Below are positions 1 to 64,000 of a stretch of DNA of 64,000 nt, piece by piece. The stretch is from Candidatus Salinicoccus stercoripullorum (GTDB lineage Bacteria > Bacillota > Bacilli > Staphylococcales > Salinicoccaceae). The stretch lies in the NCBI GenBank assembly GCA_019113295.1, contig DXHR01000025.1, positions 1 to 64,000 on the forward strand, written 5' to 3'. Below the pieces are notes generated by a model. That model was not told the origin of the DNA. It did not search any database and was given only the letters and a program-made list of their open reading frames with translations. Numbering within the stretch: the stretch's first letter is position 1; each line of letters opens with the position of its first letter. Position numbers and translations under genes: made by a program.

Positions 1-66
1 GGCGAGGACATACAAATCTACTATACACCGATCATGATGAAAGATGATGCTGTATATACATTTTAA
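1..66 (+). CDS. C-terminal end of an unidentified CDS truncated by the window edge (…GEDIQIYYTPIMMKDDAVYTF*)
   Basis: Open frame 1 from base 1 to TAA at 64-66; no family recognised. Confidence 0.35.
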   Translation, partial: GEDIQIYYTPIMMKDDAVYTF

Positions 67-102
67 AATTTAAGAACAAAGGGAAATCCTTCAAAGATTG
101 GT

Positions 103-131
103 TTGCAATATTCTGATTCATGGCGTATAAT
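103..131 (+). promoter_or_regulatory. Promoter of cspA: TTGCAA-17 bp-TATAAT
   Basis: -35 TTGCAA (103-108), 17-bp spacer, -10 TATAAT (126-131), about 100 nt ahead of the cspA start. Confidence 0.7.
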
Positions 132-239
132 TGGTAGTGCAATAGGCATTATTATACAGTTGAGGCGTATTAAGACTTAATACATTTGTCTTCTCTGAGT
201 AATTTGCATATTGAATATCGTCTTTGGAGGATTTAATTA

Positions 240-440
240 ATGAAACAAGGTACAGTAAAATGGTTCAACGCAGAAAAAGGTTTCGGCTTCATCGAAATTG
301 AAGGCGAAAACGACGTATTCGTTCACTTCTCAGCTATCAACCAAGAGGGCTACAAATCCCTCGAAGAAGGACAATCAGTTGAATTTGAAGTAGTTGAAGG
401 CGACCGCGGCCCACAGGCTGCAAACGTTGTTAAACTATAA
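240..440 (+). CDS. cspA: Cold-shock protein, CspA family
   Basis: 66 aa [33 protein letters not shown] with RNP motifs; SD ggagg. Confidence 0.95.
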
Positions 441-479
441 TATAAATCATTTAAATGTAAATTGATTTGTATCATCAAA

Positions 480-514
480 ACCTCCCGGACAAAATGTCCG
501 GGAGGTTTTCTTAA
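480..514. terminator. Bidirectional Rho-independent terminator between cspA and lysA
   Basis: aaaacctcccggacaaaatgtccgggaggtttt hairpin. Confidence 0.85.
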
Positions 515-523
515 TTATCCGAT

Positions 524-1786
524 TTATAATACGTCGTTTTCTATGAGCTGCTCAAGCGTCTGTCTCCGGATGACCGGACGTATCCCTTCATCATCCACAA
601 AAACGACTGCCGGCTTTGCCATCTGGTTATAGTTGGATGCCATGGAGTAGTGATACGCGCCCGTAGTTTTCACCGCCAGCAGATCTCCCCGCTTCAAATC
701 CGCAGGTATGGTCAGATGTTTACCTATGATATCGCCGGATTCACATAGTTTGCCGACTACGTTCGTCTCAGCGTTACCGCCGTTTGTTCTGTTTACAGGG
801 ATTACATCATATTGTGCATCGTACAGCGGTGTCCTGAGATGATCGCTCATCCCGCCGTCAATGGAAACATATTTTGAAACACCCGGTATCTCTTTGATTA
901 CACCGACCTCGTAAACAGTCGTGCCGGCTTCAGCTATGATGGATCTTCCAGGTTCTATCATCACATGGGGCAGGGGATAACCATACTTTTCTGCCAATGC
1001 TTTCAGTTTATCGGTAATGCTTCTGAGTCCGGATTCAATGGGGAAGCGTCGATCCCCTTCAATGTACTTTACACCGTAGCCTCCTCCCATATTCAGCACT
1101 TCAATATCTATCGATGAATCCGAAAGCCACGAGTATACTGCCTCCAGTGCATTGAGGAAAGGAGATTCGGTGGAAAGCTGGCTTCCCAGGTGATAATGGA
1201 TGCCCCTGAAGTTCAGATGGCGGCTTTCCCTGATGGCATCGATTGCCTCGAGAGCTGAACCATTATGTATTGAAAGTCCGAATTTACTGTCTTCCTGACC
1301 GGTCTGGATGAATTCATGTGTGTCCACATCCACTCCCGGATTGATGCGCAGCAGCACATCGATGTTCTCAGTGGCAATGCTGTCGATCAGTGCAACTTCA
1401 TCGAGGGCATCGACTACTATAAGGCCAATCCCAGAATCAAGAGCATATTCCACTTCCTGTACTGTCTTATTATTCCCGTGAAAATGAATATCCCGAGCCT
1501 TGAAACCCGCTTTGAGTGCCGTATAGAGTTCACCTTGAGAAACTACGTCAAGCTTCATTTTTTCATCGGCAAGGAGCTTTACCATCTGGACAGACGTAAA
1601 CGCTTTGGACGCATACGAAATGGAATAGTCAAGACCCGCCTCCTCAAGCACCTGGTGATATTTCCGGCACTGGTTTCTGATCATATTCTCATCGTATACG
1701 AAAAGAGGAGTGCCGTAATCACTTGCGATGCCGGTTAAACCATGACCGTTTACAGACAGTTCATTATTGATGTATTCCAATGTCAT
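524..1786 (-). CDS. lysA: Diaminopimelate decarboxylase
   Basis: 420 aa PLP-dependent fold III protein (YASKAF, HYHLGSQ, EPGRSI); last gene of the lysine operon. Confidence 0.93.
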   Translation of the reverse strand: MTLEYINNELSVNGHGLTGIASDYGTPLFVYDENMIRNQCRKYHQVLEEAGLDYSISYASKAFTSVQMVKLLADEKMKLDVVSQGELYTALKAGFKARDIHFHGNNKTVQEVEYALDSGIGLIVVDALDEVALIDSIATENIDVLLRINPGVDVDTHEFIQTGQEDSKFGLSIHNGSALEAIDAIRESRHLNFRGIHYHLGSQLSTESPFLNALEAVYSWLSDSSIDIEVLNMGGGYGVKYIEGDRRFPIESGLRSITDKLKALAEKYGYPLPHVMIEPGRSIIAEAGTTVYEVGVIKEIPGVSKYVSIDGGMSDHLRTPLYDAQYDVIPVNRTNGGNAETNVVGKLCESGDIIGKHLTIPADLKRGDLLAVKTTGAYHYSMASNYNQMAKPAVVFVDDEGIRPVIRRQTLEQLIENDVL

Positions 1787-2861
1787 TTAAAATCACCTTT
1801 TTCAAAGATTGATAATTCAGTGCGCCCAGCTGTTCGGAGTTGGCCCCGACACCTTTAGCCGTAAATTCATCGATTCTCATTTCATTGCTGTATAATATCA
1901 CTTCATCGCTTGGAGAAACTGCTCCGTCGATTTCCACAATCATATGGCTCATCATGAGAGATTTTATCGGATATCTTCTGCCGTCTATCATGCAGTCAAA
2001 TGCAGCACGCTTCCTTAATAGGCCGTCACCGTAGCCGATATCGACGACAGCGATCCTTCTATCTCCATCCGGTTCATATGAGCCTCCGTAGCCACACTTC
2101 TGATCCGATCTGATATTTCTTATCTGGACAATTTCCGCCTTCAGTTCAAGACTTTGAATAAAATCCGTTTCAGGGAGGCTGTAGTAGGGACGTGAGCCGT
2201 ATAGGCTGATGCCGAGCCTCAGATGGGTATGCCCATCCAAAATACCGTCCCGGGCGAAGCTTGCGCTGTTCTGGGCGTGTACAATATCAAAGGTATATCC
2301 TGACCCGGCCAACGTTTCCAGAAGTCCGAGCCACATGCCGCGCTCAATTTCATATTCATCCATTTCCAGTTCATCGGCGTAGCCGAAATGTGTCCATATC
2401 CCTTTGATACGCATCCGCTCAGCCGGTTCAAGCGTTTTCTGATGCTCCATCGCTTCAATCATGTCTGATGCATCTTCGAATCCGGACCGGTTGAAAAGTC
2501 CTGCAAACTCAAGATGCACATTGATCCCGGCGAGTGCTTCATGATATTCATAATAATATTCCAAAGAGGGCAGTGTGATGTGAAATCCATATTCACGCAC
2601 CGTTTCGAAATCCCTGACCGGATTCATCATGAATATCATGGAGCCAGGCACATATGAACGGATACGTTTGGCTTCTTCCAGGGAAGTGGTGGCAAATGAA
2701 CGGATACCCGCTTCCCAAAAAGCCTTGACAGCAAACTCCAATCCGTAGTTATATGCATTGTTCTTTACAACCGCAATAGTGTCCCTGCCACCGGCGGAAT
2801 ATTTTGCTGTTTCAATGAATTGTTCCCTGTCAATTGTGAGTATTCCACCCATCTGAAACAC
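1764..2861 (-). CDS. alr: Alanine racemase family protein (Alr2-like)
   Basis: VVKNNAYNYG PLP-lysine motif; embedded in the dap operon. Confidence 0.85.
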   Translation of the reverse strand: MFQMGGILTIDREQFIETAKYSAGGRDTIAVVKNNAYNYGLEFAVKAFWEAGIRSFATTSLEEAKRIRSYVPGSMIFMMNPVRDFETVREYGFHITLPSLEYYYEYHEALAGINVHLEFAGLFNRSGFEDASDMIEAMEHQKTLEPAERMRIKGIWTHFGYADELEMDEYEIERGMWLGLLETLAGSGYTFDIVHAQNSASFARDGILDGHTHLRLGISLYGSRPYYSLPETDFIQSLELKAEIVQIRNIRSDQKCGYGGSYEPDGDRRIAVVDIGYGDGLLRKRAAFDCMIDGRRYPIKSLMMSHMIVEIDGAVSPSDEVILYSNEMRIDEFTAKGVGANSEQLGALNYQSLKKVILNDIGIHQ

Positions 2862-2866
2862 TTCCT

Positions 2867-4003
2867 TTACACACTGTTTAGTATGGATTCGTAGTAGTCC
2901 GCCACATCTATGAGCACTTTTTCATCGAAGTTGAATGTGGACGTATGCAGACTCCCTGTATATCCTTTATCTTCGTTCCTGCTTCCAAAAAACACAAAAT
3001 AGGAGGGGGCGAGTTTATTATAAAAACTGAAATCCTCCCCGAAAAGATAGGGCTTGTCCTTATCGACCGCTTCCATCTTCAAATTAGCCAAAGCCTCATC
3101 CACTGTGATTCTGAGTGACTCATCATTCCTCACCGGCGGATAGCCCTCATTGAATGTCACCTTTACTTCTGCACCAAAAAGGCTCCCCGCAGTTTCACCC
3201 AGCAGCTGCAGCCGGTCTTTTATCACTTCGAGATCCCCAGGTGCATAAGTTCTGATCGTACCTTCGATATAGCCCCGGCTTGCAACCGTATTGATCGCTT
3301 CTCCCGCATTCATATTTCCTATATGGATGATGTTCCTGTTGAGTCCATCCAGATGAAAATGCTGCATTTGGGAAACCTGGGTCGACAGGTGCATCAGCAC
3401 TTCTATGGCCGAGATACCCTGATGCTTTGAAGCGACATGGCTGGATTCACCAGCTATATAGAAACGGTATTCAGTGGCGCTTGCTGTAATGGGTCCATCC
3501 CTGAGCATGACTTTCCCCTCATCTTCATCCGGCATAAGGTGGATACCAAAAATGGCTTCCACTTTCTCCCTGGGTGTCCAGGATCTGAGCAGCTGATCCG
3601 CCCCGGCAGCCGTTTCCTCGGATGGCTGGAATATGAATACAACATTATGGGGGAGAGCCCCTCTATCCTTTAAAATCCTGCACCGCTTTACAAAGAGCAT
3701 CAGGGCGGTGGTATGACCGTCATGTCCACATGCATGCATCCTGTTGTCAGTCTTGCTTCTGAATTCCACATCGTTTTCTTCATGGATGGGCAGTGCATCA
3801 ATATCAGCCCTGAAGGCAAATGTGCGGTCTGAATTCCCATCCAGATATGCAACGACCCCTGTCTCCAGGGGACGTTCATAAGGAATATTAAATTCATCGA
3901 GGAATTTTATGATATGCGCCGTTGTCTGTATTTCTTCCATGCTTGTTTCAGGAATCTGATGCAACAGTCTCCGGTGACTAACTGCAAAATCAAGCTCAGT
4001 CAT
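2867..4003 (-). CDS. M20 amidohydrolase / N-acetyldiaminopimelate deacetylase
   Basis: [13 protein letters not shown] and FQPSEE motifs; operon position. Confidence 0.85.
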
Positions 4004-4712
4004 TCAATTTCCTCAATGCTGAGACGATTTCACGTTTCGAACTGTCAACATCCTGAGACTGCTTGATCACTTTTGCCGGCGTACCCGCTACTACCGCACC
4101 GGCAGGTACATCATCAGTGACAATTGCGCCCGCAGCAACGATGGCACCCGCACCGACTCTGACGCCTTCCAGGACCACTGCATTCGCACCGATCAGCACA
4201 TCGTCTTCGATCACTACCGGGGATGCACTCGGCGGTTCAATAACACCTGCCAGGACAGCACCTGAACCGACGTGTACGTTTTTACCTGTAACTGCACGGC
4301 CGCCGAGGGAGGCATTCATATCAATCATTGTGCCTTCTCCGACGATTGCACCGATGTTGATCGTCGCACCCATCATGACAACCGCGCCATCTTCGATCAC
4401 TGCATTTTCACGGATGAAAGCCCCGGGCTCTATTCGTGCATTTGTCGCTGAGAGGTCTTTCAATGGAATCGCTGAATTCCTTCTGTCCATTTCCACCTCT
4501 ACATCTTCAATAATATCTTCATTGGTATCCTGGAAAACTTTCCAGTCTGCATAGTCTCCGAAAACTGTTTTGGAATTGTCACTGCCGAATACTTTCAGTG
4601 TATCGGGGAAGGAAACACCTTCAAAATTACCATTTACGTAGACCTTCACCGGTGTCACCTTGTGTGCATCGCTGATATACTGGATGATTTCTTCTGCTGT
4701 AAAGTTTTCCAT
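3996..4712 (-). CDS. dapD: Tetrahydrodipicolinate N-acetyltransferase
   Basis: Hexapeptide-repeat left-handed beta-helix; start set to [18 protein letters not shown]. Confidence 0.9.
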
Positions 4713-4716
4713 TGTA

Positions 4717-5448
4717 CTATCTCTCCTCGAATAAATTATTATAGTCATAAAATCCATCTGAATGCTTTACCAGTTCATTTGCCGCTTTCAGGGCACCATT
4801 TGAAAATATCTCTTTTGACTGCGCCTGATGACTGATTTCAATCACTTCATCTTCTTTTGCAAAAATAACATCATGGGTGCCAACGATCGAACCGCCCCGG
4901 ATTGCACTGACACCTATTTCTTCAGGTTTTCTCTTCTCGTGGATATCGGATCTGTCATAAACAGGGTAGCTGCCGTCACGATGGTCCATTGCCGTATCCA
5001 GAAGTTTCACCATTGTGCCGCTCGGTGCATCCACTTTCCTGTTGTGATGACGTTCCACCATTTCAAGATCGAATTCATCAAGCATCGACAGAGCTTTTTT
5101 CAGTACCTCGTTCATGACATGGACACCGTAGCTCATATTGGCGCTGAAGAACACCGGCGTATCTGTACTTTTTGCCTTCAGACTGTCGAGGATCTTCTCT
5201 TTATCACCGGTCGTCGCGATGACAAGCGGCGTCTTCACTTCATCTTCGAGCAATGGAAGTATGAGGTCCGGATGTGAAAAGTCTATCGCCACATCCGCAT
5301 CTGCCGCATCAATCGATTCGAATACTGGGTAGGGTACATCCCGGTCTTTGTCCCTTAAAATGATGCCGGCTATTTCATGTCCCTCCTCTTCGGCAAGTCT
5401 CGCTGTAATCTTATTCATTGTGCCGTAACCTATGAGAAGAATTCTCAT
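4717..5448 (-). CDS. dapB: 4-hydroxy-tetrahydrodipicolinate reductase
   Basis: [27 protein letters not shown]. Confidence 0.93.
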
Positions 5449-6338
5449 ACCAGCGTTCCCTCCCTGAACTGTCTGAGTGTTCCTATGACTTCGTCCAGTG
5501 CATCGTTCTCGAGCGGGATGAGAGGCAGCCTCAGTTCGTTGTTCCCGTATCCGAGTTCTGCAGTCATGGCTTTAACCGGAATCGGATTTACATCAATTTG
5601 TACTGCTCTGATCATCGGCATTACGCGGGTGAACCTCTCCTGTGCCGATGTGTCACCATCCTGGATACGTTCATAGACATCCTGCAGCTCACCGGGGATG
5701 ATATTGCCGACCACCGAGATAAGCCCTTTGCCGCCCAGTTTCACAAAGTCATGCATATTATCGTCGTTGCCGCTGTAGAGTACAAAGTCCTGGTTTTCTG
5801 TAAGTGCAAGGACTTCCCTGGTGTATTCAAGATCTCCCACTGCATCTTTCAGAGCGACGATGTTCCTGTGGCCGCTCAACTCACGTACCGTTTCCGGTTC
5901 TATCGTCATACCTGTTCTTCCCGGGACATTGTACAGTACAGCCGGCAGTTCTGTATTGTCCGCAATCGCCGTGAAGTGGCGCACCAGTCCCCGCTGATTG
6001 CTTTTGTTGTAGTAGGGGGTGATGAGCATAACTGCATCCGCACCGATTTTTTCAGCATATTTCGTAAGTTCGATGGAGGCGCTCGTCGAATTTGTACCTG
6101 TTCCGGCGATGACGGGCACACGGCCGTCCACAGTCTCGACACCGACACGGAGCAGTTCACGGATTTCCTCCATCCTCAAAGTAGGGGACTCCCCGGTCGT
6201 GCCGTTGATGATGAGTGCCTGTGCATTATTTTCTATCAAATACTCAATATGATTCCTGAATGCCCCATAGTCGATTACATCATTTCGGAACGGTGTGGTC
6301 ATTGCAACTCCAATACCTTCGAAAATTACAGTATTCAT
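5445..6338 (-). CDS. dapA: 4-hydroxy-tetrahydrodipicolinate synthase
   Basis: GVAMTTPF, NGTTGESPT, YNVPGRTG. Confidence 0.95.
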   Translation of the reverse strand: MNTVIFEGIGVAMTTPFRNDVIDYGAFRNHIEYLIENNAQALIINGTTGESPTLRMEEIRELLRVGVETVDGRVPVIAGTGTNSTSASIELTKYAEKIGADAVMLITPYYNKSNQRGLVRHFTAIADNTELPAVLYNVPGRTGMTIEPETVRELSGHRNIVALKDAVGDLEYTREVLALTENQDFVLYSGNDDNMHDFVKLGGKGLISVVGNIIPGELQDVYERIQDGDTSAQERFTRVMPMIRAVQIDVNPIPVKAMTAELGYGNNELRLPLIPLENDALDEVIGTLRQFREGTLV

Positions 6339-6344
6339 AATGAA

Positions 6345-7331
6345 TTACTCCCTTTCCATAATTTGTTTGAGAATTTGAACTGAATTCTGAGCGGCACCTT
6401 TCAGTATATTATCCGCAGTGCACCATACATGGAATGTGTTCTCTAAGGAATCGTCCCGTCTGATCCGGCCGACAAACACTTCCGGTCTTCCTGTAGACTC
6501 AAGAGGCATTGGATACTCGCTGTTTTCAGGATTGTCCACAAGTGTGATGTGAGGGAGGTTCCTGAATGCATTCCTTACTTCTTCTTCTGTTGCATCATTT
6601 TCAAGTGTCACATTCATGTGGACGCTGTGAGAGTTAGATACCGGAACCCTTACGCATGTGGCCGACACCGCAAGACCCGGCAGTTCAAGTATCTTCCTGG
6701 TTTCATCAATCATCTTCTGTTCTTCTTTTGTATAGCCATTTTCAAGAAACACATCAATATGCGGAAGTACATTGTCATGAATCGGATGGGGATAGGTCGT
6801 CGGCGCTTCCCCTCTGGCGCCTTCCTCGAGGTCCCGGAGACCACCGGATCCGGAACCTGACACTGCCTGATAAGTCGTATAGTTGACACGTTTCAGACCA
6901 AATAATTCCTTAAGGGGCTGGAGCGCCACAACGGACTGTATCGTTGAACAGTTCGGGTTCGCGATAATCTTCCTGTCAAGCCTCGGTGCATTTATCTCCG
7001 GCACGATCAGGTCAATATCCTCATGCATCCGCCACTGGCTGGAGTTGTCGATTACAATTGAACCATTCTCTTCAAACAGAGGGGCAAACTGTCTGCTTGT
7101 GGCACCTCCGGCACTCATCACCACATAATCGAATCTCTGTGTCGGTGTTTCGTCAGTCAGTTCCTGTACCGTCAGCTCTTCATCCATAACCTGAAGTTTC
7201 TTTCCGGCTGAACGGGCTGATGACAACAGCGTGATTTCATCCGCCTCGATACCATATTGCTCAAACATCTCGATCATCTTTGTTCCGACAACACCTGTTG
7301 CTCCTACAATTGCTACTTTTACCATTGACAT
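6345..7331 (-). CDS. asd: Aspartate-semialdehyde dehydrogenase
   Basis: VAIVGATGVVG, NPNCSTIQ, QAVSGSG. Confidence 0.95.
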   Translation of the reverse strand: MSMVKVAIVGATGVVGTKMIEMFEQYGIEADEITLLSSARSAGKKLQVMDEELTVQELTDETPTQRFDYVVMSAGGATSRQFAPLFEENGSIVIDNSSQWRMHEDIDLIVPEINAPRLDRKIIANPNCSTIQSVVALQPLKELFGLKRVNYTTYQAVSGSGSGGLRDLEEGARGEAPTTYPHPIHDNVLPHIDVFLENGYTKEEQKMIDETRKILELPGLAVSATCVRVPVSNSHSVHMNVTLENDATEEEVRNAFRNLPHITLVDNPENSEYPMPLESTGRPEVFVGRIRRDDSLENTFHVWCTADNILKGAAQNSVQILKQIMERE

Positions 7332-7343
7332 TCTCCTCCTGAT

Positions 7344-8546
7344 TTATAGATCAAATGCGGCGGCAAATGATTCCACTGCATGTTTACCGTGTTCTTTATC
7401 AACGACATAGGAAATGCTGATCTCGGATGTCGTTGTCTGATAAAATCTGATGCCTGAGTCATTAAGTGCCATGAAAGCTTTCGAAGCGACCCCCGACATA
7501 TCCCGCATCCCTGAACCGATGATCGAAACTTTGCAAAGGCGTGTTTCCATGGTCAGTGACATGTCAGGGTGGAGCAGCCTCATCTCAGTGAATATCTGAT
7601 CCAGACGGGCCGATTCAGCATCCTTCACTGTAAATGACAACTGGAATCCTTCGCTCCCTGACATCTGTGAAATCATATCCACATTGATGGATTCCTCATC
7701 GAATTTCTTAAAGAGATCGAAAATCAGCATCGATTCGGCACATGGTTCAAAAACAGTTGCATGGATGATATCTTCATCCAAAGCAGCGCCAACCACCGCT
7801 TTCCTTTCGAGCACTTCAGTTTCCTGCATAATCCATGTTCCTTTCTCCTCCGATAATGTTCTTCCCAGATACAGCGGGATGGAATGGTTCTTCGCAATCT
7901 CAATACTACGTGTTTCCAGGACTCCCGCGCCGAGAGCGCTCATTTCCATCATCTCGTCATAGGAAATACTGTAAATCCGTTTTGCATGTTCGTAAACTCT
8001 CGGATCCGTTGCATAGACACCGTCGACATCTGTATAGATTTCACAGGGCATTCCGCAGCTCGCCGCAATTGCCACTGCAGTAGTATCGGAGCCTCCGCGC
8101 CCCAGGGTCGTGATTTCATTCTGTTCATTCACTCCCTGAAATCCGGCAACGACCAGCACGTCGTTTTCCTGCAGTGCACTTAACAGACATGATTTATCAA
8201 TCTCCGAAATCCTGCTTTTCATATGACTGCCGAACGTTTTGATGCCTGCCTGGAAACCCGTCATTGCCTTTGTTCTTACTCCAAGATCCTCGAGCACTAT
8301 CGAAAGATAGGAAATCGTCTGCTGTTCCCCGGTTGTGACGAGAAGGGCAATATGATCGTCTTTCGGGGCGGGGGAGAGACTTTTCACATTGGAAAGCAGT
8401 TCGTCCGTCGTTCCGCCCATCGCGCTGACCACAACAATGAGTTTCTCGCCCAGAATTGTCCGGTCCCGGAGGGACCCCGCAATTTCTCTGATCTTATCAA
8501 AATCTCCAACTGAAGTACCGCCAAATTTCAAAACACTGTTTTCCAT
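7344..8546 (-). CDS. lysC: Aspartate kinase
   Basis: VLKFGGTSVG, GRGGSDTTA, C-terminal ACT domains; start set to MENSVLKFGG. Confidence 0.93.
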   Translation of the reverse strand: MENSVLKFGGTSVGDFDKIREIAGSLRDRTILGEKLIVVVSAMGGTTDELLSNVKSLSPAPKDDHIALLVTTGEQQTISYLSIVLEDLGVRTKAMTGFQAGIKTFGSHMKSRISEIDKSCLLSALQENDVLVVAGFQGVNEQNEITTLGRGGSDTTAVAIAASCGMPCEIYTDVDGVYATDPRVYEHAKRIYSISYDEMMEMSALGAGVLETRSIEIAKNHSIPLYLGRTLSEEKGTWIMQETEVLERKAVVGAALDEDIIHATVFEPCAESMLIFDLFKKFDEESINVDMISQMSGSEGFQLSFTVKDAESARLDQIFTEMRLLHPDMSLTMETRLCKVSIIGSGMRDMSGVASKAFMALNDSGIRFYQTTTSEISISYVVDKEHGKHAVESFAAAFDL

Positions 8547-8582
8547 ATGTCCTCCTGTAATAGAAGGCACTCACTCAATAAA

Positions 8583-8810
8583 AAAACAAGCCCGGCGGAA
8601 TGCCGGACTTGTTATAAATTTATCTACAAGTGATGCACTCCATTATTCAAAAAATAATGACAAACCTGTAGCTCTTAACCACCAGATCCAACGGAGCCCT
8701 GCTGCAACAGGAAACCATTTCGGCATCGCACCCTTTCACACGCCCCAGTTCGCAGACTGTCTCGAGCGGTTACTGATGATTGATGCGCCTCATCCATATT
8801 TACTATTTAG
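8583..8810 (-). ncRNA. Lysine riboswitch (L-box) leader of the lysC operon, including its terminator (8586-8612)
   Basis: Minus strand: gaggcgcatcaatcatcagta … gaaagggtgcgatgccgaaa … aatggagtgcatc, then ACAAGTCCGGCATTCCGCCGGGCTTGTTTTTT, upstream of lysC. Confidence 0.9.
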
Positions 8811-8821
8811 TTATAAATGTC

Positions 8822-8850
8822 ATTATACATAGAACTCATGGCTCTGTAAA
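8822..8850 (-). promoter_or_regulatory. Promoter of the lysC operon leader: TTTACA-17 bp-TATAAT
   Basis: Minus-strand TTTACA (8850-8845), 17 bp, TATAAT (8827-8822), just upstream of the L-box. Confidence 0.8.
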
Positions 8851-8886
8851 CTCATTTGTTGAAATTTTGTATAATTGTCTAAAAAC

Positions 8887-10497
8887 TCAGTTTCTGATCA
8901 GTCCTTTATCACGGAGGTATTCTTCATATGTCGTCTCTTTGACGATTGCTCCTGTTTTCTCGATTTCAAGGACTTTATTGGCGATCGTATTGATGAACTC
9001 GAAGTCGTATGAAGTGAAAATGATGGAACCTTTGAAACTTTTGAGCCCTTCGTTCACAGCTGTGATGCTTTCAAGGTCCAGGTGGTTCGTTGGCTCATCA
9101 AGCATGATGACATTCGCCTGGGACAGCATCATGCGGGAAAGCATTGCGCGCATTTTCTCTCCACCGGAAAGGACGTTTGCCTGCTTCTTGGCTTCTTCGC
9201 CGCTGAACAGCATCCGTCCCAAAAATCCTCTCAGGAAAGTTTCCGTCTGCTCTTCAGGCGGTGCGTACTGGCGCAGCCAGTCCACAAGACTCGTATTGAC
9301 ACCGTCGAAATATTTGCTGTTGTCCTTTGGCATATAGCTCTGGGAAGTCGTCACACCCCATCTCACTTCACCTTCGTCGGGAGTGATTTCACCGGCAAGG
9401 ATGCGGAGGAGGGTGGTGCGGGCAATTTCGCTGTGGCCGATCAGCACTGTCTTATCATACGGACTCAGAGTAAAGCTTACATTATCCAAAACTTTGGTGC
9501 CATCGACCGTATGAGAAAGGCCGTTGACGTAAAGCAGATCATTCCCGATTTCACGTTCAGGGCTGAACTTGACATATGGATATTTTCTGGAAGATGGTCT
9601 GATATCATCAAGTTCAATCTTATCGAGCATCTTCTTACGGCTTGTTGCCTGTTTGGATTTAGAGGCGTTCGCACTGAAACGGGCGACGAAATCTTTCAGT
9701 TCCTTAATTTTCTCTTCTTTCTTCTTGTTCTGCTCCTGAGCCATCTGCTGAGCAAGCTGGCTGGACTGGTACCAGAAATCATAGTTGCCGACATAGAGCT
9801 GGATCTTTCCAAAGTCGAGGTCGGCGATATGGGTACATACGTTATTCAGGAAGTGTCTGTCGTGGGAGACGACGATTACTGTGTTTTCAAAGTCGATCAG
9901 AAAGTCTTCAAGCCACTGGATGGCTTCAATGTCCAGTCCGTTGGTCGGCTCATCGAGCAGAAGGACATCAGGGTTGCCGAAAAGGCTCTGAGCAAGCAGC
10001 ACTTTGACCTTCTGATTGTTTTCAAGTTCCGACATCTGGCTGTCCATCAGCTCCGGCCCGATACCGAGCCCGTGGAGCAGACCCTCTGCATCCGCTTCGG
10101 CAGTCCAGCCGCCCATCTCTCCGAATTCTCCCTCAAGCTCCGCTGCACGGATGCCGTCTTCATCGGAAAAATCGGGCTTCATGTATATTTCGTTCTTTTC
10201 TTTCATGATTTCCCAGAGCTTCGTGTAACCCATCAATACAACATCGAGTACACGCTGATCTTCATATCCGAAATGATCCTGCTTCAGTACAGCAAGCCGC
10301 TCATCTTTCCCCATGCTGACATGTCCTGTCTGAGCATCCATTTCTCCGGATAATATTTTCAGGAAAGTCGATTTCCCGGCGCCATTGGCACCTATCAGAC
10401 CATAGCAATTCCCCGGGGTGAATTTAATATTTACATCTTCAAACAACTTGCGGTCACCAAATCTGAGACTCACATCAGTAACCTGTAGCATAGGCAT
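8887..10497 (-). CDS. ABC-F family ATPase (YkpA/YbiT-like)
   Basis: 536 aa, two ATPase domains (GANGAGKST, LSGGEKMR, DEPTN). Confidence 0.9.
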   Translation of the reverse strand: MPMLQVTDVSLRFGDRKLFEDVNIKFTPGNCYGLIGANGAGKSTFLKILSGEMDAQTGHVSMGKDERLAVLKQDHFGYEDQRVLDVVLMGYTKLWEIMKEKNEIYMKPDFSDEDGIRAAELEGEFGEMGGWTAEADAEGLLHGLGIGPELMDSQMSELENNQKVKVLLAQSLFGNPDVLLLDEPTNGLDIEAIQWLEDFLIDFENTVIVVSHDRHFLNNVCTHIADLDFGKIQLYVGNYDFWYQSSQLAQQMAQEQNKKKEEKIKELKDFVARFSANASKSKQATSRKKMLDKIELDDIRPSSRKYPYVKFSPEREIGNDLLYVNGLSHTVDGTKVLDNVSFTLSPYDKTVLIGHSEIARTTLLRILAGEITPDEGEVRWGVTTSQSYMPKDNSKYFDGVNTSLVDWLRQYAPPEEQTETFLRGFLGRMLFSGEEAKKQANVLSGGEKMRAMLSRMMLSQANVIMLDEPTNHLDLESITAVNEGLKSFKGSIIFTSYDFEFINTIANKVLEIEKTGAIVKETTYEEYLRDKGLIRN

Positions 10498-10568
10498 TCT
10501 CCTTTAATGATATTCTTAAGCGATGATACCATATTTATGGTACCATTGAAATATAATTCGAGGGGGTC

Positions 10569-11303
10569 TTGTTACCTATGGATACCGATTTGCGACGATT
10601 TAAAAGGATAATGGATGAAGGTCGCCGCATCGTGTTCTTTACTGGGGCCGGCGTCTCTGTAAAAAGCGGCATTCCTGACTTCAGGAGCATGGGCGGTCTG
10701 TTTGATGAAATATCAGAAGAAGGCCATTCACCGGAATATCTGCTCAGTGCCGATCATTTGAATGACAACCCGGAAAGTTTTATAGAGTTTTACAGAAAGC
10801 GACTTTTATTGGCTGATAAATCACCGAATATCGTTCATGAATATATTGCGGAAATTGAAAAGGAAGGACGGTCTCGGGGAGTCATTACACAGAACATCGA
10901 CGGTCTCCACTCAGATGCCGGCAGCAGGCATGTCGATGAGCTGCACGGGACGCTCAACCGTTTCTACTGCGTCAGCTGCAGCAGGCAGTTCACCAAAGAA
11001 ACGGTAATGGCACAGGACCTGAAGCACTGCAGCTGCGGCGGGGTACTGCGTCCTGATATCGTACTTTATGGTGAAATGCTCGATGAACAGACGATATTCT
11101 CTGCAATCGATAAAATATCAAATGCAGATGTTCTCGTCGTCCTCGGCTCATCACTTGTCGTCAACCCGGCAGCCGCAATGACCGGTTATTTCAATGGAGA
11201 GCATTTTATCATCATCAATAAAGACCCGACACCATTCGACCATGATGCGACACTCGTATTTAACAGGGATATGACAGAAATCATAGAATTCATCCAACAA
11301 TAA
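10569..11303 (+). CDS. Sir2-family NAD-dependent protein deacylase
   Basis: FFTGAGVSVKSGIPDFRS, TQNIDGLH, zinc cysteines CVSC…CSCG. Confidence 0.92.
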   Translation: MLPMDTDLRRFKRIMDEGRRIVFFTGAGVSVKSGIPDFRSMGGLFDEISEEGHSPEYLLSADHLNDNPESFIEFYRKRLLLADKSPNIVHEYIAEIEKEGRSRGVITQNIDGLHSDAGSRHVDELHGTLNRFYCVSCSRQFTKETVMAQDLKHCSCGGVLRPDIVLYGEMLDEQTIFSAIDKISNADVLVVLGSSLVVNPAAAMTGYFNGEHFIIINKDPTPFDHDATLVFNRDMTEIIEFIQQ

Positions 11304-11314
11304 GGAGAAAAACA

Positions 11315-12184
11315 ATGGAACACATTTCAGGTACAGTACAATTTTTAGAAGTGATTAAAAAAGAAGGGTCAACTTATCATCTTAAGACGGAAGAGGATAC
11401 GTATATCCGCATGAATGCCTCAACATCTGACGAAGAATATGAAATCGGCGAGGAAATCAGCGCATTCATCTACCCGAATCGCAGTGGTGAACTATTTGCC
11501 GCACCGGTTGTTCCATCGGTCGGCATTGATAAGTACGGGTTTGCAAAAGTATCGGAAGTCAATCGTGACGGCGCATATGTAGATATTGGTGCACCGAGGG
11601 AAATCCTCGTACCTTGGATCGACCTTCCCAAGCTGAAATCAGTATGGCCGGAAGAGGGCGACGAAATCTATATGAAATTGAGGGCCGAAAGCGACAATCA
11701 GCTGTACGGCCGCCTGATTTCAGAAAATGAGGTTGCGGAACGCTTCACACCGCTAAAAAAAGAAGACTTTGCAGAACTGAAGAACAAATGGATGGAAGGC
11801 CGGCCGTACAGGTTGCTCAAAGTGGGCACATTCCTGTTGACTGACGACGGCAGAAAGGTGTTCGTCCATGAGTCTGAACGTGAAGATGAGCCGAGACTCG
11901 GTGAACTGAAGAAATTCAGGGTGATCGGCATCAATGATGAAGGTGAGATCAACGGCTCCTTCCTCAAACAGGCATATAAGAAGATGGACGACGACAGTGG
12001 GAGAATACTCGATTACCTTACTAAAAACGGTGGTTCCATGCCGCTCAATGACAAAAGCTCCCCTGAAGACATCAAAGAGGCGTTCAACATGTCAAAAGGC
12101 GCATTCAAACGCGCCCTCGGGCGTCTGATGAAAGAGGGTACGATAGAGCAGACAGCCACAGAAACGAAGATGAAAGAGCAGTAA
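11315..12184 (+). CDS. cvfB: S1-domain RNA-binding protein, CvfB family
   Basis: 289 aa, tandem S1-like domains and C-terminal winged helix. Confidence 0.85.
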   Translation: MEHISGTVQFLEVIKKEGSTYHLKTEEDTYIRMNASTSDEEYEIGEEISAFIYPNRSGELFAAPVVPSVGIDKYGFAKVSEVNRDGAYVDIGAPREILVPWIDLPKLKSVWPEEGDEIYMKLRAESDNQLYGRLISENEVAERFTPLKKEDFAELKNKWMEGRPYRLLKVGTFLLTDDGRKVFVHESEREDEPRLGELKKFRVIGINDEGEINGSFLKQAYKKMDDDSGRILDYLTKNGGSMPLNDKSSPEDIKEAFNMSKGAFKRALGRLMKEGTIEQTATETKMKEQ

Positions 12185-12191
12185 AACATTA

Positions 12192-12226
12192 ATGCCTGGT
12201 TGGGAGTTCCCAACCAGGCATTTTCA
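12192..12226. terminator. Rho-independent terminator between convergent cvfB and pepF
   Basis: tgcctggttgggagttcccaaccaggcatttt. Confidence 0.85.
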
Positions 12227-12227
12227 A

Positions 12228-14045
12228 TCATCCTTCTATTTCTTCTGTCAGTTTTTCCAGTTCATCCACCAGTTCGCCGATGTAATCGATTGTTTCCCTG
12301 AGCGGTTTATCTGTAGTGATGTCGACACCCGCCATCTGTGCAAGTTCCACCGGTGATTTCGTACCGCCTGCTTTCAGCACCTTGAGCCAGTCATCGACTG
12401 CCGGCTGCCCTTCAGCAAGGACGCGTCTGCTCATTGAAGTGGCAATGGTCAGTCCGGCGGAGTAAGTGTATGGATAAAGACCCATGTAGTAGTGCGGCTG
12501 CCTCATCCATGTGAGCTCTGCACCTTCCGTGATTTCCACCTCGTCGCCCCAGAATTCCTCGATGACCCCGCGTTTCAATGTATTCAGATCATCGGCAGAC
12601 ACATTTTCATCATTATCCACCATTTTGTAGACTTCGCGCTGGTATGCAGCTTCAAGCAGGTGGGTCACACAGTTATGATAGTATGTTCTGGAAATGATCG
12701 AGCTGATGACCCAGCGCTTGAATTTCGGATCATCCGAATTCTCCAGCAGATGATTCGCCATCAGCATCTCATTCATCGTGCTCGGTGCTTCTATGAAATA
12801 CATCGAACTTCTTGCATCGAATACATTCTGTTCACTGTTTGCATTATAGAAATGTCCGGCATGTCCGAGTTCATGCGCGAGAACGAATACTTCTGTCATG
12901 AGTGAGGTCCATGAAATCAGGATATACGGGTGTGTCCCGTATGGACTGGAACAGAATGCTCCTGTGGACTTCCCTTTATTCTTCACGAAATCAATCCAGC
13001 GCTCATCGTAGGCACGATTGACCATCCCGAGATAATCGTCTCCCATGATGGCAAGCGCGTCATTGATGTATCTGCGTGAATCTTCGATACTGATTTCAGG
13101 TTCCGACTCGGGATCCAGAGACATCTTCAGATCTTCATATTTCATCGTATCCAGATCATGGACACGTTTCAACAGCCTTGCATACCGTCTCATGTGCGGT
13201 GCCAGGTCGCTCATGATCATATCGATCTGACGGTGATACAATTCCTGATCCACCTCCTGTCCATGAAGCAGGTAGTCGATTACAGAATCGAACCCCCTCA
13301 AGTCGGAAGTCGTCTTTTCCTTTTTCAGCTGAAGATTGTAGGTACCGGCCGCCGTATGCTGATATTCACGGAGTTTGTTACTGAATGCCCGGAATGCATT
13401 CCTTCTGATTTCCGTATTTTCATGGCCTTCGAGATTACCTTCGAATGACAGGTAGGAGAGGGGGATCTCCACACCATCTGCCTCAAAAGTGCCGAAGTCA
13501 ATATCAAGCAGCTTCGTCTTGTTGTAAAGCTCATAAGGCCCGTTGAACACAGAAGAGTAGGAGGCAAGTACTTTTTCAACCTGGGGGTCCAGCTGGTACG
13601 GCTTTTGTCTTAACAGATCATCAATGAAGACGGAAAGGCCGGGCGCCTGTACCTTGATGTCTTCGAGTACTGATTCATCCAATGCCAGAAGTTCACTTTT
13701 GACAAAACTCGTTTCACTGCTGAAATATGTAGCGGCATTCGAGGATGCTGAACTCAGTTTCTGTGAACCCGCATCACTCTGATCGGCAGACAGGCTGAGG
13801 CTCGCATAGGTTCCGATCGGCACAAAAGCTTCGACCAGGGACTTCAATTCATTGATGGCCCCGGCTGCTGTCGTGGCATCTGTCAATTTACCGGCGTAGC
13901 GCCTGGAAAAATCCGCCACACGCGGTCTGAACGATTGTACAGCTTCATAAAATGTATCATTCGACGGGAAAAGATCCGACAGATCCCATGTATGCTTTTT
14001 TTCAACCTGGCTTCTTGATTTAAGTTCTTCCATTATTGTAAACAC
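12228..14045 (-). CDS. pepF: Oligoendopeptidase F (M3 metallopeptidase)
   Basis: HELGHAGHF zinc motif; 605 aa. Confidence 0.93.
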   Translation of the reverse strand: MFTIMEELKSRSQVEKKHTWDLSDLFPSNDTFYEAVQSFRPRVADFSRRYAGKLTDATTAAGAINELKSLVEAFVPIGTYASLSLSADQSDAGSQKLSSASSNAATYFSSETSFVKSELLALDESVLEDIKVQAPGLSVFIDDLLRQKPYQLDPQVEKVLASYSSVFNGPYELYNKTKLLDIDFGTFEADGVEIPLSYLSFEGNLEGHENTEIRRNAFRAFSNKLREYQHTAAGTYNLQLKKEKTTSDLRGFDSVIDYLLHGQEVDQELYHRQIDMIMSDLAPHMRRYARLLKRVHDLDTMKYEDLKMSLDPESEPEISIEDSRRYINDALAIMGDDYLGMVNRAYDERWIDFVKNKGKSTGAFCSSPYGTHPYILISWTSLMTEVFVLAHELGHAGHFYNANSEQNVFDARSSMYFIEAPSTMNEMLMANHLLENSDDPKFKRWVISSIISRTYYHNCVTHLLEAAYQREVYKMVDNDENVSADDLNTLKRGVIEEFWGDEVEITEGAELTWMRQPHYYMGLYPYTYSAGLTIATSMSRRVLAEGQPAVDDWLKVLKAGGTKSPVELAQMAGVDITTDKPLRETIDYIGELVDELEKLTEEIEG

Positions 14046-14089
14046 TCCTTTAAATTTCGAAAACCGAAGTAATAACTTGATTATACATG

Positions 14090-14104
14090 AAAATTCTAAA
14101 AATT
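14090..14104. promoter_or_regulatory. CodY-like box (AAAATTCTAAAAATT) upstream of pepF
   Basis: 12/15 match to AATTTTCWGAAAATT, 45 bp upstream of the pepF start. Confidence 0.3.
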
Positions 14105-14171
14105 TAAATCATTAATGGATACGAATTATGTTTTAATTATTGCAGTTAAGAGAATATTATTATGAAGCGAG

Positions 14172-14528
14172 GTGAATATGATGATCCAGGATCTCAGTTT
14201 TTATATTATCAGTATACTGGCAGTGTTGATACTCAGTGCGCTGGTACCATTGGCGCTGAAGAAATACTTTGTCATTCCCGTATTGACTTTTGTCGGAATG
14301 ATCCTTGCCGCATTCGTCATTCCGAATTTCATAGAAACGACGAATTGGGAAGCATTGGCGGGATACGCCGTTTTCCTTGGAATATTGTCTTTATTGGTCA
14401 GTATCCTGATGTGGTTCTACACGAGGGGCAGACGGAAGAGGAAAGAACTCGACCAACAGGAAATGTCAGGACAGCACGCAGAGGATGCTGCAGATGAAAC
14501 ACACGGGAAAAAGAAGAGCATGAAATAA
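14172..14528 (+). CDS. Small two- to three-TM membrane protein
   Basis: 118 aa with hydrophobic segments and charged C-terminus; SD gaggtg; terminator-like hairpin follows at 14528-14550. Confidence 0.6.
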   Translation: MNMMIQDLSFYIISILAVLILSALVPLALKKYFVIPVLTFVGMILAAFVIPNFIETTNWEALAGYAVFLGILSLLVSILMWFYTRGRRKRKELDQQEMSGQHAEDAADETHGKKKSMK

Positions 14529-14582
14529 GCTGCCGTGACCGGCAGCTTATTTTTAATGATAGGAGAAAGAGGGCGGATGGCA

Positions 14583-15389
14583 TCATTTCTTTCTTGTAGG
14601 TATGAAATTTCTGACAAACCGGTATTTCTGCTGATCGTATTTAGTGTACAGATAGCCGAAAACACTGAAAACGACCGCACCGATCAGATTGACCAGCAGA
14701 TCCTTCATTGTGTCTCTGATTCCTATATCAAGATAGCCTCCGTCAATGACAGTCCGGCTGGTGCTGCCGGAATCATCCCGACTTTCTATGATTGTACGTT
14801 CTATGTCGCCAACATGGTGGACATCACCATTTTCTGCACCGATATTAACGCTGTTTATCACCTGTACAACCCTGTCTTTTTGCATATCCAGCCCCATAAA
14901 GCGATCTGCATAATACTCAAAGAACTCCCAGAGGACACCGACGGTCATGGAAAAGCAGAAAGTCACTATAGCAAGAAACAGCGGAGTCAAATCGATACCT
15001 TCAGCATTCTTGTTCAACAGATAGATGAGTGAAAAACCGACGCCTGCAGCCAAAAAACCGTTGAGCGTGTGAAGCGCCGTGTCCCAGGCCGGTATATAAC
15101 CGTAGAAATCACCCAGCTCGCCGAGAACTGTCGAACTGAAAATGAATACGATGATGATAAGCTCCAGAAGATTTGGAATGACAATGTTGAAGATACGCTC
15201 GACAAGGAGAGGAACGGTAAAGAGGGCGAGCGTCAGTGCAAGTATGAAAATATCTCCCCATTCCTGCATGAATATTATCTGATTGACAAGATTCACAACA
15301 GCAATTATGCGAAACACGACATACACCGCAACAACCTTACGTCCGGCTGTCGATGTGCTGCTCGTAAAAAACTTCTTTAAGATACTCAT
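14583..15389 (-). CDS. Multi-pass integral membrane protein of unknown function
   Basis: About 268 aa from MSILKKFFTSS; SD aggagg. Confidence 0.7.
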   Translation of the reverse strand: MSILKKFFTSSTSTAGRKVVAVYVVFRIIAVVNLVNQIIFMQEWGDIFILALTLALFTVPLLVERIFNIVIPNLLELIIIVFIFSSTVLGELGDFYGYIPAWDTALHTLNGFLAAGVGFSLIYLLNKNAEGIDLTPLFLAIVTFCFSMTVGVLWEFFEYYADRFMGLDMQKDRVVQVINSVNIGAENGDVHHVGDIERTIIESRDDSGSTSRTVIDGGYLDIGIRDTMKDLLVNLIGAVVFSVFGYLYTKYDQQKYRFVRNFIPTRKK

Positions 15390-15847
15390 AGTAAATATCC
15401 TCCTGACAAAAGGGAGATTCATATAGTTATCATAATTCACCCGGAATATATGCAGTAAACATAACTGATCCAAACGGGTCCAAACGGGATCAGAACAGAT
15501 GGAAAAGCAGATATTGAAGATGGTGTAATTAGTAAACATGATACGGAATGAATTTCCGGGATGGCATCAATGATAATACATTACAGCTAAGATTTAAACG
15601 AACTGTTAAACTATGATGCATAACTAACAGATAGATAGTGTTAACACAAAATGATCGACTGGGTTAAAAATATCATCACCTGTAAAACAATCGGGTTTAC
15701 AGACAGTTGAAAGATGATTAAAAAGGAGGATGCATCGTAAGTGTAGGGCTCTCTTTTGCAAACACCCATAACTTCCCATAATATATATTATGTAAACTTT
15801 ATGATGGAGAAATAAATACATCCTCCCAATGAGACTCGAATTCTATT

Positions 15848-15888
15848 AAAATAACCGCCCTGGAATTTACATCCAGACCGGTTATTTT
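15848..15888. terminator. Hairpin terminator downstream of the serine recombinase (possibly bidirectional)
   Basis: AAAATAACCG…CTGGA…TCCAG…CGGTTATTTT. Confidence 0.75.
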
Positions 15889-15900
15889 AATCATGTTATC

Positions 15901-16461
15901 CTATTGTTCTTTTGATTCGCTTACGACTTTATATACAGTTGCTCTGGATACGCCGGCCATTTCTGCAATTTTGCTGCCTGTATACTGCTGTGTTTCATAC
16001 AATGACCGGATCATCGCTTTCTTATCTTCGCTGACTCCGGGTCTGCCGCCGTTTCTGCCGCGTGCTCTCGCTGATTCCAGGCCTTTCTTTGTCCGTTCGC
16101 TCATCAGGTTTGCTTCAAGCTCTGCAAATGCCGACATCATCGTGAAAAACATTTTTCCCATCGGATCTTTTGTTGTGACGTTCATATTGATGATTTCCAG
16201 GTCAACCCCGCGATTTTCAAGCTCTGTAGCCAGTTCTATCAGCTGTTTTGTCGTCCGTCCGAGCCTGTCCAGTTTTGTAATCACCAATGTGTCACCTTCC
16301 CTCATGTAATCCAGGCAATTCTCAAGCTCTGTCCTGTCGGTTTTCCTGCCACTCACCTTTTCCGAGAATGTTTTGATGCATCCTGCATCTTCAAGCATGT
16401 CCAGTTGGCTTGTGAGATTCTGATGTCTTGTGCTTACTCTTGCATAGCCTATTTTACTCAT
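15901..16461 (-). CDS. Serine recombinase, resolvase/invertase family (Bin-like)
   Basis: 186 aa: IGYARVSTRHQN catalytic Ser, LDRLGRTTKQL, C-terminal HTH IAEMAGVSRATVYK. Confidence 0.93.
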   Translation of the reverse strand: MSKIGYARVSTRHQNLTSQLDMLEDAGCIKTFSEKVSGRKTDRTELENCLDYMREGDTLVITKLDRLGRTTKQLIELATELENRGVDLEIINMNVTTKDPMGKMFFTMMSAFAELEANLMSERTKKGLESARARGRNGGRPGVSEDKKAMIRSLYETQQYTGSKIAEMAGVSRATVYKVVSESKEQ

Positions 16462-16478
16462 ATTTCCATCACTTCCAA

Positions 16479-16510
16479 ATAATGTATTTTAAAGGCTGTA
16501 AGTACATTAT
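16479..16510. repeat. Inverted repeat ATAATGTA-16 bp-TACATTAT upstream of the recombinase (res-like subsite candidate)
   Basis: Perfect 8-bp arms read directly. Confidence 0.5.
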
Positions 16511-16517
16511 AAACTGA

Positions 16518-16555
16518 CAGTGAAAAAAAGACAACAAAAAACACAACTTTCACTG
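16518..16555. repeat. Inverted repeat CAGTGAAA-22 bp-TTTCACTG upstream of the recombinase (second res-like subsite candidate)
   Basis: Perfect 8-bp arms read directly, 8 bp from the first repeat. Confidence 0.5.
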
Positions 16556-16734
16556 CATTTTATTTAATAAATGTTAATTATATTGTTGTGTATGTAAAAC
16601 CCTCGTTAAAAAGACATATGTTAAATATCTTGAAATATACTTTTTTGGCGTGAAATATTAAAAATCCAACCTCTGCACTGTATTTAACTTGGCAGGTTGG
16701 ATTTATACCGGTTCATTCATGTGTATCCAGGATT

Positions 16735-17241
16735 TTAACTATCAATGGCCTGATCATAGGCGGCTTTTGTTTTTCCATCAAACAGTACCCAGGTTATTGA
16801 ATCGAATACATCCTGATTTTTCTCAAGGTATTCATTGACTGTGCCTACGGCGATTTGAGCCGCCTTATCCAGCGGGAACCGGTATACACCTGTTGAAATG
16901 GATGGAAAAGCAATCCTCCGGATATTATTCTCACTGGCAACTTCCAATGATCTTTCATAACAGCTGGCAAGAAGTGCCTCTTCATTACCGCCTCCTCCAT
17001 TCCATACCGGGCCGACAGTATGGATGATATGGTCCACCGGCAGGTTGTAGCCGCCTGAAATTTTGGCGTCCCCCGTTTCACAGCCGCCGAGCGTCCGGGT
17101 TTCCCCGAGCAGCCCGGGGCCCGCCGCCCTGTGTATTGCCCCGTCGACACCACCGCCGCCAAGGAGACTTGTATTCGCGGCATTGACAATCGCATCTGCA
17201 TCACTTGTCTCAGTTATATCCCCAAGTCTTGTCCCAAGCAT
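16735..17241 (-). CDS. Macrodomain protein (MacroD/YmdB-type ADP-ribosyl or O-acetyl-ADP-ribose hydrolase)
   Basis: [35 protein letters not shown] and [12 protein letters not shown]. Confidence 0.92.
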
Positions 17242-17353
17242 TTCAATAACCCCTTTCTATTTCAGCATAGCAGCCATACCCCTTGCCAAATCTTTGCTAT
17301 ACAGGACCACTACCCTGAATCATGAAAATAAATCACCCGGGATTATCCAAAAA

Positions 17354-17382
17354 ATGCCTCTCCATATTTTGGAGAGGCAGAA
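17354..17382 (-). terminator. Terminator after the fem gene cluster
   Basis: Minus: ctgcctctccaaaatatggagaggcatttttt. Confidence 0.8.
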
Positions 17383-17385
17383 TCT

Positions 17386-18633
17386 CTACTGTATCTTATT
17401 CAGTTTTTCCGCTATTTTATATATCGGTTTATTGAATATTTTGTAGAATGTTCCCGGTAATTCTTCAATGAAGGTGTTATAGCCCTTTTTGAATTTGTAG
17501 ACACCGTAGTCTCTGGAGTTTTCGGTGAAATCACCCGTGAGTCCGAAGAAGTTGAACCTCGGCAGCCCCATTTCCTTCGCTTTTTTAATCATTTCCCATG
17601 TCGTGAAGTTCGTTCCCATAAACATCGAATGTTCCGGATAGCTGCCGCTGAAGAGGTAGACCATCTCATGATTATTATAGTAGTACATCGCCGCAGACAG
17701 TTCGATGGTATCGCCGTATTCCTTCTGTACCTTTTCTATTTTGGCGATTCTTTTCTTTTTATTCGCCACCAGGTCCTTCGTCTCATTCAGACGCCCCTTC
17801 ATGCGCTTTGTCCCCTGCCCGCTTTCGAGTTTGCCCTCCATATCGGACTGCTCTGACTCCAGTGAAGCGAGCTCTCTGTTCAGCCGCTCAAGGTATTTGT
17901 CCACTTCGATATAGCTTAGTGTGAGATACGTCCTGTCTTTCAGCGTTTTGAGCAGATTCTTGATCTTTTTGCCGCTTACCGGATCGAACCCGATACGTTC
18001 TTCTGTATCCTTATAGATTTCTACGAACTTGTCATACTCATCTTCATCCAGATACCTGAGCTTCAGATCCATCTGTTCCACTGCCCGGGTATTATACCGC
18101 GTTTTCGAATCCATGTTCTTGATAAGTTCATCTTCACTTTCTGTAATATCGAGAATCGCCTGGTGCCTGAGCAGCTCTTCAGTAACAAGCTGTTTCGTGA
18201 ATCCCTGGTGTGTATAGCCGAGTTTTGTATAGATGTCCACGATTCCGGGATTATTCTTTTCACTGTCGATGACTTCACCCTCGCCGTTTCTGATTCTATA
18301 TATATGATACGGAGAATGGATGAGCTTCAGGGCATGATTCCTTTTCACGTAATCATCGATTTCGCCGAGGAAGAACGCAAGACGCTCATTCGTGAAATCT
18401 TTTATGAGCGGTCCCGTGTGGGAAGTGAACAATCTGTATCTTCTTAACACGGGGGTCGCACTCAGCATGGACACACCCACCAGCTCTTCATCATCATAGA
18501 GCCCGAGCAGGTGCACTTCCTGTATTTTGGATATATAGTCATAATATAGTGCATCATGCAGATAATGGGAGTAACCTTCATAGTCTTCCATGAATGCCTT
18601 GAAAGTACTCTCCTGGATTAATGATGTTTGCAT
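17386..18633 (-). CDS. Third FemA/B-like aminoacyltransferase (FmhA/FmhC-like)
   Basis: 415 aa with FemAB features and coiled-coil insertion; YNFFGLTGDFTENSRDYGVYKFKKGYN-type C-terminus. Confidence 0.85.
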   Translation of the reverse strand: MQTSLIQESTFKAFMEDYEGYSHYLHDALYYDYISKIQEVHLLGLYDDEELVGVSMLSATPVLRRYRLFTSHTGPLIKDFTNERLAFFLGEIDDYVKRNHALKLIHSPYHIYRIRNGEGEVIDSEKNNPGIVDIYTKLGYTHQGFTKQLVTEELLRHQAILDITESEDELIKNMDSKTRYNTRAVEQMDLKLRYLDEDEYDKFVEIYKDTEERIGFDPVSGKKIKNLLKTLKDRTYLTLSYIEVDKYLERLNRELASLESEQSDMEGKLESGQGTKRMKGRLNETKDLVANKKKRIAKIEKVQKEYGDTIELSAAMYYYNNHEMVYLFSGSYPEHSMFMGTNFTTWEMIKKAKEMGLPRFNFFGLTGDFTENSRDYGVYKFKKGYNTFIEELPGTFYKIFNKPIYKIAEKLNKIQ

Positions 18634-18657
18634 GTTTACGACAAACCCTTCCTGATT

Positions 18658-19920
18658 TTACTTTTTCATCTGCTGCAGTTTGCTTTTCACTTTGTAGATA
18701 TTGTACTGCACCGGACTGATCACTTTTACGAAGTCTCCGACAAGCTCTTCGATTTCAGCGTTGAAGCCGCGTTTGAAACGGTAAACCCCGTAATCTTCAC
18801 CGTCTTCCGAGAAATCTCCGCTGACACCGTAGAAGTTGTATCTGTCTATCCCTTTTTCCATGCAGTATTTCATCATTTCATAATGCATCATGTATGGACC
18901 GACGAATTGGGCGAACTCGGACGAACTCGCTCCGGAATTATACACCATTTCATATGGCGTTTCAAAATAGATGCCGGCGGCGAGATTGATGACGCTGCCT
19001 TCCCGCTCTTTTATTTCATTGGCTGTCCGCCAGTCTGCCTCCAGCTTCTCAATCTGCTTTTCAGCTTCCGCGATCTTGTTCAATGTCTTGTCATTCTTGT
19101 TTTCCTTATCCATCATCTGGCTGTGCTTTTTCCGCACATCATCCAGCTGGTCCTTCAAGTTGCCTATATATTCATACAGGTCGAGATAGGCCAGCGGAAT
19201 GAGGACTTTATCGCCGTATGTCTTCTTGAAGTTGGTAAAATACTCTTTAGGGTTCGGATGGGTAAAGAATCCCTGCCTCTCACTCGTATCCTTATAAAGG
19301 TCCATGAAGATATCGATTTCATCCACATCGAGGAAGCGGACTTTGACTCCGAATTTCTGCGCTTTTTTTATATTGCGTTTCCTCTGTGAATCAAATGATT
19401 TCACCAGGGATTTCTCATCAAATCCGCCAAGATCCAGCACACTCATCCAGCGAGCCTGCGAAGTCCTTGAATATCCGCGGGTGAATCCCTGATGCACGTA
19501 TCCCTCATCTTCCATGATCTTTATGAGATTATCCTGCGTTTCATAGTCTTCTTTTTCGTTTACATCTTTGTCATACTTTTTGTAGATCCAATTCGGGTCC
19601 AGCTTGACGTAAAGACCGTTATTCGCCTTAAGATATCTCGAAAGCTCCTGCAGATAGAATCTGACAAGACCGTGATTATGATAGTCGAGGACAGGACCGC
19701 GGTTTGAATAGTAGAATTTTTTCCCCACGCCGGTTTTTTTAAGTGTAAAAAGGCATGCTGCCACAACTTTCCCGTCACTGTCCTTTACACCGAGAAGACG
19801 CACTTCCTGGCCGTCCATCTCCCTGTTCGCCTTGTTTTCGATCATCTGGAAAAAGGCGGATTCCTCGCCTTTTTCAATATATTTCTGATATTCCTCTTCA
19901 GTAAGTTCCGTAAACTTCAT
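18658..19920 (-). CDS. femB: FemB-like peptidoglycan interpeptide-bridge aminoacyltransferase
   Basis: MKFTELTEEEYQKYIEKG…; FDSQRKRNIKKAQKFGVKVRFL; DRYNFYGVSGDFSEDGEDYGVYRFKRGFN. Confidence 0.88.
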   Translation of the reverse strand: MKFTELTEEEYQKYIEKGEESAFFQMIENKANREMDGQEVRLLGVKDSDGKVVAACLFTLKKTGVGKKFYYSNRGPVLDYHNHGLVRFYLQELSRYLKANNGLYVKLDPNWIYKKYDKDVNEKEDYETQDNLIKIMEDEGYVHQGFTRGYSRTSQARWMSVLDLGGFDEKSLVKSFDSQRKRNIKKAQKFGVKVRFLDVDEIDIFMDLYKDTSERQGFFTHPNPKEYFTNFKKTYGDKVLIPLAYLDLYEYIGNLKDQLDDVRKKHSQMMDKENKNDKTLNKIAEAEKQIEKLEADWRTANEIKEREGSVINLAAGIYFETPYEMVYNSGASSSEFAQFVGPYMMHYEMMKYCMEKGIDRYNFYGVSGDFSEDGEDYGVYRFKRGFNAEIEELVGDFVKVISPVQYNIYKVKSKLQQMKK

Positions 19921-19930
19921 TCTCTTTATC

Positions 19931-21190
19931 CTACCTTCCTGTGAAAGTGCGCAGTTTTGCAAGGCCTTTATATACTGTATATGCCGGCCCGTTGACCGGT
20001 TTGATGAAATCTCCGATATATTCAAGCACTTTAGCATTGAAACCTTTTTTAAACTGTATCACTCCGTAATCTTCCGCTTCCGGAGTGAATTCTCCGCTGA
20101 TGCCGTAGAAGTTGTATACATTAATATCATTTTCAAGCGCATAGTTGATCATATGCCACTGGATCAGATAGCTTCCTGCAAAGTGTCTGAACTCATTGGC
20201 GCTGCCGCCGGCGAGATAGACCACTTCGTGCGGTGTTATGAAGTAATAGGAGCTCGCCACCGGCAGTTCTCTGCCGTGTTTTTGGAGAAGCGATTCGCCT
20301 TCGGCAAGTTTCTCCTCGATATTGCCCAGCTGTTCCCCAAGGTTTTTGACCTTGTTCGCCGCTTTCTTGTTGGATGGATCCTTCTCGAGACCCTTTTTGG
20401 CCTTATCGATATTTTTGACCAGCTGATCGCGGTCTTTCCGTGTCGCTTCATTATATTCCTCAAGGTCCACGTAAACGAGCGGAATCAGCACATTGTCCCC
20501 GAAATGCTTTTTGCGGCTGATGTAGTATTCATCATCCCGGTCTATGAATGCCTTCATCTCCGAAGTGTCCTTCATGAATTTTCTGAATACATCAATTTCG
20601 TCAAGCCCCAGATAGCGCAGATGAAGCCCGTTCTTCTGCGCTTTTTTAATATTCCGCTTCCTCAGGCTGTCCATATCTTCAAGCAGTGTTTTCGGGTCCT
20701 TGCCGGCCAGGTCCAATACGGAATGCCATCGGATCTGGACCACCGGATCGAAACCTTTTGTAAAACCTGTATGGTGCCATCCAAGCGCCTTGAAATAATC
20801 GAATATATAACGATTCCCCATGTCTTTGGTGATCTCTCCATCGTGGGTGCGCTCTTTGATGACTTCATAGGGATCCACTCTTGCATACATCACTTTTTTA
20901 GGTTTTAAAAACTCTGTCAGACCTTTGAAAAATACGTCAAAAACACGTTTGTCACTGTAATCCATTACAGGACCACGGTTCGTGTAGGCATATTTGAACA
21001 CTTTCATCACAGGGGTCAGTGTCACAAGACTCGCCGCTTTTATTTCTCCGCCGTCCTTTACTCCGACCAGGTAGGTTTCCACTCCTGCATCCTTTTTCAG
21101 ATTATAATTGTCCACTGTCTGGGTAAAGTGGCTGAAATGAGCCCGCGTAAACTGTTCGAACTCCTGTGGCGTTAACTCTGTAAATTGCAT
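19931..21190 (-). CDS. femA: FemA-like peptidoglycan interpeptide-bridge aminoacyltransferase
   Basis: MQFTELTPQEFEQF…HFTQTV; TPVMKVFKYAYTNRGPVMDY; NVYNFYGISGEFTPEAEDYGVIQFKKGFNAKVLEYIGDFIKPVN. Confidence 0.9.
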   Translation of the reverse strand: MQFTELTPQEFEQFTRAHFSHFTQTVDNYNLKKDAGVETYLVGVKDGGEIKAASLVTLTPVMKVFKYAYTNRGPVMDYSDKRVFDVFFKGLTEFLKPKKVMYARVDPYEVIKERTHDGEITKDMGNRYIFDYFKALGWHHTGFTKGFDPVVQIRWHSVLDLAGKDPKTLLEDMDSLRKRNIKKAQKNGLHLRYLGLDEIDVFRKFMKDTSEMKAFIDRDDEYYISRKKHFGDNVLIPLVYVDLEEYNEATRKDRDQLVKNIDKAKKGLEKDPSNKKAANKVKNLGEQLGNIEEKLAEGESLLQKHGRELPVASSYYFITPHEVVYLAGGSANEFRHFAGSYLIQWHMINYALENDINVYNFYGISGEFTPEAEDYGVIQFKKGFNAKVLEYIGDFIKPVNGPAYTVYKGLAKLRTFTGR

Positions 21191-21398
21191 AATGGCACTC
21201 CTGTCACCTAATTTTGATACCTAGATTATATTATCAGATTTGTGCTGCCTTCTCCATCATTTCCCTGATGGATCCATTTAAAATTCGTTTGTTTTTCGTT
21301 TATTTTGACGAAATTCAAATCATTCGCTTGTCCAGGTGAATTTGTACATAAACTGATTTACAGTCGTCTGTATTATAACATTAAGGAGGTTTTTACAC

Positions 21399-21530
21399 AT
21401 GCTTCCATCTCTTATTATGGACATTTCCGGCATCTCCGGACTCATGCTTTATGACATCAATTATCAGAAGCGGCTGGCACGCTTCTTCTTTACCGCTTGT
21501 GGCCGGCGATTAGTCCATCGCGTAGTTTGA
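21399..21530 (+). CDS. Putative 43-aa small ORF MLPSLIMDISGISGLMLYDINYQKRLARFFFTACGRRLVHRVV, convergent to and overlapping the uvrX 3' end
   Basis: ATG 8 nt after aaggaggt; absent from the supplied ORF track. Confidence 0.4.
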   Translation: MLPSLIMDISGISGLMLYDINYQKRLARFFFTACGRRLVHRVV

Positions 21531-22752
21531 GAGTGGATGTTTCCGTACAGCTGAGTGCCCGCATCACACTCAGCTGCCCGTATTTCACTTTCAGGCGATC
21601 CACCGTCTTCATGAGCGATTCCTGGCGCTTCAGTGCACAGGCATCTTCAAACAGGGACATCTGGCTCATGCTGTCGGGAATGAGATTTGTGAGCGTCACG
21701 CTGATGGTCCGGTACAGTGCATGGGGGTCTGCGATACTTTTCAATATATCCCAAATATCCTTCATCACACGGTTGCTGTTGTTCGTTCCCCCGGGAATCG
21801 TGAACTGCTTTCTGTATATATGCCCATCTTTCGTACCGACGGCGACCTGCACGGTTTTTGCAAGTCTCCTGGACAATCTGAGACGATGCGTCACTTCATC
21901 CACATGCTCGAGCACGACGACATATATATCGCTGAATCCATAATCCCGCATCAGAATCTGGCTTTTGCAGATGGACGGTGAGTGCGCCGTATGCTTCTCC
22001 CGTATTCTGCTGGCGTCGATGCCGTTCGCATGCAGATGCCAGTCGACACCGATGATACCGAAGTCCCGTTTCAAATACACCGGAGAGTACCGTGCCAGAT
22101 CACCGATTTTGAATATACCCCGTTCATTGAGTTTCACTTCACTCCGCCGGCTGATTCCCCAGAAATCCCGTAGAGGTTTGATCGGCCAGAGTTTGTCGGG
22201 CACATCGTGATAGTGCCACTCTGCAATACCGCCCTCCGTCTTTTTGGCTTCAATATCCAGGGACAACTTGCTGAGCAGGAGGTTGTCGCCGATCCCAACA
22301 GCGCATTCTATCCCAGTCTCATCATATATTTCATTTTTGAGTTTTATAGCCAGTGCCTCCGGCGTACCGGCGAAAAGATGCCAGCTTTCTGTGACATCCA
22401 TGAAAAATTCATCCACGGAATACTGATGGAAATCTTCCGGCGCCACATACTTCAGTGCGATTTCTGTAATCTTCGCCGAATAATCCAGATAAGTCTTCAT
22501 CGAAGGATTGATGATGTAAATGTCATTTCTCTGCGGTATTTCAAACAGCCGGGACCCTGTTTTGATGCCCAGTTTCTTCAGTTCCGCAGTTGCAGCGAGT
22601 ACAACCGCACCAAGGCTCTTCGTATCCGCGACCACTGCAAGTTTTGTAGTCTTTGGATCCAGGCCTTTTAAAATACATGATACACTCGCAAAAAAGCTTT
22701 TCTGATCGACACAGAATATATGTCTTTTTGGGCAGATATGATAATTATACAT
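21490..22752 (-). CDS. Y-family DNA polymerase (UvrX/UmuC-like)
   Basis: FCVDQKSFFASV, catalytic YSVDEFFMDV, GIGDNLLLSKLSLD; SD aggagg; LexA box upstream. Confidence 0.9.
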   Translation of the reverse strand: MYNYHICPKRHIFCVDQKSFFASVSCILKGLDPKTTKLAVVADTKSLGAVVLAATAELKKLGIKTGSRLFEIPQRNDIYIINPSMKTYLDYSAKITEIALKYVAPEDFHQYSVDEFFMDVTESWHLFAGTPEALAIKLKNEIYDETGIECAVGIGDNLLLSKLSLDIEAKKTEGGIAEWHYHDVPDKLWPIKPLRDFWGISRRSEVKLNERGIFKIGDLARYSPVYLKRDFGIIGVDWHLHANGIDASRIREKHTAHSPSICKSQILMRDYGFSDIYVVVLEHVDEVTHRLRLSRRLAKTVQVAVGTKDGHIYRKQFTIPGGTNNSNRVMKDIWDILKSIADPHALYRTISVTLTNLIPDSMSQMSLFEDACALKRQESLMKTVDRLKVKYGQLSVMRALSCTETSTLKLRDGLIAGHKR

Positions 22753-22770
22753 GACGAATCCTCCTTTTGG

Positions 22771-22784
22771 GGAACATATGTTCG
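22771..22784 (-). promoter_or_regulatory. LexA (SOS) box CGAACATATGTTCC upstream of the Y-family polymerase
   Basis: 14/14 match to the Gram-positive SOS consensus CGAACRNRYGTTYC. Confidence 0.88.
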
Positions 22785-22845
22785 CATTAATATAATATCA
22801 CATTTGTCAGCTGCCTAAACAAAAACAATCCCTTTCGGGATTATT

Positions 22846-23250
22846 TTATTCTGTGATGCGGATGTCATCCTCATCATTTGCGTCAATGGAGTTGGGAAGA
22901 AATACTTTCGTATGGAGTCTGATTGAGTGACTTTCATCGCTCACCGCAAGGCCGGATGCGGAAAATTCGAACGGAATATCGACAGTCTCCCCTTCCCCGA
23001 CGGTCATCATATGATCGAGACGGATGGTCTGTATCACTTCCTGATACTCATCAAAATCAGAATCCTTGCGGTGTCCGCTGGTCACTTCATACAATGTAAG
23101 CTTGATGTCCCTGACCTCCTGCGGGCTGTCTCCGCCTGTAACTTCTATGACGCCGCTTATGCTGTCTTCACTCCGGTAGGAGGCGTCCGACAGCCGGGTG
23201 TCCACCGTCACTCCCCCAATACCGATTCTCGTCAGCAGGTTTTCAAACAT
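22846..23250 (-). CDS. Short Spo0M-family (arrestin-like N-terminal domain) protein
   Basis: 134 aa MFENLLTRIGIGGVTVDTRLSDASYRSEDSISGVIEVTGGDSPQEV; terminator aataatcccgaaagggattgtttt at its 3' end. Confidence 0.75.
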   Translation of the reverse strand: MFENLLTRIGIGGVTVDTRLSDASYRSEDSISGVIEVTGGDSPQEVRDIKLTLYEVTSGHRKDSDFDEYQEVIQTIRLDHMMTVGEGETVDIPFEFSASGLAVSDESHSIRLHTKVFLPNSIDANDEDDIRITE

Positions 23251-23380
23251 AGATTGACCCTCCATATAATGATTTTTATACGCTTACTATATATTAGCCT
23301 GATATAAATAAATCTAACCCAAAATGGGTATAATAATGCATATGGCATATAAATAAACGTTAATAAAGGGGATGAACGGA

Positions 23381-24391
23381 ATGAAAGATATATTCGCATT
23401 GCTCAAGAAGGGAAGCATAGCATCTCTCACTGCAGCAATCGTCAACCTCATGATCGCTGGGCTGAAGGGAGCTGCATTCCTGTTCACGGCCAACGTGGCG
23501 ATGTTTGCCGAGATGATGCACTCCTTAGGTGATGCCATCAACCAGTTCTTTGTCTTCATCGGTTCAAGCCTTTCCAAAAAAGCACCGACGAAGCGGTTCC
23601 CGTTCGGATTTGGCAGGCTCGTCAATCTGGTCGTCCTGTTCGCCATAGTTGTTGTGGCAATCCTGTCCTATGAGACAGTGAAGGAAGGGATCCACCATAT
23701 TGTCGAGCCGCTGCCGACAGAGACGGATACAGCAATGCTGCTTATCAACATCGGTGTCCTTGCGGTCGCTGCGTCACTTGAGGGCTTCGTGCTGTATAAA
23801 GCCGGAAAAGAACTGCTGCAGCATGCTGAACAGCCCTATGACGGCATCAAGCCGCTGACGCTGAGCTATAGATACATGAACCGGGCAAAGCCCGCAACAA
23901 AGCTCGTCTTCCTGGAGGACACGGTGGCAACCTCCGGTGCACTGCTCGCCATCATAGCAATCCTGATCGGCCGTTTTACGGGCTTTGCACAATCGGAAGG
24001 GATTGCCTCCGTCATCATCGGTCTCATGATGTTCTTCATCGTCTATAAAGTCTTCATGGAAAACGCAGCTGGTGTACTCGGGGAAAGTGATCCACATATG
24101 GAACAGAGAATCTCACAGATTGTACTGAGACATGATGAAATCACAGATATACAGAAACTCTTCGTCCTGAAGGAAGGTGATGATCTCCACGTTGAAATCG
24201 TGGCCGAGACCGACCCGGATATAACGGTGGAACATGCAAATGAGATCCGGGATGAAATCGAGGCACTGATACTTGAACAAAATCATGTGGTAGACGTCAA
24301 TACCGAGTTCGAAGTGGATGACGGCCGCCGGACATGGCCGAAGACTGTGAAAGAGATGGACCGGAAAACTAAAAATAATAAAAAGCACTAA
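23381..24391 (+). CDS. Cation diffusion facilitator family transporter
   Basis: Multi-TM, FAEMMHSLGDAINQ motif, C-terminal cytoplasmic domain. Confidence 0.88.
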   Translation: MKDIFALLKKGSIASLTAAIVNLMIAGLKGAAFLFTANVAMFAEMMHSLGDAINQFFVFIGSSLSKKAPTKRFPFGFGRLVNLVVLFAIVVVAILSYETVKEGIHHIVEPLPTETDTAMLLINIGVLAVAASLEGFVLYKAGKELLQHAEQPYDGIKPLTLSYRYMNRAKPATKLVFLEDTVATSGALLAIIAILIGRFTGFAQSEGIASVIIGLMMFFIVYKVFMENAAGVLGESDPHMEQRISQIVLRHDEITDIQKLFVLKEGDDLHVEIVAETDPDITVEHANEIRDEIEALILEQNHVVDVNTEFEVDDGRRTWPKTVKEMDRKTKNNKKH

Positions 24392-24399
24392 CGCATTGA

Positions 24400-24448
24400 A
24401 AAAGGATGGCAAGGTAGGATGTTACTCCTATCGCCATCCTTTTTTTGT
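24400..24448 (+). terminator. Terminator aaaggatggc…gccatcctttttttg
   Basis: 10-bp perfect stem followed by T-tract. Confidence 0.85.
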
Positions 24449-24449
24449 A

Positions 24450-25424
24450 CTATTGTTCATCCGGTTCCCCTTCAAGAAAGTCATGCAGTTCCTGATTATT
24501 TGTCTCGAAATCCAGATCTATGACATTGCCTGCATGCCGGGTGTCCATGAATTGATAGGTATCCTCCATCGGAAGTGTAAGCGTCTCTATGTTCTTGTCA
24601 CCCCGCACGAGGAACGAGGCCATCATGCGGTACATTTCACCATCCGACATGCTGGTGTTGACATATCCCATGCCCGTGCCGGCAATCTTCGGCAGCTTGA
24701 AGATGCTGCCGAAGGATACCGCCTCATCTTTCACGGCATCGATCACCTGCTGCTGACGCCTGACACGGCCGAAGTCCCCTTCAGTGTCATGACGGAACCT
24801 GGCATAGGCAAGGAGGTCACTGCCGTCCAGGCGCTGTGGTCCCTTCTCCAGTTCAGTATCGATTTTTGCCGACATATCTTTTTCGACATCTATCGGTATG
24901 CCGTCTTTGTTGATGACATCCACTACGGATTCAAAGGCGGCATAATCAACAACTGCATATTCTTCGACATCGATGCCGAAGTTCTGGCTGATCGTCTGCC
25001 TGAGCAGTTCCACACCGCCGAGGGAATAGACGGAATTGATCTTATAGCTCTGATAGCCGGGTATATCCACGTAGATGTCCCGCATCAGTGAAACCAGCTT
25101 CATGTCCTTCTGCATGTAGTCGTATTGTGCAATCATGATCACGTCCGTACGTTGTGAACCGTCCACTTCCCTGTCCGCCCCGAGAAGCAGTATATTCTTC
25201 TTGCCGTCGTTGTCATCCACTCCATTGAATTCATACGTCTTTTGTTCCACACCGCTTTCTTTTGCGATATCCAGTCCCGATTGATAGGAAAAATATATAT
25301 AACATGCGCCCCCGGCAAGAAGCAGGATGATCAAAAGAGGAATCAGCCCCCGTTTACGCAGTCTTTTCTTCTTCACTGTATGCCCCGCCCTTTCAGAGCG
25401 GCTGTATCCGTTATCCATTATCAT
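24450..25424 (-). CDS. LytR-CpsA-Psr (LCP) family wall-polymer ligase
   Basis: N-terminal TM; NILLLGADREVDGSQRTDVIMI; SLMRDIYVDIPGY. Confidence 0.93.
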   Translation of the reverse strand: MIMDNGYSRSERAGHTVKKKRLRKRGLIPLLIILLLAGGACYIYFSYQSGLDIAKESGVEQKTYEFNGVDDNDGKKNILLLGADREVDGSQRTDVIMIAQYDYMQKDMKLVSLMRDIYVDIPGYQSYKINSVYSLGGVELLRQTISQNFGIDVEEYAVVDYAAFESVVDVINKDGIPIDVEKDMSAKIDTELEKGPQRLDGSDLLAYARFRHDTEGDFGRVRRQQQVIDAVKDEAVSFGSIFKLPKIAGTGMGYVNTSMSDGEMYRMMASFLVRGDKNIETLTLPMEDTYQFMDTRHAGNVIDLDFETNNQELHDFLEGEPDEQ

Positions 25425-25578
25425 GCTCCTGAAAATAATCTACTGAGTCAGTTTACCTGTTTTGAAACAATTAATAAAGAAATATCATGGGCAGGGTACA
25501 TGTGGATCATGATATTGATTGAGCCGGCACCCGCCATTATAGTAATATGAATTGAAAACAAAAGGAGTGAGGAGTATC

Positions 25579-26532
25579 ATGATACGGAAAATGCTGCCGT
25601 TGATCATAATTTCATTGTTGGTGCTGCCTGCAGGTGCAAAAGCTGCTTCGGAATGGGGTCAGGCAGTTACCGTCTACGGTGCAGGGCTTGAAGACAACCG
25701 GGAATTGCTCGATGCAACAGGTGAAATACTTGGTGCCACTGAAGAAGACAAGGTGGAATATGTCAGAAGCGATGATGTTGAGAAGTACCTCGGCGTGACA
25801 TACGATGATTCCATTCTCAAATCCAGCATACGCATCCTTCAGAAGGATGCCGGAGCAGGACTTGACATCACTGTCGATGAAAGCATGGGACAAATCACGG
25901 AAATAACAGAAGAGACATACAAAAATGCACTGCTGACGTCCGGCATCACCGATGCAGAAGTGGTCATCGGGGCAGCTGAGGATGTCACCGGCGAAAGTGC
26001 ACTCGCCGGCATTTACAAAGCATACGAGGTGCAGGGGGAAGAAATAGACCCGCAACGTACTCAGAATGCCCAGGATGAGCTTGAAACCATCTCAGGTATC
26101 GCTGAAGAAAACAGCAACTCGGAGGGCTTCTCCCAGGAACAGCTTAACAAGGCGATTACAGAAATTAAAATTCAGGTCATCGAAGCCGGCGGCAACTTAT
26201 CCGAAGGTGAAATCAGAAGCATCGTGGATGAACAACTGAAAGCAAACGGCCTGGAGGATGTATTGAGCCAGGAACAGATTGACCGCATCATGGTGATTAT
26301 CATAAACATTCAGGAATCCGGTCTGTTCCAAAGTGAGGAAGCCGACCGTCTCTTGGAGAGTTCGAAAGGTTTAATCGATGAAATCACTTCATCTGAAGGT
26401 TTCCAGGATGCAAAAGAGGCTGCTGAGGATCTCGGCAAGGACATTCAGGAGTCCGGCGCCTGGGAATCATTTAAAAATGCAGTCGCAGATTTCTTCAAAG
26501 CCATTGTAGATTTCTTCAGATCATTATTCTAG
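25579..26532 (+). CDS. Secreted DUF1002-type protein
   Basis: Signal peptide MIRKMLPLIIISLLVLPAGAKA; VTVYGAGL and TVDES segments typical of DUF1002; SD ggagtgagg. Confidence 0.75.
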   Translation: MIRKMLPLIIISLLVLPAGAKAASEWGQAVTVYGAGLEDNRELLDATGEILGATEEDKVEYVRSDDVEKYLGVTYDDSILKSSIRILQKDAGAGLDITVDESMGQITEITEETYKNALLTSGITDAEVVIGAAEDVTGESALAGIYKAYEVQGEEIDPQRTQNAQDELETISGIAEENSNSEGFSQEQLNKAITEIKIQVIEAGGNLSEGEIRSIVDEQLKANGLEDVLSQEQIDRIMVIIINIQESGLFQSEEADRLLESSKGLIDEITSSEGFQDAKEAAEDLGKDIQESGAWESFKNAVADFFKAIVDFFRSLF

Positions 26533-26536
26533 ACTA

Positions 26537-26564
26537 AAAAAAAGCGGACATGTGTCCGCTTTTT
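26537..26564 (+). terminator. Terminator aaaagcggacatgtgtccgctttttt
   Basis: Stem-loop with T-tract after the DUF1002 gene. Confidence 0.8.
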
Positions 26565-26627
26565 TGGTCTGGAAACAGTTTCAGATTCCAGACGTCTTTC
26601 ATCGAGAGGTAGATTCTTCAGGATACA

Positions 26628-28097
26628 TTATTTTGATTTGCTGCCATTTCTGTAAGCGTAGCGATTTTCGCCCCACTCGTCTACGTCTGAAAGGTCTGCT
26701 TTAATATTGTTGGTCTGGAACACCGGATGGATGCCCTGTTTCAACTGCGCTTTATAATCCGCCGACACCTGGAAGACGATACTGCTCAGCGCAAATACCG
26801 CAACCAGGTTTGTAACCGCCATAAGCGCCATGAATAGATCAGCTGTTGCCCATGCCGTTTCCAGATCCATTACCGCACCAATGAATACCATTACAACCAC
26901 CATGGCTTTGAAAATGAATAATGCTGTTTTACTTTCCTTGATATAATTCATGTTACTTTGCCCATAGAAGAAATTCCCGAGTATTGAGCTATAGGCAAAG
27001 AGCAGAATCACGATAGCAATGAACGTTGCACCGAAAGGCCCAATCTGTGCGTTCATCGCTGCCTGTGTCACCTGGATGCCCTGCATTGCATCTGCACCGT
27101 ACTCAAGATCCGTATACATGAGTATGATGACTGCTGTTGCCGTACACACAACCATCGTATCGAAGAAGACACCGAGTGACTGGATCAGCCCCTGTTTCAC
27201 AGGGTGGCTGACTGCTGCCGCTGCCGCTGCGTTAGGAGCCGACCCCATACCCGCTTCATTCGAGAACAGTCCCCGTTGGAAACCGTTCAGTATTGCTGCA
27301 CCGACTGCACCGCCGAATGCTTCGCGGATGCCGAAAGCATTTGCGAATATAGTGGAAATCATTGGAATGATCTGGTCATAGTTGATGATTAATATGACGA
27401 AGACAACCGTAAGATAGATGACTGCCATCACAGGTACGATATACCCTGTAACATTCGCCACCCATTTGGCGCCGCCGAATATGACTACAGCTGTGAGGAT
27501 TGCTATAACGATTCCGATAATCCATCTGTCCACGTTAAACGCTTCCTGATATGCATGTGCAATAGTATTCGATTGCAGTCCATTGAAGACAAAACCAAAT
27601 GTTATCGTGATAAGTATTGCAAAGAAAATCCCCAGCCATCTCTGGTTGAGCCCTTTTTGCATATAGTATGCCGGACCGCCGCGGAACCCGCCTTCCTCGT
27701 CTTTAACTTTAAAGACCTGGGCGAGTGTCGATTCAAAGAATGCAGTGGCTGCACCAAAGAATGCAATCACCCACATCCAGAAGACTGCACCGGGGCCGCC
27801 GAGAACAATCGCAGTGGCAACACCGGCGATATTCCCTGTTCCTACGCGGGATGCGGCACTGATGGTAAACGCTTTAAAAGGTGAAATCCCCTTTGAACCA
27901 TCCGGTAGGATTTCTGCTTGCTCTTTAAGTACACGGAACATTTCCCTGAACCATCTGAATTGGACGAACCTGGAACTGATTGAAAAATACAGGCCGGCAA
28001 GAATCAATAATCCAACAAGAAAGTCCCCCCAAAGCAGGTCATTACCGACTGAGATCGCCGATTTTAACCACTCGGGAATAATATTTTCAAAACCCAT
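26628..28097 (-). CDS. alsT: Sodium:alanine (AGCS family) symporter
   Basis: 489 aa; SRVGTGNIAGVATAI; FSNEAGMGSAPNAAAAAAVSHP. Confidence 0.93.
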   Translation of the reverse strand: MGFENIIPEWLKSAISVGNDLLWGDFLVGLLILAGLYFSISSRFVQFRWFREMFRVLKEQAEILPDGSKGISPFKAFTISAASRVGTGNIAGVATAIVLGGPGAVFWMWVIAFFGAATAFFESTLAQVFKVKDEEGGFRGGPAYYMQKGLNQRWLGIFFAILITITFGFVFNGLQSNTIAHAYQEAFNVDRWIIGIVIAILTAVVIFGGAKWVANVTGYIVPVMAVIYLTVVFVILIINYDQIIPMISTIFANAFGIREAFGGAVGAAILNGFQRGLFSNEAGMGSAPNAAAAAAVSHPVKQGLIQSLGVFFDTMVVCTATAVIILMYTDLEYGADAMQGIQVTQAAMNAQIGPFGATFIAIVILLFAYSSILGNFFYGQSNMNYIKESKTALFIFKAMVVVMVFIGAVMDLETAWATADLFMALMAVTNLVAVFALSSIVFQVSADYKAQLKQGIHPVFQTNNIKADLSDVDEWGENRYAYRNGSKSK

Positions 28098-28102
28098 TTA
28101 AT

Positions 28103-28150
28103 AAAGCACCTCCTATATGCTTTTTATTATAGCATTCAAAGAGGTGCTTT
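28103..28150 (-). promoter_or_regulatory. Hairpin enclosing the alsT Shine-Dalgarno: AAAGCACCTC…GAGGTGCTTT
   Basis: Perfect 10-bp arms plus inner 5-bp stem; GGAGGTG SD lies in the 3' arm, TATAAT in the loop. Confidence 0.7.
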
Positions 28151-28174
28151 AAGAGAGATTTTTATACAGTTGAT

Positions 28175-30586
28175 TTATATGAAATATTCGAAAATAACAT
28201 CAGTCACTTCGCCGAACGTATTCTCATCCACTACGAACGAACCGTTGGAATATTTCCCACTGACCCGTATCGATTTTGCATTTAACCTGAACTCCGATGA
28301 TGCAGATTTGAGTACGATATCAATGTCATTTTTGATAAGTGCCGCATTCACAAGACGGTGGGGCTTCGATTTGATCTCCTTCAGCAGTGTGCTGCCGACC
28401 TGCGCCCGCCCCCCTGCTTCAAACATATCCAGATCAGTGCGTTTCACAGCCCCACGCTGGGAAACCGTGATGAGATGCGTCTCGCCTGAAATCAGTCCTG
28501 CCAGTATGATGCGGTCATCATCCTTGACATTCATCGCACGCACCCCCTGTGCTTTCAACCCGGTATTGTTTATGTCTGAAACAGGATATCTGAGTGTCAT
28601 TCCTTTGCGGGTCACAAGCATGACATCCTCATCTTTCGCAGACGTAAATTCAACAGAGACAACTCTGTCATCATCCTTCAGTCCCATGCCCGCAATCGGA
28701 CGTTTGATGCGGGAGGCTTCATATGCATCCAGCCCGGTCAGTTTGATCTGGCCCTTCCGTGTAGCCGTGACAACAGTGATTCCGGCGTCATATTCTTCCA
28801 CAAGGAATGCCCTGACCGGCACTTCATCCGTTTTGAGATTGAACCGGCTTGACAGATGCTGGCCGTTGTCCTTCCATTTGATGTCCTGCAGTTCGTGGAC
28901 AGGGATGATCATGTAGTTGCCGTAGTTGGTGAATACAAGGCAGTGCTGCAGTGTATGCCCTTCCTCCAGCATGATGAGTGTATCTTCCTGCTTCATGCCG
29001 ATTTCTGCAATGGTGCTTGCATTGAAGCTCCGCATGCTGGTCCGTTTGATGTAGCCGTCCCTTGTCACAGAGACCATGACTTCCTCTTTAGCGATGAGAA
29101 CTTCTTTCTCAAGTTCTATCGTCTGTATTTCATCCTCTATGACACTCCGCCGCGGGGAGGCATATTTTTTACGGATGTCTCTCAGTTCCTTCTTGATTAC
29201 GGACAGCAGTTTCTTTTCATTGCCGAGTATTTCCCTCAGCTGGTTGATTGTATATTCAAGTTCATTATGCTCCGTTTCAAGTTCGACGATATCCGTATTC
29301 GTCAGCCTGTACAATTGGAGCATGACGATGGCTTCCGCCTGGGCTTCAGTGAAATCGAACGCCTCCACCAGATTGTCCTTGGCATTCCGCTTGTTTTCCG
29401 ATTCCCGAATCACACGGATCACTTCATCCAGCATGGACAGTGCTTTCATCAGCCCTTCGATGATGTGCATCCGCTTTTCCGCTTCTTCGAGTTCATATTC
29501 AGAACGGTTGCGGATCACTTCCTTCTGATGTCTGACATATGCTTCCAGTATTTCTTTGAGTCCAAGAAGCTTCGGCGCCCGGTCGCTGATGGCCACCATA
29601 TTGAAGTTATAGGAAACCTGGAGGTCCGTCTTCTTGTAGAGGAAGTTGATGATCCCCTCGACATTTGCATCCTTCCGTGTTTCAACGACCACACGCTGGC
29701 CGTCACGGTCTGTTTCATCCCGGACTTCAATGATGCCGTCCACTTTCCGGTCTGCACGGATTTCGTCAATCTTCTTCACAAGGTTCGCCTTGTTCACTTC
29801 AAACGGCAGCTCATCGATGATGATATGCGTCTTGCCGCCTCTTACGTCCTCGGTCCTCACTTTACTGCGGACGATGATTTTTCCCTTGCCCGTTTCATAG
29901 GCTTTCCTGATCTCGGAGACACCCTGGATGATGCCGCCCGTCGGGAAATCCGGTCCTTGGATGATCGTCATCAGTTCATCGATCTTCACAGTCGGCTTAT
30001 CTATGATTTTGAGTGTCGCATCAATGACTTCCTCGAGGTTATGCGGCGGTATTTCCGTGGCATAGCCGGCGGATATTCCTGTCGTCCCGTTTACGAGCAG
30101 ATTCGGGAATTTGGCCGGCAGGACGACCGGTTCAACTTCTGTATCATCAAAGTTATTGATGAACTGCACTGTGTTTTTCCTGATATCCCTAAGCATTTCA
30201 TTGGAGATTTCAGACAGTCTCGCTTCTGTATAACGCATTGCAGCCGGCGGGTCCCCGTCCACGCTCCCTTTATTGCCGTGGATGGTTATGAGCTCTTCGC
30301 GCATCTTCCATTCCTGTGAGAGTCTCACCATAGCGTCATACACACTTATATCACCGTGCGGATGATAGTTACCGATGACATTACCCACAGTTTTGGCGGA
30401 TTTCCTGTACCCTTTCTCGAATGTGTTGCCCTCTTTGAACATCGCATACAGTATTCTTCTCTGGACCGGCTTCAGACCGTCCCTGACATCGGGAATCGCG
30501 CGGTCCTGGATCACATATTTACTGTACCGTCCGAAACGGTCGCCGATGACATCCTCCAGCTGGAGCTGCTGAATATAATCTGTCAT
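28175..30586 (-). CDS. parC: DNA topoisomerase IV subunit A
   Basis: [48 protein letters not shown]. Confidence 0.97.
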
Positions 30587-32562
30587 GAAGTTTCACCACT
30601 CTCTTCCAATTTTGCCACATCATCATTTTCAAGAATACTGTCCTGCTCCTCGAGCGTGAAACTCACATTCGATTCTATCCATTTACGCCTCATCTCAACA
30701 TTATCCCCCATGAGCGTCGTAACGCGTTTCAGCGACAATGCCTCATCTTCGATCCTCACCTGGATCAATGTGCGCGAATCCGGGTTCATCGTCGTCTCCC
30801 AGAGCTGGGCGGGCATCATTTCACCGAGACCTTTGTAGCGCTGGAGTTCGACGTTCTTACCCAGTTCCTTCTGTACCTCGGCCAGCTCATCCTCCGTCCA
30901 TACATAACGCACAACTTCCTTGCCCTTCACCTTCTTTTTCAACTGGAAGAGCGGAGGCAGTGCGATATAGATCTTACCTGCGTCGAATAAAGGCCGCATA
31001 TAATTGAAGAAGAACGTAAGAAGCAGAACCTGGATGTGTGCCCCGTCTGTATCGGCATCGGTCATGATGATGATCTTATCGTAGTTTGAATCCTCTACTT
31101 TGAACTCATTGCCGACTCCCGCGCCGATTGTATGGATGATCGTGTTGATTTCTTCATTTTTGAATATATCCTCAAATTTCGCTCTTTCGGTGTTGATCAC
31201 CTTACCGCGGAGCGGAAGAATGGCCTGGAACTTCCTGTCCCTGCCCTGTTTTGCAGATCCGCCGGCGGAATCCCCCTCGACCAGATACAATTCATTTTTC
31301 CTGGCATTCCTGCTCTGTGCCGGAGTCAGCTTTCCGGACAGGAGAGTATCCTTGCGCTTTTTCTTGCCATTCCTCGCTTCTTCGCGCGCCTTCCTTGCCG
31401 TTTCCCTGACTTTCCTTGCCCTGATGGCCTTCTTGACGAGCTGGGTGCTGAGCGCACCGTTCTCTTCGAGGTAGTAGGGAAGGTGATCAGACATAAGCGC
31501 CTCCATTACATTTCTCGCTTCACTCGTTCCGAGTTTACTCTTCGTCTGCCCTTCGAACTGGAGCAGATCTTCCGGGACTTTGACGGATACCACTGCAGTC
31601 AGGCCTTCCCGTATATCATTTCCTTCAAGATTTTTGTCTTTATCTTTCAGTTCATTGATTTTCCTCGCATATTCATTGAAGACACGCGTAAAACCTGTTT
31701 TGAAACCAACTTCATGTGTACCTCCGTCTTTCGTCCTCACGTTATTGACAAAGGAGATGATGGTTTCACTGTACTGATCATTGTATTGAAAGCTGACTTC
31801 GGCGAGTATACCGTTATATTCGCCGGAAAACATACTGATTTCACCGATGGAATCTTTGCCTTCATTCAGGAATCCGATGAACGCTTTCAAGCCGTCATCA
31901 TATTTGAAAGATTCTTCAAGTGGCTCCTCGGGGCGTCTGTCGGTTATGCTGATCTTCAGTCCCTTCTGGAGAAAGGCGGATTCACGCATCCTCTCCATGA
32001 TTGTTTCAAAATGGAACACCGTGCCTGATTTGAATATTTCCGGATCGGGTTTGAAAGTCACTTCTGTCCCGGTCTTTTTTGTCTTGCCGGTCACTTTCAG
32101 CGGACGGTCAACTTTACCGCCATCTTTGAATGACATCTCATGAATTTTGCCGTCCCTGAATATCCTGATTTCAACCCAGGAACTGAGAGCATTGACGACA
32201 GAAGCGCCGACGCCATGAAGTCCGCCGGCAGTCTTGTAGCCTCCCGAACCAAATTTCCCGCCGGCATGCAGCACCGTGAAGATCACTTCCGGTGTCGGAC
32301 GACCGGAAGCATGTTTCCCTGTAGGCATGCCGCGACCATCGTCTGTCACTGTTATACTGTCATCCTTGTTGATCGTAATGGTAATTTCATCACCGTATCC
32401 ATTTATAATCTCATCCACAGAGTTGTCTGTAATCTCGTAGACAAGATGATGAAGTCCCCGTTGGTCCGTCGACCCTATATACATACCCGGCCGTTTCCGC
32501 ACTGCATCAAGGCCTTCCAATATTTGTATCGATTCATCTGTATAAGTATTCTGTCTTGCCAA
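30583..32562 (-). CDS. parE: DNA topoisomerase IV subunit B (TTG start inferred)
   Basis: RKRPGMYIGSTD, LPLRGKVINTE; start at TTG (LARQNTYTDESIQILEGL) with gggagg SD. Confidence 0.95.
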   Translation of the reverse strand: MARQNTYTDESIQILEGLDAVRKRPGMYIGSTDQRGLHHLVYEITDNSVDEIINGYGDEITITINKDDSITVTDDGRGMPTGKHASGRPTPEVIFTVLHAGGKFGSGGYKTAGGLHGVGASVVNALSSWVEIRIFRDGKIHEMSFKDGGKVDRPLKVTGKTKKTGTEVTFKPDPEIFKSGTVFHFETIMERMRESAFLQKGLKISITDRRPEEPLEESFKYDDGLKAFIGFLNEGKDSIGEISMFSGEYNGILAEVSFQYNDQYSETIISFVNNVRTKDGGTHEVGFKTGFTRVFNEYARKINELKDKDKNLEGNDIREGLTAVVSVKVPEDLLQFEGQTKSKLGTSEARNVMEALMSDHLPYYLEENGALSTQLVKKAIRARKVRETARKAREEARNGKKKRKDTLLSGKLTPAQSRNARKNELYLVEGDSAGGSAKQGRDRKFQAILPLRGKVINTERAKFEDIFKNEEINTIIHTIGAGVGNEFKVEDSNYDKIIIMTDADTDGAHIQVLLLTFFFNYMRPLFDAGKIYIALPPLFQLKKKVKGKEVVRYVWTEDELAEVQKELGKNVELQRYKGLGEMMPAQLWETTMNPDSRTLIQVRIEDEALSLKRVTTLMGDNVEMRRKWIESNVSFTLEEQDSILENDDVAKLEESGETS

Positions 32563-32578
32563 ATCAGGTATCCTCCCA

Positions 32579-32592
32579 CAAACATACGTTCG
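32579..32592 (-). promoter_or_regulatory. LexA (SOS) box CGAACGTATGTTTG upstream of parE
   Basis: 13/14 match to CGAACRNRYGTTYC, 16 bp upstream of the inferred parE start. Confidence 0.7.
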
Positions 32593-32679
32593 TTTAATGT
32601 AATCTCTTACTATTTTTATACAAATCTTTGACGATTGCAACCCTAATCACCATTTTACACGTTTTTTACATTCCAGACC

Positions 32680-32713
32680 ATTAGTTTACAATAACATTAA
32701 TATGTAAACTAAT
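32680..32713. repeat. Perfect inverted repeat ATTAGTTTACA-12 bp-TGTAAACTAAT between divergent parE and plsY
   Basis: 11-bp perfect arms read directly. Confidence 0.8.
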
Positions 32714-32749
32714 TTATATTAGGTACAGCTATTTTTTTATGGTAAACTG

Positions 32750-32766
32750 TTAGTACCTGATGATAA
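32750..32766 (+). promoter_or_regulatory. FapR-like operator TTAGTACCTGATGATAA upstream of plsY
   Basis: 15/17 identity to TTAGTACCTGATACTAA, my recollection of the Bacillales FapR motif. Confidence 0.5.
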
Positions 32767-32779
32767 AGGGGTTTTTAAT

Positions 32780-33364
32780 TTGGAAATACTCATTTCACTG
32801 CTGGTATTCGGTTACCTGATCGGGGCAGTACCTTTCAGCCTTCTCATCGGGAAATGGTTCTACAAAATCGACCTGAGGGAACATGGGAGCGGGAATATCG
32901 GAACTACCAATACATTCCGTATCCTCGGTAAGAAAGCGGGGATTCTCGTACTCATAATGGATATGATGAAAGGTGCGGTGCCTGTCTGGACAGCAATGCT
33001 CATAGACACCGACTTCCACGTCTTTCTGCCGGGACTGGCTGCTGCACTGGGCCATGTGTATTCGATCTTTTTGAAATTCAGGGGCGGCAAGGCTGTTGCC
33101 ACAAGCGCAGGTGCTGTGCTCGCATACAACCCGTTAATGTTTGCTATATTACTGAGCGTCTTTCTACTTACTTTAAAAACCAGCAAATATGTGTCCCTGT
33201 CCAGCATAGTCAGCGCCGTTCTGTTTTTCATTCTTTCCCTTGTTTTCCGTGATCCTCTGCTTATCGGATTATCTTTTATCATTGCTGTAGTTATAGTTGT
33301 TAGACATATATCCAACATTAAACGTATAATAGACGGCACAGAGTCAAAGATTACATTCATGTAG
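32780..33364 (+). CDS. plsY: Acyl-phosphate glycerol-3-phosphate acyltransferase (TTG start)
   Basis: GAVPFSLLIGKWFYKIDLREHGSGNIGTTNTFR; SD aaaggggt. Confidence 0.95.
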   Translation: MEILISLLVFGYLIGAVPFSLLIGKWFYKIDLREHGSGNIGTTNTFRILGKKAGILVLIMDMMKGAVPVWTAMLIDTDFHVFLPGLAAALGHVYSIFLKFRGGKAVATSAGAVLAYNPLMFAILLSVFLLTLKTSKYVSLSSIVSAVLFFILSLVFRDPLLIGLSFIIAVVIVVRHISNIKRIIDGTESKITFM

Positions 33365-33381
33365 CGAAAGGATTGGTCAGC

Positions 33382-33663
33382 ATGCTTAAAGTCACTGACA
33401 ATGCAGTTAATTGGATGAAAGAAGAACTCGACCCTGAAAACGGCCAAGGCGTAAATATCTATGTAAGATATGGCGGAGAAACCCAGCTCAAGCAAGGCTT
33501 TTCCCCTGCCCTTACAGTCGATACCATCCCGTCTGACAGTAAAGTTTTCGAATATGACGGTATAGACATTTTCATAAAAGAAAGTGATCTTTGGTACTTC
33601 GAAGATTCAGAGCTTACAGTTGATGTTAACGATCAGGAAGAAATAGCATTTGCAGATAATTGA
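33382..33663 (+). CDS. HesB/YneR-like Fe-S biogenesis domain protein
   Basis: MLKVTDNAVNWMKEELD… small protein of the HesB-like family. Confidence 0.75.
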   Translation: MLKVTDNAVNWMKEELDPENGQGVNIYVRYGGETQLKQGFSPALTVDTIPSDSKVFEYDGIDIFIKESDLWYFEDSELTVDVNDQEEIAFADN

Positions 33664-33681
33664 AAAATGATTAAAACGAAC

Positions 33682-33716
33682 AGCCCATCTCATCAGAGAT
33701 GGGCTGTTCTTATGAA
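33682..33716. terminator. Terminator aacagcccatctcatcagagatgggctgttctt
   Basis: Perfect stem between convergent genes. Confidence 0.85.
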
Positions 33717-33723
33717 GCCGTTC

Positions 33724-36426
33724 TTATTTGAGTTTGTTTCTGAGAACAAGCTGCAGGATTCCGCCGTGGCGGTAGTAATCCACTTCAACTTCAGAATCAA
33801 AGCGTGCCTTGACTTTGAATTCTTTCTTCTCACCTTTGTCATTCGTTGCAACAACATCGAGAAGGTCTCCCGGTTTCACTGACTCATCAACCTGGATGTC
33901 AAATGTTTCGCTGCCGTCCAGGCCAAGTGCATCTGCATCTTCGCCATCAACAAACTGAAGCGGCAGTACACCCATCATTACAAGGTTGGAGCGGTGGATA
34001 CGTTCATAGCTTGCCGCAATGACTGCTTTGACGCCAAGCAGGTTTGTACCTTTGGCAGCCCAGTCACGGCTGGAGCCCATTCCGTAGTCGTCTCCCGCTA
34101 CAACGACGAGTCCTGTACCTTCCTGCTGATACTTCATCGCTGCATCATAGATGCTCATCACTTCACCCGTCGGCCAGTAAGTTGTGAATCCGCCTTCTGT
34201 GCCCGGTGCAATCTTATTGCGGATACGGATGTTTGCGAAAGTACCGCGCATCATTACCTCATGGTTTCCGCGGCGGGAGCCGTATGAGTTGAAGTCTCTA
34301 GGAGACACGCCCTGTTCAATCAGCCATTTTCCTGCCGGTGTATCCTTGCCGATGGCACCTGCCGGTGAAATGTGGTCTGTTGTCACAGAGTCTCCGAATT
34401 TACCGAGCACACGCAGGCCGTTAAGCGGTTCTACTGTGCCCGCTTCTTTAGCCAGATCCTGGAAGAATGTCGGGTTCTGGATGTAAGTGGATTTCGGGTC
34501 GAAATCGTAAAGCGGTGCATCGGTCGTTTCGATATTGTTCCATATTTCATTTGAATCAAATACGCTTTCGTATTCTTTCCTGAACAGTTCAGGTGTCACT
34601 GTGCTCATGACTGCATCTCTGACTGCTTTTGTGGAAGGCCAGATATCCTGCATGAATACATCATTACCTTCTTTGTCCTGACCGATCGGTTCAGATTTCA
34701 GGTCGATGTCCACAGTTCCTGCCAGTGCATAAGCGACAACAAGCGGCGGTGAAGCCAGATAGTTCGCTTTGACAAGCGGATGGATCCTTCCTTCGAAGTT
34801 ACGGTTACCCGAAAGTACAGAAGACACAAGCAGATCATTGTCTACGATTGTTTCAGTGATTTCAGGCTTGAGCGGACCGGAGTTCCCGATACATGTTGTA
34901 CAGCCGTAACCAACAAGGTTGAAGCCGAGTTTATCAAGATATTCCTGCAGTCCTGAATCTTCGAGGTATCCTGTAACGACCTTGGAACCGGGAGCCAGTG
35001 AAGTCTTGACATAAGCCGGTACTTCAAGTCCCTTCTCAACCGCATTCTTGGCAAGCAGACCTGCACCAAGCATTACGTACGGGTTGGATGTATTCGTACA
35101 GGAAGTGATGGCAGCAATCACCAGATCGCCTGTGCTGATTTCAGCAGTCTCACCATCTTTGAAGTTGACTGTGCCTTTTTTATCGAATTCAGATTCGTCC
35201 ATGCCATGGCCATGGTTGCCGCTCTCGGCTGTAACGGATTTTCTGTACTCATCCTTCATCTCTGACAACGTAATAAGATCCTGAGGACGCTTCGGCCCTG
35301 CAAGTGAAGGTTCAACCGTGGAGAGGTCAAGATCCACTACATCCGTGTAGACTGCTTCCTCTTCCGGATTGAAGAACATGCCGTTCTCTTTCAGGTACTG
35401 TTCCACAACAGCGAGATGCTCTTCGGAGCGTCCTGTCAGACGCATGTAGTCGATCGTTTCAGAATCCACCGGGAAGAAGCCGCAGGTTGCACCGTATTCC
35501 GGCGCCATGTTTGCGATTGTTGCACGGTCGGCGAGTGGAAGTTCTGTAACGCCCTGGCCGAAGAATTCAACGAATTTGCCGACTACCCCTTTTTGCCGGA
35601 GCAGTTCTGTGACGCGAAGTGCAAGGTCGGTCGCTGTTGCGCCTTCGGGCAGTGCTTTTGTCATTTTCACGCCGATGACTTCAGGTACCGGGAAATATGA
35701 AGGCTGGCCGAGCATTCCCGCTTCAGCTTCAATTCCGCCGACACCCCAGCCGAGTACGCCGAGTCCGTTGATCATTGTAGTGTGGGAGTCTGTACCCACA
35801 AGTGTATCAGGATAAGTGACGAGACCGCCCTCTTCTTCTCTGACATGCACAACATTGGCCAGATACTCCAGGTTGACCTGGTGCACAATACCTGTTGCTG
35901 GCGGTACAGCTTTGTAGTTGTCAAATGCTTTAGTCGCCCAGTTCAGGAATTCATAACGCTCCTGGTTCCTTTCGAACTCAAGCTCCATGTTCTTCTGAAG
36001 TGCATCATGCGTACCGTACTCATCGACCTGTACGGAGTGGTCGATGACGAGATCGACAGGCACTTCAGGGTTGATTTTCTGAACGTCGCCACCGACATCA
36101 TCCATCGCTTTCCTGAGTGACGCAAGGTCGACAACTGCGGGAACACCTGTGAAATCCTGGAGGATTACACGTGATGGTTTGAAAGGTACTTCATTGCCTT
36201 CATTGTTCCCTTTATCCCATTGTGCCAAAGATTCGATATGCTCATCCTTGATCACCTTGCCGTCGTACTGTCTGAGCACTGACTCAAGCAGCACTCTGAT
36301 TGAGTATGGCAGTTTGGAAGTTTCCGAAAAGCCTTTTTCAGTAAGGGTTTTCAAACTGTAGTAGTTGTAATCCTTACCGCCAACACTAAATGAACGCTTT
36401 GCAGCTTCATTTAAATTCTGACTCAT
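33724..36426 (-). CDS. acnA: Aconitate hydratase
   Basis: 900 aa; [37 protein letters not shown]. Confidence 0.97.
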
Positions 36427-36496
36427 AGTAAATAGCCCCCTATCAATATTTCAGTCATACGACTGCTCATATCAATTGTATAACTTAAATTTATGT

Positions 36497-36511
36497 ATGT
36501 AAACGAAACCT
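36497..36511 (+). promoter_or_regulatory. CcpA cre site ATGTAAACGAAACCT overlapping the likely acnA -35
   Basis: Full match to WTGNAANCGNWNNCW; overlaps minus-strand TTTACA. Confidence 0.6.
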
Positions 36512-36544
36512 GACTTAAAAGAGACATAATTATGATACAAAAAA

Positions 36545-36590
36545 TTGACCTATAGTAATAAGCAATGCTTATAACCATAGGTCGGAATCA
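36545..36590 (-). terminator. Terminator of the BCCT gene, with internal ATAA-N7-TTAT dyad (36558-36572)
   Basis: Minus: GACCTATggttATAAGCattGCTTATtactATAGGTCaatttttt. Confidence 0.75.
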
Positions 36591-36600
36591 TAATCATATA

Positions 36601-38190
36601 TTAATTATTTTTTTGGTTATTTTCTCTTTCCAGTTCCTCTTCGTACTCTTTCATCATCTTCTCATAGCGTGTACCTTCATAATCCGGTTCGATAAGCAGA
36701 TTCAAAGCTTTCTGCTCGTCGGAAATATCCTTGTAGGTGGCTATCATTACAAATATCAGTATGATGGAGAACGGGAATGCTGAAATAATCGCTGCCGCCT
36801 GCAGCGGATCGAGACCGCCGCCCATAAGAAGAACGATGGCGATCAGTGTCTGTGCGAGACCCCATATCATCTTCACCTTGTTAGGCGGTGTCAGTGAACC
36901 GTTTGTCGTCTGCATGCCCAGTACGAATGTTGCTGAGTCGGCAGAAGTGATGAAAAATGTCGAGATCAGCAATACTGCGATTATGGATATGATCAGCCCC
37001 ATCGGCATGTTATTAAACATTTCGAACATGATTTCCTCAGTCGCAAGATTTCCGAAACCGCCGAACAGTTTTTCGGATTCTATTGCGCTCACGCCGAATA
37101 CACTGAACCAGAAGAAACTGAGCACTGCCGGACCGATCATGACCGCCAGTACGAATTCGCGGATGGTGCGTCCGCGGGACACCCTTGCGATGAAGATGCC
37201 GACGAATGGACTCCAGCTCATCCACCAGCCCCAGTAGTAGATTGTCCATGAGCCGAGCCATTCGCTCTTGGAGCCATCGAGCGGTGCCACATCATAACTC
37301 ATCTGTATGAAGTTGCTCAGCATACTGCCGAAAGTATCCGTCCACATATTGAGTATAAGGACTGTCGGACCTGCCACAAGCGTGAAAATGAGAAGCAGAC
37401 CGGCAAGCACCATGTTGGCATTACTCAGGTACTGGATGCCTTTTGACAGGCCGGACCATGCACTCCACATGAACAGTACAGAAACGATGGCGACGATCAG
37501 TATTTGGACGAAGATGTTGTTCGGAACGCCGAACAGGTAATTGAGCCCTCCATTAATCTGCATGACTCCAAGACCTAATGATGATGCGACACCCATGATT
37601 GTCGCGAGCACTGCAAGGACATCTATAGCAGTACCCAGACCGCCTTCCACACGGTCGCCGAATATCGGACGGAGTGTCCTTGATATCAGCCCGGGCTCAC
37701 CTCTTCTGAACTGTGTGAATGCAAGAGCGAGACCTACGACAGCATAAACCGCCCATGCATGGAATCCCCAGTGGAAGAATGACCTTCTGAGCGATTCCTT
37801 CATCGCTTCATCCGTTCCCGGCTCCGCTGTCGGCGGTGTCAGGAAATGGCTGAGCGGTTCGGCCGCGCCCCAGAATACAAGTCCGATACCCATACCTGCA
37901 CTGAAAAGCATTGCGAACCAGGAAACGGTCCTGAATTCCGGACGTTCCGTCGGTTTGCCAAGCCGTATCTGGCCCATCGGTGTAAATACGAATAAAAGAC
38001 AGAACAGTATCATTACAGTAGTGATTGATACATAATACCAGCTGAAATTGATGGTTATGAAACTTTGGATGACACTGGTTACATTGGAGAAGTTCTCAGA
38101 GAAAAAGGCCCCGTAGAGTACCAGCAATGCCGTAATTGCAGCAGCTATCCAAAATACCGGGGACAACTTCACTTTCTTTTCATTTTCCAT
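36601..38190 (-). CDS. BCCT family betaine/carnitine/choline transporter
   Basis: WWMSWSPFVGIFIARVSRGRTIREF signature; about 529 aa (start set to MENEKKVKLSPVF). Confidence 0.95.
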   Translation of the reverse strand: MENEKKVKLSPVFWIAAAITALLVLYGAFFSENFSNVTSVIQSFITINFSWYYVSITTVMILFCLLFVFTPMGQIRLGKPTERPEFRTVSWFAMLFSAGMGIGLVFWGAAEPLSHFLTPPTAEPGTDEAMKESLRRSFFHWGFHAWAVYAVVGLALAFTQFRRGEPGLISRTLRPIFGDRVEGGLGTAIDVLAVLATIMGVASSLGLGVMQINGGLNYLFGVPNNIFVQILIVAIVSVLFMWSAWSGLSKGIQYLSNANMVLAGLLLIFTLVAGPTVLILNMWTDTFGSMLSNFIQMSYDVAPLDGSKSEWLGSWTIYYWGWWMSWSPFVGIFIARVSRGRTIREFVLAVMIGPAVLSFFWFSVFGVSAIESEKLFGGFGNLATEEIMFEMFNNMPMGLIISIIAVLLISTFFITSADSATFVLGMQTTNGSLTPPNKVKMIWGLAQTLIAIVLLMGGGLDPLQAAAIISAFPFSIILIFVMIATYKDISDEQKALNLLIEPDYEGTRYEKMMKEYEEELERENNQKNN

Positions 38191-38347
38191 GTTATTCCTC
38201 CTCATTGTAGATGATAGTGAAAAATTATTCTTTTAAAACACTTACCCATACTACCACAGCCTCAACCGGTAATCAACTTACATTTTGTGTAAATAAATTA
38301 CGTCAACAGCATTCAATATTTAAAATATATACAAATTGTGTCTTTTT

Positions 38348-38363
38348 ACTTGTATCTACAAGT
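38348..38363. promoter_or_regulatory. Palindrome ACTTGTATCTACAAGT upstream of mscL (GntR/TreR-like operator shape)
   Basis: Perfect 7-bp arms. Confidence 0.4.
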
Positions 38364-38430
38364 GATAAATGGCATATTATTATTTGCACAACTTAATAAT
38401 TGCGCATTTCAAAATGAAGGAGGAATTGTC

Positions 38431-38805
38431 ATGTGGAAAGAATTCAAAGAATTCATTGCCCAGGGAAACGTACTTGATCTGGCAGTGGCGGTAGTGCTTG
38501 GCGCTGCATTCGGTAAAATCGTCACTTCACTCGTGGAAAACATTATCATGCCTGCCATCGCCCTTATTTTTGGTGACACGGATTTCGCTTCAAGCTGGTC
38601 TTATATGGGTATTACTTACGGCGTGTTCATCCAGTCAATCATCGATTTCCTCATTATTGCGGCTGCAATCTTCCTGTTCGTCAAACTTGTCAACAAAGTA
38701 TCCAGAAATAAGTTTGTTGAAGAGGAAGAAGAGGAGGAGCAGGTATTGCTTCTCAGGGAAATCAGAGACTCACTGCAGAACAAAAACGATAAACCAGAAC
38801 TTTAA
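38431..38805 (+). CDS. mscL: Large-conductance mechanosensitive channel
   Basis: [37 protein letters not shown] aaggagga. Confidence 0.97.
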
Positions 38806-38813
38806 TCCTGGAA

Positions 38814-38846
38814 AAGGGACGGCGGATCAATCCGCCGTCCCTCTTT
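38814..38846. terminator. Terminator gggacggcggatcaatccgccgtccctcttt
   Basis: Perfect stem. Confidence 0.85.
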
Positions 38847-38850
38847 ATAA

Positions 38851-40257
38851 TCATGTAATATTCAGAATTGTGGCAGCCACCAGGGCAATCGCAGCTATGA
38901 CCAGCCATATCAGTGTTATCTTCCACACGAATTTAACCCATTTGATATATGGGATCCCTGAAACGGCGAGTACTCCCATCAGCGATGCCGATGTCGGGAT
39001 GATTGTGTTTGTAATTGCATCTCCATATTGGTATGCAAGAACTGCAACCTGTCTCGGTATTTCCTGAAGGTCTGCTATCGGTGTCATGATCGGCATCGTG
39101 GTGACTGCCTGGCCGGAGCCGGATGGAATGAAGAAGTTGATGATCACCTGTATGACAAGCATACCGAGCACTGAAATCGATTTTGGCAGATAGTCCAGTA
39201 TGCCGCTCATCGCATTGATGATGGTATCTATGATCAGTCCCGACTCCAGGACCACCAGTATCGCCCGTGCGAAACCGACTATTATCGCACCGTACACCAC
39301 CAGTTTCATCCCTTCTATGAAGGCATCGAAAATGTCGTTGACTTTCATTCCTCCGACGAATCCTGCAATGATGCCTACAAGGAAGAAGTTGGCTGAAAGT
39401 TCGGTAAGGAACCAGCCGTGCTGGAAAATTCCATATACATTGATCACGATCCCCAAAAAGAAAGTAAGCAGGATGAAGATATGACGCTTTTTCAGTTCAC
39501 CGAAATTCATCACATCTTCTGTAAAATTCACCTGTCCCGACTCCGATTCATCAAAGATGATACTGGATTCCGGCTTCTTCTTCACTTTTTTAGCATAGTG
39601 CATGACATACCAGACGCAACTGCCCAGCACTAGCAGATAGATGGCCGTCCTGAATTCCCACCCTGAGAATATGGTGAGTTCTGCAATCTCCTGGGCAATG
39701 CCGACAGTAAACGGATTGAGCATGCCCCCGATGAAACCCGAAGCTGCCCCGAGTGTGACCATCGCGGTGCCGACAATGGCATCATAACCGAGAGCAGTAG
39801 CCAGTACAATTCCGATTGGCACGAATATGATTGTCTCCTCTGACATCCCTGTGGTAAAACCGAGCACCGAAAATGCAAACATGATGACAGGGATCATCAG
39901 CTTCTCATTTCCCTGGACTTTCACCATGATCTTCTGTATCGCCGCTTCGATTGCACCTGTTGCCCGGATAACACCAAAGGCACCACCTACGAGGAATATG
40001 TAGAAGATAATTTCCCCGCCTTCGACCAGACCAGTAGGTATCGATTTGAAAAGATCGAAGAACGAAACCGGGCTCTGCTCTACCGTACTGTAACTGTCCG
40101 GTACCACTTCAGTTCTTTCGTTGACTTCCACCCTTTCAAATTCTCCTGCAGGAATTATATAGCTGAGTACTGCAGAAATGATGACTACAGCCAGCAGTAT
40201 AGCATACGTGTGAGGGAACCTGCTTCCCTGTTTGATATTGGTATTCTCTTCTTTCAA
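38851..40257 (-). CDS. YfcC-family (C4-dicarboxylate/arginine antiporter-like) transporter
   Basis: 468 aa, about 11 TM; PSGSGQAVTTMPIMTPIADL; GMSEETIIFVPIG. Confidence 0.85.
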   Translation of the reverse strand: MKEENTNIKQGSRFPHTYAILLAVVIISAVLSYIIPAGEFERVEVNERTEVVPDSYSTVEQSPVSFFDLFKSIPTGLVEGGEIIFYIFLVGGAFGVIRATGAIEAAIQKIMVKVQGNEKLMIPVIMFAFSVLGFTTGMSEETIIFVPIGIVLATALGYDAIVGTAMVTLGAASGFIGGMLNPFTVGIAQEIAELTIFSGWEFRTAIYLLVLGSCVWYVMHYAKKVKKKPESSIIFDESESGQVNFTEDVMNFGELKKRHIFILLTFFLGIVINVYGIFQHGWFLTELSANFFLVGIIAGFVGGMKVNDIFDAFIEGMKLVVYGAIIVGFARAILVVLESGLIIDTIINAMSGILDYLPKSISVLGMLVIQVIINFFIPSGSGQAVTTMPIMTPIADLQEIPRQVAVLAYQYGDAITNTIIPTSASLMGVLAVSGIPYIKWVKFVWKITLIWLVIAAIALVAATILNIT

Positions 40258-40356
40258 AATAAAATCCCCCTGTTAAATGATAACTCCATTATACATATCG
40301 CAGAGGTAAATGTCTGAATAATTTAATGAATTCATGAAGTATGAGCTATATCATTT

Positions 40357-40394
40357 AAAAGATCCAGTACAGCATTCAGCTGTACTGGATCTTA
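40357..40394 (-). terminator. Terminator downstream of folC
   Basis: Minus: taagatccagtacagctgaatgctgtactggatctttt. Confidence 0.85.
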
Positions 40395-40395
40395 T

Positions 40396-41667
40396 CTACT
40401 TACTGTTAAAATGTTGTTTCACTTCGCTGATGAAGTACAGGCTTCCTGTAACAAGGAGCATATCCCCGTCGAATTCTTCTATGAAGCGATTGTAGTCACT
40501 CACTTTATGTTTGTCAGAATGCCCCACTGTCTCATATATCTCCTTCATTGACAGTGCCTTCGGAAAGTCGAAATGGGTCACATTGAAGTCATCAGCGATG
40601 CCTGAGAGCATATCCACCATGCTGGCAAGCGGTTTACCCTCTATCGCCGAGAACAGTACAGATATTTTCCTGTCACTGTAGTTTTCTCTGATGGTATCAA
40701 TCAATGCTGCCACCGCTTCATTATTATGCGCACCATCCAGGATGATCAGCGGTTTGTCCTGGATTTTTTCAATCCGGCCGGGCCATGTCATCGCTTCAAT
40801 TCCATGGATCAGCTTATTGAAGTCAAGTACGGCTTTATCATTCTCGTGGAGTTCAAGCAGTGCGGCAATTGCAAGTGCCGCATTCTCCTCCTGGTGCCTG
40901 CCTGCCATCTTCAGCTGTATATCCGGGAAGTCGTACTGTCCGTACTGGAACTGGAATTCACCTTCGTCGGGATTCCGTACCAGGATGATGTCCCTGCCGA
41001 GTTCGATTCCTTTGGCATAGTTATCGTCAAGGACTTTGTGTATATAATCCCGTGCAGTATCATCTCTGACACTGAAGACAAGCGGAATACCCGGTTTGAT
41101 GACGCCGCTTTTATCTTTGGTGATGTCAAGAAGTGTATCACCAAGGATATTCGTGTGGTCGAGACCAACGCTTGTCAGTACTGTCATAACCGGTTCGAAT
41201 ACATTCGTAGAATCGTTTTTGGCACCGAGTCCCGCTTCAACAATGACGTAATCGACGGATCTGAGACGTCCGAAATAGACGAACATCATCAGCGTGATGA
41301 TTTCAAACTCGGTCGCTGTACCGAGATCTGTCTCCTTCTCCATATCTTCACTGACCGGCCGGACGATTTCAACGAGACGCACGATATCGTCATCGCTGAT
41401 CGCCCGTCCGTCGACGGAAATTCGTTCGTTGAACATTTCTATATAGGGAGAGGTGAATGTGCCCACACTATAATCATTGTGATTCAGCGCATTTCTCATG
41501 TATGAGACGGTGGAGCCTTTGCCGTTCGTCCCGACGACATGGATTCCGTTGATATTCTTCTCCGGATTACCGAGTCTTCCAAGCATCCATTCCATCCTTC
41601 TGACACCTGGTTTTATCCCGAATTTGATACGTTCATGAATCCAGTCGAGACTATCTTTGTAATTCAT
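40396..41667 (-). CDS. folC: Folylpolyglutamate/dihydrofolate synthase
   Basis: VVGTNGKGSTVSYM; ILDGAHNNEAV. Confidence 0.95.
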   Translation of the reverse strand: MNYKDSLDWIHERIKFGIKPGVRRMEWMLGRLGNPEKNINGIHVVGTNGKGSTVSYMRNALNHNDYSVGTFTSPYIEMFNERISVDGRAISDDDIVRLVEIVRPVSEDMEKETDLGTATEFEIITLMMFVYFGRLRSVDYVIVEAGLGAKNDSTNVFEPVMTVLTSVGLDHTNILGDTLLDITKDKSGVIKPGIPLVFSVRDDTARDYIHKVLDDNYAKGIELGRDIILVRNPDEGEFQFQYGQYDFPDIQLKMAGRHQEENAALAIAALLELHENDKAVLDFNKLIHGIEAMTWPGRIEKIQDKPLIILDGAHNNEAVAALIDTIRENYSDRKISVLFSAIEGKPLASMVDMLSGIADDFNVTHFDFPKALSMKEIYETVGHSDKHKVSDYNRFIEEFDGDMLLVTGSLYFISEVKQHFNSK

Positions 41668-41670
41668 GTT

Positions 41671-44298
41671 CTAACCCTTTCTTTTGAGGCTGTCCAGACG
41701 TCCCTTCACTTCGTTGTACTGGGACTGGTAGCCGAGCTTTTTCTCTTTCTCCTTATCCACGACGGCCCGGGGGGCGTTGCTCACGAACTTTTCATTGCCG
41801 AGTTTGCCGTCTACACGCTTGAGTTCGCCTTCAAGGCGTGCGAGTTCCTGCTCAAGCCGTGCAGCCTCCTCTTTCATGTCGATGAGTCCGGCAAGCGGCA
41901 GTATGACTGTGGCTCCTTTGACAACGTCTGTTTTTGCATCATCATCCACCTGGATACTTTGGGCAATCTCAAGTGTCTGTGGATTACAGAACCTGTCTAT
42001 ATAGCTGCGGTTCGTCTCCACAGCCGCACGCCTTTCCTGATCCTTCACTTCGATCTGGATATCGATCGGCCTGGACAGCGGGGAGTTCACCGCACTTCTT
42101 GTCTGCCTCACCGATTTGATGATGTCGACAAGCAGCGCCATGCCTTCTTTGGATTCCGGATATTTATGGTCCTGATCCACCGCCGGCCATTCGCTTATGA
42201 CAATGGAACGGCCGCTGTCGATCGTCTGATAGATCTCTTCGGTAACGAAAGGCATGAACGGATGGAGCATCTTCAGAATACTGTCGAGTGTGTGAAGCAG
42301 CACCGACCGTGTCATCGCCTTCTCTTCATCCGTACCTTCGGCCATAGGCACTTTCGCCATCTCGATGTACCAGTCACAGAATTCATCCCAGATGAAGTTA
42401 TACAGCAGACGTCCCACTTCGCCGAATTCATATTTCTCTGACAGTCTCGTCACATCTTCGATGGTTTCATTGAGGCGGGTGAGGATCCATTCGTCGGCAA
42501 GTGTCTTTTCGCCTTCGAGATCGATATCCTCCATGCCGAAGTCTTCACCGATATTCATCAGACTGAATCTTGATGCATTCCATATCTTGTTGATGAAATT
42601 CCATACCGATTCCACTTTGGCATCGGAGTATTTCAGATCATGCCCCGGTGTTGATCCTGTAGCCAGGAAATACCTCATTGCATCTGCACCGAATTTGTCG
42701 ATGACATCCATCGGATCGACCCCGTTGCCAAGTGATTTTGACATTTTGCGATTTTGCTCATCACGTACGAGACCGTGAAGCAGTACATCATCGAACGGAT
42801 TTTCTCCGGTTTGCTCAAGTGAGGAGAAGATCATTCTCGCCACCCAGAAGAAGATGATGTCATAGCCTGTCACAAGTACATTGGTCGGGAAGAACTTCTT
42901 GAGATCCTCCGTTTCCTCCGGCCACCCCATCGTTGAAAACGGCCACAGGGCACTTGAGAACCACGTATCCAGTACATCCTCATCCTGCTCCCAGTTCTCT
43001 TCATCCGCCGGCGGCTCCATTCCCACATGGATCTCCCCCGACTCCTTATGGTACCAGGCAGGAATCTGATGGCCCCACCACAGCTGTCTCGAGATGCACC
43101 AGTCGCGGATTTCTTCCATCCACCTGCGGAACGTGGCATCAAAACGCTCGGGTACGAAGTCGATCGCATCTCCGGAATCCTGGTTGTCGAGACTCTTTTT
43201 GGCCAGACTGTCCATGCTTACGAACCACTGTGTGGACAGGTACGGTTCAACGACTGCGTCACTTCTCTCGGAGTGTCCGACGGAATGGACATGCGGCTCT
43301 ATTTCAATCATCAATTCCTCGTCCTCAAGGTCTTTGACCAGCGCCTTCCTGCATTCGAAACGATCCATCCCGTCATACTTTCCAGCAAGTTCATTCATGG
43401 TTCCGTCCGGATGCATTACATTGATGCGTTCGAGATTATGGCGTTCACCGATGACGAAATCGTTTGGATCATGTGCCGGTGTCACTTTCATCACGCCCGT
43501 ACCGAATTCCATATCCACATAGGCATCTGCAATTATCGGAAGCTTCCTGCCGACAATCGGCAGTATTGCATTTTTACCGATAATATCCTTATAACGCGCG
43601 TCTTCAGGATGTACGACTATGGCTGTATCACCAAGCATCGTCTCCGGACGGGTCGTGGCGATCTCCACATGGCCGCCGTCTTCAAGCGGGTATTTCACAT
43701 GGTAGAAGTTGCCCTCGACCTCTTTATGGATTACTTCGATGTCACTGAGGGCCGTCTCTGTTGCCGGATCCCAGTTGATGATATACTCTCCGCGGTAGAT
43801 CAGCCCTTTGTTGTACATGTCGACAAAGACTTTGCGGACCGCATTCGACAGCCCTTCGTCCATGGTGAAGCGCTCTTTGTCATAATCCAGTCCCAGGCCA
43901 AGCTTCTCCCACTGGCTCCTTATGAAACTTGCGTATTCCTCTTTCCAGTTCCATGCATGCTCCAGAAACTTTTCGCGTCCGATTTCATGACGGCTGATGC
44001 CCTGTTCACGGAGCCGGGCATCCACTTTTGCCTGTGTCGCGATTCCCGCATGGTCCATGCCGGGAAGATAGAGCACCTCATAGCCCTGCATCCGCTTCAT
44101 GCGTGTGATGATGTCCTGGAGCGTCGTGTCCCAGGCATGACCAAGGTGCAGTCTGCCGGTTACATTCGGAGGCGGTATAACGATGGAATACGGTTCTTTG
44201 TCCGACTTCGCGTCAGACTTGAAATAGCCTGATTCCACCCATGTTTTATACTTCCCTTCCTCAACCTTTGCCGGATTGTATTTTGTAGGCATATCCAT
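41671..44298 (-). CDS. valS: Valyl-tRNA synthetase
   Basis: [27 protein letters not shown]-terminal coiled coil. Confidence 0.97.
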
Positions 44299-44323
44299 AA
44301 TGATCTCTCCCTATTTTTTGCAT

Positions 44324-44560
44324 AATAAAAACTCCCATCCAGAAATAGGACGGAAGTTCCGCGGTACCACCTAAATTCAGCACCAGTGATGCTGCTCTTG
44401 GGATGATTAACGCTCATCAGACGTCCCGACCTACTGCATTTTCAGACGGAATCAGCATGCAGACTACATCCGCGGTGTGCTTCGGTATGCTTGCAGCCTG
44501 TGCATACTCTCTTCAACCCGCACTGCCGGGACCTTCTGCCATGATGTTTATAGATTTAAG
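44324..44560 (-). ncRNA. T-box leader of valS
   Basis: AGGTGGTACCGCGG T-box (44359-44372) followed by terminator AACTTCCGTCC…GGATGGGAGTTTTTA. Confidence 0.93.
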
Positions 44561-44563
44561 TTT

Positions 44564-44592
44564 ATAGTATTCCAACCAGCCGGAACTGTCAA
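44564..44592 (-). promoter_or_regulatory. Promoter of the valS T-box: TTGACA-17 bp-TACTAT
   Basis: -35 overlaps the stop codon of the upstream AbrB-family gene. Confidence 0.75.
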
Positions 44593-45662
44593 GTTTCTTC
44601 CCCGTCCTCCCTGCGGCGCCGGCGGTTCCTGGACAGGATGATATTGATCACCGGTGCAACAATCAGCAGGATGAAGAAGATCCTGAATATATGATAGCTT
44701 GAAATCATTGCGATGTTCGCACCCATTTCCACTGCGACTATGATGATCTGGCCGATGCCGCCGGGCGCTGCACTCAGGAACAGATCATTGAAGTTGTGTT
44801 CCGTAAACAGTATGAAGATGATGACGATTACAAATGTACCCAGTATAAGGAGTATATTCTGGGCAAGCATTGACACGACCATGCGCCTGTTCAGTCTGCT
44901 GACCAGTGAGGAAATCTGGATGCCGATACGGATTCCGAACAGGACCTGTGCAAGGTACATGAATTCAACATTGAGGGCAAATGTATGATCTGTGGAGATA
45001 TTCCACACCAGTACTCCGACCATCGGGGCAATCATCACAGGGACCGGAAACCTCAAAAGTTTGAGGACGAATGTAAGCATCACTGCCCCGGCGGCAAGCA
45101 GGAACATTTCCGGTACAAGCACAGAAGTGATATCCGGTTCCGCGTCATCCGGTATGCCGGGAGCACCGGATGAAAAAACACTGGCTATGAAAGGAACCAG
45201 GATGACGACAAGTACAATACGGGACATCTGTGTAAGAGTGACAAGAAGCAGGTCGGCACGTTTTTCCTCCTCTGCCATCAGGATCATCTGTGAAAGTGCT
45301 CCGGGTGTTGTTGCAAGGACCGCAGTTTCATATGTACAGCCTGTCATTTTCATGAAAAACTTTGCCAATATCAAACTGAGGAGGATGACCATCAGGGTGA
45401 GCAGCACGATATTGAGCACGTCCTCCTGCATATCGATTATGGTCTCCTTGGTGAATGTGGAGCCGATTTCGATACCGATGATGAAGATGCCGATGTCGCC
45501 CATCCACTTCTTAAAACCTGTATCACGTCTGGTCAGCCGCTGGAAGATCACTGTTGCAACCATCGCCCCGAACAGCCATGGCAGGATCATGCCGGCTGTC
45601 TGCAGCATCCATGAAAGGATTATCGCAGCAGTAAACAGCGTCAGCAGCCTCAAATATTTCAT
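44589..45662 (-). CDS. AbrB-family (AbrB duplication) membrane protein
   Basis: 357 aa, LPWLFGAMVATV; TTPGALSQMILMAEE; SAAPGGIGQIIIVAVEMGANIAMIS. Confidence 0.85.
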   Translation of the reverse strand: MKYLRLLTLFTAAIILSWMLQTAGMILPWLFGAMVATVIFQRLTRRDTGFKKWMGDIGIFIIGIEIGSTFTKETIIDMQEDVLNIVLLTLMVILLSLILAKFFMKMTGCTYETAVLATTPGALSQMILMAEEEKRADLLLVTLTQMSRIVLVVILVPFIASVFSSGAPGIPDDAEPDITSVLVPEMFLLAAGAVMLTFVLKLLRFPVPVMIAPMVGVLVWNISTDHTFALNVEFMYLAQVLFGIRIGIQISSLVSRLNRRMVVSMLAQNILLILGTFVIVIIFILFTEHNFNDLFLSAAPGGIGQIIIVAVEMGANIAMISSYHIFRIFFILLIVAPVINIILSRNRRRRREDGEET

Positions 45663-45712
45663 TATGTAAAACCTCCCCTTTGTGCCGTCTGTATGCTTTT
45701 GCCACAAACAAT

Positions 45713-45745
45713 AAAAACTTCCACACCGAATGCGGAAGTTTTCGT
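45713..45745 (-). terminator. Terminator downstream of the cytochrome c gene
   Basis: Minus: aaaacttccgcattcggtgtggaagttttt. Confidence 0.8.
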
Positions 45746-45750
45746 ATCAG

Positions 45751-46308
45751 TTATTGGTCTGCCATGAACTCATAAAGTGCAGTCAGGTCTTCATCAGCGA
45801 TCTGATCCTGGCTGAATGACGGCATTGATCCACGGCCGTTTCTCACAACTTCAGTGAATTCTCCTTCATCGAGGCTTGTGCCTGCAAGCGCAGGCCCCAT
45901 ACTGCCGGAGAAGTCTTCACCATGACATGACGCACAGTTGTCGCGGGCAAATCCTTCAGCATCGAAATCGCCTGTGGAGGCCTCTTCACCGCCGCCTTCT
46001 CCGCCGCTTTCCTCTTCACCGCCACTTTCCTCTTCGCCGCCACCGGAGGATTCTTCGGAAGATTCCTCTTCTTCTCCGCCGCCGGTAAGCGCAACACCGC
46101 CGTTACCTGTGGCAAGGTGTATTATAAGAGGGATAAGTAACAAAAGGATGATGATTGGAGTGATCCAAACAAGCGGATTTTTCTTGTCATCCTCTTTGTG
46201 TTCAATCATTTCTCTGTTTTGGCCATCGACGAACGTTTTGTCTTCGTCTCTCTGCCCTTTCATGAACTTGTCTTTATCGGACACATGCTTGTCCTTATCA
46301 TTTGCCAT
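45751..46308 (-). CDS. Membrane-anchored mono-haem c-type cytochrome with acidic Gly/Glu/Ser linker
   Basis: CASCH haem motif, GRGSMPSF distal Met region, single TM (LVWITPIIILLLLIPLIIHLA). Confidence 0.9.
   Translation of the reverse strand: MANDKDKHVSDKDKFMKGQRDEDKTFVDGQNREMIEHKEDDKKNPLVWITPIIILLLLIPLIIHLATGNGGVALTGGGEEEESSEESSGGGEEESGGEEESGGEGGGEEASTGDFDAEGFARDNCASCHGEDFSGSMGPALAGTSLDEGEFTEVVRNGRGSMPSFSQDQIADEDLTALYEFMADQ
46007..46042. repeat. Tandem 18-bp repeat (ctttcctcttc[a/g]ccgcca x2) in the cytochrome linker
   Basis: 17/18 identity, in frame. Confidence 0.8.
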
Positions 46309-46333
46309 GTACACAACCTCCATTTATGTGTTT

Positions 46334-46383
46334 AACTCAATTATACACTTTATTTATTTTCCGTAAACGGTATAAATTGAGTT
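46334..46383 (-). promoter_or_regulatory. Cytochrome c promoter (TTTACG-16 bp-TATAAT) nested in an inverted repeat (AACTCAATTTATAC / GTATAATTGAGTT)
   Basis: Arms at 46334-46346 and 46370-46383. Confidence 0.55.
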
Positions 46384-47668
46384 ATTCCGCTTTAATTTTG
46401 TCCAGGGCATTACTGAATGCCGCCAGTGTTTTACTGATGTCCTCTTCGGTATGTTTTGTCGAAAGGAACATGCCTTCAAACTGGGAAGGCGGCAGATACA
46501 CGCCCTCTTCAAGCAGGTTGCGGTACATTTGGGAAAACAGGTCGAGATCGCTCGTATTTGCCGAATCGAAGTCTGTTACCGGCCCTTCAGTGAGGAAGAA
46601 GCCGATCATCGAACCGGCACGGTTGACAGTAATCGGATACCCTTTTTCACTGAATATCTCCTTCAGACCGTTCTCGAGCATGTCTCCGAGTCTTTTGAAA
46701 TATTCATAGCTCTCCGGTGTGAGCTGCTTCAGCGTTTCAAGACCTGCGGTCATGGCAAGCGGGTTCCCTGAAAGCGTCCCCGCCTGGTATATATCACCGG
46801 TCGGTGCAATGCGCTCCATGATGTCACGTCGTCCGCCGTAAGCACCGACAGGCAGTCCGCCGCCGATGACTTTTCCGAGGCATGTGAGGTCAGGGGTAAT
46901 TCCGTAATGGCCCTGGGCGCAGTTATACCCTACCCTGAAGCCTGTCATGACTTCATCGAAGATCAGGAGAGTGCCGTTGTCCTCTGTAATCTTGCGGACA
47001 AAATCAAGATAGCCTTCCACAGGAGGAACGACTCCCATGTTGCCGGCAACCGGCTCCATGATCACCGCTGCTATGTCTTCGCCGAACTGGTTGAAAGCTT
47101 CTTTCAGGCTCTCTTCATCATTGTATGGAACCGTGATTGTGTTGGCGGCCGTACCTTCAGGCACACCCGGAGAATCCGGGAGGCCGAGCGTCGCCACTCC
47201 ACTGCCTGCTTTTATGAGAAGAGAGTCGCTGTGGCCGTGATAGCACCCTTCGAATTTGAGGATCTTGCTGCGTCCTGTGAACCCTCTTGCAAGCCTCAGT
47301 GCTGCAAGTGTTGCTTCTGTGCCTGATGACACCATGCGTATCATCTCCACAGATGGCACACGGTCGATGACCAGTTCAGCCAGTTCGTTTTCGAGGGATG
47401 TTGGTGCACCGAAGCTGGTGCCTTTTCTGGCGGCTTCAGAAACCGCGTCCACCACCTTATCGTCACTATGCCCGAGGATGAGCGGCCCGAAACTGAGCAC
47501 ATAGTCGATATACTCATTGCCGTCGACATCATATGTCCGGGCGTCTTTGGCATGATCGATGAATACAGGATCCATCCCTACTGAATTGAATGCTCTGACA
47601 GGACTGTTCACACCGCCCGGCATGAGTTCAGTTGCTTTTTTATAGAGTCTCTTCGAATTTTCGTACAT
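46382..47668 (-). CDS. hemL: Glutamate-1-semialdehyde 2,1-aminomutase
   Basis: [26 protein letters not shown]. Confidence 0.96.
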
Positions 47669-47669
47669 T

Positions 47670-48653
47670 CTATTCCATCCCTTCATCAATCATTCTGCAA
47701 AGATCTTTTGCGAAATAGGTGATAATCATATCCGCCCCGGCACGTTTCATGGATACCATCTGCTCCATGATCACTTCTTCATCAAGCAGTCCCGTATCAA
47801 TGGCATTGCGTGTCATTGAGTATTCTCCACTTACATTATACGCCACTACAGGTACATTTGAGTTGTTCCTGACATCACGGATGATATCGAGATACGACAA
47901 TGCAGGTTTTACAATCATCATATCGCAGCCTTCTTCAAGGTCGCTTTCAAGCTCACGTTGTGCTTCAAAACGATTTGCCGGATCCATCTGATACGTCCTC
48001 CTGTCACCGAACGACGGTGTGGAGTCGGCGGCATCCCTGAAGGGGCCGTAGAACTTGGAGGCATATTTGATGCCGTAGCTCATGATCGGAATGTGGGTGA
48101 AGCCGTTGTCATCCAGACCTTTTCTGATTTCACTGACAAATCCGTCCATCATGTTGCTCGGAGCAATGATATCCGCTCCGGCCTTTGCCTGCGATACTGC
48201 TGTCCGGACGAGCAGCGGCAGAGTGCTGTCATTATCCACATCTTCAGTTTCACTGTCGATCAGACCGCAGTGTCCATGATCTGTGTATTCGCAGAGGCAT
48301 GTATCCAGTATTACAAGAATTTCAGGGTGGAGCCGTTTGCTTATCCTGCATGCTTCCTGCACGACACCGTGATCATGATATGCACCTGTGCCTTCAGGGT
48401 CCTTTTCATTCGGGATGCCAAAAAAGATGACGGATTTTATCCCCAGACGGCTGACTTCCTCCAGCTCTTTTTCAAGCAGGTTCAGTGATACCTGGAATAC
48501 GCCTTTCATAGACGGCACTTCTTTTTTGACACCATCCGCTTCCACTACGAATATCGGATAGATTAAATCTTCTTTTGTCACTCTGGTCTCTCTGACCATA
48601 TCTCGCATAAACGCCGTCCTTCTCATACGGCGATGTCTGTCAAAATTCATCAT
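47670..48653 (-). CDS. hemB: Delta-aminolevulinic acid dehydratase
   Basis: [27 protein letters not shown]. Confidence 0.96.
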
Positions 48654-49353
48654 TACACCTCTGATTAACTCTTATTTCAAGCATGTCGAACATATCCTGC
48701 AGTGTCTCTTTTTCCGGCTGGATACTGTCGATTCCGTGCTTTTTTAATGCATCATGCGTCACATGGCCGATTGCCGCCACAGTCACATTTTCAAGCCTGT
48801 CCCGGTTTATCCTCCCCGTGAATGATCCGACACCCGACGGGCTTGAGAAAGTGATCGCATAAACTCCTTCACCCAGCAGGTTTTCAATCCTTGCAAGTGA
48901 CTCTTCATCCGGGATGGGACGATAGAGCCGGATACGTGTAACCTCCGCACCGGCACCCCTCAGATATTCATACATGAGCGGCCGGGCATTGGCACTCACC
49001 GGATAAAGTATCTTGTCTCCTTTTTTTACAGCAAATTCCTCCATGAATTTCTCCTGCGTATAGCCGCTCGGCTCGAAATCGACATGCATGCCATGCTCCA
49101 CCATGGCCTCACTCGTCTTTTTGCCGATGCTGGCCAGTCTGTTGAAACTGACACTGCCAAGGAACGGGGCAAAATGTTCCACCGAATTCGGACTGGTCAG
49201 AATCAGCCAGTCGTATTCCTCCCCAAGCACGTCTTCATCGAAGGACAGCAGCTCAGTCCTGATCACCGGTGCATGCTCGATGGTAAAAATATCTGATTCT
49301 GCACTCCCCATTCTACTTTGGGTAACAATTACCAGCGGTTTAGAGCGATTCAT
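48640..49353 (-). CDS. hemD: Uroporphyrinogen-III synthase
   Basis: Operon position; [21 protein letters not shown]. Confidence 0.88.
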
Positions 49354-50263
49354 TGATTCTGTCAATGATATCCTTGGCCCCGATGCGTTCCATCTCATCC
49401 GCTACAAGGTTGCCAAGCGTTTCCGGATTTTCATGGGATTTTCTGACGAGGTACTGCTCACTGCCATCTTCAGGCATGATGAGGCCGGTCAGATACAGCT
49501 CGCCATCTTCATATTTTGCATGTCCGCCAATCGGCACCTGGCAGCTGCCGTCCATACGTTTCAGAAATGCCCTCTCGGCATTTGTACATGCCGCATCTTC
49601 CTCGGAATGGACCTTCTGCAGCATTTCAATGAGTTCCCTGTCATCGGAGCGGCACTCTATACCGAGTGCACCCTGGGCGATTGCAGGAATGAAAGTTTCA
49701 GGATCCAGATATTCAGTCACGATATCATCAGACCATCCCATGCGTTTCAACCCCGCGGCAGCAAGAATGATTGCATCATATTCACCGGATTCCATCTTTT
49801 TGATGCGGGTGTCGATGTTTCCACGCACCCATTTGACTTCGATATCATCCCTCATCGCCAGCAGCTGTGCGCCGCGGCGGAGACTGCTCGTCCCCACCAC
49901 ACTGCCTGCGGGAAGATCTTTGAATGTCACCTTGTTATTGGAAAGGAAGGCATCTCGCATATCTTCACGCTGCGGCACACACGCGATTGTAAACCCTTCT
50001 GATAGGGCACTCGGCACATCTTTCAGACTGTGGATTGCCATATCGATTTCCTTGTTTTCAAGCGCCTGTTCGATTTCTTTGACAAAAAGACCTTTGCCGC
50101 CGACTTTGGACAGCTGCACATCCACGATACGGTCACCTTTAGTGACGATTTCCTTTATTTCGATATCCATATCAGGATAGTGTTCCTTCAGACTGTCTAT
50201 GAACTGTTTTGACTGTGTCAGTGCCAGTCCGCTCCGCCTTGAGCCTACGATAAATTTTCGCAT
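49340..50263 (-). CDS. hemC: Hydroxymethylbilane synthase
   Basis: [39 protein letters not shown]. Confidence 0.97.
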
Positions 50264-50277
50264 TCGGTATTTCTCCT

Positions 50278-51102
50278 TTAATAACCCCAGAAATGGAACT
50301 GGGAGAGTTGTGTGATGAAAATATAATTAAGCATGCAAATGAAGAAGATGATGATATTCAATTTGGCAAAACGTAAAATATTGTGTTCCGTTTTCAGATG
50401 GAACAGCAGTGCAGCGTACAAAAGAAGCACAATGCAAGTGCCGAGGACTTTGATGTCTGTAAATATCTGTGTTCCCATTATATTGATGCCCCACATCGCT
50501 CCGAGCAGGATGCTGATCGCCATGCTGCACACACCGAAAAGCAACGTGCGCACCATCATCTTTTCTGCCGTCCCTACGCTGAACAATGAAAAGAAAAGCC
50601 GGTTGAAGCGTTTCTTTTTCAGATTATCATACTGGATGACATAAATCACGGCGTGCAGTGCAGAAACGAAGAACAGGACGTATGCAAACAGAGCAAGACC
50701 GACATGGATGACGAGCAACTCATTCATCAAAGTGGAGACTTCGGTCGTCCGTGAGTACTGGACCGGCGCAAAGGTATGAACGGCAAACAGCAGGAAAGCG
50801 GTCAATACATATATGAACAATGCAATCTCCGAATCACTCCTCCTGTAGTGGAGGAGACCGGTCAGTATTATGAGTATGGACAGGGCATACAGACCCTCAA
50901 ACGTAGTCTGGACCGGAATCCGCCCGATGTTTACACTGATGCCGATGAAACCTGCAATCTGCAGTCCCGCTGCAGCAACCGCAATATAAAAGGAAACCTT
51001 CCTGGCCTGGCGATTTCTGAAGAACAGATCGTAGCTCAGCGCAGAAAGGCTTATAAAATATAATAATAGAATAAATTCATGGATGCGGAACATAAAGTCC
51101 AT
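50278..51102 (-). CDS. hemX: HemX / CcsA-like membrane protein
   Basis: 8-TM CcsA-like protein, operon position. Confidence 0.88.
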
Positions 51103-51117
51103 ATGTTACCCACCTGT

Positions 51118-52467
51118 CTAATCGAGTGCGAGCTCCTGTTTCCTGGCACAGAGCCTTTCCTGATTTTTGGCTTTATCCTGCTGTCTGATCTCATTCACTT
51201 CGTCTTCAATGCCGAACAGCTGCTGGATCTCATCCAGTTTCACATCCGCTTTTCTGCTGCCTGCAATCTCTTTCGTATAGATGATGGGATCTTTGAGCAT
51301 CTGGTTTATGATACTCTTCATGTGTTTGGATATGATCGTCCGCTCACGGTCGGTCATATCCGGCATTTTTCTTTCCACGCTCTGGAATGTATCTTCATGT
51401 ATATTGAGCGCCTTGGATCTGAGTGCCTGGATGACCGGTACAACACCGAGCATACTCACCCACTCTTCGAAACTGTCCATACTCTCTGCAATCATCGCTT
51501 CGATCTTGAGTGCCTCTTCCTTGCGGGTGGAAAGGTTGGCATCCACAAGCCCCTGCAGGTCGTCCACATTATACATGTATACATCATCCAGGCTGCTCAC
51601 TCCAGGTGCGATGTCACGCGGCAGGGCAATGTCCATCAGAACGAGAGGTTCCCTTGTCTTCCTTTCAGCCAAAGCATTACTCACCATGTCTTCAGTAATG
51701 ACATGGTTCCTCGCCGCTGTACTTGAAATGACAATGTCGGCATCTGCAAGCTGCTCTTCCAACGTGTCAAACGGTACACTCTCACCGCCAAAACGCTGTG
51801 CCAGCGCTTGTGCTTTGTCCTCTGAACGGTTGATGACCGTCAATTTATTGATGCCATTGGATGTCAGGTTGAGCAGGGACTGCTCCGCCATTTCACCCGC
51901 TCCGACAACCAGCACTTTGCTGTCGTTTATATTGGAGAAGATCTTTTTGGCCAGTTCGACCGCTGAATATGAAATTGATATTGCATTTTTTGAAATATCC
52001 GTTTCATTGTGTCCGCGTTTGGCGACTGTAATCGCCTCTTTGAAGAGCTTGTTGAAGACTGTCCCTGTAGTATGTTCCTGCTGTGCAGTAAAGAAAGCCC
52101 CTCTGATCTGGCCGAGGATCTGGGTTTCTCCCAGCACCATGGACTCAAGACCTGCTGTCACACGGTACAGATGGTGGATGGCTTCGTCCGCAACCTTCAC
52201 ATCCGTGATACTTTTCACTTTATCAAACTCGAGACCGAACCAGTCCGAGAGGAATTTCTGGGAATAGTATTTGCCCGTATGCACCTGGTCACTGACCACA
52301 TACAATTCAGTACGGTTGCATGTAGAAAGCAGCACAGCTTCAAGTATGCTTTTTTGTTCTCTTAATCTATGGAGTGCCGTGATGACTTCCTCATCCTCAA
52401 AAGCCATCAGTTCTCTTTCTTCGACACTCGCTTTTCTGTAATTCAGACTCAACGCAATAACGTGCAT
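51118..52467 (-). CDS. hemA: Glutamyl-tRNA reductase
   Basis: MHVIALSLNYRKASVEERE; LLSTCNRTELY; LVVGAGEMAE. Confidence 0.97.
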   Translation of the reverse strand: MHVIALSLNYRKASVEERELMAFEDEEVITALHRLREQKSILEAVLLSTCNRTELYVVSDQVHTGKYYSQKFLSDWFGLEFDKVKSITDVKVADEAIHHLYRVTAGLESMVLGETQILGQIRGAFFTAQQEHTTGTVFNKLFKEAITVAKRGHNETDISKNAISISYSAVELAKKIFSNINDSKVLVVGAGEMAEQSLLNLTSNGINKLTVINRSEDKAQALAQRFGGESVPFDTLEEQLADADIVISSTAARNHVITEDMVSNALAERKTREPLVLMDIALPRDIAPGVSSLDDVYMYNVDDLQGLVDANLSTRKEEALKIEAMIAESMDSFEEWVSMLGVVPVIQALRSKALNIHEDTFQSVERKMPDMTDRERTIISKHMKSIINQMLKDPIIYTKEIAGSRKADVKLDEIQQLFGIEDEVNEIRQQDKAKNQERLCARKQELALD

Positions 52468-52566
52468 CCGAATTGCCCCCCAATCCATATTGCACCTTCA
52501 CGAGGTACTTATAACACATATCATTTTAACAGAATGTGAACATATTATCCATGCCACTGCTCTTAT

Positions 52567-52581
52567 TTATACTGATTATAA
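52567..52581. promoter_or_regulatory. PerR-like box TTATACTGATTATAA upstream of hemA
   Basis: 13/14 defined positions of TTATAATNATTATAA, inside a 10-bp-arm inverted repeat (52561-52587). Confidence 0.65.
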
Positions 52582-52604
52582 ATAAGAAATTTTTGTGAAC
52601 ATTT

Positions 52605-53192
52605 TCATATGTGATCGGCAATCGTCTGGATGACGAGCGGCAGGTTCTTCTTATCCGTAGATGAGAACGGGATGATGGTGTCCTCCGACTCAAATTCGAT
52701 GCCTTCTTTGATTATTTTCAGATGCTTCTGCACTTTGCTTTTTGGAATCTTGTCCATTTTAGTGCAGATGACAATTACCGGTATTTCATAATACTTGAGA
52801 AAATCATACATCAGAATATCGTCTTCGGTCGGTTTATGCCTCAAATCTATGAGCTGTATGACTGCCTTTAAAGCTTCCCTTTCGGTGATATAAGCTTCTA
52901 TCATCGCCCCCCATTTCTCACGCGCCTTCTTTGATTCCTTTGCATAGCCGTAACCCGGTACGTCCACAAACACGAACTTCGCATCCATATCATAGAAGTT
53001 GAGCGTCTGGGTCTTTCCCGGCTTCGAAGAAGTCCTTGCGATATTCTTCCTTCCTGCCACTGCATTGATGAAAGATGATTTTCCGACATTGGATCTTCCA
53101 CTGAGTGCTATTTCCGCCAGCCCGGTTTCGGGATACTGGTCGGGTCCTACTGCAGATATGAGAATATCCACATTTCCCGGATTTATTTTCAT
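52605..53192 (-). CDS. engB: Ribosome biogenesis GTPase YsxC/EngB
   Basis: [22 protein letters not shown]. Confidence 0.96.
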
Positions 53193-53257
53193 GTTTACAT
53201 TCCTTTCAGCAAAAAGAGCTGTCCGGTTAAAGACAGCTCAGGTGAATTATCGTTCGT

Positions 53258-54517
53258 TTATGCGCTTTTGCGTTCAGGATCCAGCAGTTCGCCGTTTTCA
53301 TCATAGAGCAGCGGCTGCGCTTCCTCCTGGATTGTCTCCCTCGTAATCTTGACTTTACGGATCTCATCGTTTGAAGGGATGCTGAACATAATGTCCACCA
53401 TGCGCTCTTCGATTATTGAGCGGAGACCACGTGCACCTGTTCTTCTCTCGATTGCAAGTTCGCTGATTGCATTCAGTGCATCTTCATCAAATTCAAGTTC
53501 GACGTTGTCGATCTCAAGCATCTTCTTATACTGCTTGACGAGCGCATTTTTAGGCTCTGTCAAAATAGAGTTGAGTGCTTCAACATCAAGTTCCTCAAGG
53601 TAGCTGATAATCGGTACACGGCCGATGAATTCAGGAATCAGGCCGTAGCTCTGAAGATCGTCCGGACGCACACGGCTCATAATCGCATCTTTATCATCGA
53701 ATTTCTCGCTGGATGCACCGCCGAAGCCGATGACCTTTTCACCGATCCTTCTCTTGATGATTTCATCCATGCCGTCAAATGCACCGCCGATGATGAACAG
53801 AATATTCGTTGTATCTATCTGTATGGACTCCTGGTTCGGATGCTTTCTTCCGCCCTGCGGCGGCACGCTGGCCGTCGTACCTTCCAGAATCTTGAGCAGT
53901 GCCTGCTGCACGCCTTCACCCGATACATCTCTTGTAATTGAAGTGTTTTCGCTCTTCCTGGCGATCTTGTCGATTTCATCGACATAGATGATCCCCTGTT
54001 CTGCACGTTCAACATCAAAGTCTGCAGCCTGGATCAGTCTTAGAAGGATGTTTTCGACATCGTCACCGACGTATCCCGCTTCAGTCAGACTCGTCGCATC
54101 CGCAATTGCGAACGGCACGTTGAGTGTTCTTGCGAGTGTCTGTGCAAGGAGTGTTTTACCACTGCCGGTAGGACCGATGAGGGCAATGTTACTCTTTGAA
54201 ATTTCAACGCCGTCTTCATTGTTCTGGTTGATGCGTTTATAGTGATTGTAGACTGCTACGCTGAGCGCACGTTTCGCTTTCTCCTGACCGATGACATAGT
54301 CATTCAGGGACTCGAGGATTTCCTGCGGTTTAGGAATGTCAGTGATCACTTCAGTCTTCTCTGATTTGAGTTCCTCTTCGATGATCTCGTGGCACAGTTC
54401 GATACATTCGTTACAAATATAAACACCGCTGCCTGCTATCAGTTTCTTAACCTGTTCCTGATCCTTCCCACAGAAAGAGCAAGTCAGGTTAGTGTCGTCT
54501 TCATTAAATTTAAACAT
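53258..54517 (-). CDS. clpX: ATP-dependent Clp protease ATP-binding subunit ClpX
   Basis: Zinc finger CSFCGKDQ…[19 protein letters not shown]. Confidence 0.97.
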
Positions 54518-54605
54518 ATTCAACACCTCTTTTTTCATTCCTGTAAAATATACTAGATATAAGCGGCAAAATCAAATAACTGGTTTCAGACAGCCCAAAA
54601 TGAGT

Positions 54606-54640
54606 AGAAAAGCTCTGCAACAACTGTTACAGAGCTTCGT
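54606..54640. terminator. Terminator downstream of tig
   Basis: agctctgcaacaactgttacagagct stem-loop, T-tract on minus strand. Confidence 0.75.
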
Positions 54641-54660
54641 TCTATTTTGACTATAATCTA

Positions 54661-55947
54661 TTATTCAGCTTTTTTCCTGTTGTCCACAAGCACGTCGATC
54701 GCCTTTTGGACTTTGAGGTCCTCATTCAGCATGGAGAGGTCTCCGAGCGTGGATTTGATATCCTCAACTTTGATGCCGAACTGCCCGCTCATTTTTTCGA
54801 GCTCAGCATCCACATCAGCCTCAGCTACTTCGATGTTCTCATCGACAGCAATCTGCTTCAGTACGAGGTTTGTACGCACGCGTTTTTCAGCATCGTCTTT
54901 CATCTGGTCACGAAGTGCATCCTCATCCTGACCGGAGAGCTGCTGATACATTTCCATGTTGATGCCCTGCTGTGACAGACGCTGTTCGAATTCCTGCAGC
55001 ATTCTGTCAGTTTCACTCTTGATCATCGCTTCAGGCACATCGATTTCAGCGTTGTCAGAAGCCTGTTCGATCAATTGTTCTTTCATTGAAACGTCAGCCT
55101 GGTTCTCTTTTGCTTCCTTGAGGTCTTTTTCCAGTTTCTCTTTGAGCGCATCCACTGAGTCGACATCCTGGTCGAGTTCTTTTAGAAGTTCTTCATCAAG
55201 TTCAGGCGTTTCCTTCACTTTGATAGAGTTGATTTTCACTTTGAAGACCGCTTCTTTGCCTGCAAGCTCTTCAGCGTGGTACTCTTCAGGGAAAGTTACC
55301 TCAACGTCTTTCTCTTCACCGTTTTCAAGACCGACGACCTGCTCTTCGAAGCCGGGGATAAAGCTTCCGGAGCCGATTTCAAGATCATATCCTTCAGCTT
55401 TTCCGCCTTCGAACTGTTCGCCGTCGACATATCCGTCAAAGTCCAGATTGACGGTATCGCCTTCCTCTACCCTGCCTTCATCTTTGACAACCATTTCCGC
55501 ATGGGATTCGAGCATGCTGTCGATTTCTTTCTGAACATCCTCTTCAGTCACTTCAGTCTCGAGCTCTTCAGCCTCAAGACCTTTGTACTCGCCGAGTTTA
55601 ACTTCAGGTTCAACAGTAACTTTAGCAGTGAAGATTAGATCTTTGCCTTTTTCCATCTCTTCGATATCCACTTCCGGCTGGTCAACCGGGTTGATGCCTG
55701 CTTCTTCGACAGCTTCTGTGTAAGCTTTTGGAAGAAGTATGTCGAGTGCATCCTGGTAGAGTGATTCCACACCGAAACGTTTCTCGAACATCTGACGCGG
55801 TACTTTGCCTTTTCTGAATCCAGGTACAGATACCTGCTTGGATACTTTTTTAAATGCTTCATCCAGGGCGGAGTCCACTTCCGTCGCCGGAACCGTTACA
55901 GTCAGTACTCCTTCGTTACCCTCTTGTTTTTCCCACTTTTGAGCCAT
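54661..55947 (-). CDS. tig: Trigger factor
   Basis: [23 protein letters not shown] domain. Confidence 0.96.
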
Positions 55948-56031
55948 AGTCTAATTCCTCCGTTAGTACATAATTTCAATTAACCAATATAGTATAACAC
56001 ATCGATTTTCCATATCCAACAATGGATTTCA

Positions 56032-56985
56032 TCAGCGCCTTGCCGCAATCGATTCTTCCATCGAGCGTATCCAGCGGAGCGCACTTTCATCTGTACAGGA
56101 TTTTTTCTCATACTCGAGATTTACCATTTCATGCAGAATCAGTAAATAACTGCCTATAAGGTTATCCGGATTTACATCCGGTGTCAACGGATAACAGTGG
56201 ATGATATGGGACATTACCATCGCCCGTGCCGATTCATGAAATTCCGGCATGCGTTCCTCCACTTCTTCCAGCACTCCCGACAGGACCACCTCCGACAGTT
56301 CCGTCTTCTCCAGTGACCCGAGCTCCGACGGGACCAGTCTCACCTTTTCACCGAACTTTTCAACTTCCACAGGAGTACTGTCGCCTGCGCCCCTCAGATA
56401 AAGGAGCATGAAAGTGATGAGCTGATAGTCTTCCTCTTCAGACAGCTCCTCTCTGATGAGACTCGTGTATTTCGAATTCTGTTCATCCGTCCATTTTGCC
56501 AGCGCCTCGAGCTTCTCGTATTGCAGCATCATCCGGAAATCTTCCGGTGTCACTTCAGGTTCCGGAGGTTCCGGGCGGCTTTCATCCAGCGCTTTTTTGG
56601 CACGGTGCCTGAGAGCTGCGACTTCGATGCGGAAGCCCTGCGGAATACTCTCACCCATGAGATGATCGGAAAACTCGATCACTTCAAAATACCTGCCCAG
56701 TTCAATAAGCGCACTCAGCAGATAATACATGTGGGTCTCGTAGTCACCTGCCCCTTCATTCATCGCGAGCAGTGCATCATCGACGATGGAACCTGCACCA
56801 TTGGTCCTGAGCCTCGCTTCATAGTATTTTTCGATCAGTTCAAGTTCCGGAGATGTATGATCCCTGTACTGGATGTACCTCCTGATGTAAGCCGAATACT
56901 CACCTTCATCATAAAGCTGCTTCATGTCGCGTGCCGCTTTCTGAAGAAAGCGTCTGTGTGAGCTGACCTTATCCCCCATAAGCAT
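56032..56985 (-). CDS. TPR-like protein of unknown function (DUF3196-like)
   Basis: 317 aa helical-repeat protein downstream of the NUDIX gene. Confidence 0.55.
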   Translation of the reverse strand: MLMGDKVSSHRRFLQKAARDMKQLYDEGEYSAYIRRYIQYRDHTSPELELIEKYYEARLRTNGAGSIVDDALLAMNEGAGDYETHMYYLLSALIELGRYFEVIEFSDHLMGESIPQGFRIEVAALRHRAKKALDESRPEPPEPEVTPEDFRMMLQYEKLEALAKWTDEQNSKYTSLIREELSEEEDYQLITFMLLYLRGAGDSTPVEVEKFGEKVRLVPSELGSLEKTELSEVVLSGVLEEVEERMPEFHESARAMVMSHIIHCYPLTPDVNPDNLIGSYLLILHEMVNLEYEKKSCTDESALRWIRSMEESIAARR

Positions 56986-57589
56986 CCCTGATGATCAGTT
57001 CACTCCAGGATTCATAAGGGGACATGCCTTTCAGGCCCACGTCTTCCGCCCAGATCAGTTCCAATGTATCTTCCTCTTTGGATGATACAGTTGCAGGATC
57101 GACTGTAACGCTCAGAACAAGCCCAATGTGTACTCTCCCCACTTCATTGTCATCATCATTGATCAGACCCATGATTTCCATATCTTTAACCGACTCTGCA
57201 GAGAGCCCGACCTCTTCTTCCAGCTCCCTGGCCGCATTGACGGAAAGCTTCGAATCTATATCCGCCACTTCCGGCACATCGTTCATATGGCCGCCGACAC
57301 CGATTGACAGAAGACCGTGCAGGCGTTCTTCGCCACCGCCGCCGAGCCGCCTGTATACGAGAGTGGAATCGCCCTGCTCCGACTTGATCAGCACATAGCT
57401 GATCAGCTGTTTATATGAAGGGTCCTCCTCCATATCCCCGCGCCTTTTCACTTCAAAACCGACGAAAGTGGAGACAATCTCTTTATATCTTGGGTCCTCT
57501 TTTCCGATAAAGCCGTTGAAGGCATTTTTTTCATCATTGAATATGACAGATCTCGGTACAACCAGGATCTGTTCGTCAAACTTGCTCAT
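56969..57589 (-). CDS. NUDIX-domain hydrolase
   Basis: GVGGHMN…AARELEEEVGL Nudix box. Confidence 0.85.
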   Translation of the reverse strand: MSKFDEQILVVPRSVIFNDEKNAFNGFIGKEDPRYKEIVSTFVGFEVKRRGDMEEDPSYKQLISYVLIKSEQGDSTLVYRRLGGGGEERLHGLLSIGVGGHMNDVPEVADIDSKLSVNAARELEEEVGLSAESVKDMEIMGLINDDDNEVGRVHIGLVLSVTVDPATVSSKEEDTLELIWAEDVGLKGMSPYESWSELIIRDAYGG

Positions 57590-57673
57590 TAAAATTCTCC
57601 TCCCAAGGTTAGCTGCATCATAATAATCTTATATAAGGCAGCCTGTTTTGTAAAATAAAAATCATTGGCCGTA

Positions 57674-58654
57674 TCATGCGTTTTTCAGGCTGCGCCTGAC
57701 TTTATTCTCCAGTTCGAAGAACAGGATGCCGAAGCCGAAGCTGAGCACTACGCTGATGCTCAGATACATATACAGCGGCAGTCCTGCAAACAGATTCGGT
57801 ATGAACCAGAAATAGACCATCTGGGTGAGGAATATGTGATACGAGGCACGGCCGGCGTGGACCATGATCCTGGAGAGAGGATTAGTTCCTTTGATCCTGT
57901 ACGCTTTCAGGCAGACTATTGTGAGCAGCAGCGTATAAAAGAATGCGGGAGCATGCTGGCTCAGCCACACAGGCTCCATGATGAGCTCGAGATCAAAATA
58001 ATTCACACCTGTAATGTAGATGACGCTCAGACCGGACAACGGAACGAGCCACTTATAACTGATTTTGTTGTAGTTGAAGGCCAGCCACACCCCGAGCGCG
58101 AGGGCGAATATGTACCTCACGACAATGATCCGGTACAGATCCCTTGATACATCCAGCCACAGACAGGCGAGTTCAAGCAGGAGACTTACAATGAGCAGGA
58201 CCAATGTCATGACATTCAGATTCTTCCTCATGAGCATATATATGAGAGGCAGCAGCAGCGTCGCCTGGACGATGATCGGCACAAAATAGCTGCCCGGCCC
58301 AAATCCGCCGGTAATGAACGAAACCGACAGTTCGCGAGGACTCAGCCCACCCTTGAATATAAAGTACAGTACCATCTGGCCGAGCCAAACTGCTGCGAAC
58401 GGAAAGATCAGCCTTTCGATCTTCCCGTACATGAAAGACAGATTATAAAATTCAGCAAGCCTTTCAAAATCCCTCTTCCTGTAGGAATTTGCAGTGTTGA
58501 AGCCCGCCAGCAGCAGGAATACCGGAACCGCCTGCCATATATGATACGGAGAATATGTAGCATAGAGGAGATCCCTCGGCACACAGTGGATGAATATGAC
58601 AGCGAACATCGCCATCGCCTTCAGGACATCAATATTGTAATTGCGCTTCTCCAT
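57674..58654 (-). CDS. Acyltransferase family 3 (OafA/IcaC-like) membrane protein
   Basis: MEKRNYNIDVLKAMAMFAVIFIHC; about 10 TM. Confidence 0.88.
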   Translation of the reverse strand: MEKRNYNIDVLKAMAMFAVIFIHCVPRDLLYATYSPYHIWQAVPVFLLLAGFNTANSYRKRDFERLAEFYNLSFMYGKIERLIFPFAAVWLGQMVLYFIFKGGLSPRELSVSFITGGFGPGSYFVPIIVQATLLLPLIYMLMRKNLNVMTLVLLIVSLLLELACLWLDVSRDLYRIIVVRYIFALALGVWLAFNYNKISYKWLVPLSGLSVIYITGVNYFDLELIMEPVWLSQHAPAFFYTLLLTIVCLKAYRIKGTNPLSRIMVHAGRASYHIFLTQMVYFWFIPNLFAGLPLYMYLSISVVLSFGFGILFFELENKVRRSLKNA

Positions 58655-58759
58655 TTACGGTTTCCACCTCCGTAATGATATGACACTTGATTGCACTGTC
58701 CGTCCAGGTTCTTCAGTTTCAAATCCCGCTTCCCCGGCACCACCGTTTCTGCCAAGCAT
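58655..58759 (-). CDS. Putative 34-aa upstream ORF MLGRNGGAGEAGFETEEPGRTVQSSVISLRRWKP, stop abutting the acyltransferase ATG
   Basis: SD ccaggagg 9 nt upstream of ATG; TAA directly followed by ATG; absent from the ORF track. Confidence 0.45.
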   Translation of the reverse strand: MLGRNGGAGEAGFETEEPGRTVQSSVISLRRWKP

Positions 58760-58901
58760 TGAACAGCACCTCCTGGAAAATATGACTTCACTATAACATG
58801 GAATGCATATTATTCACCCGCAGCAGCTATTGAATAAAAATAAAAACCCCATAACCACGAGGGTTACAGAGTTTCAGGAAATAATGCTTTTAATATTAAG
58901 C

Positions 58902-58974
58902 GTCCCAGAAGGGAGTCGAACCCCTGACCTACAGCTTAGGAGGCTGTCGCTCTATCCTGCTGAGCTACTGGGAC
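58902..58974 (-). tRNA. tRNA-Arg (anticodon CCT)
   Basis: 73 nt cloverleaf: GTCCCAG…GCTC…GAGC, ACAGC-CTCCTAA-GCTGT, GGTTCGACTCC, CTGGGAC. Confidence 0.93.
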
Positions 58975-58992
58975 ATTACATTGGATTAATAA

Positions 58993-59018
58993 AACAAAAA
59001 CCCCCGCGGGGGGTTTTC
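58993..59018 (-). terminator. Terminator between the two tRNA genes
   Basis: Minus: gaaaaccccccgcgggggtttttg. Confidence 0.8.
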
Positions 59019-59027
59019 ATCTGTAGC

Positions 59028-59100
59028 GTCCTGGGAGGGATTCGAACCCCCGACCGATGGCTTAGAAGGCCATTGCTCTATCCGGCTGAGCTACCAGGAC
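59028..59100 (-). tRNA. tRNA-Arg (anticodon TCT)
   Basis: 73 nt cloverleaf: GTCCTGG…, ATGGC-CTTCTAA-GCCAT, GGTTCGAATCC, CCAGGAC. Confidence 0.93.
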
Positions 59101-59118
59101 TTAATTCGGACATTTACA

Positions 59119-59148
59119 ATTATAATCAATTTCAACGTCCAAAGTCAA
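59119..59148 (-). promoter_or_regulatory. tRNA promoter TTGACT-18 bp-TATAAT
   Basis: Read on minus strand upstream of tRNA-Arg(TCT). Confidence 0.65.
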
Positions 59149-59200
59149 ACCTATTTTGAAACTTTATGATGTTTTATTACACCCATCAAGTATGCTTCCA

Positions 59201-59752
59201 TCATTTGTTGTCTGATATCCAGTCCTTTTTGAGCATCCTGTACAGGATGCAGTCGTGATAGTGGTCATAAAGGAATTCATATTCAGCCATCATTGCCTCC
59301 TGTGTGAAACCGAGTATTTCGGGGATGGCCCTGGATCTGTAATTTTTATCTCCGCAGATTATTTCCACGCGGTTGAGGCCGAGGGTGTCGAAGCCGTAAT
59401 CGATCAGCCCTTTTACAGCTCGTTTCACGATGCCTTTCCCTTCAGCATCTTTTGAGATCCAGTAGCCGATCTGTGCTCTCCCCTGGCCGGGGGCCATCAT
59501 GTTGTAGCCGGTCATGCCGCAAAGTTCTCCTCTGTAGTAGATGGCAACCTCAAGACCGGTCCCCCGGTCGATGTTTTCCTGCCAACCCTGGATTACTGTG
59601 ATATAGGAATCGGGGCTCGTCGAATGATCGACCCACGGCAGCCATTTTCTCAGATGGTGTCTGTTCTCGTCCACTGTCTCGAACAGTTTGAAGCGTTCTT
59701 CCATCTGCACTATTCCGAGTTCTATGTCATCATCTATCTTTATAATCGTCAT
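59201..59752 (-). CDS. GNAT N-acetyltransferase (RimJ/RimL-like)
   Basis: IGYWISKDAEGKGIVKRAVKGLIDYGF; NRVEIICGDKN. Confidence 0.9.
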   Translation of the reverse strand: MTIIKIDDDIELGIVQMEERFKLFETVDENRHHLRKWLPWVDHSTSPDSYITVIQGWQENIDRGTGLEVAIYYRGELCGMTGYNMMAPGQGRAQIGYWISKDAEGKGIVKRAVKGLIDYGFDTLGLNRVEIICGDKNYRSRAIPEILGFTQEAMMAEYEFLYDHYHDCILYRMLKKDWISDNK

Positions 59753-60135
59753 GTAATCACTGTCCTCAATGATGAAACCATTTTCTTTTTCACTTCACTG
59801 TCAATCTGGTCGGTGGTGCATGTCTTGTTGCCTGTGAACCTGTGCCTGTTGCGGGCGACCCATTTGTATATTGCCGTCCTGAGACAGAGCGGCATGATTT
59901 TTGACAGTCTGACAGCGCTGAACCCGCTCGCATCAGCAACGACTTCTATAACTGCATCTGAATGGATATACAGATCATCGGAATAGTAAGCAATAGTATC
60001 AAAATCTTCAGGCATCACTTCTTTCAATTCATCCACGGAAGCAAACCTGACTGTATCTTGGCTGTCGATCCTTGATATGAATTTGGCAAATCCATTGCAG
60101 ACGATGCATTTATCGTCAAAGTAAAGTATATTCAT
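59749..60135 (-). CDS. DCC family (DUF393) thiol-disulfide oxidoreductase-like protein
   Basis: MNILYFDDKCIVCNGFAKFI N-terminal CxxC; MPLCLRTAIYKWVARNRHRF. Confidence 0.85.
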   Translation of the reverse strand: MNILYFDDKCIVCNGFAKFISRIDSQDTVRFASVDELKEVMPEDFDTIAYYSDDLYIHSDAVIEVVADASGFSAVRLSKIMPLCLRTAIYKWVARNRHRFTGNKTCTTDQIDSEVKKKMVSSLRTVIT

Positions 60136-60163
60136 ACTGTACCTCCCTACTCTCCCAAAGGAA

Positions 60164-60397
60164 ATGAGGATATTCATGAAACAGTTTACTGCAACGTTTT
60201 TCACCATACTCGCAATTCTTTATCTGGCTGACCGCTATACGGGTTTTGAGATGCTGCCGGCCATATTGATCGGCGCCGCTGCCGCTCTGATCATCATCAT
60301 CGCTCTGGCCTTGGCCGGCGGGATGCTCCTGAAGAATCTGTACAGCTTCACCGTCCTAATACTCACTGTCCTCATTCTTTTGAGTCTTATTGTATAA
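60164..60397 (+). CDS. Small two-TM membrane protein
   Basis: 77 aa hydrophobic ORF divergent from the DUF393 gene; start uncertain (60164 or 60176). Confidence 0.55.
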   Translation: MRIFMKQFTATFFTILAILYLADRYTGFEMLPAILIGAAAALIIIIALALAGGMLLKNLYSFTVLILTVLILLSLIV

Positions 60398-60421
60398 AAA
60401 GCTGAGACCCATTGTCCCAGC

Positions 60422-60928
60422 TTACAGTTTTGTGAGGCTGACTTCCTCCAATATCTGATGGCTCCTGTCATAGAAGCTCACAATATCATTCTCTGTATCC
60501 AGAACTGCATAGGATTCCGGCCACTGCCCCTTCGATTCGGAGATGCTTCCAGGATTGATGCAGTAGACGCCGTCGACATTTTCAGCTTTTGCGATATGCG
60601 AATGGCCGTAGAAAGCGTATTTTGCGCCATATTCCCGGGCGCGTTCTGCAAGTATCTGCCTTGTTTTCTTAACGTCATAAAAATGGCCGTGCGTGTAGAA
60701 TGCCTGGGCTTCATCATTATACTCTTCAATGGGATATCTGGTGTCCCCGTCCACATTCCCTTTTACACGGTTGAAATGACTCATCTCCGTATCATCATAA
60801 TGGAATTCGCTGTCTCCGAGATGGATATTCAGCTCCCCGGCGTTCCTGCCGTAGGCATCATATGAAATCCCTTGTTCTCCATGATTGTCACTGATAATTA
60901 ATATTCTAATTGGGATCCTTCCTCTCAT
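60422..60928 (-). CDS. YfcE/MJ0936-type metallophosphoesterase
   Basis: ILIISDNHGE; FYTHGHFYDV; YGHSHIAKAE. Confidence 0.9.
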   Translation of the reverse strand: MRGRIPIRILIISDNHGEQGISYDAYGRNAGELNIHLGDSEFHYDDTEMSHFNRVKGNVDGDTRYPIEEYNDEAQAFYTHGHFYDVKKTRQILAERAREYGAKYAFYGHSHIAKAENVDGVYCINPGSISESKGQWPESYAVLDTENDIVSFYDRSHQILEEVSLTKL

Positions 60929-61520
60929 GGCGTACTAGCACATCGAACACCCCGGTATCTTCCCGCAGGCGGTCGAGTGCATTTCTCCTATGACTTATTT
61001 CCCCTTTTTCGGAAGGGGTAATCATGCCAAGTTTCTGTCCGTCATCCGTCTCAAAAAGCGGATCATAACCGAAACCACCTGCCCCCGCGGGTGATTCGAG
61101 AATGCGGCCGTGGAGTTCACCCGTATATGTGCGGGTTTCCCGGCCGGGAATAGCGAGAGCAATGACGGAAGTAAAATGCGCCGTCCGGTCATCCCCGCCT
61201 CCAAGCGCCCTCAGAAGCTTCTCATTATTCTCCTCATCCGTTGCATCCATTCCTGCGTACCTCGCCGAATAAACCCCCGGTCCGCCGTCCAGCGCATCCA
61301 CGCTGAGCCCGGAATCATCACTTATGACGGGCATGCCGAGCGCATCCCTCGCAGCCTCCGCTTTGAGTACCGCATTCCCCTTGAATGTATCTTCAGTCTC
61401 CTCTACTTCAAAATCCGGGATCAGTTCTTTGATCCCTACAATCTCATCATCCGGAAAAATTGCCCTGAAATCGTTTATTTTCCCCTGATTGCCGCTGGCT
61501 ATGACTATTTTAACCATATC
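60906..61520 (-). CDS. rdgB: RdgB/HAM1 family non-canonical purine NTP pyrophosphatase
   Basis: IVIASGNQGKINDF; ISDDSGLSVDALDGGPGVYSARYAG. Confidence 0.95.
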   Translation of the reverse strand, partial: DMVKIVIASGNQGKINDFRAIFPDDEIVGIKELIPDFEVEETEDTFKGNAVLKAEAARDALGMPVISDDSGLSVDALDGGPGVYSARYAGMDATDEENNEKLLRALGGGDDRTAHFTSVIALAIPGRETRTYTGELHGRILESPAGAGGFGYDPLFETDDGQKLGMITPSEKGEISHRRNALDRLREDTGVFDVLVRHERKDPN

Positions 61521-62325
61521 AATATGCCTCCAGATCAATTTCTTCTATTTTGTAATCTATGAATGGAATCCAGTCGTTCAGAATATATTCGAAACGGCTG
61601 CTGTCTCCGTTGACGATGATCACATGTGTCTTTCTGTTACCCGGCGTGGCATGGGTCCTGCTGTATGTCATGAGGGAACTGACTTCCCGCGCTGTCTCAT
61701 AGCCGGAGTCGATGACATTTTTCCTGCCTCCGAAAAATTCTCGTATTTCACCGGCAAGCAGAGGGTAATGCGTGCATCCCAGTATGACGGTGTCGGCAGA
61801 GGTTCCGAGCAGCCCTTTTAAGGTCTGATGGAGCGCGACCCTGACGATGACCTTATCTTTGTATCTGAGTTCTTCCACTATCGGCACAAATTTTGGACAG
61901 GCAAGGCTCGTCACCTTGAATCCTCCATTAATATGATGGATTGCATCCCTGTACGCTCCCGAATTTACGGTGGCATTGGTTGCAAGCACGATGACATCCT
62001 GATTGTTGCTGCTCTGGATTGCACTCCTCGCCCCCGGATTGATCACTCCGATCACGGGTATATCGTATCTGTCTTCCAGATCGGCAAGTGCCGCGGCTGT
62101 TGCGGTATTACACGCCACGACGATCATCTTGACGCCGCGTGAGACAAGATGGTCGGCAACTTCAATTGTATACTGCCTGACCTCTTCAATCGGACGGTCT
62201 CCGTAGGGACATCTTCTAAGGTCGCCGAAATAGATGATCTGCTCATCCGGCAGCTGTCTCATTATTTCTTTAGCCACGGTCAGACCCCCGACTCCTGAAT
62301 CCATCACACCGATCGGCTTATCCAT
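61519..62325 (-). CDS. murI: Glutamate racemase
   Basis: MDKPIGVMDSGVGGLTVAKEI; VVACNTATA; LGCTHYPLL. Confidence 0.96.
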   Translation of the reverse strand: MDKPIGVMDSGVGGLTVAKEIMRQLPDEQIIYFGDLRRCPYGDRPIEEVRQYTIEVADHLVSRGVKMIVVACNTATAAALADLEDRYDIPVIGVINPGARSAIQSSNNQDVIVLATNATVNSGAYRDAIHHINGGFKVTSLACPKFVPIVEELRYKDKVIVRVALHQTLKGLLGTSADTVILGCTHYPLLAGEIREFFGGRKNVIDSGYETAREVSSLMTYSRTHATPGNRKTHVIIVNGDSSRFEYILNDWIPFIDYKIEEIDLEAY

Positions 62326-62770
62326 TGTTCCTCTGTTCACTTTCACGGAGTATGGAATCGAGGATACCGGGCAGCATCGTTTTCTCATCTGCGGAAAGGT
62401 GATCGGTGATATCCGATATATAGGAGATGCGCTTGTCAATCACTTCATTGATCACCTCGCGCCCCTTCTCTTCCATGAGCACAAGTACGATGCGTTTGTC
62501 CTTCTCATACTTCTGCCTTTTTACAAAGCCGCCGTTTTCAAGCTTATCCACGATATCCGTCGTCGTGGAGTGGGCAAGATAAAGCCTGTTCGACAGTTCA
62601 CCTATGGTGATTCCTTCTTTGTCACCGGCCCACTGCAGCGCTACAAACTGGAGTGGAGAAAGCTCGTAGGTCTTTAGGATTTCCCGGCCGTGGCTCTTCA
62701 CATGGGCAGATATGTACCTGATGGACTTTTCTATCGAAATGATTGAATCCTTATCACTCATGCGCTTCAT
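62318..62770 (-). CDS. MarR-family transcriptional regulator
   Basis: Winged helix TIGELSNRLYLAHSTTTDIVDKLENGGFVKR. Confidence 0.92.
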   Translation of the reverse strand: MKRMSDKDSIISIEKSIRYISAHVKSHGREILKTYELSPLQFVALQWAGDKEGITIGELSNRLYLAHSTTTDIVDKLENGGFVKRQKYEKDKRIVLVLMEEKGREVINEVIDKRISYISDITDHLSADEKTMLPGILDSILRESEQRNNG

Positions 62771-62813
62771 TCCTTATTTCGTATTTCCTACATTATAACG
62801 TAAACTGAAATAA

Positions 62814-62845
62814 AAAAATAGGAAGAGCGGTGCTCTCCCTATCCC
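62814..62845 (-). terminator. Terminator downstream of sdhB
   Basis: Minus: gggatagggagagcaccgctcttcctattttttt. Confidence 0.75.
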
Positions 62846-62855
62846 GTTCGTTCTA

Positions 62856-63620
62856 TTATTCCACTTCATGGTCGCTTCCGAAGAAGGACTTGAACATGTG
62901 GAAGTTTGTCTCTCTCTGCATCGCTGCGATTGAAGTTGTGAGTGGAATACCTTTCGGACAAGCCTGGACACAGTTCTGTGCCATTCCACACTCAGCTACT
63001 CCGCCGACACCCATCAGGGCATCAAGACGTTCGTTCTTGTTCATGCTGCCTGTTGGATGCAGATTGAACAGTCTTACCTGACTGACAGGTGCTGCACCGA
63101 TGAATTTCGAGCTGTCATTGACGTTCGGACATACTTCAAGACATACACCGCAGGTCATGCACTTGGAAAGTTCATACGCCGTCTGACGCTTCTTCTCGGG
63201 CATCCTTGGTCCCGGTCCGAGGTCGTACGTACCGTCGATGGGCACCCAAGCTTTGACACGTTTGAGACTGTCGAACATGAATGAACGGTCTACCTGGAGG
63301 TCTTTTACCACCGGGAATGTGGACATCGGTTCAAGTCTGATCGGCTGGTCCAGCTGATCGACAAGCGCTGTACAAGACTGTCTCGCATTGCCGTTGATGA
63401 CCATCGAACAGGCACCACAGACTTCTTCAAGACAGTTCATATCCCATGTCACCGGAGTTGTCTTCTGCCCTTTGGAGTTGACCGGGTTCCTCTGGATTTC
63501 CATAAGGCCGCTGATCACGTTCATGTTCTCGCGGTACGGGATTTCAAACTCTTCCCAATAACTTTGTGTTTCCTGATTTTCCTGACGTCTTATTTTAAAA
63601 GTGATTGTTTTTTCACTCAT
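62856..63620 (-). CDS. sdhB: Succinate dehydrogenase iron-sulfur subunit
   Basis: CLEEVCGACSMVINGNARQSC; CMTCGVCLEVCPN; CVQACPKGIPLT. Confidence 0.97.
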   Translation of the reverse strand: MSEKTITFKIRRQENQETQSYWEEFEIPYRENMNVISGLMEIQRNPVNSKGQKTTPVTWDMNCLEEVCGACSMVINGNARQSCTALVDQLDQPIRLEPMSTFPVVKDLQVDRSFMFDSLKRVKAWVPIDGTYDLGPGPRMPEKKRQTAYELSKCMTCGVCLEVCPNVNDSSKFIGAAPVSQVRLFNLHPTGSMNKNERLDALMGVGGVAECGMAQNCVQACPKGIPLTTSIAAMQRETNFHMFKSFFGSDHEVE

Positions 63621-64000
63621 TACTTCTTGCCACTCCCTTCACTCTTTTTGGAGTAGTCGCGCTCACGCGGCGGTATCAGGCTGACATCAACATCCTGATA
63701 TTCGAAACGCGGGGCCTGATCAGCACCTTCGAAATGTGCCATTGTCGTCTTGAGCCATTCTTCGTCATTACGTTCAGGGAATTCCGGTTTGTAGTGTGCG
63801 CCGCGGGATTCATTTCTGTTATACGCACCAATCGTAATAACACGGGCCAATACGAGCATATTCCAAAGCTGACGTGTGAAGAATGCCGCCTGGTTACTCC
63901 ATTTTTTCGTATCGCTGATGTTAATGCGCTTATATCTTTCCATGAGTTCGACAATCCGCTTGTCCGTTTCCAGAAGCTTGTCATTATGGCGGACAACAGT
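63620..64000 (-). CDS. sdhA: Succinate dehydrogenase flavoprotein subunit, C-terminal part (truncated by window edge)
   Basis: NESRGAHYKPEFPERNDEEWLKTTMAHFEG; reads through the window end. Confidence 0.93.
   Translation of the reverse strand, partial: TVVRHNDKLLETDKRIVELMERYKRINISDTKKWSNQAAFFTRQLWNMLVLARVITIGAYNRNESRGAHYKPEFPERNDEEWLKTTMAHFEGADQAPRFEYQDVDVSLIPPRERDYSKKSEGSGKK

Follow-up and report, generated by a model that had tools for sequence, protein, structure and literature searches.

A private isoleucine at residue 80 of ParC in a Salinicoccus genome: a resistance-type substitution probably reached through threonine

Residue 80 of the DNA topoisomerase IV subunit ParC is a classic site of fluoroquinolone resistance, and the parC gene studied here encodes isoleucine at this position. 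The questions were whether Ile80 is a background residue of its lineage, from which codon it arose, and whether it would lower drug sensitivity. The gene lies in a 64,000-nucleotide stretch of DNA (the window) on contig 21 of a Salinicoccus assembly of 2.29 Mb with a completeness of 99.93%. The product scored 1025 bits against the TIGR01061 parC_Gpos profile (curated cut-off 813), consistent with a Gram-positive ParC, and scored under the cut-offs of the GyrA profile models. The closest solved structure was Staphylococcus aureus ParC (2inr). Identity to ParC of the nearest species was 92% for Salinicoccus sediminis, 91% for S. halodurans, and 90% for S. carnicancri. The parE gene was located upstream, in a parE-parC operon arrangement, and the parC ATG and the parE stop codon overlapped by 4 bases. 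The start of parE is most likely the TTG at 32562, which is preceded by GGGAGGA; the start codon that would give the longest ORF lies 26 codons further upstream. The features are listed in Table 1.

Table 1. Positions in the window of the topoisomerase IV genes and of the two drug-region codons of parC.
Feature	Position	Strand	Description
parC, DNA topoisomerase IV subunit A	28175..30586	minus	803-aa ORF, intact; TIGR01061 match; 2inr closest solved structure
parE, topoisomerase IV subunit B	30583..32562	minus	ORF and parE_Gpos score above cut-off
codon 80, ATA (Ile)	30347..30349	minus	ACA or ACG (Thr) in the three nearest species; other Salinicoccus encode Ser
codon 84, GAC (Asp)	30335..30337	minus	ordinary residue there; 33 Asp and 48 Glu among 81 ParC

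Counting from the ATG gave I80, S81, V82, Y83, and D84. The alignment with S. aureus ParC contained no gap, with Ile80 opposite Ser and Asp84 opposite Glu. Both results agreed with the initial annotation, which had placed Ile at residue 80 and Asp at residue 84 from the sequence. Its description of Ile80 as a classic resistance-type residue was also borne out. Ser80Ile has been described in resistant isolates of two staphylococci, S. epidermidis and S. pseudintermedius (PMC7640383, PMC9494949). Asp84 had been regarded as natural, and this was confirmed by its frequency among the 81 ParC sequences and by S. epidermidis, in which Asp84 is the wild type (PMC7640383). Asp84 was thus ruled out as a second resistance change.

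Among 12 Salinicoccus genomes, Ile80 was found only in the genome of the window. Three sister species carried Thr80 and the others Ser80, so Ile80 is not a common background residue, and a lineage-fixed background was ruled out. The initial annotation had proposed aligning related species, and had held that Ile80 in all related susceptible species, with low MICs, would mark a neutral background; the aligned relatives carried Thr or Ser instead. A ParC pattern search of the whole order matched 141 of 157 genomes. Residue 80 was Ser or Thr in 134 of these (94 Ser and 40 Thr; the Thr count is the search tally, and the Ser count is 141 minus the 40 Thr and the 7 others). The remaining seven had Ile (the window's genome, Jeotgalicoccus meleagridis CIP 111649, and genomes G030, G033, and G091), Leu (Nosocomiicoccus massiliensis NP2), or Arg (G132). 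Given this predominance of Ser and Thr, Ile80 is more than chance background. A pattern with a hydrophobic residue 80 was also searched at class level in 400 evenly sampled genomes, counting only genomes whose ParC fits the rest of the pattern; five matched, two of them GyrA-like by motif. Arg80 of G132, which belongs to genus group g14 of this order, was encoded by AGG, beside a wild-type GyrA.

The origin of the ATA codon was investigated with a ParC tree in which column 80 was masked. The window was sister to S. halodurans plus the pair S. sediminis and S. carnicancri, and the next branch outside was the outgroup Salinicoccus albus; both forks had a support of 99. Codon 80 was TCA (Ser) in S. 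albus, ACA, ACG, and ACA (Thr) in the three sisters, and ATA in the window. Ile80 most likely had Thr (ACA) as its immediate precursor, from which a single transition gives ATA. Judged from these codons, Ile80 would most likely have been reached by the single steps TCA to ACA to ATA, of which only the last is private to the window's genome. A direct double change from Ser to Ile was rejected as less parsimonious. The initial annotation was right that no Ser codon can be turned into ATA by a single base change. Its conclusion of an older or lineage-fixed state fails, because the sisters carry Thr and S. albus carries Ser, which leaves Ile as a change private among the 12 Salinicoccus genomes and Thr as its likely precursor. 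The Thr80 codons found in the order would all likewise become Ile codons by a single transition (ACN to ATN), except ACG, which would become Met.

Within residues 1–490, the window differed from the three agreeing sisters at five residues (H4Y, Y50F, T80I, I301V, and I385M), and T80I was the only one inside the drug-region helix. At codons of this region identical across the three sisters, the window showed 14 synonymous and 3 non-synonymous differences, which suggested that the ParC domain is under purifying selection.

The other fluoroquinolone targets were unaltered at the classic sites. Codon 84 of gyrA, which the initial annotation had named as a check, encoded Ser; GyrA carried Ser84 and Asp88, both wild type and identical to the sisters at the classic sites. 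A GyrA change at S84/E88, which would make the double-target genotype of high-level resistance, was looked for and was absent. The ParE drug-region motifs EGDSAGGSA and PLRGKVIN showed no change. The GyrB drug-region motifs were intact, with no classic resistance change in the part of GyrB within the locus read. Compensatory or added ParE changes (K407R, K486R, and others) were considered and rejected, as none lies inside EGDSAGG and K486R is conservative. The N in the SSKNP motif of GyrB, in the part within the locus read, was rejected in the same role, being outside EGDSAGG.

A 205-aa pentapeptide-repeat protein was found on contig 24 of the window's genome (L156:1321-1938). Its best PDB match was 2w7z, which we take to be the Enterococcus faecalis Qnr. 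The NCBIfam Qnr profile gave 36.7 bits on this genome, far below the cut-off of 240. A plasmid-type Qnr was therefore ruled out, and this distant pentapeptide protein alone was found. A relative occurs in S. halodurans (L153), which has Thr80, so the protein does not track Ile80. Pentapeptide matches were also seen in two more Salinicoccus genomes (G004 and G006).

The quinolone keto acid binds a metal ion whose waters hydrogen-bond the Ser hydroxyl and the acidic residue four positions on, and changes at these two residues weaken this water-metal-ion bridge (PMC11019561, PMC9917921). In Bacillus anthracis topoisomerase IV, the bridge is mainly a binding contact (PMC11019561, PMC9917921). The Ser/Thr hydroxyl at ParC 80 is replaced in the window, with Thr80 as the inferred ancestor. 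Thr would keep the hydroxyl anchor of the bridge and Ile would lose it, while Asp84 would stay as the second anchor. Because Ile has no hydroxyl and is bulkier, the drug would be expected to bind the topoisomerase IV cleavage complex less well. As Ile80 is one base change from the Thr of the closest relatives, it probably lowers drug sensitivity. With GyrA, GyrB, and ParE unaltered at the classic sites, the expected effect would be first-step, low-level resistance, as where topoisomerase IV is the primary target. Reasoning from the gene sequences, we consider it fairly probable that Ile80 represents a single ParC alteration of the first-step type, with loss of the hydroxyl anchor and at most modest fluoroquinolone resistance; the effect on sensitivity is probably modest.

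Several observations count against this drug effect. In the Ser80Ile isolates cited above, the ParC change is always paired with a GyrA change (PMC7640383, PMC9494949), and GyrA of the window's genome is wild type. Bacilli differ at residue 80 even where no drug is involved. A neutral or nearly neutral drift, in which the site tolerates Ser, Thr, and Ile, and Ile was fixed without drug, has perhaps one chance in three by our estimate; such an Ile could still lower sensitivity intrinsically. Position 80 required 12 parsimony changes over the 81 ParC sequences, mostly between Ser and Thr, a count that equals or exceeds those of roughly three quarters of columns 1–490, and this lability keeps drift a viable rival. 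Ile80 with GyrA Ser84 also occurs in G030, G033, and G091. The residue has been called conserved but nonessential, with a natural Ala in Mycobacterium tuberculosis gyrase (PMC11019561). However, a residue lacking the hydroxyl is rare, with 7 cases among the 141 genomes of the order, and some of these cases, as in J. meleagridis, coincide with known resistance combinations. The literature on fluoroquinolone testing of Salinicoccus is sparse, and searches for phenotype records of the window's own strain found none; in the S. roseus RF1H paper, norfloxacin and nalidixic acid were tested and are absent from the resistance list.

One base decides between Ile and Thr at codon 80, and a base-calling or assembly error at 30348, with the coding-strand C read as T, would produce the same codon. 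Such an error is very improbable, with codon 80 inside an intact ORF of a nearly complete genome and nearby synonymous differences marking a distinct lineage.

Ile80 in ParC of the window is a true, private substitution of a well-known resistance type, and Salinicoccus joins the genera with a resistance-type ParC. It changes no known mechanism. Across much of the order, both Ser and Thr are usual residues at ParC 80, a point of relevance where resistance callers assume Ser80. Tentatively, with roughly one chance in three, a halophilic environmental species may have fixed a resistance-type topoisomerase IV via Ser, Thr, and Ile without clinical drug use, and the Thr80 lineages (40 of 141) would stand one transition away from the same state.

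Compared with the ParC/GrlA Ser80Ile/Phe/Tyr alleles of staphylococci and Escherichia coli, the window has the identical helix-4 residue, with no gap in the alignment to S. aureus ParC, and likewise Ile. It differs in that Ile most likely came from Thr rather than Ser, that no GyrA change accompanies it, and that the genus, a relative of the staphylococci, is salt-loving and mostly environmental, Ile80 being known here from sequence. N. massiliensis NP2 belongs to the same family and also has a hydrophobic residue at position 80 and a wild-type GyrA (Ser84). Its residue, however, is Leu (TTG), and the species is reported to be ciprofloxacin-resistant in its species description (PMC3910558). 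J. meleagridis CIP 111649, of the same family, shares Ile80, but its codon, ATT, differs by a single base from the Ser codon AGT found in J. marinus, and its GyrA carries S84F (TTT) as well. GyrA S84F with ParC I80 is the classic double fluoroquinolone-resistance genotype. Genome G016, with codons as in J. marinus, has Ser at both GyrA 84 and ParC 80. By analogy, N. massiliensis (Leu80 with wild-type GyrA, reportedly ciprofloxacin-resistant) and J. meleagridis (Ile80 with GyrA Phe84) would support a reduced sensitivity in the window's genome.
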